NCBI RefSeq assembly: GCF_016653465.1
Contig: NZ_NHSQ01000045.1
Location: 1 to 49,659 of the forward strand
DNA length: 49,659 bases
Direction of reading: 5' to 3'
From: Thiocystis minor
GTDB taxonomy: Bacteria > Pseudomonadota > Gammaproteobacteria > Chromatiales > Chromatiaceae
Shown: positions 1 to 49,659 of the stretch, in pieces
How positions within the stretch are numbered: position 1 is the stretch's first letter
Layout: each line of letters begins with the position of its first letter
Made by a program: the position numbers and the translations under genes
Notes under the pieces: generated by a model
The model's database searches: none
Told to the model about the DNA's origin: nothing
What the model saw: only the letters and a program-made list of their open reading frames with translations

Positions 1-162
1 CAGAAAGCGAGACGCCGCCTGGGTCTCCGCCCAACCATGACACGCGCCCGGAATGCTCGCCGTGGGTCGCTCGGCCAGACGCTCCACCAATTGAACCACC
101 CGCCGATCGCGGCGCGCGTCGCCCAGAGCGATCCCGCGAAATTCGTCTTCTGCCCAGCCCAT
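1..162 (-). CDS. IS4-family (Tn5-like) transposase, N-terminal 54 residues, cut by window edge
   Basis: Reading the minus strand from ATG at 162 gives MGWAEDEFRGIALGDARRD, then a segment with VQLVERLAERPTASIPGA and HGWAETQAASRF. This is the pattern of the Tn5-transposase N-terminal DNA-binding domain (W-x-x-x-E-F, LGD-x-RR, then SIP-x-A and W-A-x-T-x-A-x-RF). The frame runs open off the left edge, so the DDE catalytic domain cannot be judged. It would act as a DNA transposase for the element ending near 232. The start is chosen because homologues begin with this W-x-x-x-E-F segment. Confidence 0.65.
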   Translation of the reverse strand, partial: MGWAEDEFRGIALGDARRDRRVVQLVERLAERPTASIPGACHGWAETQAASRFL

Positions 163-232
163 GCGATCCCCAATGAACGTGAATGCTCAAACCTATTTTA
201 CCCGCACACGGGGAGTTGTGTGTAATGGGATG
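1..232 (-). mobile_element. Partial IS4/IS50-group insertion sequence (one end only)
   Basis: The minus strand carries the start of a Tn5/IS4-type transposase (1-162) preceded by about 70 bp. At 214-232 (minus strand) there is a stretch, ATTACACACAACT, that resembles the outer end of IS50 (TTATACACAAGT core) and is likely the terminal repeat. The other end lies outside the window. The family is inferred from the transposase N-terminus; the exact IS boundary is approximate. Confidence 0.5.
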
Positions 233-304
233 CGTATTGACGCGATAGATGCCCTCTGCCACTTCATGAACATTCGTGGCGTAACGGTGACTCGTCTGCG
301 TCAT
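233..304 (-). pseudogene. 5' fragment of a gene, possibly an MBL-fold hydrolase, cut by the IS
   Basis: On the minus strand an ATG at 304 follows a GGAGA ribosome-binding site. It opens MTQTSHRYATNVHEVAEGIY followed by RVNT before the putative IS end. The segment V-H-E-V-A-E-G-I-Y-R-V-N-T resembles the N-terminus of a group of MBL-fold metallo-hydrolases, in which the first beta strands read A-D-G-I-Y-R-I-S/N-T. Only 24 residues remain, so the family is a suggestion. The reading frame passes into the IS sequence without a natural continuation, consistent with disruption by insertion. Confidence 0.35.
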
Positions 305-867
305 GACATGGTTCTCCGGTGATTTGAAGATCCTGTCCCGACTCGCAGGCCGTCATTGCATTCCGATCACGAACGGCTTTGCGGCCTCGAATAAAATTGC
401 GCGACCAAGCCATCATGCATTCCGCATCCTGGTTAGTTCTACTTTGTTACCTTCAAAAAATCTTTAAGTGTTTAAATTTTATGATAATAAACAAAAATAC
501 ACATAAACAATAGGGTTCTAGTGGCGCGTTGAGCGCCTATAATCACCCATAAACCGCCAACATCTATCTTCAATAGGGGCATAGTAAATGAAGATTTATT
601 GCGCCTAATAAAAAATAACTTAAAATTCATTAATTTATGCGACAGTCAAAGTTAACAAAGTAGAATTAGGAACTTGAGTATAGCTGAGCAATCAATTTCC
701 ACCTCACTGAAGCGATTGGACGGATAGACATTTATGCCATCATTGATGATCGTTCCTACAATTGCCTTGGCATCGATTCGACCGATCTGGAACATTGGTT
801 TTATCCTTGCAAGCGAGGTTGGCCGATCAAACCATCGCAACCAAAGAACAAAAGAGGACACCCGAGG
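305..867. other. Gene-free AT-rich intergenic stretch upstream of moaA
   Basis: No supported gene was found. Positions 420-660 are markedly AT-rich compared with flanking genes. A small hairpin, GGCGC-gttga-GCGCC (523-537), is followed directly by TATAAT (538-543), but no matching -35 box was seen. Short frames here lack ribosome-binding sites and resemble nothing I recognise. The composition suggests foreign DNA next to the IS at the left edge. Confidence 0.5.
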
Positions 868-1854
868 ATGAGCCACCCATCGCTGACCGATCCCTTCGGT
901 CGCCGTATCGACTATCTGCGTCTCTCGGTCACCGACCGTTGCGATCTGCGCTGCGGCTATTGTCTGCCCAAGGGGTTCAAGGGCTTCGAGGAACCCGAAC
1001 ATTGGCTGACCTTCGCGGAGGTGGAGCGCGTGGTCGCCGCCTTCACCGCGCTGGGGGTGCGGCGTGTCCGTCTGACCGGCGGCGAACCCCTGATGCGGCG
1101 CCACCTGCCCGAACTGGCCGCACGGCTGTCCGCTCTGCCCGGTCTGGAGGATCTCTCGCTCTCCAGCAACTGCACCCAGATGGAAGCGCTCGCCGAACCG
1201 CTCAAGCGCGCGGGCGTGCGGCGCCTGAATGTCAGCCTGGACAGTCTGCGCCCCGAGGTCTTCCGTGAGATTACCGGGGGCGATCTCGACCGGGTGCTGC
1301 GCGGGATCGCTGCGGCCTACGAAGCGGGCATGAACCCGATCCGCGTCAATGCAGTGGTGATGCGCGGGGTGAACGACGGGGAGATCGAGGATTTGCTCGA
1401 CTACTGCGCGGCGCGCGGCTTCACCCTGCGCCTGATCGAGACTATGCCGATGGGCGCCACCGGACAGACCGTGGCGAGCGCCTTCGGCGATCTGGGGCCG
1501 ATCAAGCAACGTCTGGAACAGCGTTTCGAGCTGATCTCGGATATTCTCCCCGGCGGTGGCCCAGCCCGTTATTACCGGGTCGGTGGGACCGAAACGCGCA
1601 TCGGCTTCATCACGCCCATCTCCCAGCACTTCTGCGAGACCTGCAACCGGGTGCGACTGACCGTCGACGGCACCCTCTATCTGTGTCTGGGTCAGGACCA
1701 CAGCTATCCGCTGCGGCCGCTGCTGCGCGAAGGGATCGGCGACGCGGAGCTGATCGAACATCTGCGCCGCGCCATTGCGCTGAAACCGGAACGCCATGAG
1801 TTCCGGGAGCGGCCGGAGCAGGTGGTGCGTTTCATGTCGATGACCGGCGGCTGA
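868..1854 (+). CDS. moaA: GTP 3',8-cyclase MoaA (molybdenum cofactor biosynthesis)
   Basis: Radical-SAM enzyme that, with MoaC, turns GTP into cyclic pyranopterin monophosphate, the first step of molybdopterin synthesis in the cytoplasm. The 328-residue protein has the CxxxCxxC cluster motif (C25, C29, C32 in CDLRCGYC) for the SAM-binding [4Fe-4S] centre. It also has the SAM-binding TGGEPL motif, the C-terminal second-cluster cysteines around residues 256-275 (FCETCNRVRL...YLCLG), and the terminal Gly-Gly pair needed for activity. Length is normal for the family. The start at 868 gives the expected N-terminus (DPFGRRIDYLRLSVTDRC). It stands alone on the plus strand; no other moa gene is adjacent. 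Confidence 0.96.
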   Translation: MSHPSLTDPFGRRIDYLRLSVTDRCDLRCGYCLPKGFKGFEEPEHWLTFAEVERVVAAFTALGVRRVRLTGGEPLMRRHLPELAARLSALPGLEDLSLSSNCTQMEALAEPLKRAGVRRLNVSLDSLRPEVFREITGGDLDRVLRGIAAAYEAGMNPIRVNAVVMRGVNDGEIEDLLDYCAARGFTLRLIETMPMGATGQTVASAFGDLGPIKQRLEQRFELISDILPGGGPARYYRVGGTETRIGFITPISQHFCETCNRVRLTVDGTLYLCLGQDHSYPLRPLLREGIGDAELIEHLRRAIALKPERHEFRERPEQVVRFMSMTGG

Positions 1855-1877
1855 TCATTCAATCGAGTGAACCGAGC

Positions 1878-2044
1878 ATGGCTATCGATGACACCAAGAA
1901 GCAGCTCTCAACCGACGAGCGCAAGGCGACGACGCGCGCTCCGACGATCGCGCAAGGGATGCGGGTCAAGGCGGTCAAGGTCGGCCGCAACGATCCCTGT
2001 CCCGGCGGCAGTGGAAAAAATTCAAGAAGTGCAGCGGGCGCTGA
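1878..2044 (+). pseudogene. SEC-C zinc-binding motif small protein, frameshifted and degenerate
   Basis: From ATG 1878 the frame encodes MAIDDTKKQLSTDERKATTR and then KAVKVGRNDPCPGGSGK. That is the SEC-C motif (normally RNDPCPCGSGKKFKKCCG) found at the end of SecA and in many small proteins. Within the A run at 2015-2020 one base is missing. The next frame restores KFKKCSGR and a stop at 2042-2044, exactly where such a 55-residue protein would end. Two of the usual cysteines are also replaced (PGG for PCG, CSG for CCG), so the zinc site is lost. Together these suggest a decaying gene, although a sequencing slip in the homopolymer could explain the frameshift alone. Confidence 0.7.
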
Positions 2045-2066
2045 GGAGTCAGTTGAAAACGATCGG

Positions 2067-3230
2067 CTATCGCACGTGATACGGTTTCGTATTCACGCAC
2101 CCCAGGGCATCGCTGGCATTCACCAACACCGGCTGGATCCAGCCCAATCGGCTTTCGGTCAACCCCTCGCCATAGCGGATGCGCCGAAAGTGGCCGCGCC
2201 GCCAGTGCGGGCGCAGATGGTGCGCGGGTGCCTGGCCGGGCTCATCTTGGTCGCTCGCTGACCCTGTGTCCTGATGCGTGGCGATTCGTGAGCCGATCAG
2301 GATCCGGTCGTAGGCGGTCACCAACTGGCGCCCCAGGCGCTTGGCCTTTTTGGGGCCGAGACCGCGCAGGCGCCGCTCCAGATCGCTGCGCTCGCTGACC
2401 CGCACCTGCTCCGCTTCGGCGAGGTTGAGATAGAGCAGGATCTTGGCCAGCAGGTCGATCACCTCGCCCGCGCGCGTGACCTCGTCTGCTTCCGGGAGCA
2501 CGAACCCCGGCTGATGGGTGATCCAGGCGGAGCGGTAATAGGCGGTGTGGCGGGCAAGTAGGGCGCTCAGCGGCTCGTCCTCGTCCTGGATGTAGAGCAC
2601 GATGTCCTGCGAGGCATCGTCGAGGACGTTGTCCTTGCCGACCGGCGAGCCGGTGATCACCAGCTCCAGAACCCGGGTCTCCCGGGCCGGGTCGAGCCGC
2701 AACGCCCGCACCCGATCGGGCTTCTCATTCAGCCGGCCGTTGCGTGGAATGCGATGCGTGGTCACGTAGGCCCCCTCGACCTCGTGCAGTCCCGAGTCGC
2801 GATTGATGATCCTCAGTGGCGAGGGGCGGGCCAACTCGACGTAGACCGCCGGATAGGGGCAGCGAAAGAAGCGGACCGGCAACTGGGCCGCCAGATCCGT
2901 GGCGGCCAGTTGGGTCTGCAGGGACGTGGCGACCTGCAGAATGGGATCGCCATGGGCGCGCAGGCGGGCGCGGGCCAGCATCAGGACGAAAGTGCCCAGA
3001 TTGAAGCTCCCCGGCGCACCGAGCGAGACCATGGCCAATTGGTGCATGCCCGGAACCGAATTCAGGATCCATTCGGTGGTGGCGGTCTCATCGGTGAGGT
3101 AGGGCCGGAGTCCCTCCAGCAAACCCGTCGGCCCGAGCATGAACTGCTCGGCGGGCTGCTCCAAAGCGACATCGACCCGCACCGGGTGCGGCAATTTCCA
3201 GAGATCGCGGTCATGCAGGCGAAGATTCAT
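2067..3230 (-). CDS. Uncharacterised protein with C-terminal RGHFR-type motif
   Basis: The frame encodes 387 residues from ATG 3230 (MNLRLHDRDLWKLPHP); a GTG nine bases upstream is an alternative start. I do not recognise a catalytic domain. There are no signal peptide or membrane spans. A notable segment near the C-terminus reads HHLRPHWRRGHFRRIRYGEG, followed shortly by a W-I-x-P-V-L-V strand. This R-P-H-x-R-R-G-H-x-R arrangement recurs near the C-terminus of many unassigned bacterial, plasmid and phage proteins, and to my recollection in AcrVA2-like proteins. The rest looks alpha-helical, including residues near 255-330 rich in Leu/Arg. The gene is convergent with the SEC-C remnant and divergent from the heat-shock gene. 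Its function is unknown. Confidence 0.75.
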   Translation of the reverse strand: MNLRLHDRDLWKLPHPVRVDVALEQPAEQFMLGPTGLLEGLRPYLTDETATTEWILNSVPGMHQLAMVSLGAPGSFNLGTFVLMLARARLRAHGDPILQVATSLQTQLAATDLAAQLPVRFFRCPYPAVYVELARPSPLRIINRDSGLHEVEGAYVTTHRIPRNGRLNEKPDRVRALRLDPARETRVLELVITGSPVGKDNVLDDASQDIVLYIQDEDEPLSALLARHTAYYRSAWITHQPGFVLPEADEVTRAGEVIDLLAKILLYLNLAEAEQVRVSERSDLERRLRGLGPKKAKRLGRQLVTAYDRILIGSRIATHQDTGSASDQDEPGQAPAHHLRPHWRRGHFRRIRYGEGLTESRLGWIQPVLVNASDALGCVNTKPYHVR

Positions 3231-3440
3231 CGTGGCCACGCTGGGTGAGTGCCTCCAGGCGCGTCAAGCTCCTGAGTGTGGCCATATCTTAGCGCACAGA
3301 CGCAAGCTGGCGTCAGGATGAAGTGCTCGGTCGCGCTCTTCAAAAGAGGCTGATCCGCGCTTCGTGGCGACTTCCTTGCCGGTGGAACTGGCCGTGCGAT
3401 CGGGTAAATGCCGTCGACGGTCGGTGTCTCGAAAAAATGG

Positions 3441-3467
3441 TTAGCACTCCCCTTGCGCGAGTGCTAA
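3441..3467 (+). promoter_or_regulatory. CIRCE operator (HrcA binding site) of hsp20
   Basis: TTAGCACTC at 3441-3449, a 9-base spacer, then GAGTGCTAA at 3459-3467 is a perfect match to the CIRCE inverted repeat (9-9-9). HrcA binds CIRCE and represses chaperone genes, releasing them on heat stress when GroEL is occupied. It lies 109 bases upstream of the Hsp20 start, so it sits in or next to the promoter. A CATAAT at 3483-3488 may be the -10 box. Confidence 0.95.
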
Positions 3468-3492
3468 CCCGGTGCTACTTTGCATAATGTAG

Positions 3493-3573
3493 CAGCCGCC
3501 CATTCGGGGACTGTTGGCTGGCGGTTCAATCGAACGCCAATTGCTTGTTCATATTGCTCAATTGGAGGATATG
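3493..3573 (+). promoter_or_regulatory. ROSE-like RNA thermometer in the hsp20 5' leader
   Basis: Three hairpins can be drawn: 3493-3520 (CAGCC with GGCTG), 3520-3538 (GGCG-G-TTC with GAACGCC), and a start-proximal one at 3551-3572. In the last, ATATTGCTC (3551-3559) pairs with GAGGATAT (3565-3572) and masks the GGAGGA Shine-Dalgarno. Pairs are A-U, U-A, A-U, U-A, U-G, then a bulged G at 3556, C-G, U-A, C-G, with loop AAUUG. A UUGCU segment facing the ribosome-binding site with a bulged G is the hallmark of ROSE thermometers of small heat-shock genes. The structure was drawn by eye and not folded computationally. Confidence 0.75.
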
Positions 3574-3575
3574 TC

Positions 3576-4046
3576 ATGACCACACTCGACTTTTCACCGC
3601 TGTTCCGCTCCATGATCGGCTTCGATCGTCTGGCCAATGCGCTGGAGACGGCCTATCGCAGCGAGCCCGGCGGCTATCCGCCCTACAACGTCGAGCTGCA
3701 AGACGAAAATCGTTACCGCATCACGCTAGCCGTGGCCGGCTTTGGCGAGGGCGAGCTCGGTATCGAGGCGAAGGAGAATCTGCTCACTGTTTCCGGCCAA
3801 CGCCAGGCGACGGAGGCGGAGGGTAATTTCCTCTATCGCGGCATTGCCAACCGCAGCTTCGAGCGCAAGTTCCAGCTCGCCGACTACGTGAAGGTGGTCG
3901 ATGCCAAGCTGGAGAACGGTCTGCTGCACATCGACCTGGTGCGCGAGGTGCCGGAGTCGATGAAGCCGCGGCGCATCGAGATTCACGGAGCAGGTACGAG
4001 CCCCGTGATCGAGCATGACGCGGCGGAGCAGGCCAAGGCGGCTTGA
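3576..4046 (+). CDS. Small heat shock protein, Hsp20/IbpA family
   Basis: 156-residue holdase chaperone that binds unfolding proteins in the cytoplasm and hands them to DnaK/ClpB. The alpha-crystallin domain spans about residues 30-130, with the bacterial class A signature: PPYNVELQDENRYRITLAVAG (21 residues, PP at about 31), then GIANRSFERKFQLADYVKV, and a late ENGLLHIDL strand. An N-terminal LFRSMIGFDRL segment is typical of IbpA. The start at 3576 is fixed by GGAGGA at 3564-3569. Control appears double: CIRCE for transcription and a ROSE-like leader for translation. It is monocistronic, with a hairpin following. The IbpA-type C-terminal I-x-I motif is not obvious; RRIEIHG is the nearest candidate. 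Confidence 0.93.
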   Translation: MTTLDFSPLFRSMIGFDRLANALETAYRSEPGGYPPYNVELQDENRYRITLAVAGFGEGELGIEAKENLLTVSGQRQATEAEGNFLYRGIANRSFERKFQLADYVKVVDAKLENGLLHIDLVREVPESMKPRRIEIHGAGTSPVIEHDAAEQAKAA

Positions 4047-4082
4047 TGACGGCATACTGAAATTGCCGCTCTTCTGAAGGTG

Positions 4083-4111
4083 AGAAGGCTGGGCTAAGTG
4101 CCTGGCCTTCT
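4083..4111 (+). terminator. Possible terminator hairpin after hsp20
   Basis: AGAAGGC (4083-4089) pairs with GCCTTCT (4105-4111), and an inner GGGC/GCCT extends the stem to about 11 pairs. The following gctgttt has only a short T run, so this is a weak intrinsic terminator or an mRNA-stabilising hairpin. Confidence 0.45.
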
Positions 4112-4281
4112 GCTGTTTGCCATCCGACTCGTTTAGCGACCTCCGAGAGGGGGGCGACTTACTCCGAGGGAGCCTCAGACCTCCAGCAAGACCATAGACC
4201 CTTCTAAGCGCGGGTTTTTTAATGCCGGCTGGGATCCTGCCGCGCGGCACCGACGACGAAGGCTTCCCGCGCGGCTCCGGG

Positions 4282-4881
4282 CTACATCCGCACACCGCGC
4301 TGCTCTAATTGACGCCGCAGGATTGGATCTGTCCGGTTCTTCGAGGTAGCGGCTTTCATGAAAACCACGACGCGGTCAATATCGCGAATCACGCCCAAGA
4401 GAGTGTCTTCTTGCGGATAAAGCATTCCGAACGACTCGAAGGCGATGTCCATCAGATGTTCGTCGGCGCGAGCGATGCCGATCGCATAAGCGATGTTGCA
4501 GCCAAGCCCTGATTGGTGATGATGAACGCGGTCGGCAAACCCCCGCCAAGCATTCACCCAGCCACTCCATTCCAGCGCCGAGACACTATCGCGACCGGTC
4601 CGCAGAAACAAGGTGAGTTTCACCAGTTCCGCTTCCCAGTCCCAATAGGGACTTTTCAATTGCTTGCGCAGGCGAGCAATGGTGCGTCCGTGATATTGCT
4701 GGCAATGGTCGCACTGATAATAGAGCGCCAACGCATACGCGATATATTCGCGATCAATCTCGCTGAGGGTAAAAGGATCGGATTCTCCTGGCACCCCAGT
4801 AAATGTGTGCGCGTGTAGTTCGTTAAGAACGTCATTGAAAGGCTGTCCTTGCACGGACTCTCTTACAGCTTGAACGACCAC
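4282..4881 (-). CDS. AhpD-like / carboxymuconolactone decarboxylase family protein
   Basis: 199 residues. A CxxC-x3-H motif (C57, C60, H64 in QCDHCQQYHG) sits after a helix reading REYIAYALALYYQ. This is the AhpD-type thiol centre that acts as a peroxide-linked disulfide reductase or a decarboxylase-like redox site. The downstream helices (WEAELVKLTLFLRTGRDSV) fit the all-helical fold. Members commonly handle alkyl peroxides or related thiol redox, but the substrate is not shown here. It is convergent with hsp20 and on the same strand as cbpA further right, about 320 bases away. The start at 4881 is the most upstream plausible one; no strong ribosome-binding site was seen. Confidence 0.75.
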   Translation of the reverse strand: MVVQAVRESVQGQPFNDVLNELHAHTFTGVPGESDPFTLSEIDREYIAYALALYYQCDHCQQYHGRTIARLRKQLKSPYWDWEAELVKLTLFLRTGRDSVSALEWSGWVNAWRGFADRVHHHQSGLGCNIAYAIGIARADEHLMDIAFESFGMLYPQEDTLLGVIRDIDRVVVFMKAATSKNRTDPILRRQLEQRGVRM

Positions 4882-5202
4882 CTTGAACCTCGTGAGAAAA
4901 TAATATGTCAGGGCTCGATGCTCGGCACCGAGAAGATTCTCCGCAACGCGCGATCCGGCATGACCTGATGTGGCCGCATCGTTACGTGAGTCAAAGACTT
5001 GGGGGCAAAACGCCGAAACGCCATCTCCGATACGCTTTTTCGGAATGGCTGGCGCTGTAGATATGTGGCGGGACCAAGCGTTATTTTTGACGAAAAGGGA
5101 TGATCATGTCTATCTTCATATTGAACGCCTGCAAGACTGCATTTGGTTGGCGGTCCACCTTCATCCATCGGCGGCCTGTCGGACGTCACCTTGAAAGCGG
5201 CT
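4882..5202. other. Intergenic region without supported gene
   Basis: About 320 bases between the AhpD-like gene and cbpM. Several short frames exist on both strands, but none has a ribosome-binding site, recognisable motif or compositional support. I see no hairpin with a T tract and no clear repeat. Confidence 0.5.
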
Positions 5203-5541
5203 TTAGCGAGGCGCGCGGGTCTCGCCGAGTTGCCGTTCGAGTGCATGCAATCGCTCGCGCAGGCGGTCCAGTTCATCGAGCAGGTCGAGCGCGAGGGCGG
5301 CGCCGGCGAGATTCAGATCCAGATCGCGCTGGAGTCGGACGGCGCGGCGGGCGCGGCGAACCTCCTCGCCGCTAAAGCGCCAGTCCTCTGGCTGTCCGCC
5401 CTGGGGGCGCAGCATGCCCTCGACCACCATGAGTTCGATGACTCGCCCATTGGCGCCGCAAAGCTGGGTGAGTTCCGTTAGCGAAACGGTCACGGCTTCA
5501 TCCAGCACGATCCCTTCGATGACGGTCTCGATCTGCGCCAT
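5203..5541 (-). CDS. cbpM: Chaperone modulator CbpM
   Basis: 112-residue helical protein with a MerR-like winged-helix N-terminus (VSLTELTQLCGANGRVIELM...GMLRPQG) and a C-terminal helix with heptad character (ALDLLDELDRLRERLHALER). CbpM binds the J-domain of CbpA and blocks its DnaK stimulation and DNA binding. It lies three bases after the cbpA stop on the same strand, the classic cbpAM arrangement, so the two are co-translated. The start at 5541 gives MAQIETVIEG with the expected first strand. The downstream end has no clear terminator. Confidence 0.9.
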   Translation of the reverse strand: MAQIETVIEGIVLDEAVTVSLTELTQLCGANGRVIELMVVEGMLRPQGGQPEDWRFSGEEVRRARRAVRLQRDLDLNLAGAALALDLLDELDRLRERLHALERQLGETRAPR

Positions 5542-5544
5542 GGA

Positions 5545-6474
5545 TCAGACTCCCAACTCGGCCCGCGGGTTGAAGTTCAGACGCTCAGCCATGAGTCGAT
5601 ACGCCTCGCGCGCGGCCTCGGTGTTGGCTGGCGGTGCGACGATCTCCAGCACCACGATCGTGTCGCCGGGCGGCTTGCCGGGCAAACCGCGTCCTTTCAG
5701 ACGCAGCTTCTGTCCGCTCTGGGAGCCCGCCGGGATCTTCAGGCTCACCGAGCCGCCCAGGGTCGGCACGGTCACGGATGCACCCAGGGCCGCCTCCCAG
5801 GGGGCAATGGGCAGACGCAGCTGGATATCCTTGCCGTCCGGCGTGAAATGCCGATGGGGAGCGATCTCGATCTCCAGGTAGAGATCACCGGACGGGCCGC
5901 CATTCAGGCCGGCCGAACCCTGTCCCGCGAGCCGGATCTGCCGGCCCTGGGTGACGCCTTCCGGGATGCGGACGTTCAGGGTGCGCGAGCGCGTGCTCCG
6001 GCTGCCGTCCGCGGCGGTTTCCTGCGCGTCGAGCTTGATCTGACGGGTCGCGCCGCGATAGGCGTCCTCAAGATCGATCACGATTTTGATGCTCTGGTCC
6101 TGGCCGCGGCGGCGGCGGGTTTCCCGATGATCGGAACGGAAGGCGCGTCCGAAGACGCTGGCGAAGAAGTCGCTGAAGTCGGCGGTCTCGTTCGGATCGA
6201 AATGGAACTCCCGATTGCCGGCGCCGCCGGGCGGCGGACGGAAATCCTGCCCGGCGCGCCAGTTGCTGCCGAGCGCGTCGTAGGCGGCACGTTTCTCCGG
6301 ATCGTGCAGAACCTCGTTGGCCTCGTTGACCTCCTTGAAACGCGCCTCGGCGTTCGTTTCCTTGCTGACGTCCGGGTGAAACTTGCGCGCCAGCCGGCGA
6401 TAGGCGCGCTTGATCTCGTCTTGCGAGGCGTTGCGCGCCACGCCGAGGGTTTTGTAGTAGTCCTTGTATTGCAT
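5545..6474 (-). CDS. cbpA: DnaJ-class co-chaperone CbpA (curved DNA-binding protein)
   Basis: 309 residues. The J-domain (1-70: YKDYYKTLGVARNASQDEIK ... HPD in KFHPDVSKE) stimulates DnaK ATPase. A Gly/Phe-rich linker follows (about 75-125, with FRPPPGGAG), then two C-terminal substrate-binding beta domains (about 130-300). The DnaJ zinc-finger cysteines are absent, which separates CbpA from DnaJ. The linker carries ETADFSDFFASVFG. Together with cbpM just downstream it forms an operon. In E. coli CbpA is also a nucleoid protein of stationary phase. The region upstream (6475-6796) carries inverted TTAAACCGCG repeats, but no clear heat-shock promoter was found. Confidence 0.93.
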   Translation of the reverse strand: MQYKDYYKTLGVARNASQDEIKRAYRRLARKFHPDVSKETNAEARFKEVNEANEVLHDPEKRAAYDALGSNWRAGQDFRPPPGGAGNREFHFDPNETADFSDFFASVFGRAFRSDHRETRRRRGQDQSIKIVIDLEDAYRGATRQIKLDAQETAADGSRSTRSRTLNVRIPEGVTQGRQIRLAGQGSAGLNGGPSGDLYLEIEIAPHRHFTPDGKDIQLRLPIAPWEAALGASVTVPTLGGSVSLKIPAGSQSGQKLRLKGRGLPGKPPGDTIVVLEIVAPPANTEAAREAYRLMAERLNFNPRAELGV

Positions 6475-6605
6475 CGCAACGTCTCGGGAAAATGGGCGGA
6501 CAGATACTCGGAGAAACCCGAATCATCGCCGAGAATGGGGACGATGGGGAGCGATTGCATCTTTCCGCCGGGTCCAGGCTGCAATCGGATGACGCCCTGG
6601 ATGTC

Positions 6606-6800
6606 TCTAAACCGCGTCCGGTAAGGTATGCGTAGTTTTGAGTGGTCAGCCAAGTTGGCACCCATCTGCGATGTCGGCGTCGACGCGGTTTAACGATTTA
6701 ATTTTGAAACACTTTAAACCGCGCCAGCTCCGACGATCATAGAGGCTTCCGGGGTCGATTCAATCCATAAACATCGCATACCGCGCCGGGCGCGGTTTAA
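6606..6800. repeat. Four copies of a TTAAACCGCG-type repeat in two inverted pairs
   Basis: TAAACCGCGTC near 6608 is inverted to GACGCGGTTTAA near 6685. TTTAAACCGCGCC near 6712 is inverted to GGCGCGGTTTAA ending at 6800. The last copy overlaps the stop codon of the Ycf46-type gene, where the hairpin ACCGCGC-cgg-GCGCGGT could serve as a terminator. The same ten bases recur at the stop codon of the PAP2 gene (16857-16866). Confidence 0.6.
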
Positions 6801-8287
6801 TACCGCTCGGGACCATGCGCGGGCACGGTCCGCTCCCTGGCCCAGGTCCGCAGCGCCTGAATCTGGGTGTCCATGATGACCGACAGCGGCTGGGTGCTGG
6901 CCAGTTCGCCAAGCAGGGTCGCGGTCTCCAGCGTGCCATCGCGCGTCGTGTCCGCGTAGAGCGCGGAGACCACCGCCTGCTCGATGCCGGCGCCGGTGAA
7001 GCCCTCGCTCGCCTCGGCCAGGGCATGCAGGTCGAAGCGGTCGGGCTCCTGACCGCGCTGGCGCAGATGGATCGCGAAGATGTCGCGCCGAACCTCGGCG
7101 GTGGGCAGATCGACGAAGAAGAGTTCGTCGATGCGGCCCTTGCGGATGAGTTCGGGCGGCAACCGCGAGATGTCGTTGGCGGTGGCGACCAGAAACACCC
7201 GCGTGGCACGTTCCGCCATCCAGATCAGCAGCGTGCCGAGGATGCGCCGGCCCACTCCCTCGTCTTCCGAGCCGCTGGCGATGCCCTTTTCGATCTCGTC
7301 GATCCAGAGCACGCAGGGCGCCATGAGGTCGGCGGTGTCCAGCGCTCGGCGCAGATTCTTCTCGGTCTCGCCGATGTATTTGTCATAGAGCGCGCCGAAA
7401 TCGAGCCGCAGCAGCGGCACCCCGAAGCGTCCGGCGACGGCCTTGGCGGCGAGGCTCTTGCCGCCGCCCTGCACGCCCAGCAAGAGAATGCCGCGCGGAT
7501 GGTCGCGCTGGCGGGCGGGATCGAGGAAGGCGTCGCGGCGACGGTCGATCCACGCCTTGAGGTTGTCGAGGCCGGCGACCTCGGCGAAGGAACGGGTGTC
7601 ATGCTCGAAGCTGATGATCCCCTCGGGGCTGAGGAGTTCGTACTTGGCGCGCTTGACGGTCTGCACGTCATCCTGGGTGATGGCGCCGTCCTGGCGGATG
7701 GCGTTGCGGATGAGACGACGGGCATCGGATTCGGTGATGCCCAGCAGATTGTCGGTGAGCTGTTCGACGGCCTCGCGGCTGGCGCGTACCGGACGGTCCT
7801 GGACGGTCTCCTGCCAGCGCCTGGCCTCCTCGCGGATCAGCGTCTGGATGCGCTGACGATCGGGTAGCCGCAACGAAAAGCGCACGCTGAGATGACGCAG
7901 TTCAGGAGAAATCTCCAGTCCGTGGCTGACTAGGATGAGGGTGCGCGGCAGATTGGCGTAGCCCTGCGCGATTTCCTTCAACAGCCGGACGTGCAGGGGC
8001 TTGTCCAGATAGGGATGAAAATCGAGCAACAGATAGAGGCCGCGCTGATTGGTGAGCTTGATGTGACGCAGAGCCTCGCCGGGATTCGCGAGCGGCTGCT
8101 GGGCCGGGGCGTCGAACTCGATCCGCTGGAGTCCGTCGGTGACGGTCCAGCAGAACGCGGGCTCGGACAGGCGCATCGCCAGCCGGGCGAAGAGTTCGAT
8201 CACCCGCGGCTCCTCGATCGACTCGATCAGGACGATCGGCGTGTCGGAACGCAGCAGCAGTTCCAGGTCGTGAAGGTCCGGTGTCAT
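6797..8287 (-). CDS. Ycf46-like AAA+ ATPase
   Basis: 496-residue cytosolic AAA+ protein. The N-terminal half (1-215) is a degenerate ATPase-like domain typical of Ycf46 (IVLIESIEEPRVIELF, then YLLLDFHPYL). The C-terminal AAA module has Walker A GVQGGGKS, Walker B CVLWIDEIEKG, a sensor ATAND and the second-region-of-homology arginine in LIRKGRIDELFFVDLP. Ycf46 proteins are related to FtsH-type ATPases but lack the protease domain. In cyanobacteria they are linked to CO2 use, but a role here is not established. A strong AGGAGT ribosome-binding site precedes ATG 8287. It is divergent from leuA, with 258 bases between. Confidence 0.88.
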   Translation of the reverse strand: MTPDLHDLELLLRSDTPIVLIESIEEPRVIELFARLAMRLSEPAFCWTVTDGLQRIEFDAPAQQPLANPGEALRHIKLTNQRGLYLLLDFHPYLDKPLHVRLLKEIAQGYANLPRTLILVSHGLEISPELRHLSVRFSLRLPDRQRIQTLIREEARRWQETVQDRPVRASREAVEQLTDNLLGITESDARRLIRNAIRQDGAITQDDVQTVKRAKYELLSPEGIISFEHDTRSFAEVAGLDNLKAWIDRRRDAFLDPARQRDHPRGILLLGVQGGGKSLAAKAVAGRFGVPLLRLDFGALYDKYIGETEKNLRRALDTADLMAPCVLWIDEIEKGIASGSEDEGVGRRILGTLLIWMAERATRVFLVATANDISRLPPELIRKGRIDELFFVDLPTAEVRRDIFAIHLRQRGQEPDRFDLHALAEASEGFTGAGIEQAVVSALYADTTRDGTLETATLLGELASTQPLSVIMDTQIQALRTWARERTVPAHGPERY

Positions 8288-8545
8288 GCTGACTCCTGAT
8301 CTTTAAAGAGAACGGCTGTCCTCGACGGCGCCTCAGCCTTCGGACTCTGCATCGTCCTTGAGACTGTCGATCCGATCGCGAGTCTAGCCGCGACGGACCG
8401 GGACCGGCAACCGATCGAATCATTGCCGATCGAAGACTTGAATGGAACTTGACGCGCGGTTTCATCCCGCTCGATCATCCAGGATCGCCGTGCCGATCGC
8501 CTACAATCGACCGCTGCCACGTCACATCACCCAAGAGAGTTTTCC

Positions 8546-10096
8546 ATGACCGCGAAAGACCATCTGATCATCTTCGATACCACGTTGCGCGACGGCGAGC
8601 AAAGCCCCGGCGCCTCCATGACCCGCGACGAGAAGGTGCGGATCGCCAAGGCGCTGGAACGCCTGCGGGTGGATGTGATCGAGGCCGGTTTCCCGATCGC
8701 CAGTCCGGGCGATTTCGCGGCGGTCAAAGCCGTCGCCGAGGCGATCAAGGACAGCCGGGTGTGCGGTCTGGCGCGGGCGCTCGATGCCGACATCGATCGC
8801 GCGGGCGAGGCGCTGAAGGGCGCCAACGCGGGGCGCATCCATACCTTTATCGCGACGTCGCCCATTCATATGGAGAAGAAGCTGCGGATGTCGCCCGATC
8901 AGGTGCTCGAACAGGCGGTCTATGCGGTCAAGCGGGCGCGTAACTATACCGATGACGTGGAATTCTCGCCGGAGGATGCCGGGCGCTCCGAGATCGATTT
9001 CCTCTGCCGGGTGCTGGAGGCGGTGATCGCGGCGGGCGCCCGCACCGTCAATATCCCCGATACCGTCGGCTATAACATCCCGGATCAGTTCGGCAGCCTG
9101 ATCGCGACCCTGCGCGCGCGGGTGCCGAATGCCGATCAAGCCGTCTTTTCGGTCCATTGTCACAACGATCTGGGGCTCGCGGTCGCCAACTCGCTGGCGG
9201 CGGTGCGCAACGGCGCGCGTCAGGTCGAATGCACCATCAACGGGCTGGGCGAGCGTGCCGGCAACGCCGCGCTGGAAGAGATCGTGATGGCGGTGCGGAC
9301 CCGTCAGGATCTGTTCGACTGTCAGACCCAACTCGACACCACGCAAATCATGACCTGTTCGCGGCTGGTCTCGGGCATCACCGGCTTTCCGGTGCAGCCC
9401 AACAAGGCGGTGGTGGGCATCAACGCCTTCGCGCATGAGTCGGGTATCCATCAGGACGGCGTGCTCAAGAGCCGCGAGACCTACGAGATCATGCGCGCGC
9501 AGGATGTGGGCTGGAGCGAGAACCGCATGGTGCTGGGCAAGCACTCGGGCCGCAATGCCTTCCGCGCCCGCTTGGACGAACTGGGCGTGGCGCTGAACTC
9601 CGAGGAGGAACTCAACGCGGCCTTCTCGCGCTTCAAGGATCTGGCGGACAAGAAACACGAGATTTTCGACGAGGACTTGCAGGCATTGGTGACCGACGCG
9701 ACGCTGGAGACGGCGAACGAGCGGGTCAAGCTGGTGTCGCTGCGGGTCTGCTCCGAGACCGGCGAGACGCCGCATGCCGAGCTGGTGCTGACCTTCGACG
9801 GCATCGAAAAATCGGGCGCGGCCAGCGGCGGCGGGCCGGTGGATGCGACCTTCAAGGCGATCGAGACGATCGTTGACAGCGCCACCGTGCTGCGGCTCTA
9901 TTCGGTCAACGCCATCACCAGCGGGACCGACGCGCAGGGCGAGGTGACGGTGCGTCTGGAAAAGGGCGGGCGGATCGTCAACGGGCAAGGGGCCGATACC
10001 GACATCGTGATCGCCTCGGCCAAGGCGTACCTCAATGCCTGCAACAAGATCCTGCATCCGGCGCAACGCGCCCATCCGCAGATCGGCGATGTCTGA
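8546..10096 (+). CDS. leuA: 2-isopropylmalate synthase LeuA
   Basis: 516-residue enzyme condensing acetyl-CoA with 2-oxoisovalerate, the first committed step of leucine synthesis. The catalytic TIM barrel begins [18 protein letters not shown], whose R-D-G-E-Q motif binds metal and substrate. The [13 protein letters not shown] strand carries the metal ligands, and GLGERAGN and [10 protein letters not shown] follow. The C-terminal LeuA regulatory domain (about 390-510) gives leucine feedback. Full family length. Its TGA overlaps the next gene's ATG by one base (TGATG), implying co-translation with the uracil-DNA glycosylase gene. No leader-peptide attenuator was recognised upstream. Confidence 0.97.
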
Positions 10097-11049
10097 TGGA
10101 CGAAGCGGTCCGACGAGGCTATCTGCGCGCACTGGGGGTGTCGGTCTGGGAGCCGCGCTTTGCTCCTGCGCCGGATTCCGATGAGGCGAAGCTGAGCGAT
10201 CCGACGCCACTACCTGACGCGGTGGCGAATCCGATCCAGACGTCCGATTCCAGATTGGCGCCGGGTGTCGGCGAGACGTTCGGCGGGGCGGATGTTCCGC
10301 CCGCCAGCGGGCGGAACATCCGCCCCCCACCGGACCGGGACGACCAGAGCTTGGCTCAAGAGTCCGATGACGAAGGCGCGATGTTCGAGGCGTATCAGTC
10401 ATGGGCGCAGATGGGCGCTGACCCGATGGACGAGGGTCTGGACGAGGAGAAGGCGGAGGATGTCGCCACCATGGATTGGGATCCACTCATGGCTGCCGTA
10501 GCGGCTTGCCGTGCCTGCGGTCTGTGCGAGACCCGCACCCAGACCGTCTTTGGGGTTGGCAATCGGAATGCGGATCTGCTAGTGATCGGCGAGGCGCCGG
10601 GCGCCGACGAGGATCGGCAGGGCGAGCCCTTCGTCGGTCGGGCGGGGCAACTGCTGACACCAATGCTGGGTGCGATCGGACTCTCCCGCGAGCAGGTCTA
10701 TATCACTAACGTGCTGAAGTGTCGCCCGCCGGGCAATCGCGATCCCAAGCCCGAGGAAATCCAGCGTTGCGAAGGCTATCTGCGACGCCAGGTAACCTTG
10801 ATCCGACCGCGCGTCATCCTGGCGGTGGGACGCATCGCGGCGCAGAGTTTGCTGCGAACGGATGAACCGGTCGGTCGTCTGCGCGGACGCTGGTTCGCGT
10901 TCGGGGAGGCGTCGATCCCATTGCGCGTGACCTACCATCCCGCCTACCTGCTGCGCTCGCCCGAGCAAAAGGCCAAGGCGTGGGAGGATCTGGTAGTGGT
11001 CAAGCGGCGGTTGAGTGAGTTGGCGAATCCGTCATCGGGTCGCGACTGA
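10096..11049 (+). CDS. Type-4 uracil-DNA glycosylase (Fe-S) with long N-terminal linker
   Basis: 317 residues. The catalytic part (about 130-315) has the family-4 signatures: cysteines C138, C141 and C144 in CRACGLC for the [4Fe-4S] cluster, motif [25 protein letters not shown]-like [13 protein letters not shown], and the HPAYLLRS motif near the end. It removes uracil from DNA in base-excision repair. About 125 N-terminal residues form an acidic, Pro-rich, low-complexity linker found variably in proteobacterial members. Residues 64-77 are encoded by a perfect 20-bp-arm palindrome (10285-10326), which looks like an in-frame inserted repeat. It starts within the stop codon of leuA. Confidence 0.92.
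10285..10326. repeat. Perfect palindrome (20-bp arms, 2-base loop) inside the glycosylase gene
   Basis: The left arm GGGGCGGATGTTCCGCCCGC (10285-10304) is the exact reverse complement of 10307-10326, with CA between. It lies in frame within the linker of the uracil-DNA glycosylase and would fold into a very stable mRNA hairpin. The perfection of both arms and the location in a non-conserved linker suggest an inserted REP-like element. Confidence 0.9.
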
Positions 11050-11341
11050 GTAGTTGTACGGATTTTTCCACCCGCGATTTTCGCTAACCTACCGCCTGAA
11101 TCACAGGGTTTATCTAAACTGACGGTCAGATCGCGATTGATCATGGGCACGGATATACCATGCGGAGGCTGGCGCGTGAATGAAGCCTGCGACAGTGATC
11201 GGCATTACCTTTTGAAAATCTAATTTCAATCGTGAAATATAATTTCATATTTAATTATTTTCTAATATAATTCTTTTCCGTGGTCAACCGAGAAAGTGAC
11301 CACATTTGCTGACAAAATCACAAATTATCGGAGAAATAGAG
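11050..11341. promoter_or_regulatory. AT-rich leader/promoter region of the sulfur globule gene
   Basis: Positions 11210-11280 drop sharply in GC. TATAAT occurs at 11238-11243 and 11266-11271, with a TTGAAA at 11212-11217, but no pair has ideal 17-base spacing. A perfect inverted repeat GTGGTCA (11280-11286) / TGACCAC (11297-11303) lies just before the gene and could be an operator or a 5' mRNA hairpin. CATGG/CCATG occurs near 11143-11163. No other gene is supported here. Confidence 0.45.
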
Positions 11342-11743
11342 ATGAAAAAGCTTGCTACTGCCGCTGCAATCGCCGCCCTTCTCGGTGTGTCCGCTTCCGC
11401 CTCCGCTTGGTGGGGCGGTCCTTGGGGTAACGACGGTTACCGCAATGGCGGCTGGGGCGATGGAGTCGGCGACATGTTCAGCGACATGTTCGGCGACGGC
11501 TATGGCGACTTCAACATGAACATGAGCGGCGGCGGCCGTGGTTATGGTCGTGGTCGCGGCTATGGTCGCGGCTATGGCGATTACTACGGTTCTGGCTACG
11601 GCTATCCCTACGGTGGTTATGGCTATCCGTATGGCGGCTATGGCGCTCCCTACTATGGCGGCGGCTATCCGTATGCCGTCCCTTACGGCGCACCGGTTGC
11701 TCCCGTAGCCCCGGCCGCTCCCGCTCAGCCCCAGTCCAAATAA
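11342..11743 (+). CDS. Sulfur globule protein (CV1/CV2-like), Gly/Tyr-rich, exported
   Basis: 133 residues from ATG 11342, preceded by GGAGAAA. The signal peptide ([20 protein letters not shown], then SA) ends at A-S-A before WWGGPWG. The mature chain is almost wholly Gly, Tyr, Pro and Asn/Asp, with tandem [10 protein letters not shown] and YPYGGYG repeats and a Pro/Ala tail. This matches the sulfur globule envelope proteins of purple sulfur bacteria, which coat periplasmic sulfur deposits formed during sulfide or thiosulfate oxidation. No cysteine is present, as in that family. A longer upstream frame exists, but the signal peptide fixes the start. It is monocistronic, with its own terminator. 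Other secreted Gly-rich proteins could look similar, so the call rests on the WWGGPWG start and the organism. Confidence 0.75.
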
Positions 11744-11763
11744 TCAACTAGACGGCTGAACGC

Positions 11764-11793
11764 AAAAAAGCCAGGCTTCGGCCTGGCTTTTTT
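11764..11793 (+). terminator. Strong bidirectional intrinsic terminator after the sulfur globule gene
   Basis: AAAAAA-GCCAGGC (11764-11776), tetraloop TTCG, GCCTGGC-TTTTTT (11781-11793). The stem is perfect with a UUCG loop and flanking A and T tracts, so it can stop transcription from either strand. Confidence 0.95.
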
Positions 11794-11826
11794 GTTCTTG
11801 ATTCGCAGCGTTCGTTGTGGACTCTG

Positions 11827-12035
11827 ATGATTGAGCCGCGCGCCAGTGCAGGACTGACGCAAGCGGAAGTAGCGTGGCGGATGGGCACGACACGGACGAC
11901 GATCGCTTGCTTGGAGGGCGGCGGGTGCGACCATCGACCCGCACGCTTGAACGGTTTGCCGAGGCGACTGGAACGCGTTTGAAAATCAGGTTCGAGCGAG
12001 ACGCACCGACATCTACCCCGCCAGAGATCTGCTAG
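11827..12035 (+). pseudogene. XRE-family HTH (antitoxin-like) remnant with frameshift
   Basis: The first frame reads MIEPRASAGLTQAEVAWRMG, then TTRTTIACLEGG, the helix-turn-helix of HigA/XRE-type antitoxins (usually ARAxxGLTQEEVARRMGTTQ ... LE). A shift at about 11920 into another frame continues RPSTRTLERFAEATGTRL with KIRFE, the standard end of such domains, to TAG 12033. The usual leader before IEARA is absent. So it is both truncated and frameshifted. No toxin partner was found on either side. Confidence 0.75.
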
Positions 12036-12142
12036 AATCCGCCCAACCGCTCCAGATCGGGCTGTCAGCCCAAACTCCAGAAAGACGCGTCGCTAAAACA
12101 CCAATGTGCTGATGGTTCTTTCAGCGTCATCCGGAGACCGAC

Positions 12143-13855
12143 ATGACTCCACCCAGGGCGCAACTCCCTAAATCCCCTACCGGTATCCAGGGACTCGACG
12201 AAATCACCGGCGGCGGCTTGCCCACCGGGCGACCGACGCTGGTCTGCGGCAGCGCGGGCTGCGGCAAGACGCTGCTGGCCATGGAGTTCCTGGTGCGCGG
12301 CGCGACTCAATACCACGAGCCGGGCGTCTTCATGACCTTCGAGGAGACCGGCGAGGAGTTGACGGCGAACGTCGCCTCGCTCGGTTTCGATCTCGACGAC
12401 CTGATCGCGCACGGCCAGTTGGCGCTGGATTTCGTGTTCATCGAGCGCAGCGAGATCGAGGAGACCGGAGAATTCGACCTGGAGGGTCTGTTCATCCGTC
12501 TCGGCTACGCCATCGATACCATCGGCGCCAAGCGCGTCGTGCTCGATACGGTGGAGTCGCTGTTCGCCGGCCTGCCCAATCCAATCATCCTGCGCGCCGA
12601 ACTGCGCCGCCTGTTTCGCTGGCTGAAGGACAAGGGCGTGACCGCCATCATCACCGGCGAGCGCGGCGATGGCCAGCTGACGCGCCAGGGTCTGGAAGAA
12701 TACGTTTCCGACTGCGTCATCGTGCTCGATCATCGCGTGAGCAACCTGATCTGCACGCGGCGGCTGCGCGTGGTCAAGTATCGCGGCTCGACCCACGGCA
12801 CCAACGAATATCCGTTTCTGATCGACGAAGACGGCATTTCGGTCCTGCCGATCACCTCGCTGGGTTTGCAGCAGGTCGTCTCCACCGAACAGGTCTCCAC
12901 CGGCATTCCCCGCCTCGACGCGATGCTGTCCGGCGCGGGCTATTATCGCGGCAGCAGCATCCTGGTTTCGGGGACCGCGGGGACGGGCAAGAGCAGTCTG
13001 GCCGGGCATTTTGCCGTCGCGGCCTGCCAGCGGGGCGAGCGCGTCCTCTATTTTGCCTTCGAGGAGTCCGCCAGCCAGATCATGCGCAATCTGCGCTCCA
13101 TTGGGATCGACCTGGAGCCCTGGGTGCGGCAGGGACTGCTCCAGTTCGAGGCGACCCGCCCCACCTTCGTGGGCTTGGAAATGCATCTGACGACCATGCA
13201 CAAACAGATCGCCGGATTCCATCCCGGAATCGTCATCGTGGATCCCTTGAACAGCTTCATCAACGCGGACAATGAGGCCGAGGTCAAGGCGATGCTGATG
13301 CGCCTGATGGATTTCCTGAAGATGCGTCAGATCACCGGATTCTTCACCAGTTTGACCTCGGATGCCAGCCAGCTCGATCACACCGACGCCGCCGTTTCAT
13401 CCCTCATCGACACCTGGCTGCTGCTGTTGGCCATTGACGCCGGCAGCGAGCGCAATCGGGCCCTGAGCATCCTCAAATCGCGTGGCATGGCGCACTCCAA
13501 CCAGACTCGCGAGTTTCTGATCACCGCGCAGGGCATCGAATTGCGCGATGTCTATACCGGTCCGGGTGGCGTGCTAACCGGCTCGGCGCGCGAGGCGCAA
13601 GCGGCGGCGGAAAAGGCGACGCGGTTGGGCGCCCAGCAGGAGATCGAGCGCACCCAACGCCTGCTGGAACGCCGACGCACGGCACTAGACGCGCAGATCG
13701 CCGCCCTGCGTGCTGAGTTCGACGCGCAGGAAATCGAGACCCTGGCCCAGATCGAGCGCGAGCAGGCGCGGGCCGGGCAACTGGCGCTGGAGCGCGTGGA
13801 CATGGCGTGGAGCCGCCGGGCCGATGCCCCGGAGGACACCGGAGGCCAGCCATGA
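12143..13855 (+). CDS. kaiC: KaiC-type RecA-like dual ATPase
   Basis: 570 residues with two KaiC domains. CI (about 10-245) has Walker [10 protein letters not shown] and the FEETGEE catalytic glutamates. CII (about 255-490) has Walker [16 protein letters not shown] and IVIVDPLNS. The region equivalent to the cyanobacterial phosphorylation pair (S-T) reads AVSSLIDTW, so a Ser-Ser pair is likely. A C-terminal coiled-coil-like tail (about 490-565) rich in Ala, Glu and Arg replaces the KaiA-binding tail. KaiC homologues act as ATP-driven timers or stress regulators. An RBS, CGGAGA, lies before ATG 12143. Its last codons overlap the first kaiB (ATGA), so the two are translationally coupled. Confidence 0.93.
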
Positions 13856-14193
13856 CCACGCCCCCCACGACGCCTGAATCGCCACCGGTCGGGGCTGAAC
13901 CGGATACCTGGACCCTGCGGCTCTATGTAGCCGGACAGACGCCAAAATCCCTCCTCGCCTTTGCCAACCTCAAGCGCATTTGCGAGGAACACCTGGCCGG
14001 GCGCTACCACATCGAGGTGATCGACCTGATGCAACATCCCCAACTGGCGCGCGGCGACCAGATCCTGGCGATCCCGACCCTGGTGCGCTGCCTCCCCGCG
14101 CCGGTGCGCAAAATCATCGGCGACCTGTCGAATACCGAGCGCGTGTTGGTTGGATTGGATCTGCGCTCGCGCGTCGAATCCAAGCCGTCCTGA
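13852..14193 (+). CDS. kaiB: KaiB-family protein, first copy
   Basis: 113 residues; ATG overlaps the kaiC stop (ATGA) and is preceded by GGAGG. After a Pro-rich N-terminal tail of about 20 residues comes the KaiB thioredoxin-like core: [20 protein letters not shown], then [39 protein letters not shown], and [20 protein letters not shown]. KaiB binds phosphorylated KaiC after switching fold. The downstream kaiB copy lies eleven bases after the stop. Similarity between the two copies is high over the core, pointing to tandem duplication. No kaiA is present, as is usual outside cyanobacteria. Confidence 0.93.
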
Positions 14194-14204
14194 GGATCGC
14201 CGCC

Positions 14205-14546
14205 ATGTCAACCGAACAGCCCTCCGATGTGCCCCCGGTCATGGAGCCGGCCCCGGTCAGCCCGCCACCGGAAGACTTTCTCCTGCGACTCTACGTGACC
14301 GGCGTGACGCCGCGCTCGGCCCGCGCCATCGCCAACATCAAGCAGATCTGCGAGGAGCACCTGGAAGGGCATTACGCGCTGGAGGTGGTCGATCTCTACC
14401 AGCAGCCCCAACTTGGGCGGGGCGAGCAGATCATCGCCGCGCCCACTCTCATCAAGGAACTCCCGCTCCCCTTGCGGCGGATCATCGGCGATCTGTCGAG
14501 CACCGAGCGCGTCCTGGTCGGGCTGGACTTGCGTCGGAAGGACTAG
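14205..14546 (+). CDS. kaiB: KaiB-family protein, second copy
   Basis: 113 residues, the same length as the preceding copy. A Pro-rich N-terminus (MSTEQPSDVPPVMEPAPVSP) leads into DFLLRLYVTGVTPRSARAIA, KQICEEHLEGHYALEVVDLY, QQPQLGRGEQIIAAPTLIKE and the closing [17 protein letters not shown]. The start at 14205 follows GAGGATCGCCGCC; an upstream in-frame extension exists, but it overlaps the first kaiB in another frame and lacks KaiB character. Differences between copies concentrate in the N-tail and the second half of the core, so the paralogues may bind KaiC differently. The diguanylate cyclase/phosphodiesterase gene starts 18 bases downstream. Confidence 0.92.
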   Translation: MSTEQPSDVPPVMEPAPVSPPPEDFLLRLYVTGVTPRSARAIANIKQICEEHLEGHYALEVVDLYQQPQLGRGEQIIAAPTLIKELPLPLRRIIGDLSSTERVLVGLDLRRKD

Positions 14547-14564
14547 GTCAAGCAATCGCTCCCC

Positions 14565-16760
14565 ATGGATAAACTCATCGCTGAAAACCAAGGCTTGCGC
14601 GCCCGCCTGGCGGAGGCCGAAGAGACGCTCAATGCCATTCGCAACGGTGAGGTGGACGCACTGGTGGTCTCGGGGGTCAACGGCGAGCAGATCTTTACGC
14701 TCCAGGGCGCCGACTATCCCTACCGGGTGCTGATCGAAGGGATGGGCGAAGGGGCGCTCATCCTGACCGCCGGGGGCGGCATGATCTTTTACGCCAACCA
14801 GCGCTTGGCCGACATGCTGAGGACGCCGCTCGAACACTTGATCGGCGCGACCTTCGAGCACTGGATCGCCCCCGCCGACCGGACCGCTTTTCAGGCGTTA
14901 CTGCATCTGGATCAACCACAGCCGCAACGACGGATCGAACTGGAGCTGGTCGCCAGCGATGGCACGGTCGTCCCCTGCTATCTCTCCTTAAGTCTGTTTC
15001 AGATGGAAGATGTGCAGTGCAGCGTGTGTCTGGTCGCCACGGATCTGACCGAGCAGAAACGCAGCGAAGCGCTCGTCGTGGCCGCTGAAAAATTGGCGCG
15101 CTCGATTCTGGAACAAGCCGCCGAGGCGATCGTGGTGTGCGATCACAGCACACGGATCATCCGCGCCAGCGGGGTGGCGCACGTTCTGTGCGGCGAGAAC
15201 CCGCTCGACCAGCCGTTCGAGCGCGTCTTTCCCCTGCAACAGGCCGATGGCGCGCCTTTTTCACTGAGGGAGATCGTCAACGCCGGCCAGCGGCGCTGGG
15301 TCGAGGTCAGACTGGAGCGTACGGGGTCGATCATCTACCTGCTGGTCAGCGTCGGGCCGCTCGTGGGTCCGCAAGGCGATCCGCTCGGCAGTATCGTCAC
15401 GCTGACCGACATCACCCAACGCAAGGCGGCGGAGGACCAGATCGAGCAACTCGCCTTCTACGATCCGCTGACCCGGCTGCCCAATCGGCGCCTGTTGCAG
15501 GACCGGTTGCGTCAAGTGCTGGCGGCCGGTACCCGCAGCCACCGACAGGGGGCGCTGCTGTTCATCGATCTGGACAATTTCAAGTCGCTGAACGACACCC
15601 TCGGTCACGACATCGGCGACCTGTTACTCCAGCAGGTCGCCCAGCGTCTGATCGACTGTGTCCGCGCGGGCGACACCGTGTCGCGCCAGGGCGGCGATGA
15701 GTTCGTGGTGATCCTGAAAGACTTGAGCGAGCAGCCGGAGGAAGCCGCCGCCCAAACGCAGGACGTGGGCGCGAAGATCCAGGCCGCGCTCAACCAGCCC
15801 TACCGGCTCGCCGGACACGACTGCCGCAGCACGCCGAGCATTGGCGTCACCCTGATCACCGACCACCAAACCACGGCAGAAGATCTGCTGAAACGGGCCG
15901 ATCTCGCCATGTATCAGGCAAAAGCGGCAGGCCGCAACACCCTGCGCTTCTTCGATCCGGACATGCAGGCCGTTCTGGAGGCACGCACTGCCCTGGAGGC
16001 GCAACTGCGCGACGGGCTGCGAGACGGGCAGTTCCTGCTGTATTACCAACCCCAGGTGGACCGCGAGGGCGGCCTGACCGGAGCCGAGGCCCTGCTGCGC
16101 TGGCGGCATCCCCAGCGTGGGCTGGTCGCGCCCAACGAGTTCATTCCGCTGGCCGAGGAGACCGGGCTGATCCTGCCGCTGGGCCACTGGGTACTGGAAA
16201 CGGCCTGCGCCCAACTGGCGGCCTGGGCGCGTCAACCCGAGACCGCTGGCCTGACCCTGGCGGTCAACGTCAGCGCCCGCCAGTTTCGCCACCCGGAGTT
16301 TGTGGGACAGGTGCGGGCGGTGCTCGGTCTGCCGAGCGTCGATCCGCATCGGCTCACGCTGGAGCTCACCGAGAGTCTGCTCTTGGACGACGTCACGGAC
16401 ACCATCGCCAAGATGACCGCGCTCAAGGCCCTGGGCGTGGGGTTTGCGCTGGACGACTTCGGCACCGGTTATTCCTCCCTGACCTACCTCAAGCGCCTGC
16501 CGCTGGACCAGTTGAAGATCGACCAGTCCTTTGTCCGGGACGTGCTCGCCGACCCCAACGATGCGGCGATCGTGCGCATTATCGTCGCCCTGGCGCGCAG
16601 CCTGAATCTGGCGGTCATCGCCGAGGGGGTGGAGACCGAGGGCCAGCGGACATTCTTGCTCGACAGCGGCTGCCGTGACTTCCAGGGATATCTGTTTGGG
16701 CGGCCGGGACCGGTCGCGGCGTTGTGGGGCATCGGGTCAGCCCCTCCCGCGTCATCCTGA
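14565..16760 (+). CDS. PAS-GGDEF-EAL cyclic-di-GMP signalling protein
   Basis: 731 residues with no membrane span. An N-terminal coiled coil (1-35) precedes a first PAS-like domain (about 50-175), a second PAS (about 190-290), GGDEF (about 295-455; RQGGDEFVVIL intact) and EAL (about 475-725). In the EAL domain GAEALLRWRHP, NVSARQF, ELTESLLLDD, ALDDFGTGYSSL, KIDQSFV and AEGVET are all present. Both catalytic sets look complete, so it may make and break c-di-GMP with PAS control. It is 18 bases from the second kaiB on the same strand, making it part of the kai operon and a likely output of the KaiC/KaiB module. The second PAS could bind a cofactor, but none can be named. Confidence 0.94.
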   Translation: MDKLIAENQGLRARLAEAEETLNAIRNGEVDALVVSGVNGEQIFTLQGADYPYRVLIEGMGEGALILTAGGGMIFYANQRLADMLRTPLEHLIGATFEHWIAPADRTAFQALLHLDQPQPQRRIELELVASDGTVVPCYLSLSLFQMEDVQCSVCLVATDLTEQKRSEALVVAAEKLARSILEQAAEAIVVCDHSTRIIRASGVAHVLCGENPLDQPFERVFPLQQADGAPFSLREIVNAGQRRWVEVRLERTGSIIYLLVSVGPLVGPQGDPLGSIVTLTDITQRKAAEDQIEQLAFYDPLTRLPNRRLLQDRLRQVLAAGTRSHRQGALLFIDLDNFKSLNDTLGHDIGDLLLQQVAQRLIDCVRAGDTVSRQGGDEFVVILKDLSEQPEEAAAQTQDVGAKIQAALNQPYRLAGHDCRSTPSIGVTLITDHQTTAEDLLKRADLAMYQAKAAGRNTLRFFDPDMQAVLEARTALEAQLRDGLRDGQFLLYYQPQVDREGGLTGAEALLRWRHPQRGLVAPNEFIPLAEETGLILPLGHWVLETACAQLAAWARQPETAGLTLAVNVSARQFRHPEFVGQVRAVLGLPSVDPHRLTLELTESLLLDDVTDTIAKMTALKALGVGFALDDFGTGYSSLTYLKRLPLDQLKIDQSFVRDVLADPNDAAIVRIIVALARSLNLAVIAEGVETEGQRTFLLDSGCRDFQGYLFGRPGPVAALWGIGSAPPASS

Positions 16761-16863
16761 AACAGACCGTATGGCGTTGATGCCAAAACCCTCTAAAAGT
16801 CAAAATTGGCTGGCGAGGCTAAAGCCCAATACGCCAAACCACGCCTGTCGGAATGGACGCGGT

Positions 16864-17391
16864 TTAATCGAACATGGAAAGACTGGAGTAGGCGAGCGTC
16901 AAACCGATCAGGGTTGCCACCAGAACGTCGCTGGGATAGTGCAGGCCGAGCAAAATCCGGGAACTGGCGACCAGTGCGGTAAAGGGAATCAGCAGCCAGG
17001 CCAGTTGCGGAAAGTAGTAGACAGCCACGGCCGAGAAACTGACGGCATGAAGCGTATGCCCGGAGGGAAAACTGTAACGGTCGAGCGGCGGCACGAGGGC
17101 CATGATGTCGCTTGCGTAATGACAGGGCCGCTCACGGCGGGTCACGCCCTTCAGCGACTTGTACAGCGCCAGCGCCACGCCGCCGGTGATCAGCATGTGC
17201 AGGCTGGCCTTGAGACCCTCGACACCATAGAGCAATGGCAGGATCGCCATCAGACAATACCAGAAGACGCCGTCGCCGAGTCGGCTCACCAGCGCGAACG
17301 GGCGCTGGACCCAGACACGCTGGCCCGATCGGCTCCAGGTTCGACAGATGGATGCCTCGCGATTATTCAGGTGTTGCAGCCATGGTTTCAT
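16864..17391 (-). CDS. PAP2-family phosphatase (membrane)
   Basis: 175 residues from ATG 17391, which has GGAG upstream. The three phosphatase motifs are present: K-x6-RP (KGVTRRERP), PSGH (SFPSGHTLHAVS) and SR-x5-H-x3-D (SRILLGLHYPSD). Several hydrophobic spans (GVFWYCLMAILPLLYG, ITGGVALALY, LAWLLIPFTALV, VATLIGLTLAY) place it in the inner membrane. It would dephosphorylate phosphatidate or undecaprenyl pyrophosphate-type lipids. It overlaps the upstream glycosyltransferase gene by 29 bases and closes the lipid operon. Its stop codon lies in a TTAAACCGCG repeat. A longer start at 17409 is possible but less likely. Confidence 0.87.
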   Translation of the reverse strand: MKPWLQHLNNREASICRTWSRSGQRVWVQRPFALVSRLGDGVFWYCLMAILPLLYGVEGLKASLHMLITGGVALALYKSLKGVTRRERPCHYASDIMALVPPLDRYSFPSGHTLHAVSFSAVAVYYFPQLAWLLIPFTALVASSRILLGLHYPSDVLVATLIGLTLAYSSLSMFD

Positions 17392-18589
17392 GATAAATCT
17401 CCATTCCACCGTGTCGGCGGATCACCTCGAAGAGACGTTCCTCGACCCTGCCCAGAACGCGATCCCAACTGATTCCCTCGGCGGTTTTCCTGGCCGCCGC
17501 GCCCAGTTGGCGCAGACGAACAGGATCTTGAGCGGCGGCGCGACTGGCGGCGATGAAGGCCGCGCTGTCGCCAACTGGAAGCGTCACGCCATTGCCCCAG
17601 GATTCAATGTGGGCATGTGCCGCCGCGTAATCAAATGCGATGACCGGCAGTCCGCTCGCCATGGCCTCGGTGACCACGTTGCCGAAGGTCTCGGTCAGGC
17701 TTGGGAAGAGGAAGAGATCCCCTGAAGCATAGTGGGCGGAGAGCGCGTCGCCAACCCTCGCCCCCGCGCAGATGAAGTCGGGGTACTCGCGCCGCAGATG
17801 CGCGAGTTCGGGGCCATCGCCGACGAGGACGAAGCGCGCGTTGGAATGCTCGGCCAGTATCGCCTGAAACGCCTCGCGGGCGAGATCCAGATTTTTCTCG
17901 GCGGCGACCCTGCCGACGTAGAGCGCGACCAGGGTGTCGTCATCGCAGCCCCATGAACGGCGCAACACCGGGTCGCGCCAGGTTGGCGAGAAGCGCGCGA
18001 CATCCACGCCACGCCCGAACACATGGACGTTCTGAAAACCGCCGCTCGACAGCTCGGCCTTCAACTCCGCGGTCGGAACCAGGGTCGCATCCGAACGGTT
18101 ATGGAAGTGGCGCAGGGTCTCGGCAATCTGGTGGGTCAGAATGCCGAGCCCATAATGCTGACTGTATTGATGGAATTGGGTGTGAAAACCGGTGACGGTC
18201 GGGATTCCGAGCGCGCGCGCGGCCGAGAGTGCCGAATGGCCAAGCGGTCCCTGGGTTGCGATATAGACCAGATGCGGCCGGGTTCGATGCCATTGGCGGC
18301 GCAGACGCCAGTAGACCGGAAGGCCGAAGCGCAGGCCGCGATAGCCGGGGATCGGCAGTCCGGGCACCAGAGAGTGAACCACCGGCCCACTGGGTATGCG
18401 CTCCCGATCGGTCTGCTGGCGCGGACGCACCAATTGAATCCCGTGTCCGCGTTCCGCCAGACCTTCCGCGAGGTGCAGCATGGTATTGGCCACGCCGTTG
18501 ATCTCGGGCGGATAGGTCTCGGTGACGATGGCGATCTCCAGCCGAGCGGGTTTCCGAGAATCGGATGAAGTGCTGCGGGTTCGTTGCAT
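17363..18589 (-). CDS. GT4-family glycosyltransferase
   Basis: 408 residues, GT-B fold. The N-terminal domain opens EIAIVTETYPPEINGVANTM with the glycine-containing loop; the C-terminal domain carries the nucleotide-sugar signature ALYVGRVAAEKNLDLA, the PSLTETFGNVVTEAMASGLP motif and the E-x7-E glutamates. Members related to this group transfer mannose or glucose to lipid acceptors. The gene follows the PlsC-type acyltransferase by four bases and overlaps the PAP2 gene. That operon suggests lipid glycosylation at the inner face of the cytoplasmic membrane. Sugar donor and acceptor cannot be told from sequence. Confidence 0.88.
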   Translation of the reverse strand: MQRTRSTSSDSRKPARLEIAIVTETYPPEINGVANTMLHLAEGLAERGHGIQLVRPRQQTDRERIPSGPVVHSLVPGLPIPGYRGLRFGLPVYWRLRRQWHRTRPHLVYIATQGPLGHSALSAARALGIPTVTGFHTQFHQYSQHYGLGILTHQIAETLRHFHNRSDATLVPTAELKAELSSGGFQNVHVFGRGVDVARFSPTWRDPVLRRSWGCDDDTLVALYVGRVAAEKNLDLAREAFQAILAEHSNARFVLVGDGPELAHLRREYPDFICAGARVGDALSAHYASGDLFLFPSLTETFGNVVTEAMASGLPVIAFDYAAAHAHIESWGNGVTLPVGDSAAFIAASRAAAQDPVRLRQLGAAARKTAEGISWDRVLGRVEERLFEVIRRHGGMEIYHETMAATPE

Positions 18590-18593
18590 GGCG

Positions 18594-19430
18594 TCAGGCA
18601 GGGCTCGGATCGGGGCTGGTCAGGGTGGATTCGTCGCTCGCGGGGGCGGTCTCCGGCTTGTCATGTCCGCGGCGCCGGTCATTCTGCGGATTCAGACCAA
18701 GCGTCGCGACGATCGCCAGCCGCGAGGACTCGGCCAGCGAGCGCCGTGTCGCGTCGTCGTCCACCTGCAACGGCGGGAGAAACTGGATGTGAGCGACCAA
18801 ATCCGGGTGACGGATAATTTGCCAGAGATTGGCGATCAGCGTGTCGTCGTCGACATAGGGCGCGCGGGTATCCGGTGTCGGATCCTCGCCCCGACGATAA
18901 CCGATCGCGACCGGCTGGATGCGAATCCCCGAATCTTGCGCGACACTGAAGAGCCGCGGATGAAAGCGGCGTACGCAATGACCTTCGCTGGTGGTGCCCT
19001 CGGGGAAGATCATCAGCGGATGTCCTTGCACGATCTCCGTGACGATGCGCGCGGCGATGCGGTCGGCCTGATGCGCGCCGCGCTCGATAAAGAGCGTCCC
19101 GGCGATCTCGGCCAACCAGCCGATGAGCGGCCAGCCCCTGACCTCTGACTTGGAAAGAAAAACGATTTCATGCTGGGCGCCGACGATGGGGATGTCGAGC
19201 CAGGAGATATGGTTGCCGACCAGCAGACAGCCAGGCTCGACGCGCCCCGCGATCCGCAGCCGCAGACCCAGCGCGCGGCACAGCCGGGCATGCCACCAGC
19301 GCACCGCTTGGGGCACCCAGACGGGCCGCCGGCCGATGCTGGAGCGCAGACGGATGTACAGGGCGATGATTGCACCCGTGGTCAGGTGCTCGATGACCCG
19401 CAGACTTCTCCAGAGCGATCTTGCCATCAT
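18594..19430 (-). CDS. PlsC-type lysophospholipid acyltransferase (OlsA-like)
   Basis: 278 residues. Motif I NHISWLD (H74-x4-D79) and motif III FPEGTT (about 142-147) are intact. A hydrophobic N-terminal helix (LTTGAIIALYIRL) anchors it to the membrane. The C-terminal 40 residues are charged and low-complexity. It sits seven bases after the OlsB-type gene, so the pair could complete ornithine lipid by acylating the 3-hydroxy group of lyso-ornithine lipid. General 1-acylglycerol-3-phosphate acyltransferase activity is the alternative. The start uses MMARSLWRSL at 19430. Confidence 0.88.
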   Translation of the reverse strand: MMARSLWRSLRVIEHLTTGAIIALYIRLRSSIGRRPVWVPQAVRWWHARLCRALGLRLRIAGRVEPGCLLVGNHISWLDIPIVGAQHEIVFLSKSEVRGWPLIGWLAEIAGTLFIERGAHQADRIAARIVTEIVQGHPLMIFPEGTTSEGHCVRRFHPRLFSVAQDSGIRIQPVAIGYRRGEDPTPDTRAPYVDDDTLIANLWQIIRHPDLVAHIQFLPPLQVDDDATRRSLAESSRLAIVATLGLNPQNDRRRGHDKPETAPASDESTLTSPDPSPA

Positions 19431-19437
19431 CGGGTTC

Positions 19438-20202
19438 TCAACTGCCGGTCATACGTTCAAGGAAATGGCGCGAATAACTTGGGTTCATCTCATCAACATT
19501 AAGCAGCATGAGCACATCCGCCACCCCGAAATCGGGATCCCGGCAGGGTTCGCCGCAGGCTCGGGCGCCCAGCCGGACATAAGCGCGCAGCAGTGCCGGG
19601 AGGGGGGCGTCGAGGATGTCCTCGGAAACCTGGGCGGTCAGCAGCATCACGCGCGGCGTCACGCGCAGGCTCTCGGGCGACATGGCCTGCCGGCGCAGCC
19701 GGTTCATGATGGCCGCGGCCTGGAGATCCTGGTCTCCGAGCGGAACGCTGGCGCAGCCGAAGAGATAATCGAAGCCGTGTAGATTGATGTAGCCGGCCAG
19801 TCCGGACCAGAGTACCGCGATGGCCGATCCCTGGCGAAATTCCGGCGCGATGCAGGTCCGGCCGACCTCCAGGAGACGCCCCTTGAGACGGGTAATCGAG
19901 CCCAACTCGAATTCGCTTTCGGAGTAGAAGCGCCCGAGACGGACGGCTTGCGCGTCCGAGAGGAGGCGGGTGCAGCCGACAACCCGGCCGCTTTGCGCAT
20001 CGCGCACCAGCAGGTGCTGACAGTGGTCGTCGAACTCGTCGATATCGAGACCCGCGACGCCCTTGAGTTGCGCCCCCATTTCCTCGCCGAAGACCCGATA
20101 GCGCAGGGATTGGGCCTCGCGGACTTCCAGGGCGGAAGAAGCGAGTTCGGCGAACAGACGTTCGCCGCGCGGGGCGGTCGACGCGGAGGCGGAAGCGACC
20201 AT
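19438..20202 (-). CDS. olsB: GNAT-fold N-acyltransferase, OlsB-like (ornithine lipid)
   Basis: 254 residues. The core (about 25-230) reads REAQSLRYRVFGEEMGAQLK, then DEFDDHCQHLLVRD, GRFYSESEFEL, LEVGRTCIAPEFRQGSAIAV and FDYLFGCASVPL. This pattern of R-Y-x-V-F, E-x-G-R-x-C-I and G-x-A-S is seen in OlsB and related acyl-ACP N-acyltransferases (formerly hemolysin-like). OlsB acylates the alpha-amine of ornithine with a 3-hydroxy fatty acid. It heads the minus-strand operon olsB, plsC-type, GT4, PAP2 with gaps of 7 and 4 bases and then an overlap, so all four are likely co-transcribed. Substrate assignment is by family and neighbour; direct evidence is lacking. Confidence 0.8.
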   Translation of the reverse strand: MVASASASTAPRGERLFAELASSALEVREAQSLRYRVFGEEMGAQLKGVAGLDIDEFDDHCQHLLVRDAQSGRVVGCTRLLSDAQAVRLGRFYSESEFELGSITRLKGRLLEVGRTCIAPEFRQGSAIAVLWSGLAGYINLHGFDYLFGCASVPLGDQDLQAAAIMNRLRRQAMSPESLRVTPRVMLLTAQVSEDILDAPLPALLRAYVRLGARACGEPCRDPDFGVADVLMLLNVDEMNPSYSRHFLERMTGS

Positions 20203-20298
20203 GGCAGACCCTCGAACTCATCGGCTAATGAAGAGGGCGATCTTAGGTCGCGACGATTGCAGGAAGATGTGGGTTGGATGACGGAAAGGTGAATCCGT

Positions 20299-20361
20299 CA
20301 GTTGTCAGTTGTCAGTTGTCAGTTGTCAGTTGTCAGTTGTCAGTTGTCAGTTGTCAGTTGT
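20299..20361. repeat. Nine perfect tandem copies of heptamer CAGTTGT
   Basis: Nine exact 7-bp units, 63 bp in all, fill the gap between the OlsB-type gene and the HAD gene. Related heptads occur before ppsR (38909-38950) and as arms of the 41033-41218 element. Units of this size that do not preserve a frame recall STRR-type short tandem repeats. Copy number is likely to vary by slippage. Confidence 0.97.
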
Positions 20362-20423
20362 CGCCGTGGGGCGATTTCCGGAAAACTTCATGCCAAATTG
20401 AATCCGTGCGCCCGGAAACGCAG

Positions 20424-21080
20424 TCAATCCCGCAGGGACAGGATGGGCCAGCCGCGGGATTGCGCGATGGCGCGGAGTTGGGCGTCCGGATCGACGGCCA
20501 CGGGTCGTTCGACTCGTTCCAGAAGCGGCAGGTCGTTGTGCGAGTCGCTGTAGAAGGTGCTTCCGGTCAGATCCCGCCGGTGCTCGGTGAGCCACTGCTC
20601 CAGGCGGATGACCTTGCCTTCCCGAAAGGCCGGAACGCCTTCGACCTCGCCGGTGTATTCGCCGTTCGACTCCGCCGGCTGGGTCGCGATCAGGTACGGG
20701 ATGCCGAAACGCGCAGCGATGGGCGCGGTCACGAAGGCATTGGTCGCTGTCACGATCATGAGCGTATCACCGGCCGCTCGGTGGGCGGCGATCAGCTCCC
20801 GCGCCGCCGCGAGCATGATCGGCTCGATCAACTCGGTGACGAACCGCTCGCGCAGCGCCTCCAGTCGCTCGCGGGGGTGCTCGCGGAGCGGTCGCAGCGA
20901 AAAGCGCAGAAATTCCTGGATGTCCAGCGTACCGGCCTGATAGTCGCGATAGAAGCGTTCGTTTTCGTGTTCGTAATGATCGCCGTCCACGATGCCCTCG
21001 CGCGCGAGGAAGCGCCCCCAGAGATAATCCGAGTCGCCATTGAGCAGGGTATTATCGAGATCGAAAATGGACAGGGCCAT
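20424..21080 (-). CDS. HAD-IB family phosphatase (SerB-like)
   Basis: 218 residues from ATG 21080. The HAD motifs are present: motif I FDLDNTLL (nucleophile D7, acid D9), motif II TATNAF (ILMIVTATN region), and motif III with conserved K and STFYSDSHNDLPLL. The sequence resembles the HAD-IB subfamily of phosphoserine phosphatase-like enzymes, with a helical cap between motifs I and II. Substrate is unknown; annotations for this group vary between phosphoserine, histidinol phosphate and lipid headgroup phosphates. A longer frame upstream (to 21155) has no support. It is divergent from rppH, with about 290 bases between. Confidence 0.85.
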   Translation of the reverse strand: MALSIFDLDNTLLNGDSDYLWGRFLAREGIVDGDHYEHENERFYRDYQAGTLDIQEFLRFSLRPLREHPRERLEALRERFVTELIEPIMLAAARELIAAHRAAGDTLMIVTATNAFVTAPIAARFGIPYLIATQPAESNGEYTGEVEGVPAFREGKVIRLEQWLTEHRRDLTGSTFYSDSHNDLPLLERVERPVAVDPDAQLRAIAQSRGWPILSLRD

Positions 21081-21370
21081 GAGCCGGAGAACTCCCAGGA
21101 AAAGCGTGGTCGTGAAAAGTCGTTGAGACGGAAAAATCCGGCAGTTGGCGAGCAAACCGTCGCGATCCGCGCCGATCGTCGGTCATTCGAGATTCCGATC
21201 CCAGATTGCGCGCCGCTCCCCAGTCCGGGATCCGGGCGCAGGCTTGGCGTCGGGCCTCATCTTGCCCGAGCAAGCTCTTGATTAGCAATCGCTTACGTAG
21301 TGCATCGCTTGCCGGAAACAACTCGGATATGGAAGAATGGGCATAGACCTGACAACAGGATGACGATTCC

Positions 21371-21910
21371 TTGATCGACCACGACGGTTTTCGACCCAAC
21401 GTCGGCATTATTCTGAGCAATCGGGATCGTCGCTTATTCTGGGGGCGCCGTGTTGGCCAGAATGCATGGCAATTTCCCCAGGGCGGCATCAATGCCGACG
21501 AAACTCCCGAAGAAGCGATGTACCGGGAACTTGAGGAAGAAGTCGGCCTGAAAGCCTTACAGGTCACCATTCTGGGCAGCACCCGGGGCTGGTTGCGTTA
21601 CCATCTGCCCAAGCGCTACATCCGTCGGCATTGCGGACCGACCTGCATCGGTCAGAAGCAGGTCTGGTTCCTGCTCCGGGTGGACTGCGGGGAGGATGCC
21701 TTTTGCCTCGATACCACGGATAAGCCCGAGTTCGATGCCTGGCGCTGGGTCCGGTACTGGCAGCCGCTCCAGGAGGTCGTCTATTTCAAGCGTCGCGTCT
21801 ATCAACAGGCGCTTGAGGAATTGGCACCCATCCTCTATCCCGAAGGCTTGCCGCGACACGAGGAGTATTTTACCGGGGTCGCGGGGTTTCTGCGCCAGCG
21901 CCATCCCTAG
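21371..21910 (+). CDS. rppH: RNA pyrophosphohydrolase RppH
   Basis: 179-residue Nudix hydrolase that removes pyrophosphate from 5'-triphosphate RNA ends and so starts mRNA decay. The Nudix box [20 protein letters not shown] ends V-G. The N-terminal [26 protein letters not shown] and the C-terminal [11 protein letters not shown] and [10 protein letters not shown] match RppH along its whole length. The start is a TTG at 21371, giving the conserved [10 protein letters not shown]; no ATG fits. The gene is followed by ptsP 73 bases later, a pairing conserved in gammaproteobacteria. Confidence 0.95.
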
Positions 21911-21983
21911 TGCATTGTCTATCCATCCAGGTATCCGCTTGTCAGAGAGTCCAACATTTCTTCTCGCGAGTCCTCCGCTCAGT

Positions 21984-24245
21984 ATGCTGGAGTCGTTGCG
22001 GCGTATCGTTCAGGAGGTCAATAACGCCCAGGATCTGGAGCAGGCGCTGACGATCATCGTGCGTCGCGTCAAACAGGCGGTTGGCGCCGATGTCTGCTCC
22101 GTGTATCTCAACGATTTCGACAACCGCTGCCACATCCTGCACGCGACCGAGGGACTGAGCGGCAATGTTGTCGGGCGGGTGCGTCTGGAGCTTGGCCGCG
22201 GACTGATCGGCCTGGTTAGCGAGCGCGCCGAGCCGATCAATCTCGACGACGCGGCCACCCATCCGCGCTACGAACGAATCGTCGACATTGGCGAGGAGAG
22301 TTATCACGGGTTTCTGGGCGCGCCCATCATCCAGAATCGCAAAGTGCTTGGCGTGCTGGTGCTGCGCCAGCGTCAGCGTCGCCACTTCGAGGAGGACGAA
22401 GTCACCTTCGTCATGACCCTGGCGTCGCAACTCGCCGGGGCCATCACCTACGCCCGGACCAGCGGCGAACTGGTGCGTCTTCAGGACGACGGCATTCCGC
22501 AGCGTTTTTTGCCCGGACTGGCCGCCTCGCCGGGGATCGGGATCGGCCAGGCAGTCGTCGTCTACCCGCCGGCCGATCTGGATGCCGTCCCGGATCGCCG
22601 TCCCGACAGCCTGGACGTGGAGGAAGAGGATTTTCGGCGCGCGGTGCGCAATGTGGTCAATGACCTGGATCGCTTCGCGGCGCGAACCCAAAAGGTCTTG
22701 AGCACCGAGGACATGGCGCTGTTCGACGCCTGGCGCCTGATGCTCGAAAGCGACACCCTGATCGACGGCACCCTGTCGCGCATTCGCGCCGGCAACTGGG
22801 CGCCAGGGGCGCTGCGCGAGACGATCACCGAACACGCCAAGGTGTTCGACAACATGGACGACGCCTATCTGCGCGAGCGGGGTTCCGATGTCCGTGATCT
22901 TGGGCGCTGCGTGCTGATGCACCTCCAGAATCTGACCGCCGCGCCGATCCAGTACGCGCCCCAGACGATCCTGGTGGGCGAGGAGATCAGCGCGATGCAG
23001 ATCGCCGACGTGCCGCGCGAAAAGCTCGTCGGCATCGTCTCCACTACCGGCTCGGGGTCGTCCCATGTCGGTATTCTGGCGCGTGGCATGGGCGTGCCGG
23101 CGGCGATGGGTGTCGCGGATTTACCGGTCAGCCGGGCCGAGGGTCGGGAGATGGTGGTGGACGGGTATCGCGGGCGCGTTTATGTCGCCCCCGGTCCGGC
23201 CGTTCGTTCCGAATATCAGCGTCTCGCCGAAGACGACGCGGTGCTGACCAACGAACTCCAGACCCTGCGTCATCTGCCCGCCGAAACCACGGACGGTTAT
23301 CTGATGCCGCTGTATCTCAACACCGGGCTGGTCTCGGAGAACCGCCCGCTTGGGATCGAGGAATCCGCCGGGGTCGGTCTCTATCGCACCGAGCTTCCCT
23401 TTATCGTGCGCGACAGCTTTCCGGGCGAGGCCGCCCAGATGTCGAATTACCGGCATGTGCTGGAACTGTTCGCCCCGCGCCCCGTGACCATCCGCACGCT
23501 CGATATCGGCGGCGACAAACCGCTGCCGTATTTCCCGATGAACGAGGCCAACCCCTTTCTGGGCTGGCGCGGCATCCGCATCACGCTCGATCATCCCGAG
23601 ATTTTTCTGACCCAGGTGCGGGCCATCCTGCGCGCGGCCATCGGACTCGACAACCTGCAACTGCTACTGCCCATGATCAGCTCGGTCGGGGAGGTGGACG
23701 ACGCCCTGCTGCTGATCCATCGCGCCCATGCCGAACTGCTAGAGGAAGGCTATCAGGTCAAGATGCCCCCGGTCGGCGTCATGATCGAGGTTCCGGCCGC
23801 CGTCTATCAGTCCGAGGCACTGGCGCGGCGCGTCGATTTTCTCTCGGTCGGCACCAACGACCTGACCCAATACCTGCTCGCCGTCGACCGCAATAATCCG
23901 CATGTCGCCAAGCTCTACGACGAGTTTCATCCGGCGATCCTGCGCGCCCTGCTGCAGATCATCACCGGCGCACGAGTGCATGGCCGCGAGGTCAGCGTCT
24001 GCGGCGAGATGGCCGGCGATCCGCTCGCGACCTTTCTGTTGCTCGGCATGGGTGTGCACAGCCTGAGCATGGGCGCCGGCAGTCTGCTGCGGGTCAAGCG
24101 CGTCATCCGCAGCATCAGCCGGGCGCGGGCGCGCGAGGTGCTGAAGGTCGCGCTGCAATGCGAGGACTCCGGTTCGGTGCGCCGCCTGCTCCTCGATGCG
24201 CTGGAAGCGGTTGGATTGGGCGGGCTGGTGCGTCCTGGGAAATAA
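21984..24245 (+). CDS. ptsP: Phosphoenolpyruvate-protein phosphotransferase PtsP (EI-Ntr)
   Basis: 753 residues from ATG 21984; a longer frame to 21696 overlaps rppH. A GAF domain (about 15-160: VGADVCSVYL ... GLIGLVSERAEPINL) precedes enzyme I modules. These are the PEP-utilising N-domain (about 175-300), the swivelling phospho-histidine domain with TTGSGSSHVGILARGMGVPA (the H residue is phosphorylated), and the C-terminal PEP barrel with GLYRTELPFI, GGDKPLPY and the SVGTNDLTQYLLAVDRN/VCGEMAG motifs. It starts the nitrogen-linked PTS chain to NPr and EIIA-Ntr. Length fits E. coli PtsP. A hairpin at 24263-24290 ends the transcript. Confidence 0.95.
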   Translation: MLESLRRIVQEVNNAQDLEQALTIIVRRVKQAVGADVCSVYLNDFDNRCHILHATEGLSGNVVGRVRLELGRGLIGLVSERAEPINLDDAATHPRYERIVDIGEESYHGFLGAPIIQNRKVLGVLVLRQRQRRHFEEDEVTFVMTLASQLAGAITYARTSGELVRLQDDGIPQRFLPGLAASPGIGIGQAVVVYPPADLDAVPDRRPDSLDVEEEDFRRAVRNVVNDLDRFAARTQKVLSTEDMALFDAWRLMLESDTLIDGTLSRIRAGNWAPGALRETITEHAKVFDNMDDAYLRERGSDVRDLGRCVLMHLQNLTAAPIQYAPQTILVGEEISAMQIADVPREKLVGIVSTTGSGSSHVGILARGMGVPAAMGVADLPVSRAEGREMVVDGYRGRVYVAPGPAVRSEYQRLAEDDAVLTNELQTLRHLPAETTDGYLMPLYLNTGLVSENRPLGIEESAGVGLYRTELPFIVRDSFPGEAAQMSNYRHVLELFAPRPVTIRTLDIGGDKPLPYFPMNEANPFLGWRGIRITLDHPEIFLTQVRAILRAAIGLDNLQLLLPMISSVGEVDDALLLIHRAHAELLEEGYQVKMPPVGVMIEVPAAVYQSEALARRVDFLSVGTNDLTQYLLAVDRNNPHVAKLYDEFHPAILRALLQIITGARVHGREVSVCGEMAGDPLATFLLLGMGVHSLSMGAGSLLRVKRVIRSISRARAREVLKVALQCEDSGSVRRLLLDALEAVGLGGLVRPGK

Positions 24246-24262
24246 CTCGGCTTGACCGGCGT

Positions 24263-24290
24263 CTTGCCAGAGACACGGGCAAGGATTTTT
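24263..24290 (+). terminator. Intrinsic terminator after ptsP
   Basis: CTTGCC (24263-24268) pairs with GGCAAG (24278-24283) across a 9-base loop, followed by GA and five T. It is a modest stem with a clear T run, placed 18 bases past the ptsP stop. Confidence 0.65.
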
Positions 24291-24342
24291 CGTGTTGCTG
24301 TGTACGTACCTGCACTGATTTCACGACAAAACATCAACACTC

Positions 24343-24515
24343 TTCAGATCGGACGCTCTCTGGGCCGGCTGCTGGAGCTGGGCAGGCCGGTCGTGGTCGT
24401 CGCGCAAGGCGAACGCGCCTGGACCGGGGTGCGCGAACGGCGGCTGGCGTGGCGCATCGTCCCGGCGCGGATCGTCGCTCCCGCTGGAAGCACCGCCCAA
24501 CTCGCTGAGGGCTGA
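24343..24515 (+). pseudogene. 3' remnant of an RT-MutS-like gene (duplicate end of the gene at 27563-28774)
   Basis: The frame reads SLGRLLELGRPVVVVAQGE, then RAWTGVRERRLAWRIVPARI and a stop at 24513-24515. It matches the last 55 residues of the longer RT gene (SRLLALGRPVVVVAQGE, VRERRLVWRIVPARIVAP), with about 95 % identical bases by eye between 24351-24480 and 28618-28740. Homology stops abruptly near 24343, just after the ptsP terminator. So this is a truncated copy left by duplication and deletion. It directly precedes ATPase copy 1, just as the long copy precedes ATPase copy 2. Any product would start from a foreign codon and is unlikely to work. Confidence 0.85.
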
Positions 24516-24588
24516 GTCACCTGCTCGGCACGGTGCCTTGGGAGCGCCATGCGATGCTGAATCCGTCCCGCCAACCGCGAGGTGCCCG

Positions 24589-26163
24589 ATGCGCTTCTTC
24601 AATACCGAAGGTCCGAACCGGCCGGAGGATCACTACAGCCTGCCGCCGCTCTCGCGCTGGGATCTCGACGCGATCCTGACTCTGATCGACCAGAAAAAAT
24701 ACTTCCTGCTCCACGCCCCGCGTCAGACCGGCAAGACCACCTGTCTGCTGGCGCTGATGGCGCGGCTCAATCAAGAGGGGCGCTATCGGGCGGTCTATGC
24801 CAATCTGGAGACCGCGCAGACCACGCGCGAGGATGTCGCGCGTGGGATGCGGACCGTCTGCGGTGCCATCGCCGCCGCCGCCCGGCTCTATCTCGGCGAG
24901 GATCGGCTGCAGGACTGGGCCAAGGCGGCTTGGGAGGCACGCGGCGCCGATGGGATGCTGAACGGGCTGCTCGAAACCTGGAGCCTGAATAGCTCGACTC
25001 CCCTCGTCCTGCTGCTTGACGAAGTCGACGCCCTGATCGGCGATACCCTGATCTCGTTGTTGCGCCAGTTGCGCGCCGGCTACCCGCAGCGCCCGGGCGC
25101 CTTTCCGCAGACGGTCATCCTCTGCGGGGTACGCGATCTGCGCGACTATCGCATCCACGCCCGCTCCGAGTCCGCGCCCATCACCGGCGGCAGCGCCTTC
25201 AACATCAAGGCCAAATCCTTGCGCCTGGGCGACTTCGACGCCGACGAGGTGCGCACCCTGCTGCTGGAGCACACCCAGGAGACTGGACAGCCCTTCTCCC
25301 CCGAGGCGCTGGAGCGGGTCTGGACCCTGACCCAGGGCCAGCCGTGGCTGGTCAACGCGCTCGCCTATCGCGCCTGCTTCGAGTTACCTGAAGGCCGTGA
25401 CCGGCGCCAGCCGATCACACGCGACCTGATCGACCGGGCCAAGGAAGCGATGATCGTCGAGCGTGTCACCCATCTCGACCAGCTCGCCCACAAGCTCCAG
25501 GAACCGCGCGTGCGGCGCATCATCGAGCCGATGCTCGCGGGCTCGGCGCTGGGCGATGCCCCGGTCGAGGACATCGAATACCTGCTGGATCTGGGCCTGC
25601 TGCGCCAGAGCCGCGACGGCGGCCTAGTGGTCGCCAATCCCATCTACCGCGAAGTCCTGCCGCGCGCCCTGGCCTTCACGCCGCAGGCGTCCCTGCCACA
25701 GATCGCCCCGACCTGGCTCGCCGCCGATGGCGCGCTCGATCCCGCGCGACTGCTGGACGCTTTTCTCGCCTTCTGGCGCCAGCACGGCCAGCCGCTGCTC
25801 AAGAGCGCGCCCTACCACGAGATCGCTCCGCATCTGGTGCTGATGGCCTTCTTGCATCGCGTCACCAACGGGATCGGCACCCTGGAGCGCGAATACGCCA
25901 TTGGTGCCGGGCGCATGGATCTGTGTCTGCGCTATGGCGCGGTTACGCTCGCCATGGAGCTAAAGGTCTGGCGCGACGGGCGCCCCGATCCGCTTGCCGA
26001 GGGCTTGAGCCAGCTCGACGGCTATCTTGCCGGGTTGGGGCTGGACTCGGGCTGGTTGATCGTCTTCGACCGGCGCGCGGACCAACCGCCGATCGCCGAA
26101 CGCACCGCGAGCGCCGACCAGCGGAGTCCGGCGGGGCGGCGCATCACCCTGGTGCGGGCCTGA
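24589..26163 (+). CDS. AAA ATPase with C-terminal PD-(D/E)XK nuclease-like domain, copy 1
   Basis: 524 residues from ATG 24589 (GAGGTG ribosome-binding site). Walker A APRQTGKTT (about 44-51), Walker B LVLLLDEVDALI (139-150), a sensor-like CGVRDLRDY and a winged-helix-like middle (about 230-370) place it in the AAA_14/archaeal-ATPase group. The last 90 residues carry a PD-(D/E)XK-like set: D444 in GRMDLCL, E457-x-K459 in MELKVW, and Q in LSQLDGYLAGL. Such proteins are multicopy in several phototrophs, with roles unproven (defence or mobile element). The remnant of an RT C-terminus precedes it by 74 bases. Residues 74-137 differ strongly from copy 2 while the flanks are almost the same. Confidence 0.8.
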   Translation: MRFFNTEGPNRPEDHYSLPPLSRWDLDAILTLIDQKKYFLLHAPRQTGKTTCLLALMARLNQEGRYRAVYANLETAQTTREDVARGMRTVCGAIAAAARLYLGEDRLQDWAKAAWEARGADGMLNGLLETWSLNSSTPLVLLLDEVDALIGDTLISLLRQLRAGYPQRPGAFPQTVILCGVRDLRDYRIHARSESAPITGGSAFNIKAKSLRLGDFDADEVRTLLLEHTQETGQPFSPEALERVWTLTQGQPWLVNALAYRACFELPEGRDRRQPITRDLIDRAKEAMIVERVTHLDQLAHKLQEPRVRRIIEPMLAGSALGDAPVEDIEYLLDLGLLRQSRDGGLVVANPIYREVLPRALAFTPQASLPQIAPTWLAADGALDPARLLDAFLAFWRQHGQPLLKSAPYHEIAPHLVLMAFLHRVTNGIGTLEREYAIGAGRMDLCLRYGAVTLAMELKVWRDGRPDPLAEGLSQLDGYLAGLGLDSGWLIVFDRRADQPPIAERTASADQRSPAGRRITLVRA

Positions 26164-26171
26164 GGGGTATC

Positions 26172-27567
26172 CCCATAAGCGCCAACTTAACCGTACCGTT
26201 GACGTTCTTGTGAATTCATCATCTCAATGACCCTGGCCGGAAGGGTTTGCAAGGCGCGTCGACGCGGGCGCTCCTGGAGCACCTCCAGGCAGGCCTCCCA
26301 CTGCTCGGCTCGCCAGCGCTGGGCATCGAGAATCCAGCCTCGACCTGTTGGCGCACGATCATCAAGCGCCGCCAGGGCGTCAGCCGACGGGGTTGGTCCA
26401 GCGGGTCGAAGCCGCGCGTGGTGTGGCGTTGAGCGCGTCGTTCAACGACCAGTGCATCGAGTCATTTCCCTCGAATCCAGACCTCGCCCAACCGGCTGTT
26501 CTGCTGGGTGCGCAAGGCGTCGAGGTCAAGCAGCGATTTGAGCCGCTTGAACGCCAGTTCCACTTGCCAGCGCAGCGGTACAACGCTAACACGGTGGGGC
26601 CATCCAAGGTCTCGGGCGCCACGGTGGTGAAGACCATGACCCCGCCGGCGAGAAACCGGGTGGCCTCACTCGGGGTTCGCCCCTTGCGCTGGGCCGCTTG
26701 CCGGCAACGCCGGCGGGCGGCTTCCGCCGCCGTGGGCGGGAGACGCACGGCGTGTAGCCAACCCGGTCCGCTCGCCTCCGGCGCGCGCCGCCACCCCGGG
26801 AGACGGATCGTGTCGTCCGTGCCGGCGCGCCGCGACGCCGCGACAGCCCACCGCACCGCCGCCGGATCGCACACCTCCGCCTCCCCTGGGCGGACAAACC
26901 AGGGCATCGCCGTGGGGTTCAAGCGCACGATCACCCCCACACCACGCGCGAACCGATCGAGAATCACCCGTGGCTGATGGTAACCTCGGTCCACGAGCAC
27001 GATATCTCCTGCCTGCCACGGGTCACGGGCCAGGGTGTCCCCGCCATCCACGCCGGTCACGTCCACGGCGTGCACGGTCAGGTGGGTTCAATCCAGCGCC
27101 AAATGCACCCGATCGTCCGTTCCCTCGGCGCCCGGTCCTTGCCGTGACGAGCCATCGACGATCAGCAACCGCCAGGCTGTCAACGGGGTCTGCGTGGCGG
27201 GTAACCTCGTGTGTAGCAACGCTTTCAGCCAGGGGCCGCAGGCCCGCAACCGCTGGTGGATCGCGGTCTCCGTGATCCGCTCCTCTCACCGCGTGAAGCG
27301 ACCGGCGGTGGTTCGCAGAGCCTGATCCAATCCACAATACAGCATGACCACCTGCAGTCGTTGCGCGGGCGTCTTGAGCTTGCGCGGGCGGGCGAACGCC
27401 TTGAACTCATACGCCATCTCGGCGTACTCCGGTGGCAAGTCTTTCAGAAAGTCTTCAAACGCAAGATCGACGGGATTGGGTTCGTGGGACATGGCGGCAA
27501 CATGCCCAACAATTCGCGGCTCTCCACGGATATTCAAGGGCTTGACGGCTATGTTGGCGCTTATGGG
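26172..27567 (-). mobile_element. IS4-family insertion sequence, 1396 bp, perfect 15-bp inverted ends
   Basis: CCCATAAGCGCCAAC at 26172-26186 is the exact reverse complement of 27553-27567, giving perfect terminal repeats. Inside is one decayed IS4-type transposase on the minus strand. The 11 bases outside each end (TGAGGGGTATC and CGTGCATCTGG) do not match, so no target-site duplication is visible. That suggests the flanks were joined by recombination or deletion between IS copies. The right end falls inside the RT gene. Confidence 0.9.
26187..27492 (-). pseudogene. Decayed IS4-family transposase
   Basis: From ATG 27492 the frame reads MSHEPNPVDLAFEDFLKDLP, PPEYAEMAYEFKAFARPRKL and QVVMLYCGLDQALRTTAGRF. 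TGA follows at the position encoding R-F-T-R-stop, then EERITETAIHQRLRACGPWL continues. A second TGA interrupts VHLALD-stop-THLTVHAV. A one-base loss near 26577 shifts the frame within VLALYR; the true continuation LRWQVELAFKRLKSLLDLDA is in the next frame. A third TGA follows WIRGK. The end MIVRQQVEAG ... RVIEMMNSQERQRYG and TAA at 26187 is typical of the family. So there are three nonsense changes plus a frameshift, and the element cannot move on its own. Confidence 0.88.
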
Positions 27568-28774
27568 CGTGCATCTGGCGGTCGATCGGCTGCAGGGCTT
27601 CATGCGCCAGGTGACGGCCAATGGCCAGCGCCGCGCCTGGTACCTGCAACTCGACATCCGCAACTATTTCATGAGCATCGACAAGGCGTTGCTGTGGCGT
27701 CTGCTGGAGCCGCGCATCGACGATCCGGACGCGCGCTGGCTGACCGAACTGCTGGTGTTTCATGATTGCACCCAGGACTACGTTTACAAAGGCCGGCCCG
27801 GCGAGCTGGAGCGGGTGCCGCCGCATAAGACCCTGCTGCGCGCCGAGCCGGGCAAGGGACTGCCGATCGGCAATCTCAACTCGCAGTTTTTCGCCAACGT
27901 TTACCTGAACGGGCTCGACCAGTTCGTCAAGCACGAACTCAAGTGCCCGCACTATCTGCGCTACTGCGACGACTTCGTGCTGCTGTCGCCCGATCCCGAT
28001 CAGCTCTCCGAGTGGCGCGAGCGGATCCGGGAGTATCTGTGGACCGAGCGTCTGCTGCGCCTGAATCCCACGCGCGAGCGGCTGCGGCCTCTGAGCGATG
28101 GGGTGGATTTTCTCGGCTATATCGTGCGGCGCGAGTATCGGCTGGTGCGCCGCCGGGTGGTCAACGCGCTGAAGGCGCGGCTGCGTGACGCTCGGGAGCG
28201 GTTGGTGAGCGTGCGTGAGGGCGTCGCCTGGTATCGCTTCGACGCGCCCGAACTGGAGCGGTTGCGGGCGGTCCTGGCGTCGTATCTGGGGCATTTCCAG
28301 GCCGCGAATACGTGGCGGCTCTGGCGCGGAATCCGGGCGGCGCATCCCTGGCTGGACGTCTATTTCGAATGGGACGAGGCGGCGCGCAAGCTGCAGCCGC
28401 GCGACGCCATGCCCAAGGCACTGACGCGGGCCTGTCAGCAATATGCCTGGGCGCGGGGACGCTTTCCGGGCGACGCCCTGTTGTTTCAGGTCGGCGCCTT
28501 CTACGAGGTCTATGATCGGCGCGATGCCGTGCTGGCGCGCGACCTGGGCCTGCGAGCGCTGCGCGAAAATCCGCGCCATGCCCTCTATGGCTTCCCCGAA
28601 CGGCTGTTCGGACGTTATCTGAGCCGACTGCTGGCGCTGGGCAGGCCGGTCGTGGTCGTCGCGCAAGGCGAACACGCCTGGACCGGGGTGCGCGAACGGC
28701 GGCTGGTGTGGCGCATCGTCCCGGCGCGGATCGTCGCTCCCGATCGATTCATCGCCCGGCTTGATGGGGACTGA
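27563..28774 (+). pseudogene. DGR-like reverse transcriptase with C-terminal MutS-I-like domain, N-terminus lost to IS
   Basis: After the IS end the frame reads VHLAVDRLQGFMRQVTANGQ, then palm motif A (AWYLQLDIRNYFMSIDKALL), motif B GLPIGNLNSQFFANVYLNGL and motif C YLRYCDDFVLLSP (YxDD). Motif E follows with DGVDFLGYIV. G-x-x-x-S-Q in motif B is the signature of diversity-generating retroelement RTs. The last 110 residues contain LLFQVGAFYEVYDRRDAVLA and YGFPERLFGRYLSRLLALG, which match MutS domain I (F-x-x-G-x-F-Y-E; the mismatch-sensing F-Y-E is kept). The fingers segment before motif A is missing; an in-frame ATG inside the IS end (27563) would start it. ATPase copy 2 follows 73 bases downstream. 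Confidence 0.8.
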
Positions 28775-28846
28775 GTCGCCTGCTCGGCGCGGGCCTTGAA
28801 AGCACCGTGCTATGCTGACACGGTGCCGCCATCCGCGAGGTGTCCG

Positions 28847-30421
28847 ATGCGCTTCTTCAATACCGAAGGTCCGAACCGACTCCAGGATCACTACAGCCTG
28901 CCGCCGCTGTTGCGCTGGGATCTGGAGGAGATCCTGGCCCTGATCGATCAGAAGAAATACTTTCTGCTCCACGCCCCGCGCCAGACCGGCAAGACGACTT
29001 GCCTGCTGGCGCTGATGGCGCGGCTCAACCGAGAGGGGCGCTATCGGGCGGTCTATGCCAATCTGGAAGTGGCGCAGCCCTATCGCGAGCAGGTGGACAA
29101 GGCTATGCGGGCGGTGGTGGAGCAAATCTCGCGTGGCGCCCGCGATCAGCTCAATGACCAGGGCGCGGCGGACTTGGGTCGGGAGATCGTCCAGACCTCG
29201 GGCGGTGGCACGGCCGTGAACGAGTTTCTCACCTGCTGGTGTGCCAGCTCGAACCAGCCGCTGGTTCTGCTGCTCGACGAAGTCGACGCCCTGATCGGCG
29301 ATACCCTGATCTCGCTGCTGCGCCAACTGCGCGCCGGCTACCCGCAGCGCCCGGGCGCCTTTCCGCAGACCGTCATCCTTTGCGGCGTGCGCGATCTGCG
29401 CGACTACCGCATCCACGCCAGTTCCGAGCGCGAACCCATCACCGGCGGCAGCGCCTTCAACATCAAGGCCAAGTCACTGCGTCTGGGCGACTTCAACACC
29501 GACGAGGTGCGCACCCTGCTGCTGGAGCACACGGCCGAGACCGGCCAGCCCTTCACCCCCGAGGCGCTTGCTCGGGTCTGGGAACTGACTCAGGGCCAGC
29601 CCTGGTTGGTCAACGCGCTGGCCTATCGCGCCTGCTTCGAGCGGCGCGAGGGCCGCGACCGCACCCAGCCGATCACCCTGGCACTGATCGACCGTGCCAA
29701 GGAAGACATGATCCTCGAGCGCGTTACCCATCTCGACCAACTGGCTCACAAGCTCCAGGAACCCCGGGTACGGCGGGTGATCGAGCCGATGCTCGCCGGG
29801 ACGAACCTCGGCGAGGTGCCCGAGGACGACATCCAGTATCTGCTCGACCTGGGCCTCTGCCGTCAGATCCCCGGTCACGGCCTGACCATCGCCAATCCCA
29901 TCTATCGTGAGGTGCTGCCGCGTGCGCTGGCCTTCACGCCGCAAGCCGCGCTGCCCTCGATCAGCCCCAGTTGGCTTGCTCCGGACGGATCGCTTGATTC
30001 CGAGCGGCTGCTCGACGCCTTCCTCGCCTTCTGGCGCCAGCACGGCCAGCCCCTGCTCAAGAGCGCGCCCTATCACGAGATCGCCCCGCACCTGGTGCTG
30101 ATGGCCTTCTTGCATCGCGTCACCAACGGGATCGGCACCCTGGAGCGCGAATACGCCATCGGCGCCGGGCGCATGGATCTCTGTCTGCGCTATGGGGCGG
30201 TCACGCTCGCCATGGAGCTGAAGGTCTGGCGCGACGGTGCCCCCGACCCGCTCGCCGAGGGCTTGAGCCAGCTCGACGGCTATCTCGCCGGGTTGGGGCT
30301 GGACTCCGGCTGGCTGATCGTCTTCGATCGCCGCGCGGGCCAGCCGCCAATTGCCGAACGCACCGCCAGCGCTGTCCAGCACAGCCCGGCGGGGCGGCGC
30401 ATTACCCTGGTGCGGGCCTGA
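28847..30421 (+). CDS. AAA ATPase with C-terminal PD-(D/E)XK nuclease-like domain, copy 2
   Basis: 524 residues, exactly as long as copy 1; start ATG 28847 with a GAGGTG ribosome-binding site at the same distance. Walker A APRQTGKTT, Walker B LVLLLDEVDALI and the nuclease-like D/E-x-K set (GRMDLCL, MELKVW) are conserved. Residues 74-137 (EVAQPYREQVDKAMRAVVEQ and onwards) are largely different from copy 1, whereas residues 139-230 and 375-524 are nearly identical. It lies 73 bases after the RT gene, so it would be co-transcribed with it. It may act with the RT in a mobile or defence system, but no function is shown. It is convergent with nothing; purL follows after 276 bases. Confidence 0.8.
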   Translation: MRFFNTEGPNRLQDHYSLPPLLRWDLEEILALIDQKKYFLLHAPRQTGKTTCLLALMARLNREGRYRAVYANLEVAQPYREQVDKAMRAVVEQISRGARDQLNDQGAADLGREIVQTSGGGTAVNEFLTCWCASSNQPLVLLLDEVDALIGDTLISLLRQLRAGYPQRPGAFPQTVILCGVRDLRDYRIHASSEREPITGGSAFNIKAKSLRLGDFNTDEVRTLLLEHTAETGQPFTPEALARVWELTQGQPWLVNALAYRACFERREGRDRTQPITLALIDRAKEDMILERVTHLDQLAHKLQEPRVRRVIEPMLAGTNLGEVPEDDIQYLLDLGLCRQIPGHGLTIANPIYREVLPRALAFTPQAALPSISPSWLAPDGSLDSERLLDAFLAFWRQHGQPLLKSAPYHEIAPHLVLMAFLHRVTNGIGTLEREYAIGAGRMDLCLRYGAVTLAMELKVWRDGAPDPLAEGLSQLDGYLAGLGLDSGWLIVFDRRAGQPPIAERTASAVQHSPAGRRITLVRA

Positions 30422-30697
30422 GAGCGTCCCGATGCGCGACGTGCGGCCCGCGAGGGCGAGCCGTGAAATATTCAGCATGGTAGACGGCATGCACACCCTG
30501 TCCTGCACCCTTGCGTGATGCCGACCCTTGGCGCACGCCCAAAAAATTCCGAACTCGGCGCTTGCCCTTCCGGCTGAGAGTCTTTCCCGATACTCGCCTT
30601 ATTTTTCTCGATCGCGGCGCTTTCTTCGTTTCATCCCCCAACCGGCGCCGGCTCAAGTATCATTCGGAGATCCCCCAAGCACTCAGAGTCATCGCCG

Positions 30698-33600
30698 ATG
30701 CTGGTCCTTCGCGGCGCGCCCGCCATTTCCGAGTTCCGTTTCCGCAAACTTGCCGATCGCTTGCGCGAGCATACCGGGACGCCGATGCAACCCTATGCCG
30801 AGTATGTGCATTTCGCCCAACTGACGGGCGATCTGAGTGCGCAGGGTCACGCGGTTCTGGAGCGCCTGCTGCGCTATGGTCCGAGCCTGCCCGGTCATGA
30901 GCCCGGGGGTGCGCTGGTGCTGGTGGTGCCGCGACCGGGGACGATTTCGCCCTGGTCCTCGAAGGCGACCGATATCGCGCGCAACTGCGGTCTGACCGCG
31001 ATCCGGCGGCTGGAACGCGGGATCGCCTATTATTTGACCTCCGAGACTGGAGAACTCGATCCCGAGAGGCGGCGGGCGGCGGCGACTCTCCTGCATGACC
31101 GCATGACCGAACTGGCGCTGTTCGATCTGGAGTCGGCGCACCGGCTGTTCGAGGCGGCAGCGCCGCGTCCGTCCCAACGCATCGATCTGTTGGGCGCCGG
31201 TCGGCCGGCACTGATCGCGGCCAATGTGGAGCTGGGTCTGGCCCTGTCGGACGACGAAATCGACTATCTGGCCGCGAGCTTCACCGCGCTGGGCCGCAAC
31301 CCGACCGACGTTGAGCTGATGATGTTCGCCCAGGCCAACTCGGAGCACTGCCGGCACAAGATTTTTAACGCCGACTGGATCCTCGACGGCGAGCCGCAAA
31401 CGCGCTCCCTGTTTGGCATGATCCGCCACACCACCGACCAGTCGCCCGAGGGCGTGCTCTCGGCTTACAAGGACAACGCGGCGGTCATCGCTGGCTTTGA
31501 GGGTCGGCGCTTCCTGCCCGATCCGCTGACCGGAATCTACGGCGAGCACGAGGAAGACATCCATCTTCTGATGAAGGTGGAGACCCACAACCATCCGACC
31601 GCGATCGCGCCGTATCCCGGCGCGGCGACCGGCTCGGGCGGCGAGATCCGCGACGAGGGGGCGACCGGGCAGGGCGCCAAGCCGAAGGCCGGTCTGTGCG
31701 GGTTTTCGGTCTCGAATCTGCGCATCCCCGGTTTCGAGCAGCCTTGGGAAGTCGATCACGGCAAACCGGGGCGCATCGTCTCGGCGCTCGACATCATGCT
31801 CGACGGTCCCATTGGCGCGGCGGCCTTCAACAACGAGTTCGGGCGTCCGAATCTGATCGGCTATTTCCGCACCTATGAACAGTCGGTTCCTGGTCCCGAC
31901 GGCACGCCCGAGCTGCGCGGCTATCACAAGCCGATCATGCTGGCGGGCGGCCTGGGCAACATCCGCGCCGAGCATGTCGCCAAGCAGCCATTTCCGCCGG
32001 GGACGCCGCTGGTCGTCCTGGGCGGTCCGGCGATGCTGATCGGGCTCGGCGGTGGCGCGGCCTCCAGCATGGCGTCGGGGAGTTCGGCGGAGGATCTGGA
32101 TTTCGCCTCGGTGCAGCGCGCTAATCCCGAGATGGAGCGCCGCTGTCAGGAGGTCATCGACCGCTGCTGGGCGCTAGGCGAGGAGACGCCCATCCTCTTC
32201 ATCCATGACGTGGGCGCGGGCGGACTCTCGAACGCGCTGCCCGAACTGGTGCATGACGGCGGGCGGGGCGGGCGCTTCGAGCTGCGCGAGGTGCCGAACG
32301 ACGATCCCGGCATGTCGCCGATGGAGATTTGGTGCAACGAGGCGCAGGAGCGCTATGTGATGGCCATCGCGGCGGAACGGCTGGAGACCTTCCAGGCGAT
32401 CTGCGCGCGCGAGCGTTGCCCCTATGCGGTTGTCGGCGAGGCGTCTGAGAGCGAGCATCTGCGTCTCGACGACCGTCATTTCGGCGACCGGCCGATCGAC
32501 ATGCCGCTGCCGCTGCTGTTCGGCAAGCCGCCCAAGATGCTGCGCGACGTGGCTCGCGTCCAGCCGCCAACAACCGCCTTCGCGACCGCCGACATCGATC
32601 TGGGCGAGGCGATCTTTCGGGTTCTGCGACTGCCCGCGGTGGCGGACAAGAGCTTTCTGATCACCATCGGCGACCGCAGCATCACCGGACAGGTGGCGCG
32701 CGATCAGATGGTCGGTCCCTGGCAGGTGCCGGTCGCCGACTGCGCCGTGACGCTGGCGGATTATCGCGGCTATACCGGCGAGGCGATGGCGATCGGCGAA
32801 CGCACCCCGCTGGCCCTGCTCGACGCGCCCGCCTCGGGGCGCATGGCGGTCGGCGAGGCGCTGACCAATCTGGCCGCGACCTACATCAACCGTCTCGGCG
32901 ACATCAAGCTGTCGGCCAACTGGATGGCGGCGGCGGGACATCTGGGCGAGGATGCGCGGCTTTACGAGACGGTCGCGGCGGTGTCTGAGTTGTGCGTCGA
33001 GCTTGGCATCGCGATCCCGGTCGGTAAGGATTCGATGAGCATGAAGACCGTGTGGCCGGATGCGGCCGGCAAGCGCCGCGAGATGACGGCCCCGCTCTCG
33101 CTGATCGTCTCGGCCTTTATGCCGGTCTCGGACGCGCGCCAGACCGTCACGCCAGAACTGCTCGCCGACGAAGGCGACACCGATCTGATCCTGATCGATC
33201 TGGGGCGCGGCCAGAATCGGCTGGGCGGTTCCTGTCTGGCACAGGTGTACGGTCAACTGGGCGACACGGGACCGGATCTCGATCATCCCGATCTGCTCAA
33301 GCGTTTTTTGATCGCGATCCAGGATTTGTTCGTCGAGCTGATGATCCTGGCCTATCACGACCGCTCCGATGGCGGGCTGCTGGCGACGCTCGCTGAAATG
33401 GCCTTTGCCGGACGCTGCGGGATCGATGTCGAACTCGATGCGCTCGGGCCCGATCCGGTCGCCGCGCTCTTCAGCGAGGAACTCGGGGCGGTGATCCAGG
33501 TGCCGCACACCGAGACCGACTGCGTGCTGCAAATCCTCAAATTTCACGGCCTGGGCGAATGCAGCGCGGTGATCGGAGCGCTCAACGATGACGACCGGAT

Positions 33601-34588
33601 CCGTCTCCACCGTCATGCGCGGATGCTGTTCGAGGCCGCTCGCGCCGATTTGCAACAGGCGTGGTCCGAGACCAGCTACCGGATGCAGTCGCTACGTGAT
33701 CACCCCGACTGCGCGGACGAAGCCTTCGCGCGCATCGCCGCCGAGGATCCCGGGCTGCATGCCGAACTGACCTTCGATCCGGACGACGACATCGCCGCGC
33801 CCTACATCGAGCGCGGCGCGCGTCCGCCGATCGCCATCCTGCGCGATCAGGGCGTCAACGGCCAGCAAGAGATGGCGGCGGCCTTCCATGCCGCCGGTTT
33901 CGCGTGCGTCGACGTGCATCTGTCGGACATCATCGCCGGTCGGGTCGATCTGGCGCGCTTCCGGGGGCTGGCGGCCTGCGGCGGCTTTTCCTATGGCGAT
34001 GTGCTGGGCGCGGGCGAGGGCTGGGCCAAGACCATTCTGTTCAACGCCCGAGCGCGGGATCAGTTCCAGGGCTTTTTCGCACGCTCCGACACCTTCGCGC
34101 TCGGCATTTGCAACGGCTGTCAGATGCTCTCGAATCTGCGCGAACTCATCCCCGGCGCGGACCACTGGCCGCATTTCGTGCGCAACCGTTCGGAGCAGTT
34201 CGAGGCGCGCACCCTGATGCTGGCAGTCGCCGACACGCCCTCGATGCTGCTGGCGGGGATGGCCGGCTCGCGGATGCCGATCGCAGTCGCGCATGGCGAG
34301 GGTCGCGCCGAGTTTCGCGACGCCGCGCATCTGGCCGCCGCGCAGGCGTATGTCGTGACGCGCTATGTGGAGAACGATGGGCGGGTCGCCGAACGCTATC
34401 CGGCCAATCCGAATGGTTCGCCGGATGGGATCGCCGGGCTGACGACGACGGATGGACGGGTGACCATCATGATGCCTCATCCCGAGCGGGTCTTCCGCGC
34501 CGTGCAGAATTCCTGGTCTCCGGACGACTGGGAGCAGGATGGTGCCTGGATGCGGTTGTTTCGAAATGCGCGCGCCTGGGTGGATTAA
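30698..34588 (+). CDS. purL: Phosphoribosylformylglycinamidine synthase PurL (large form)
   Basis: 1296 residues, the large single-chain form of gammaproteobacteria, converting FGAR to FGAM with ATP and glutamine in de novo purine synthesis. In order: the N-terminal PurS-like domain (1-140), the linker, and the two ATP-grasp-like synthetase halves (about 170-970) with [31 protein letters not shown] and [19 protein letters not shown]. The C-terminal glutamine amidotransferase (about 1035-1296) has nucleophile Cys in GICNGCQML and the closing [10 protein letters not shown]. The start at 30698 matches homologues ([14 protein letters not shown]). No purine operator was recognised in the 276 bases upstream. 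Confidence 0.97.
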
Positions 34589-34644
34589 GTGCGATGCCCG
34601 GACGATTCCGGAGATCTTCTTTTCAATTTTTTTGAGCGAGCGCC

Positions 34645-35058
34645 ATGAATCATCTTTCGCGTCTTCTCTATGTGAGTCGAAGTAGCGCCCAAGTCGGCGA
34701 GGCCGAACTCAATGAGATTCTCGACGTCTCGCGGAAAAAGAACAAACTGCTGCAGATCACCGGGATTCTGTGCATGGGCGGCGGCCATTTCATTCAGATC
34801 CTGGAAGGACCGCAGGACGAGCTGATTCGACTCTATTGCAGAATTCTCGATGATCGGCGCCACTATGATTCCGTACTGATCGGCATTGCTCCCATTCAGC
34901 AGCGGATCTTCAAGGACTGGTCCATGGGCTATATCGAGAATCCACCGGAGATCATGGACGCTAACCGCCATCAATTGCTGGAGGTTTGGCGGGGACGAAC
35001 CGAGTCGCACCAGCTCTTTACGCTGATGAGAGGGTTTCTGGATCAGCTTGGTCGCTGA
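34645..35058 (+). CDS. BLUF-domain blue-light sensor protein
   Basis: 137 residues consisting of a single BLUF domain plus a short helical tail. Key flavin-site residues are visible: Tyr in LLYVSRS (about residue 9), Asn in RKKNKLLQITGIL, and Gln in HFIQILEGP (about residue 50). BLUF proteins bind FAD and shift hydrogen bonding in blue light. The domain stands alone with no output module, so it probably works through a protein partner. It lies 57 bases downstream of purL on the same strand, with a weak ribosome-binding site (GAGCGAG). Partner unknown; in phototrophs such short BLUF proteins tune pigment or motility genes. Confidence 0.92.
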   Translation: MNHLSRLLYVSRSSAQVGEAELNEILDVSRKKNKLLQITGILCMGGGHFIQILEGPQDELIRLYCRILDDRRHYDSVLIGIAPIQQRIFKDWSMGYIENPPEIMDANRHQLLEVWRGRTESHQLFTLMRGFLDQLGR

Positions 35059-35169
35059 CGCTTAAGCCTTCGTTCGGCAATTGGAACCGCAACGCACGGA
35101 TGCCGGATCGAAAAGGCCCGTTTTTCTGGAAAACGCACCGCTTCAATCCGGCTTGCGAACCTCGGATGT

Positions 35170-35529
35170 CTACTGAACGCTGCCGAAGGAAGGATCGGCG
35201 GCGCCGGCTGGCGGCTGGAGTCCGGCGAATTTGCACCCTTGCGCGACCGGACCGCCGGGGAACATCGCGTAGAGATATTTGAGGCCGCCCTTGGCGTGGA
35301 AGGCCTCGTCGAGTGCGTCATGCAATTCCCGCACGTTCGGCCTTTGATGCTGTTGAAAATAGCCCTGCAGCGCCTTGATGGTGGTCCAATGATCCTCGCC
35401 GAGTTGGATGCCGTCCGCCTCGGCGGCTTGTGCCGCGTCTTCTCGTGTCCAATCGGCCGGCGCGGAGGGGAATGCGTCGTCGCGGGTCGTTGCGCCCGGA
35501 TTCATGATGTCGCTCATCGTCGTCGCCAC
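35170..35529 (-). CDS. DsrC/TusE-family sulfur-relay protein lacking the terminal cysteine
   Basis: 119 residues from GTG 35529, chosen for AGAGG eight bases upstream; an ATG four codons in is an alternative. The family core is clear: DWTREDAAQAAEADGIQLGE, HWTTIKALQGYFQQHQRPNV, then LKYLYAMFPGGPVAQGCKFA, followed by GLQPPAG-AADPSFGSVQ. DsrC has two active cysteines in the C-terminal arm. Here only the upstream one (Q-G-C-K) remains and the penultimate cysteine is replaced in an extended tail, as in TusE/RspA-like paralogues. It may relay sulfur by a single thiol or serve regulation. It stands alone and convergent with the BLUF gene; no dsr gene is adjacent. Confidence 0.85.
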   Translation of the reverse strand: MATTMSDIMNPGATTRDDAFPSAPADWTREDAAQAAEADGIQLGEDHWTTIKALQGYFQQHQRPNVRELHDALDEAFHAKGGLKYLYAMFPGGPVAQGCKFAGLQPPAGAADPSFGSVQ

Positions 35530-35819
35530 GATACTGACCTCTCGAATCATCATAATTGATGGTAGTTGCGGTTAGGCGAATCCCGCTCATCCTGGGACGA
35601 ATGTCCAAGCACGGGCATTCGTCGCGGACGAGCGGTTGCTCCGAGTGTCGATTTTGCGGGGTGTTGCGTCAAGGGGGATCGATGCTTCGGGTCGGTTTAG
35701 ACGATCCGGGCGGCGCCGAGGATCGGTCGATGATTGCAGTCACGCGCGCCGATCTGCAATCACTAGCGCAACTCCCAAGGTGATTTTCTGAAAACAATCT
35801 ACCCAGCAGGAAGGTGATG

Positions 35820-35919
35820 AATGGACAGGATTAACAGGATTGTTCAGGATGGACAGGATTTTGTAAAAAGCTGTTTTTAATCCTGTTAATCTTGAACAAT
35901 CCTGTTAATCCTGTCCATT
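35820..35919. repeat. 100-bp palindromic element with 27-bp perfect arms
   Basis: The arm at 35820-35846 (begins AATGGACAGGATTAACAGGA) is the exact reverse complement of 35893-35919. Inner copies ACAGGATT (35853-35860) and AATCCTGT (35879-35886) extend the stem around a loop at about 35861-35878. The arms are built from ACAGGATT units. This would form a long cruciform or RNA hairpin. Confidence 0.95.
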
Positions 35920-35976
35920 TCGAAGCCTTTGGCATGGGTTTAAACTTTCCCGGAAATCGCCCAAGACCGTCTCAGT

Positions 35977-36046
35977 TCGTTGTCGTTGTCGTTGTCGTAA
36001 TCGCGGTCTCGACATGGCGAATATTCGACAACGACAACGACAACGA
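35977..36046. repeat. Inverted hexamer array (GTTGTC / GACAAC)
   Basis: Three to four TCGTTG-type hexamers at 35977-35997 (21 bp) are exactly inverted at 36026-36046, 28 bases apart. Flanking GAGACCG/CGGTCTC pieces also pair imperfectly. It ends 55 bases from the stop of the minus-strand response regulator gene, so it may shape its 3' mRNA end. Confidence 0.93.
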
Positions 36047-36101
36047 GGAGGCCCCGGTCTCGGAACTTGAGCAGCGAAGCGCTAGGAAAGCGCGTCGGGA
36101 A

Positions 36102-37133
36102 TCAGGCACTCAGGAGGAAATACACCGCCGCCGCGGCACCGATCCCAAGGATGGCCGCCCCGGCAATCAGCCCATAGAGTCTGCCGATGGCCGAACCGAG
36201 CGACTGCTCCAGGGCTTGATTCGACTGCTGGGCGCTCATGAGTGCGGCATCGACGGCCTCCTTCGCTTCGCGCCGGGCCAGGGTCGCAGCCTTAAGCGCG
36301 ACGGACTCTTCAATGGCATGCAACTGCTCGTGCGCGGGCTGATCGCCGCCCGCCGGTTTGGGCTGGAATGCGCGCAGTTGTTTCTCGACCGACTCCATGA
36401 TCCGCGCCCGCTCGGCCTCGATTTCGCGCTTGAGCAGATCCGGCAGGGTCTCGGTCGCTAGACGGGTCGAAATGGCCTGGAAGTCCGCCATGGTGGGTGC
36501 CGGCGGCGCGGTTCGGCGCGTGGCCTGCTCCGTCGCGAGGCGGTCTTCCACGATGTGTCGGGCTTCGCTCAACAGGCTTTCGGTCAGATCGCGCCGCAGA
36601 TCTTCGAGCATGGGGGTCAAAAGTCTGGCAAGTCTGGCCTCCAGGCGCGCATCGACCAATTTCGCGATGGCTTCCTCGGACAGTTCCGGGGTTGGTGCCG
36701 AAGCCGGTTGCGCGGCGCGTTCGATGGTTTCCACGACGGGCTGTGGTGTGACGCCGGACGCGAGCTTGTCACGCAGTTTGTCGAGAATCCCAGGCAGGAG
36801 TTCGGCCGCGGCCGATTTCGGCAGGATGCCGAAGACCCCTTTTTTGTTCGCGGTCGCGACAAATTCGGGCTCCTCGTGCGAGGTGCACATCACGATGGGT
36901 ATCGCGGCGGTGCGCGGATCTTCCCGGATCACCTCCAGCGCCTCGAAACCGTTCAGCCCCGGCATCATATGATCCATCAGGATCGCGTCGGGCAGTAATG
37001 TCTTGAGGATCTCGAAGGCGGACTCGGCGGAATCCGCCGTTTCGACTTCGACGCCATGACGCTGAAGTTGCAGCCGCAGTGCGTAGCGCGCGGATTTTGA
37101 ATCGTCGACCAGGAGTATCTTCATCGGGTCCAT
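36102..37133 (-). CDS. Response regulator receiver protein with helical stalk and C-terminal membrane anchor
   Basis: 343 residues from ATG 37133 (GGAAG upstream). The CheY-like receiver (about 1-125) has acidic pocket D10/D11, phospho-acceptor D54 in ILMDHMMPGLNG, and T/S plus K in IVMCTS and ILPKSAA. A Pro/Ala linker follows, then a long charged helical stalk (about 150-320: LVDARLEARLARLLTPMLED, ATLARREAKEAVDAALMSAQ). The last 25 residues (GLIAGAAILGIGAAAAVYFL) form one membrane span. A receiver tethered to the membrane by its C-terminus, without an output domain, is unusual. It is divergent from pgl with 88 bases between; no kinase lies nearby. Confidence 0.88.
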   Translation of the reverse strand: MDPMKILLVDDSKSARYALRLQLQRHGVEVETADSAESAFEILKTLLPDAILMDHMMPGLNGFEALEVIREDPRTAAIPIVMCTSHEEPEFVATANKKGVFGILPKSAAAELLPGILDKLRDKLASGVTPQPVVETIERAAQPASAPTPELSEEAIAKLVDARLEARLARLLTPMLEDLRRDLTESLLSEARHIVEDRLATEQATRRTAPPAPTMADFQAISTRLATETLPDLLKREIEAERARIMESVEKQLRAFQPKPAGGDQPAHEQLHAIEESVALKAATLARREAKEAVDAALMSAQQSNQALEQSLGSAIGRLYGLIAGAAILGIGAAAAVYFLLSA

Positions 37134-37221
37134 GACTTCCACTGATGGAGTTGAATGGTTGACGCGGGCCAGTCCGCCGGACGCCAGGTTTCGGGTCAAT
37201 TAATGGTAGGTGAATCGCACC

Positions 37222-37911
37222 ATGGCTGATAGCAGGATCGCCTTTCGTCTGTATGAGTCCGCCGAACAGGTGGCCGCCGACACGGCGTGGCGCGTTCTGG
37301 CGGCGGCCCGGCAGTCAATCGCGGCGCGCGGGCGATTTCAGTTGGTGTTGGCCGGAGGGCGCACCCCCCAGGCGGCCTATACTGTACTCGCCGATCAGGT
37401 CGCGGACTGGGACCGCTGGCACATTTTTTTCGGCGACGAGCGCTGTCTGGCGTCGGACGATCCCGAACGCAACAGTCTTGCGACCGCCCGCATTCTGTTG
37501 GATCAGGGGCCAATCCCGGCCGCGAATTGGCATCCCATCCTGGCGGAGCAGGGCGCCGAGCTGGCGGCCACTCGCTATGAGGCGCTGATCCGACCCCGGC
37601 TGCCCTTCGATCTGGTGCTGCTTGGAATGGGCGAGGATGGACATACAGCCAGCCTCTTCCCCGGCCATGCGATCGCACCCGAGGCGCTCGTCATACCCGT
37701 CCAGCAGGCGCCGAAGCCGCCGCCCGAGCGCGTCTCGCTAACCCCGAGCGCGCTTGTGTCCAGCCGCGCTATTCTGATCCTGGTCACCGGTGTCGGCAAG
37801 CGGGAAGCCCTGGCGGATTGGCGCCGGGGCGCCGACCTGCCGGTCGCGCGGGTCGCGTCCGCCGGGCCGAGGGTTGAGGTGCTGATGGATCGCGAGGCCG
37901 CGGGCGAATGA
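37222..37911 (+). CDS. pgl: 6-phosphogluconolactonase
   Basis: 229 residues (SOL/DevB family), hydrolysing 6-phosphogluconolactone in the oxidative pentose phosphate pathway. Signature segments: FQLVLAGGRTPQAAYTVLAD, WHIFFGDERCLASDDPERNS, and FDLVLLGMGEDGHTASLFPG, which holds the catalytic His/Asp set. Start ATG 37222 has AGGTG ten bases upstream; a GTG at 37210 is an alternative. No zwf or gnd gene is adjacent here. The next gene on the opposite strand is the hydrogenase maturation protease, ending 47 bases past the stop. Confidence 0.94.
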   Translation: MADSRIAFRLYESAEQVAADTAWRVLAAARQSIAARGRFQLVLAGGRTPQAAYTVLADQVADWDRWHIFFGDERCLASDDPERNSLATARILLDQGPIPAANWHPILAEQGAELAATRYEALIRPRLPFDLVLLGMGEDGHTASLFPGHAIAPEALVIPVQQAPKPPPERVSLTPSALVSSRAILILVTGVGKREALADWRRGADLPVARVASAGPRVEVLMDREAAGE

Positions 37912-37957
37912 TCCGGGATGTCGAGTGCCCGCCGGAAGCGGGCCAAGCAATTGCCGC

Positions 37958-38443
37958 CTACCCAGCGCTGACGGACGCGGCGTCCCAACCGGTCAGCAGT
38001 GCGCGGATGTTTGCGATTGCCAGCGGAACGGCCGCCTCGACCGCGGGCGTCAGCCGCTCGCCCCAGCCGATGAACTCGGGCTCGATGCCAACCAGCGCGC
38101 GTCGGGCGGGCAGGGTGTCGGTGAGCCGTGCCATATCCATCAGGTCCGAGAGGCTGACCTCGTGCACGCTCTTGGCGTGGGCGCGCAACTGGCGATCCAT
38201 GGCCTCGCCCTCGAAGACACGCACGCTGCCGGGGGCGTCGCCCATGGCCGCGGCATCCACGACGATCAGGCGCGGGCAGTCCCCGATGGGCGCGGCGAGC
38301 GTGAAGCTCAAGGTGCCGCCATCGATGAATCGCAGCGGGGCGGCGGGGTCGGTCTCCGCCTCAAGCCGGCGGATTACCTCGGCACCGACCGCCTCGTCGG
38401 TCATCAGGATATTGCCGAGACCGAGGATCAATGTGTTTGACAT
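37958..38443 (-). CDS. hupD: [NiFe]-hydrogenase maturation protease (HupD/HyaD type)
   Basis: 161 residues from ATG 38443. The opening SNTLILGLGNILMTDEAVG holds the G-N-x-L-x-x-D-E motif with nickel ligand E17, then D in FIDGGTLSF and H in KSVHEVSLSDL complete the metal-sensing triad. The enzyme cuts the C-terminal tail of the large hydrogenase subunit after nickel insertion. Length is normal. It is divergent from hypC, sharing a 123-base promoter region. The hydrogenase structural genes are not in this window, so the target isoenzyme is unknown. A longer start to 38518 lacks support. Confidence 0.9.
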   Translation of the reverse strand: MSNTLILGLGNILMTDEAVGAEVIRRLEAETDPAAPLRFIDGGTLSFTLAAPIGDCPRLIVVDAAAMGDAPGSVRVFEGEAMDRQLRAHAKSVHEVSLSDLMDMARLTDTLPARRALVGIEPEFIGWGERLTPAVEAAVPLAIANIRALLTGWDAASVSAG

Positions 38444-38566
38444 CACAGACTGTGTCTCCTGGTGTGGACTGGGGCGACGGAAAGGATTGATCTGGATCCT
38501 TGCAGTGGAGACAGCCACCGCTTAGCCTCCCTCGTCAAGCCCGGAGTGTAAACGGAGACCCTGCCC

Positions 38567-38806
38567 ATGTGTTTTGGAATTCCGATGCAAGTGCGGTCCA
38601 TTGACGGCTTTATCGCCCATTGCGAAGCCAAGGGCGTCACGCGCGAGGCCAACCTTTTCATGCTTCAGTACGAAGACATCGCGGTCGGCGATTACATCGT
38701 CGTCCATCTTGGCCATGCCATCGACAAGGTGAGCGCCGAGCAGGCCGCCGAAGCTTGGGGGATCTATGATTCCATGCTCGCGGGCGAGGACGCCCGCGCG
38801 GGTTGA
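38567..38806 (+). CDS. hypC: Hydrogenase assembly chaperone HypC/HupF family
   Basis: 79 residues beginning Met-Cys-Phe-Gly-Ile-Pro (MCFGIPMQVRSI); the Cys at position 2 is the essential residue that holds the Fe(CN)2CO precursor together with HypD. The family's GDYIVVHLGHAIDKVS strand and A-E-Q-A-x-E-A-W helix follow. A GGAGA ribosome-binding site is nine bases upstream. It is divergent from the maturation protease, and no other hyp gene is adjacent. HypC and HupF/HybG paralogues are hard to separate by sequence. Confidence 0.92.
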   Translation: MCFGIPMQVRSIDGFIAHCEAKGVTREANLFMLQYEDIAVGDYIVVHLGHAIDKVSAEQAAEAWGIYDSMLAGEDARAG

Positions 38807-38908
38807 ACGGCCTTCGGCCCGATCATCGCGGCTATCGGCTTGGTCGGTCTCAGCCTGCGGCGGTTTCCGGCGGACGTCTACCCAATTTCATCCATTCATG
38901 GTTCGATA

Positions 38909-38950
38909 CACTGACCACTGACCACTGACCACTGACCACTGACCACTGAC
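38909..38950. repeat. Six tandem copies of heptamer CACTGAC next to the ppsR start
   Basis: Six perfect 7-bp units, 42 bp, end three bases before the ATG of ppsR and so occupy the place of its ribosome-binding site. The reverse complement GTCAGTG differs by one base from the GTCAGTT heptad at 20299-20361, so the two arrays belong to one repeat class. Confidence 0.97.
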
Positions 38951-38953
38951 TCC

Positions 38954-39796
38954 ATGAATCGAACCGTTTTTTTCGTCTCCGAAAGCACCGGCATCACCGC
39001 CGAGACGCTGGGCCACAGTCTGCTCTCCCAGTTCGATACCATCGACTTCGAGCAGGTCTACATGCCCTACATCGACACCGACCTGCGCGCGAGGGCGCTG
39101 ACCCAGCGCATGCAAGAGGCCGCCGACCGCGATGGGGCGCGACCGATCGTCTTCGCGACCATGCTCAATAACGAAATCCGCGAGATTCTCAAGGGCGGCA
39201 ACTGCTTCTACATGGAGCTGTTCGAGGGCTTCGTCGAACCGCTCTCCGCCGAATTGGGCGTGCCGCCAAGCCGCAAGGCGGGCCAGAGTCACGCCATCAC
39301 CAAGCCGAGCTTCTACACCAAGCGGATCGAGGCCATCAATTTCGCGATGGCCAACGACGACGGGATTCGACCGGACAACTTTCACCGCGCCGATGTGGTG
39401 CTGGCCGGGGTGTCGCGTTCCGGCAAGACGCCGACCTGTCTCTATCTGGCGATGCACTATGGTTTGCGTTCGGCCAACTATCCCATCACCGAGGAAGACT
39501 TCGAGCGCGGCGATGTGCCGCAACTGGTCTGGGATTGTCGTCACAAGCTGTTCGCGCTGACCATCGATCCGCAGCGGCTGCAACTCATCCGGGAGGAACG
39601 CCGTCCCGGCAGCCCCTATGCCTCCATGGCACGCTGTCAGGATGACATCCGGATGGCGCAGCAGATCTACAAGCGGTTGCAGGTGCCGGTCCTCAATACC
39701 ACCACGCAGTCCATCGAGGAGATCGCGTCTCACATCATCAAGATCCTGAAAGACAACCTCGACGGCTGGTCGGAACCGCTCGCCGAGCAACCCTGA
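38954..39796 (+). CDS. ppsR: Phosphoenolpyruvate synthase regulatory protein (bifunctional kinase/pyrophosphorylase)
   Basis: 280 residues (PSRP/DUF299 family). It inactivates PEP synthase by ADP-dependent phosphorylation and reactivates it by Pi-dependent dephosphorylation, controlling gluconeogenic PEP formation. The opening VFFVSESTGITAETLGHSLL, the P-loop-like GVSRSGKTPTCLYLA (residues about 152-166) and the ending CQDDIRMAQQIYK are diagnostic. The start at 38954 yields the standard MNRTVFFVSES. No Shine-Dalgarno is visible because a heptad tandem repeat abuts the start, so translation may depend on the repeat or be weak. No ppsA is present in the window. Confidence 0.95.
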   Translation: MNRTVFFVSESTGITAETLGHSLLSQFDTIDFEQVYMPYIDTDLRARALTQRMQEAADRDGARPIVFATMLNNEIREILKGGNCFYMELFEGFVEPLSAELGVPPSRKAGQSHAITKPSFYTKRIEAINFAMANDDGIRPDNFHRADVVLAGVSRSGKTPTCLYLAMHYGLRSANYPITEEDFERGDVPQLVWDCRHKLFALTIDPQRLQLIREERRPGSPYASMARCQDDIRMAQQIYKRLQVPVLNTTTQSIEEIASHIIKILKDNLDGWSEPLAEQP

Positions 39797-39916
39797 CCGG
39801 GTCGGATCTGCGGGTGCCGACATGGATCGGCGGTTGCGGGGATCGGGATCGGCATTGATAATGCGCCGATTTCGCTGCCCTTCGGGTGGCGACACCGAAA
39901 CAGAAGGCGATCCAAC

Positions 39917-41014
39917 ATGAAGATCGGTATCCCCTTGGAGACGCGGTCCGGAGAGACGCGCGTCGCGTCCACGCCGGAGATCGTCAAGAAGCTGGCCGGC
40001 AAGGGCTTCGAGATCCTGGTCGAGTCCGGCGCTGGCGCGCGCGCCGGTTATCCGGACGCGGACTTCGCAGAGGCTGGCGCGCAACTCACCGACCGCGCCG
40101 GGGCCTATGCTGTCGACCTGCTACTGAAGGTGCGGCGGCCCGATGCCGGGGATGTGGAGGCAATGCGTCCGGGCGGGCTGTTGATCAGTCTGCTGGAGAC
40201 CTGCGGCGAGGATCCGCTGCTGTCAGCCATGCTGGCGAAGGGGATGCGCGTGCTCGGGATGGAACGCATGCCGCGCACCTCGCGCGCCCAATCGATGGAT
40301 GCGCTGTCCTCGCAGAGCAACCTCGCCGGTTATCGCGCGGTGATCGAAGCGGCGGCGCGTTATGGTCGCTTCTTCCCCATGATGATGACCTCGGCGGGCT
40401 CGGCCAAGCCGGCGCGCGTCGTGGTGCTGGGGGCGGGCGTCGCGGGTTTGCAGGCAATCGCGACCGCGCGCCGACTGGGCGCCGATGTCCATGCCTATGA
40501 CGTGCGACCCGAGACCCGCGAGCAGATCCTGTCGCTCGGCGCCAAGCCGATCATGCTGGATCTGGGCGAAAGCGGGGCGGGGGAGGGCGGTTACGCCAAG
40601 GAGTTGTCGGAGGAGGCCAAGGCGCGTCAACAGGCGGCGCTCGGCGATGAACTCGCGAAGGCGCATGTCATCGTCACCACCGCGCTCATTCCCTGTCGCC
40701 CGGCGCCGGTGCTGATCACTGAGAAAGTCGTCGCGCGCCTGCGTCCCGGTTCGGTGATCGTCGATCTGGCGGCAGCGAGCGGCGGCAACTGTCCGCTAAC
40801 CGTGGCGGACGAGATCGTCGAGCGCCACGGCGTGACCGTCGTCGGCATCACCAATTTCCCCGCCCTGGTACCAGCGGACGCGAGCGCCTTCTACGCGCGG
40901 AATCTATTCAATCTGATCGAGATCATGGTCCAGCCGGGCGAGTTCGGGCCGGAACTCAAGGATCTAGCCGAGGATGACATTACGGCAGCTATGCTGGTCA
41001 AGCCGTCCGCGTAA
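39917..41014 (+). CDS. pntAA: NAD(P) transhydrogenase subunit alpha part 1 (PntAA)
   Basis: 365 residues, the cytosolic NAD(H)-binding domain I of the proton-translocating transhydrogenase. It starts MKIGIPLETRSGETRVASTP and contains RMPRTSRAQSMDALSSQSNL, the Rossmann signature VVVLGAGVAGLQAIATARRL and VADEIVERHGVTVVGITNFP. The split into separate alpha-1, alpha-2 and beta chains is as in many alphaproteobacteria and some phototrophs. A 240-base gap containing an inverted-repeat element separates it from pntAB, although all three genes run the same way. The complex makes NADPH from NADH using the proton gradient. Confidence 0.95.
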   Translation: MKIGIPLETRSGETRVASTPEIVKKLAGKGFEILVESGAGARAGYPDADFAEAGAQLTDRAGAYAVDLLLKVRRPDAGDVEAMRPGGLLISLLETCGEDPLLSAMLAKGMRVLGMERMPRTSRAQSMDALSSQSNLAGYRAVIEAAARYGRFFPMMMTSAGSAKPARVVVLGAGVAGLQAIATARRLGADVHAYDVRPETREQILSLGAKPIMLDLGESGAGEGGYAKELSEEAKARQQAALGDELAKAHVIVTTALIPCRPAPVLITEKVVARLRPGSVIVDLAAASGGNCPLTVADEIVERHGVTVVGITNFPALVPADASAFYARNLFNLIEIMVQPGEFGPELKDLAEDDITAAMLVKPSA

Positions 41015-41032
41015 CAAGATTTTTGTCAGGTG

Positions 41033-41218
41033 TCAGGTGGCAGTTGTCGGCAGGCAGCGAACGGATGCAACCGTCACTGCCGATCGACCATTTCATTGAT
41101 GGCGTTGATCGTAACGTCGGCCACCGCCGTTGGCAGGGGCGGGCGAGACGCCCGTCCCCCAAGGGAATGGCCGGTTTTATAACCAAAGCCGCATTGATGA
41201 CTGACAACTGCCACCTGA
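41033..41218. repeat. Inverted-repeat element (16-bp perfect arms) between pntAA and pntAB
   Basis: TCAGGTGGCAGTTGTC at 41033-41048 is the exact reverse complement of 41203-41218. Further heptad pieces (GTCAGGT before, ACTGACAACTG after) extend both ends. Inside lies a hairpin GGGGCGGGCG-aga-CGCCCGTCCCC-like sequence near 41138-41160. It looks like a MITE-like or repeat-bounded insert of about 200 bp within the pnt operon. Confidence 0.85.
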
Positions 41219-41254
41219 GAACTGACAACTGAAAACTTCCCCAGGAGTCCCCCC

Positions 41255-41551
41255 ATGCCCGAGGCACTCGACCCCTCGATCGCCGCCCTTTACGTTTTCG
41301 TTCTTTCCTGCTTCATCGGTTACTGGGTGGTCTGGGGCGTCACACCCTCGCTGCACACCCCACTGGTGGCCCTGACCAACGCCATCTCCGGCATCGTCCT
41401 GATTGGCGCGCTGCTGGTCGCGGGCGATCCGGAATCCGGGATCCTGATCCAGTTCATCGGCTTCATTGCCGTGCTCCTGGCCTCGATCAATGTCTTTGGC
41501 GGCTTTCTGGTGACACACAGAATGCTCTCCATGTTCAAGAAGAAAAAGTAA
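41255..41551 (+). CDS. pntAB: NAD(P) transhydrogenase subunit alpha part 2 (PntAB, membrane)
   Basis: 98 residues forming the first membrane helices of domain II. Three hydrophobic spans are visible: [35 protein letters not shown] and [20 protein letters not shown], with the conserved [19 protein letters not shown] loop. The terminal Lys-rich tail (FKKKK) faces the cytoplasm. AGGAG lies ten bases before ATG 41255. It is followed by pntB after 12 bases and so is translationally linked with it. Together with pntB it forms the proton channel. Confidence 0.94.
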
Positions 41552-41563
41552 GGACGGATCGCG

Positions 41564-42964
41564 ATGGATTTCACGGTGAATCATCAGGCGCTGGCCTATC
41601 TGGTCTCGGCGATCCTCTTCATTTTCGGTCTGAAGGGTCTGACCCATCCGGCGACCGCGCGGCGCGGCAACTTCTACGCCATGCTCGGCATGCTGATCGC
41701 CATCGTGGCGACCCTGCTGGGGCGCGATGTCCAGTCCTACGGCTTCATCGTTGCCGGCATCGCCGGGGGCGCCGTGATCGGCGTCATCGTGGCTCTGCGC
41801 ATCCAGATGACCGCCATGCCGCAGTTGGTTGCGGCCCTGCACAGTTTCGTCGGTCTGGCGGCGGTGCTGGTCGGCATTGGCACCTTCCTGCACAAGCAGG
41901 ACGCCGGATTGCTCAACGCGGTGCTGATGGGCGAGATTTCCGCGGGCGTGGTCATCGGCGCCATCACCTTCACCGGCTCCATCATCGCCTTCGGCAAACT
42001 GCAAGGGTTGTTAAGCGGCGCGCCTGTCAAATTCATGGGGCAGCATCTGCTCAATGCCCTCATCGCGCTGGCGGTCGTTGGACTCGCGGTGCATTTCGCC
42101 ATGACCGGGAGCCTGCTCTCGCTGGTCCTGATGACCCTGCTCGCCTTCACCCTTGGCGTGACGCTCATCATCCCCATCGGCGGCGCCGACATGCCGGTCA
42201 TCATCTCGATGCTCAACAGCTATTCGGGCTGGGCGGCGGCGGCGACCGGCTTCACGCTCCACAACGATCTGCTGATCATCGTCGGCGCGCTGGTCGGCTG
42301 CTCGGGCGCCATCCTCTCCTTCATCATGTGCAAGGCGATGAACCGCTCGATCCTGAACGTGATCTTCGGCGGCTTCGGTTCCAGCAGCGGAGCAGGCGAA
42401 AGCGCCGGCGCGCAGGCCGCCGAGAAGGGCGTCAAGTCGGCGGTGGTCGAGGACGCCGTGTACTGGATGGAGGACGCCGGTAAGGTCATCATCGTCCCCG
42501 GTTACGGCATGGCCGTCGCCCAGGCCCAGCATTCGCTCAAGGAGTTGATGGAACTGCTGGAAGCGCGCGGGGTGGAGGTCAAGTTCGCCATCCATCCAGT
42601 CGCCGGACGCATGCCGGGGCACATGAACGTGCTGCTCGCCGAGGCGGATATTCCCTATGATCGGGTGCTGGAGATGGACGAGATCAATCCCGAGTTCCCG
42701 GGTACCGACGTGGTGCTGGTGGTCGGCGCTAACGATGTCGTCAACCCGGCCGCCAAGGAAGACAAGACCAGCCCCATCTATGGCATGCCGATTCTGGATG
42801 CCGGTCGCGCGCGCCAGGTCTATTTTCTCAAGCGCTCCATGCGTCCCGGCTACTCGGGCGTCGATAACCTGCTGTTCTATCAGGACAACACCTCGCTGGT
42901 CTTCGGCGACGCCAAGGAGACGATCGACGGTATGAACAGCGCGTTGAAGGGCGGAGGACACTAA
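41564..42964 (+). CDS. pntB: NAD(P) transhydrogenase subunit beta (PntB)
   Basis: 466 residues. The first 265 hold about eight to nine membrane helices of domain II (for example ALAYLVSAILFIFGLKGL, GFIVAGIAGGAVIGVIVAL, with the proton-path His in PQLVAALHSFVGL). The last 180 form the NADP(H)-binding domain III with VIIVPGYGMAVAQAQHSLKE, the KFAIHPVAGRMPGHMNVLLA segment and ending SLVFGDAKETIDGMNSALKG. AAGGA is about ten bases before ATG 41564. It is the last gene of the pnt operon; a coiled-coil membrane protein gene follows 200 bases on. Confidence 0.96.
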   Translation: MDFTVNHQALAYLVSAILFIFGLKGLTHPATARRGNFYAMLGMLIAIVATLLGRDVQSYGFIVAGIAGGAVIGVIVALRIQMTAMPQLVAALHSFVGLAAVLVGIGTFLHKQDAGLLNAVLMGEISAGVVIGAITFTGSIIAFGKLQGLLSGAPVKFMGQHLLNALIALAVVGLAVHFAMTGSLLSLVLMTLLAFTLGVTLIIPIGGADMPVIISMLNSYSGWAAAATGFTLHNDLLIIVGALVGCSGAILSFIMCKAMNRSILNVIFGGFGSSSGAGESAGAQAAEKGVKSAVVEDAVYWMEDAGKVIIVPGYGMAVAQAQHSLKELMELLEARGVEVKFAIHPVAGRMPGHMNVLLAEADIPYDRVLEMDEINPEFPGTDVVLVVGANDVVNPAAKEDKTSPIYGMPILDAGRARQVYFLKRSMRPGYSGVDNLLFYQDNTSLVFGDAKETIDGMNSALKGGGH

Positions 42965-43164
42965 CCCCCGGCGCGCGCGGCCAGCGCGGGTCGCCACACT
43001 GGGAGCGCCGACAGGCTGTCGGCAATGTCGGCAACTCCAAGGCCGACGGCATTCGGCGTCAGCCTCGTTTCGACTCGACGGACGGATTGCCCAACGGCGA
43101 CTTGTACGCCGGGCTGGCCCCGACTACCCTCATGGCCTGTGCCAAGCAACCGAAGAGTCCTGCC

Positions 43165-43569
43165 ATGAGCGCCGCGCTGCAACTCTACGAGCAACTCACC
43201 GAAGCCCCGGACGACAAAACCCGCGCGCGTCTGATCGCCGAGGCGTTCGACGTGCTGGAGGCGCGCTTTCCGCAGATCGGCGATCTTGCCACCCAGGGGC
43301 ATGTCCGAGAATCCGAACTGCGCTTGCAACAGGGTGTCGAGCAGGTTCGCGGAGAGTTGCGCGAATCCGAACTGCGCCTGCAAAAGGAGATCGAACAGAT
43401 CCGCGCCGAACTGAAGCTGGACATCGCGCAGCTGCACGCCGAACTGAAGCTCGACATCGCGCAACTGCGCGCCGAGGTCGAGCGCACGAAGACCGATCTG
43501 CTGAAGTGGATCGTCCCGCTGATGTTCGCCCAGGTGGCCGCGATCGCGGCGCTGGTGAAACTGCTGTGA
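43165..43569 (+). CDS. Coiled-coil protein with C-terminal membrane span (DUF1640-like)
   Basis: 134 residues from ATG 43165; the frame continues upstream to 43087 with no support. The N-terminal 45 residues (LQLYEQLTEAPDDKTRARLI) are helical. Then come repeated heptads: VRESELRLQQGVEQVRGELR, ESELRLQKEIEQIRAELKLD and IAQLHAELKLDIAQLRAEVE. ELKLDIAQL is duplicated. The last 22 residues (WIVPLMFAQVAAIAALVKLL) form one membrane helix. The layout matches small DUF1640/CCDC90-type proteins. Function is unknown; a role as membrane-tethered scaffold is a guess. It lies 16 bases before the AI-2E-type transporter gene, so the pair may be an operon. Confidence 0.75.
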   Translation: MSAALQLYEQLTEAPDDKTRARLIAEAFDVLEARFPQIGDLATQGHVRESELRLQQGVEQVRGELRESELRLQKEIEQIRAELKLDIAQLHAELKLDIAQLRAEVERTKTDLLKWIVPLMFAQVAAIAALVKLL

Positions 43570-43585
43570 CCTGCTGGCGACTCCC

Positions 43586-44815
43586 ATGAACCAAGACACC
43601 GTCAACAAATCCGTCGTCCTGCTGATGGCGCTCGGGATCTCGGCGTTGTTTTTCGCCATGATCCAGCAATTCCTGATGACCCTGTTCCTCGCGGGGCTTT
43701 TCAGCGCCCTGGCGCGACCCCTGTTCCTGCGTTTTCAGGCGTTGCTCAACGGCAATCGTCACCTGGCGTCCCTGTTGACCCTGCTGCTGATCGCGGTGGT
43801 GATCCTGATCCCCTTGGTGCTGCTGGTTGGTGTGCTGATCGGCCAGGCACTCGATGTCAGCCAGATGATTACCGTCTGGTTCAAGGGCGCTTTCGCCGAT
43901 CCTCGCGCGATCGACACCTATCTGCGGCATCTCCCGTTTTACGACCAATTGAGCATCAATCGCGACCAGATCATTCAACAAGCGGGCGCACTGGCTACCG
44001 TGATCAGTCGGCTCCTGGTGGAGTGGGTCTCGTCCGTGACGCTCGGGACCGCGAATTTCGTCTTCATGGCCTTCGTGTTCCTGTACAGCATGTTTTTTCT
44101 CCAGATGGACGGGCCGAAGCTGCTCGAAAAGGGGCTTTACTATCTTCCGCTGAAGACCAACGAAGAGCGGATGATGCTCGCCAAATTCACCTCCGTAACG
44201 CGCGCGACCCTGAAAGGTTCGCTTCTGATCGGTCTCTTGCAAGGCACTCTGGCGGGCATCGGCTTTGCCGTCGCGGGTATCCCCAACGCGGTCTTCTGGG
44301 GGACGGTGATGGCGCTTCTGTCGGCCATCCCGAATGTCGGCGCCGCGCTGGTCTGGATTCCCGCCGTGGCGATCCTGATCCTGCAAGGGGATATCGGCGC
44401 CGGCGTCGGGCTGGCGCTTTTCTGTGGTCTGATCGTCGGGAGCCTGGACAATGTCCTGCGGCCGATCCTGGTCGGTAAGGACACCAAGATGCATGAGCTG
44501 ATGATCTTTTTGAGCACCCTGGGAGGCATTCTCATGTTTGGGCTGCCGGGGATCTTCATCGGCCCCGTCATCGCATCGCTCTTCATTTCGATCTGGGAGA
44601 TTTACGGCGTTGAATTCGCGGCGATTTTGCCGGATGTGCATATTGTCCTGCTCGATTCAACCGATCCTGGCGAACTTGATCCAGTCCACGACATCTCCGC
44701 GCCTGTGGATCCGGATTCGGACACTGTCAAGGAACAGGATGATCAGGGGCGGGATACGGCGTTTTCAGGCTCCGCCGACATGGAGACCGATGTTCGATCC
44801 GAGGTTAAAGGTTGA
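43586..44815 (+). CDS. AI-2E family transporter (PerM/YdiK-like membrane protein)
   Basis: 409 residues with about eight membrane spans, including VVLLMALGISALFFAMIQQF, LLTLLLIAVVILIPLVLLVG, ANFVFMAFVFLYSMFFLQMD and GVGLALFCGLIVGSLDNVLR. The family core G-x-x-x-P-N-A-V-F-W-G-x-V-M-A-L-L-S-A-I-P, and GLPGIFIGPVIASLF near the end, are typical. Members act as secondary exporters; the AI-2 substrate name is historical and often wrong. The C-terminal 60 residues are acidic and cytosolic. Its TGA stop (44813-44815) lies inside the -35 box of the following tRNA promoter. Confidence 0.9.
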   Translation: MNQDTVNKSVVLLMALGISALFFAMIQQFLMTLFLAGLFSALARPLFLRFQALLNGNRHLASLLTLLLIAVVILIPLVLLVGVLIGQALDVSQMITVWFKGAFADPRAIDTYLRHLPFYDQLSINRDQIIQQAGALATVISRLLVEWVSSVTLGTANFVFMAFVFLYSMFFLQMDGPKLLEKGLYYLPLKTNEERMMLAKFTSVTRATLKGSLLIGLLQGTLAGIGFAVAGIPNAVFWGTVMALLSAIPNVGAALVWIPAVAILILQGDIGAGVGLALFCGLIVGSLDNVLRPILVGKDTKMHELMIFLSTLGGILMFGLPGIFIGPVIASLFISIWEIYGVEFAAILPDVHIVLLDSTDPGELDPVHDISAPVDPDSDTVKEQDDQGRDTAFSGSADMETDVRSEVKG

Positions 44816-44840
44816 CTGAAAATCCTTCCGGGCGTATAGT
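44812..44840 (+). promoter_or_regulatory. Sigma-70 promoter of the tRNA operon
   Basis: TTGACT (44812-44817), a 17-base spacer and TATAGT (44835-44840) form a strong promoter. A GC-rich discriminator (TCCGCGTC) follows, the pattern linked with stringent control of stable RNA. The -35 box overlaps the stop codon of the upstream transporter gene. The first tRNA begins 48 bases after the -10 box. Confidence 0.85.
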
Positions 44841-44887
44841 TCCGCGTCTTCGTAGCGGGCCGCGCAATCACAGCCCCGATCCGAAGC

Positions 44888-44964
44888 CGGGGTATAGCGC
44901 AGTCTGGTAGCGCGCCTGCTTTGGGAGCAGGATGTCGGGGGTTCGAATCCCTCTACCCCGACCA
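44888..44964 (+). tRNA. tRNA-Pro (anticodon TGG)
   Basis: The acceptor stem CGGGGTA pairs with TACCCCG; the anticodon loop TTTGGGA between CCTGC and GCAGG gives TGG; the T-arm contains GTTCGAATC; CCA is encoded. First gene of a four-tRNA operon. Confidence 0.97.
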
Positions 44965-45026
44965 ATTTGCGAAACAAAACAGGTAATGCGCTTGTCCGTA
45001 CATTGCCTATGACGCGCCCGAATTAA

Positions 45027-45103
<77 letters not shown>

Positions 45104-45128
45104 AATGATGAATGTCAGTTTTGCTATG

Positions 45129-45204
45129 GTGGACGTAGCTCAGTCGGTAGAGCGCAGGATTGTGATTCCTGTGGTCGTGGGTTCGATCCCCATCGTCCAC
45201 CCCA
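45129..45204 (+). tRNA. tRNA-His (anticodon GTG)
   Basis: The acceptor GTGGACG pairs with CGTCCAC; the anticodon loop TTGTGAT gives GTG. A G at 45128 faces the discriminator C at 45201, the G-1 pair that marks tRNA-His. CCA is encoded. Confidence 0.97.
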
Positions 45205-45269
45205 TATAGAAGCGGTTGTGTCAGCCGAGGCTCAAATGTCGCGGCTTCTCAGCCCAATCCCGAAATACC

Positions 45270-45345
45270 GGGTCGTTAGCTCAGTTGGTAGAGCAGTGGA
45301 CTCTTAATCCATCGGTCGTAGGTTCGAATCCTACACGACCCACCA
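45270..45345 (+). tRNA. tRNA-Lys (anticodon CTT)
   Basis: The acceptor GGGTCGT pairs with ACGACCC; the anticodon loop CTCTTAA gives CTT; the T-loop is TTCGAAT; CCA is encoded. Last tRNA of the operon; its 3' end faces the restriction-modification island. Confidence 0.96.
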
Positions 45346-45365
45346 ATATAAAGAAGCAAAAACAG

Positions 45366-45394
45366 GCGGTTACAGCAATGTAGCCGCTTTTTTT
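45366..45394 (+). terminator. Intrinsic terminator of the tRNA operon
   Basis: GCGGTTACA (45366-45374), a GCAA tetraloop, TGTAGCCGC (45379-45387) with one G-T pair, then a run of seven T. It is a strong rho-independent terminator directly after tRNA-Lys. Confidence 0.95.
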
Positions 45395-45595
45395 ATGCCC
45401 GCTGGTTGGGCTTTCCGGTCCATTTCTGGTCCACCGTTATCCATTGGTCACGCGGTTGGAATGGGCGATCGCCCCGCACGGGAACGCGGTAAAATCCCCC
45501 TTCGGCTTCAGTGATACGCTGTGTGTCGTCATCGATCTGTCTACCTGCTGTTGAACAGATTGGCTCGTCCGTCTTGATGGAAGGCTCCAACCCCC

Positions 45596-47137
45596 ATGCT
45601 CACCGGTGAAATCCGCAACCAAGTCGATCAAATCTGGAATGCCTTCTGGTCTGGCGGGGTCTCGAATCCGTTGTCGGTGATCGAGCAGATCACCTACCTG
45701 CTGTTCATCAAGCGCCTGGACGATCTGCATACCTTGGAAGAGAGCAAGGCTGAAACGCTCGGTCTCCCCATGGCGCGGCGGATTTTCCCCAAGGGAGGGG
45801 ATGACAAGGGCTGTCTCTACGAGGACATGCGTTGGTCGCGGTTCAAGCATTTCGAGCCGCGCGAGATGATGGCGGTCGTTGACGAGCATGTCTTTCCCTT
45901 CCTGCGCAATCTGGGCACGGAAGGGTCCAGCTATGGCCGCCACATGCGCGATGCCCGCTTGGGTTTCAGCAATCCCGCCTTGTTGGCTAAGGTGGTCGAG
46001 ATGCTCGACAAGATGCCGATGGAGGATCGGGACACCAAGGGCGATCTTTACGAATACATGCTCGGCAAGATCGCTTCTGCCGGTCAGAACGGCCAGTTCC
46101 GCACGCCCCGTCACATCATCCAGCTCATGGTCGAGTTGGTAGCCCCTACTCCCGATGATGTGATCTGCGACCCTGCCGCCGGTACCTGTGGCTTTCTGGT
46201 CGCCGCTGGGGAATATCTGCGCGAGCGCCATCCAGCCCTATTCCGCAACGAGCAGCAGCGCCGGCATTTCCATGAGGGTCTGTTTCACGGGTACGATTTC
46301 GACCCGACCATGCTGCGCATCGGCGCCATGAACATGACCCTGCACGGGGTCGAAAACGCAAATATCACCTACCGTGACAGTCTTGCCCAAGACCACACCG
46401 CCGATGCCGGTACCTATTCGCTGGTGCTGGCGAATCCGCCCTTCGCCGGTTCGCTCGACTATGAATCGACCGCGAAGGATCTTCAGAAGATCGTCAAAAC
46501 CAAGAAGACCGAACTGCTTTTTCTCGCCCTCTTTCTGCGCCTGCTGAAAACCGGTGGCCGGGCAGCGGTCATCGTGCCTGATGGTGTGCTCTTCGGCTCC
46601 TCCAAGGCTCACCAAGCGTTGCGCCGCATGCTGGTCGAGGATCACAAGCTCGATGCCATCGTCAAGCTACCGTCAGGCGTCTTCCGGCCTTATGCCGGGG
46701 TGTCCACCGCGATCCTGTTCTTCACCAAAACCGGGGTCGGCGGAACCGATCAGGTCTGGTTCTATGAGCTTCAGGCCGATGGTTACTCGCTCGATGATAA
46801 GCGGACGAATCTGTTACCGCTGGACAAGCTCGGGGCGATTCCACGCGAGACCCTGAGTGCAGAAGAGCATGCCAAGAATAACCTGCCCGATGTGCTGGCA
46901 CGTTGGCAGGAGCGCGAGGGTACTGAGCGCAAGCGTCCGCGTACCGCGCAGAGTTTCTGTGTGCCGAAGGCTGAGATTGCCGCGACCGGCAGTTATGACC
47001 TGTCGCTCAACCGTTATAAAGAAGTCGAGCATGAGCAGGTCGAGCATGAAGCGCCCGCTGGCATCATCCGTGAGTTGCGGGAAATCGAGAAAGAGATTTC
47101 ACAGGGATTGACGCGGTTGGAGGAGATGTTGGGATGA
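45596..47137 (+). CDS. hsdM: Type I restriction-modification DNA methyltransferase subunit HsdM
   Basis: 513 residues. The N-terminal helical domain (1-150; QVDQIWNAFWSGGVSNPLSV, YLLFIKRLDD) precedes the SAM-binding methylase. Motif I is DPAAGTCGFLVAAGEYL, motif IV NPPF (LVLANPPFAGSLDYES), with QFRTPRHIIQLMVELVAP before it, as in N6-adenine methylases. It modifies host DNA with HsdS and with HsdR forms the restriction complex. Its stop overlaps hsdS by ATGA. Composition is closer to the core genome than that of hsdS. No hsdR is found in the window; upstream are tRNAs. Confidence 0.95.
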   Translation: MLTGEIRNQVDQIWNAFWSGGVSNPLSVIEQITYLLFIKRLDDLHTLEESKAETLGLPMARRIFPKGGDDKGCLYEDMRWSRFKHFEPREMMAVVDEHVFPFLRNLGTEGSSYGRHMRDARLGFSNPALLAKVVEMLDKMPMEDRDTKGDLYEYMLGKIASAGQNGQFRTPRHIIQLMVELVAPTPDDVICDPAAGTCGFLVAAGEYLRERHPALFRNEQQRRHFHEGLFHGYDFDPTMLRIGAMNMTLHGVENANITYRDSLAQDHTADAGTYSLVLANPPFAGSLDYESTAKDLQKIVKTKKTELLFLALFLRLLKTGGRAAVIVPDGVLFGSSKAHQALRRMLVEDHKLDAIVKLPSGVFRPYAGVSTAILFFTKTGVGGTDQVWFYELQADGYSLDDKRTNLLPLDKLGAIPRETLSAEEHAKNNLPDVLARWQEREGTERKRPRTAQSFCVPKAEIAATGSYDLSLNRYKEVEHEQVEHEAPAGIIRELREIEKEISQGLTRLEEMLG

Positions 47138-48300
47138 AATTTCCTTCAGTTAGATTGGCAGAGGTCGCAATCATTGAGCGCGACGGAATTGATGCATCCG
47201 AAATATCGTCTAACACTGAATATCTTGGGTTAGAGCATATTGAAAGTGGTGGCCGTATTCTTGGTTCGCAGAAAGTTTTAAATGGAGAATTGGCAAGCAC
47301 TAAATTTCGCTTTGGAAGTAAACATATACTTTACGGAAAACTTCGACCTTATTTAGCTAAGATTGCTTTGCCTGATTTTGAAGGTATTTGCAGTACAGAT
47401 ATACTTCCTATTAATTCCGGTCCACGCATCGATAGAAGGTTTCTTGCGCATTTTCTCCGGCAGCCTTCAATGGTTGATTTTGCTGCGTCGCGTGCAACAG
47501 GCGCTAATCTCCCAAGATTAAATCCAAAGGTGCTTGCTGAATTTGAAATTCCTCTTCCTCCTGTCGAAGAACAAAAACGCATTGCGGCGATCCTTGATCA
47601 GATAGACAGCCTGCGCCGCCTGCGTCAGAGCGCCATTGATCGCCTGAATAGTCTCGGGCAGGCGATTTTCGACGAGATGTTCGTAAAAGATCGTGGAGCC
47701 CATAGTTGGCCTGTGTCTAGGGTTGCAGATGTTGCAAAAGAAATTCGCACAGGACCGTTCGGAAGTCAGTTACTCCATTCTGAGTTTGTCGACGAGGGAA
47801 TCGCTGTTCTCGGCATCGATAACGCAGTGAATAACGAGTTTCGTTGGTCAAAATTTCGATATATTTCGCCTGAAAAATACAGAGATTTAAAGCGTTATAC
47901 AGTACGTCCTGGAGATGTTCTGATCACCATCATGGGGACATGCGGACGTTGCGCAATCGTGCCTGATGATATTGATGTTGCGATTAACACGAAGCATCTT
48001 TGTTGCATTTCGCTCCAGCAAGAGCTGATCCTACCTGGTTTTTTACATGCCGCGTTTTTGATGCATCCTGCCCTCTTGAAGCAATTAGGTGTTCAAGCTA
48101 AAGGCGCTGTAATGCCTGGATTAAATATGAATATCATCAAATCATTGAAGTTATGCATTCCGCCGATCGATCTTCAGCGAAAATATGTAGAACGTATATC
48201 GATCATGACGACACAAAAGCAAAACATGCTTCAACACATGGCCGGCTTAGATTCGCTCTTTGCTGCGAGCCAACAGCGCGCGTTCAATGGTGAGCTATAG
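47134..48300 (+). CDS. hsdS: Type I restriction-modification specificity subunit HsdS
   Basis: 388 residues with two target-recognition domains (about 1-145 and 195-350), each followed by conserved helical regions. The first ends with the family sequence EIPLPPVEEQKRIAAILDQI, then DSLRRLRQSAIDRL; the second ends ISIMTTQKQNMLQHMAGLDS. Each domain binds one half of a bipartite DNA site. Base use is mosaic: the recognition domains are AT-rich, while the central conserved block at about 47570-47690 is GC-rich, as expected if recognition domains were swapped in by transfer. It overlaps hsdM by four bases. Both domains appear full length. Confidence 0.93.
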   Translation: MKFPSVRLAEVAIIERDGIDASEISSNTEYLGLEHIESGGRILGSQKVLNGELASTKFRFGSKHILYGKLRPYLAKIALPDFEGICSTDILPINSGPRIDRRFLAHFLRQPSMVDFAASRATGANLPRLNPKVLAEFEIPLPPVEEQKRIAAILDQIDSLRRLRQSAIDRLNSLGQAIFDEMFVKDRGAHSWPVSRVADVAKEIRTGPFGSQLLHSEFVDEGIAVLGIDNAVNNEFRWSKFRYISPEKYRDLKRYTVRPGDVLITIMGTCGRCAIVPDDIDVAINTKHLCCISLQQELILPGFLHAAFLMHPALLKQLGVQAKGAVMPGLNMNIIKSLKLCIPPIDLQRKYVERISIMTTQKQNMLQHMAGLDSLFAASQQRAFNGEL

Positions 48301-48364
48301 ATTCGACAGATGTTCAGCAATATGCATATCCTTTGGCAACGTCACTTTACCGGAGTCAGCCATA

Positions 48365-49402
48365 ATGCTTCCTTTCTCTTTATCGCTTATTCAAATAAAA
48401 CCTAAATATTTTTATCACCTGTTTTTTTATTTAATATTCATCGCGCTAAATCTTAATTTTACTTTTTGCATTGCTCAAGAACAAATTGGAAATGAGTATA
48501 TAAAGCAAATCATATCCATTGCATCAAATAATAATGATTTGGGGCGTATGGAAAAATTAAATACGCTTAAAAGAAAGCTCGAAAATCTGCCAAAGAGAGT
48601 CGCTGAAGATCATAATAAAGAAATGGCAAAAAAAAATAACCAAAAAGGATTGAATGCGTATAATTCAGGAAAATTTAGGCAGGCAATTAATTTTTTCCTG
48701 GATGCAAATAAATTAGACCCTGATGATGCAGAAATAAATTACAATTTAGGCCACGCTTATCTAAAGCTCGACAACTTAAACAATGCGTATCCATCTATCA
48801 CCAGGTCTCTTATTAATTCGCCAAATAATATTTCTGCGTGGAACGATCTTGCTAAATATTTTTCAATTACAAATAGATTAGAAAAATCAATCGCATGCTA
48901 TATTGCCGCATTTTATATGTCTGAAGAGACAGGCAGGGAAGAGATAAGGATTTTATTAGAGAAAAAAATGGGTTACACAAACAACAAAGAGGAAAAAACA
49001 ACGATCAACGATGCGTTAGTTTCGCTTCTTGACGACACAAGCAGTAATCAATCCCTTTCTCCAGAGTCGTTAGAGAAAAAAATCGTTTACACAAACATCA
49101 AAGAGGAAAAAACAACGATCAACAATGATGCGTTAGTTTCGCTTCCTAACGAAATAAGTAGTAAACAATCAATTTCTCCAGAGTCGTTAGAGAAAAAAAT
49201 GGTTTACACAAACAACAAAGAGGAAAAAACAACGATCAACAACGATGCGTTAGTTTCGCTTCTTAACGAAACAAGCAGTAAAGAATCAGTTTCTCCAGAG
49301 TCGTTAGAGAAAAAATGGTTTACACAAACAACTACAGAGGAAAAAACAACGATCAACAACGATGCGTTAGTTTTGTTTATTAATTCTACTTTGTTATCTT
49401 GA
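48365..49402 (+). CDS. Exported TPR protein with C-terminal tandem repeats
   Basis: 345 residues from ATG 48365. A hydrophobic stretch (YFYHLFFYLIFIALNLNFTF) ending C-I-A-Q is a possible lipoprotein or signal peptide, so it may be exported. TPR repeats follow (about 95-200: KGLNAYNSGKFRQAINFFLD, LGHAYLKLDNL, NDLAKYFSITNRLEKSI). The C-terminal 145 residues are four tandem units of 38-39 residues built on LEKKMVYTNNKEEKTTINND. Composition is about 30-35 % GC, far below the core genome. In the last unit an A is lost and a compensating base gained, so KKMVYTNNKEE reads KKWFTQTTTEE. I do not recognise a function. Confidence 0.75.
   Translation: MLPFSLSLIQIKPKYFYHLFFYLIFIALNLNFTFCIAQEQIGNEYIKQIISIASNNNDLGRMEKLNTLKRKLENLPKRVAEDHNKEMAKKNNQKGLNAYNSGKFRQAINFFLDANKLDPDDAEINYNLGHAYLKLDNLNNAYPSITRSLINSPNNISAWNDLAKYFSITNRLEKSIACYIAAFYMSEETGREEIRILLEKKMGYTNNKEEKTTINDALVSLLDDTSSNQSLSPESLEKKIVYTNIKEEKTTINNDALVSLPNEISSKQSISPESLEKKMVYTNNKEEKTTINNDALVSLLNETSSKESVSPESLEKKWFTQTTTEEKTTINNDALVLFINSTLLS
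48959..49370 (+). repeat. Four tandem coding repeats of 114-117 bp
   Basis: Units begin at GAG codons 48959, 49073, 49190 and 49307, spaced 114, 117 and 117 bases. The first lacks one Asn codon. Identity between units is high at DNA level, so expansion is recent. The fourth carries paired one-base indels that restore the frame. Confidence 0.9.
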
Positions 49403-49464
49403 CATAAGCTTATGATTTGCAAATATTATTTCTAGGGAAAAATAATGTTGGAAAATGGTGAATC

Positions 49465-49659
49465 ATGGCTAACAGTATTGATAATGAAAAAGATGTGGTG
49501 TTGAAAACCATGGTTGATAATCTCTCAGTTCATATTGAGGATTATCATGAGTATTTTCAAAACGAAACGTCTGATGGTCACGAGTTGAGTCGAGCTTACA
49601 TCATGGGCCTGATCAAAACTGAAGCGGGAAAACGAAATATTGAACGCATCAACGAAGAA
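49465..49659 (+). CDS. Start of a possible IS701-like transposase, cut by window edge
   Basis: From ATG 49465 the frame stays open to the end for 65 residues: MANSIDNEKDVVLKTMVDNL, SVHIEDYHEYFQNETSDG and YIMGLIKTEAGKRNIERINE. The spacing of D-Y-x-x-Y-F, G-L-x-x-x-E and K-x-N-x-E-R resembles the N-terminus of IS701-family transposases. Only a fragment is seen, so the family is tentative. Low GC matches the preceding TPR gene. Confidence 0.5.
   Translation, partial: MANSIDNEKDVVLKTMVDNLSVHIEDYHEYFQNETSDGHELSRAYIMGLIKTEAGKRNIERINEE

Follow-up and report, generated by a model that had tools for sequence, protein, structure and literature searches.

Gene content and rearrangement of the locus

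The window, a 49,659-bp stretch of a Thiocystis minor contig, contains a truncated reverse transcriptase (RT) of the diversity-generating retroelement (DGR) type that is fused to MutS domain I (27566-28774, + strand; assigned by Pfam, homology and tree). The surrounding open reading frame (ORF) spans 27344-28774, and homology to RTs begins only at 27566. The entire 476-residue ORF was rejected as the RT, as its start is antisense insertion sequence (IS) and not RT; its first ~78 codons match six other sites of the same genome (67-80% identical). Pfam RVT_1 matches the ORF with an E-value of 6.2e-10 over profile positions 60-204 of 205. Because this match starts at profile position 60, the N-terminal part of the RT is missing, amounting to ~80 residues with the Thiohalocapsa marina enzyme as reference. 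A search of the window for RT residues 1-85 gave no convincing hit (best E-value 0.29), and elsewhere in the genome this region is partly matched only by a distant RT on contig C109. The RT motifs named in the original prediction are present, namely motif B GxxxSQ as IGNLNSQ (27866-27886, +) and the YCDD (YxDD) box (27962-27973, +). The former fits (I/V/L)GxxxSQ, which defines the DGR RT motif in an excerpt of PMC3521204. MutS domain I (Pfam PF01624) is located at 28406-28732 (+) and includes an FYE motif at 28499-28507 (+).

An IS-like segment (~26164-27567, ends approximate) lies in place of the RT N-terminus and abuts the break point of the RT. A further copy elsewhere in this genome shares 85% identity with it across 1409 bases. 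The segment contains a transposase-like open frame (26380-27075, -); its IS4-family match is weak (22 bits against a cut-off of 115).

Two copies of an AAA ATPase gene flank these features on the + strand. Copy 1 is found at 24589-26163 (ORF from 24538, likely ATG at 24589) and copy 2 at 28847-30421 (ORF from 28796, likely ATG at 28847, 72 bases past the RT stop), and both exceed the Pfam cut-offs for AAA_35 and AAA_22. Among 25 aligned copies of the ATPase, the C-terminal residues R442, D444 and K459 are invariant and E457 is nearly so, a pattern from which a PD-(D/E)XK end of copy 2 is possible; the Pfam PDDEXK_9 match reaches an E-value of 0.25 and 11.8 bits (cut-off 25.5). Upstream of copy 1 and directly downstream of a ptsP-like gene, the 3'-terminal ~52 codons of the RT gene (the end of MutS_I, with no RT body) recur at 24348-24503 (+; 79% by tblastn). 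This tail copy is also detected by our own MutS_I HMM (E-value 1.4e-6), which has the window RT among its building sequences. The predicted double occurrence of RT tail and ATPase gene is real, in the form of direct repeats that are 86-89% identical with a spacing of 4258-4259 bases. The RT tails of both repeats are 79% identical and the ATPase copies 82% identical at the protein level. Residues 81-120 of the ATPases reach just 28% (46% at the nucleotide level) and are far more divergent than the rest, so the copies are mosaic.

Linkage of the RT and the ATPase

The original prediction joined the RT, a mismatch sensor and the ATPase/nuclease into one module that was duplicated as a unit. Such a functional, perhaps defensive, module is very improbable. 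It would agree with the same order of RT tail and ATPase in both repeats at 86-89% identity, with one betaproteobacterial contig (L086) on which an RT and the ATPase lie ~5 kb apart, and with three Chromatiaceae relatives with RT matches below 1e-80 (G004, G044 and G075) that all have ATPase matches, in G044 as fragments only. However, the overlap among Chromatiaceae genomes is confounded by shared ancestry, and the ATPase occurs in only 1/56 RT loci retrieved with at most 10 kb on each side and in 6/38 genomes with related RTs, a set that omits the same three relatives (loci L106, L070 and L074, respectively). Moreover, no RT was found beside two of the four ATPase copies of this genome, nor in 30 ATPase stretches fetched from elsewhere (29 places, most with only ~1.5 kb of flank). 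The ATPase is a dispersed repeat family that is present in 27/141 genomes searched. Another genome of the genus has the same RT-tail relic 3' of ptsP (95.9% identity over 24100-24467) on one contig and an ATPase before purL on another. As linkage of the two is not conserved, the module was rejected: the ATPase is probably no partner of the RT, and their pairing here seems to have arisen by rearrangement where synteny breaks.

DGR assignment and intact relatives

In a tree that included four of the distant RTs L114-L124 and left out L112 and named UG/Abi RTs, the window RT groups with those of Thiohalocapsa and Thiorhodococcus (support 0.68). This group falls inside a clade with the RTs of BPP-1, ANMV-1 and BalMu-1 (0.92), apart from group II RTs and from retron-like references that score below the retron family's own cut-off. 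Both the clade and the (I/V/L)GxxxSQ motif are common to the window RT and the BPP-1-type DGR (bRT, Avd, and template and variable repeats, TR and VR). A PDB profile comparison ranked BPP-1 bRT first (219.9 bits), followed by LtrA (79.8 bits), and DGR RT chains fill the top five Foldseek rows. General RT libraries ranked other classes first, all far under cut-off (group II 61.7 against 300 bits), and the PADLOC RT and UG models likewise remained far below their cut-offs. The predicted DGR type is backed by the tree, the PDB profile and Foldseek, and additionally by the TR/VR pairs of relatives.

Pairs with ≥ 75% of mismatches at TR adenines were detected in 31/44 related loci, among them 21 of the 30 relatives with F-x-E. 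When the best pairs of these 21 loci are pooled, 368/390 mismatches face a template A (123.1 by chance), a share that is inflated by the 75% filter. The nine motif-bearing relatives with no TR/VR pair are L074, L076, L080, L082, L085, L090, L092, L093 and L098. Of these, L074 from the near relative Thiorhodococcus is damaged as well, with a stop codon within its MutS_I region, and yielded no Avd. An Avd-like ORF is found in 38/43 related loci. In intact relatives, the Avd-like gene and the TR precede the RT, with the TR by the RT start. The VR is located 81-112 bases before the ORF end in 13 of the 21 F-x-E loci; targets of ten of these 13 were scanned and all ten are Lcl_C. The relatives thus match the BPP-1-type DGR in TR position, Avd-like gene, A-specific VR changes and Lcl_C target, and differ from it in the MutS domain I on their RT and, for part of them, in a PEP-CTERM-type tail after the VR of the target. 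Since true DGRs of relatives such as T. marina contain this fused RT, the window RT belongs to the DGR type and has a mismatch-recognition domain fused to it.

The T. marina RT is matched by 136/50,697 phage and 190/72,556 plasmid records, none of which covers 80% of the fused protein. From IMG/VR, the best 80 of 410 relatives were retained, and viral contigs other than L187 were assessed from the extent of their match, if at all. L187 matches as far as residue 458, and its extracted 416-residue frame is without MutS_I according to our own HMM.

The window copy differs from both BPP-1 and its intact relatives. No Avd was found within the window and no target gene beside its RT. As predicted, no TR/VR pair was detected in the window, nor in 19 other stretches (166,021 bases, overlaps counted, of the 5.3-Mb genome). 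A search of the genome with the intact T. marina RT found no live copy elsewhere; it returned the window RT, the tail copy, the distant RT on C109 and two weak matches (E-values 0.01 and 0.04). RTs of other classes are also carried by this genome. It has six Lcl_C genes, several of which end like DGR targets; one such VR-like end used as query retrieved itself and three weak matches, and no TR. With its RT N-terminus missing and no TR, Avd or target alongside, the window copy should not work, in line with the broken form described in the original prediction. We conclude with a probability of roughly 0.9 that the window contains the remnant of a DGR, a bacterial element that mutates a surface protein of its host, from a particular lineage in which MutS domain I is attached to the C-terminus of the RT.

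The fused MutS domain I and its possible role

The predicted MutS-I-like C-terminal part with its F-Y-E is real by profile search and by fold. Residues 363-459 of the RT ORF match MutS_I with an E-value of 5.6e-9 (36.6 bits against a gathering score of 20.6), the AF2 model of the domain has a pLDDT of 90.8, and MutS-family chains make up all 50 Foldseek matches listed. The Glu column aligns to the FYE of Taq MutS. In MutS, aromatic-x-Glu contacts the mispair. The fused RT has the domain I fold and F-x-E position in common with MutS of Taq and E. coli, but not the connector, clamp and ATPase domains; only RVT_1 and MutS_I score above the Pfam cut-off on the RT ORF, and MutS domains II-V including the ATPase are absent.

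MutS_I is detected at an E-value of 0.01 in 25/44 related RTs. The [FYW]-x-E motif is kept in 31 of the 38 RTs having letters at those columns, as counted in alignment A3, which omits the broken L113 and, of the 56 loci, the 12 with distant RTs (L114-L125), and in which L111 is gapped at one of the three columns. Motif conservation in alignments A4 and A6 is biased by omission of 13/44 loci (L095, L096, L099, L101, L103-L107 and L109-L112) and, in A6, also of L093. The seven RTs that lost F-x-E form one clade (0.98), which includes an RT from the same genus. All seven loci retain A-biased TR/VR pairs (that of L105 is short), so the motif is dispensable in part of these elements. MutS_I is absent from five viral RTs placed next to this clade in the tree.

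In intact relatives, the MutS piece may help to handle the mismatches that the element creates. Error-prone cDNA copied from the TR would pair with the VR, which would yield roughly 12-24 mismatches, in most cases within 120-143 bases. Being linked to the RT, the domain with its aromatic-x-Glu could bind this mispaired cDNA:VR heteroduplex and thereby keep the RT-cDNA complex on its target during homing, and/or stop host MutS from undoing the changes, shielding them from mismatch repair. Judged from sequence, such a mismatch-reading role has about an even chance of being correct. In an excerpt on a reconstituted DGR, mutS was without effect in an 18-nt insertion assay, an assay that does not cover substitutions (PMC12875486).

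MutS_I could alternatively be a general docking surface for nucleic acid or protein (the TR RNA scaffold or Avd) and not read mismatches. This is the less probable explanation, even though Gly389, Arg457 and Gln371 are more strongly conserved than the motif Glu (6th of 100 columns by entropy), the DGR pattern stays where the motif is lost, and, of four stand-alone MSL ORFs, three read F-x-Q/K and one is without the motif; retention of aromatic-x-Glu in the 31 RTs, from records titled as several phyla, argues against it. More doubtful still is that the domain reads mispairs in the RT's own RNA:cDNA product and tunes adenine misincorporation instead of acting in homing. Its position directly after the RT thumb in the sequence would suit this role, but the A share is alike in the 21 F-x-E loci and in the ten other loci with a pair (169/177 mismatches), both after the 75% filter.

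Under the mismatch-reading interpretation, we tentatively suggest that the MutS domain for reading mismatches was acquired by the error-prone RT of a DGR lineage that is widespread and mostly cellular, and that Phe-x-Glu was kept, such that the maker of mismatches would also recognize them on the target. This would be a built-in device that hides targeted hypermutation from host repair or steers it around, in part of the lineage varying exosortase-sorted (PEP-CTERM type) surface lectins. We know of no settled account of how DGR cDNA replaces its target or how its mismatches escape repair. With a DGR RT that brings along a mismatch-recognition domain, this becomes directly testable in mutS+ versus mutS- laboratory hosts, and the clade having lost the motif provides a natural control. 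A functional domain would also be a hint for the design of tools that introduce mutations at chosen sites.

Among the literature matches listed, none describes a fusion of an RT to MutS_I. A MutS-like accessory, MSL, is reportedly described by Wu et al. (2018). HRDC and MSL are named as known DGR accessories in an excerpt of PMC10053308, with MSL given as PF01624.22. The likeness to the present RT is a MutS domain I within a DGR; MSL is a separate gene, whereas the domain is fused to the RT here. The four stand-alone MSL ORFs seen have FLQ, FMK, FMQ or a deletion at the motif, in contrast to the fused form, which mostly keeps F-x-E. Both the fused and the stand-alone form of MutS_I occur together in one DGR (L091).

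The reverse transcriptase remnant in the window

The reverse transcriptase (RT) of the window is of the diversity-generating retroelement (DGR) type, as had been proposed. As a profile against solved structures, the 44 related RTs (loci L070-L113) scored highest with the BPP-1 DGR RT (219.9 bits, versus 79.8 bits for LtrA). A FastTree phylogeny of 78 RTs groups the window RT with those of Thiohalocapsa and Thiorhodococcus (0.68), in a clade that includes BPP-1, ANMV-1 and BalMu-1 (0.92) and is separate from group II and retron-like RTs; the retron-like references score under the cut-off of the retron family, and named UG/Abi RTs were left out. For the relative from Thiohalocapsa marina (AF2 model, pLDDT 85.6, pTM 0.77), the top five Foldseek rows are DGR RT chains. 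General RT libraries matched the window ORF best to other classes, all far under the cut-offs where these exist (61.7 bits for the group II model, cut-off 300; also PADLOC RT and UG models).

According to Pfam profiles, ORF 27344-28774 comprises a largely present RT domain and a MutS domain I (MutS_I), and the N-terminal part of the RT is absent. RT homology starts at 27566, equivalent to Gly81 of the intact T. marina RT; codons 1 to ~78 are non-RT and match six further sites in the same genome. An IS-like repeated segment (26164-27567), with a weakly matching transposase-like frame on the minus strand, is repeated elsewhere in the genome (85% identity to another copy over 1409 bases). A search of the window with RT residues 1-85 gave nothing convincing (best E 0.29), and the assembly gave only a partial match, from a distant RT on contig C109. 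As far as the assembly shows, this copy is therefore dead, in line with the broken form described originally. With a probability of roughly 0.9, the locus is a DGR remnant with a fused MutS_I, next to an unrelated ATPase. Taken alone, this wreck is unremarkable, unlike the DGR lineage it exposes, which is of specialist interest.

Intact relatives and their MutS domain I

The intact relatives of the window RT are true DGRs. The search for related loci yielded 56 in named genomes, 12 of them with distant RTs. An adenine-biased pair of template repeat (TR) and variable repeat (VR) is present in 31 of the 44 remaining loci. The T. marina pair, with its TR at 736-859 and its VR at 5582-5705, has 16 mismatches, of which 14 face TR adenines; in G004, an uncultured Thiocystis genome, two VRs each show 20 differences from the TR, 18 at adenines. 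Relative to the assigned start of the RT, the TR ends 0-44 bases upstream in 19 of the 31 loci, overlaps it in eight and lies 60-1030 bases away in four, and an ORF resembling the accessory protein Avd was detected in 38/43 related loci. When the best pairs of the 21 loci with the F-x-E motif and a pair were pooled, 368 of 390 mismatches fell at adenines, versus 123.1 expected from base content, a share inflated by the 75% filter; in the background of these loci, 28 of 72 repeat pairs (50-400 bases) satisfy the 75% A-or-T filter. No TR/VR pair was found in 9 of the 30 motif-bearing relatives (L074, L076, L080, L082, L085, L090, L092, L093 and L098); the Thiorhodococcus locus L074 has a stop codon within its MutS_I part, and a search there for Avd found none. 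In the T. marina stretch (L039), a 2389-base avd-TR-RT block occurs twice (1-2389 and 5891-8279, 100% identical, 5890 bases apart), either by recent duplication or as an assembly effect.

The predicted MutS-I-like domain with F-Y-E was borne out by a profile match: aligned with Thermus MutS, F-Y-E falls in register. Predicted separately, the window domain (pLDDT 90.8) retrieved MutS-family chains in all 50 Foldseek rows listed. Pfam detects MutS_I in 25/44 related RTs at E 0.01. Of the 38 RTs that are ungapped at the motif, 31 keep aromatic-x-Glu; by conservation, its Glu column is sixth among 100. The seven RTs lacking it, including that of G004 from the same genus as the window, form a single clade (0.98) whose loci still carry A-biased pairs (short in L105), which argues that the role of the domain is helpful rather than essential, or has since been replaced. 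Four loci have a stand-alone MutS_I ORF next to a target or an Avd gene: L091 (FLQ at the motif), L096 (FMQ), L104 (a deletion) and L112 (FMK). Fused and stand-alone forms thus differ at the mismatch-reading Glu, in a small sample of four stand-alone ORFs. Both forms occur together in the L091 DGR (stand-alone ORF 7064-7429, FLQ; RT-fused, FFE). The end of the L099 RT (frame 263-1516) is unlike the MutS_I of its relatives, and one RT of the alignment, possibly this one, matches CbbQ_C. Five viral RTs from IMG/VR (L154, L156, L159, L164 and L170; 373-378 residues) branch near the cellular fused RTs, and our own MutS_I HMM did not find the domain in them.

The analysis shows footprints of targeted adenine mutation and conservation of the RT-borne MutS domain I; how the two work together can only be proposed. 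The domain would encounter the cDNA:VR heteroduplex, for which 12-24 mispairs over 68-143 bases are expected in the 21 F-x-E loci, and might either retain the complex on it or mask it from host MutS. The chances are about even that the fused MutS_I acts as a mismatch reader; a reader in a shielding or steering form is somewhat less likely than not. Passages of PMC12875486 describe deletion of mutS so that substitutions persist, and an 18-nt insertion on which mutS had no effect.

HRDC and the MutS-like accessory MSL (PF01624) are known DGR accessories according to PMC10053308, which also mentions domains fused to RT as a class. The word 'MutS' is absent (0 counts) from the main texts of PMC8144416, PMC10907252, PMC8934634, PMC4244168, PMC6642488 and PMC8867640. 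Within this literature, to which the original MSL description does not belong, the RT-MutS_I fusion appears to be a new variant.

The ATPase and the synteny break

The original prediction also united the RT, a mismatch sensor and the ATPase/nuclease in one module, which co-occurrence does not support. The ATPase lies within 1 of 56 examined stretches around related RTs and in 6 of 38 genomes with such RTs, a count that leaves out G004, G044 and G075, all with ATPase matches (fragments only in G044). Conversely, no RT was seen in 30 examined ATPase stretches (29 places, mostly with ~1.5 kb flank). At E 1e-20, the ATPase occurs in 27 of 141 genomes searched, the window's included, frequently in multiple or tandem copies; the window's genome has four near-full-length copies, two without an RT nearby.

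In G004, contig C448 carries an RT-tail relic downstream of ptsP, and contig C99 an ATPase upstream of purL that misses ~63 N-terminal residues, with no RT seen in the ~2 kb between it and the contig end. As these ptsP and purL sides are joined in the window, a synteny break is placed at 24467-30625. The relic after ptsP is common to both genomes (95.9%) and thus probably predates their split. The two window ATPase copies (24589-26163 and 28847-30421) are only 28% identical over residues 81-120 and 80-100% in most other parts. The repeated unit of RT tail and ATPase in the window is therefore probably a product of rearrangements between repeats, in which the ATPase diverged as a mosaic. The ATPase family shows a highly variable block amid conserved flanks (alignment columns ~77-135); in the two window copies it looks as if exchanged between paralogues.

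DGR targets and sorting signals

Ten targets were scanned, drawn from 13 F-x-E loci with a VR ending 81-112 bases before the ORF end; they cover 10 of the 21 loci that combine F-x-E with a TR/VR pair. Each of the ten matches Lcl_C, nine above the cut-off. A PEP-CTERM, IPTL-CTERM or VPLPA-CTERM signal, of exosortase type, follows the VR above the curated cut-off in nine (target ORFs of L070, L072, L073, L077, L079, L081, L083, L084 and L087); the VR is therefore not at the protein end in part of this DGR lineage. It is at the very end of the target in L089, L091, L094, L100, L102 and L108. In the literature searched, 'diversity-generating retroelement' and 'PEP-CTERM' were not found together; 'diversity-generating' and 'exosortase' do co-occur in one paper. 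Another stretch of the window's genome (L064) encodes, at 1492-3108 on the minus strand, a collagen-like protein with a C-terminal Lcl_C domain and a VR-like end, possibly an orphan DGR target.
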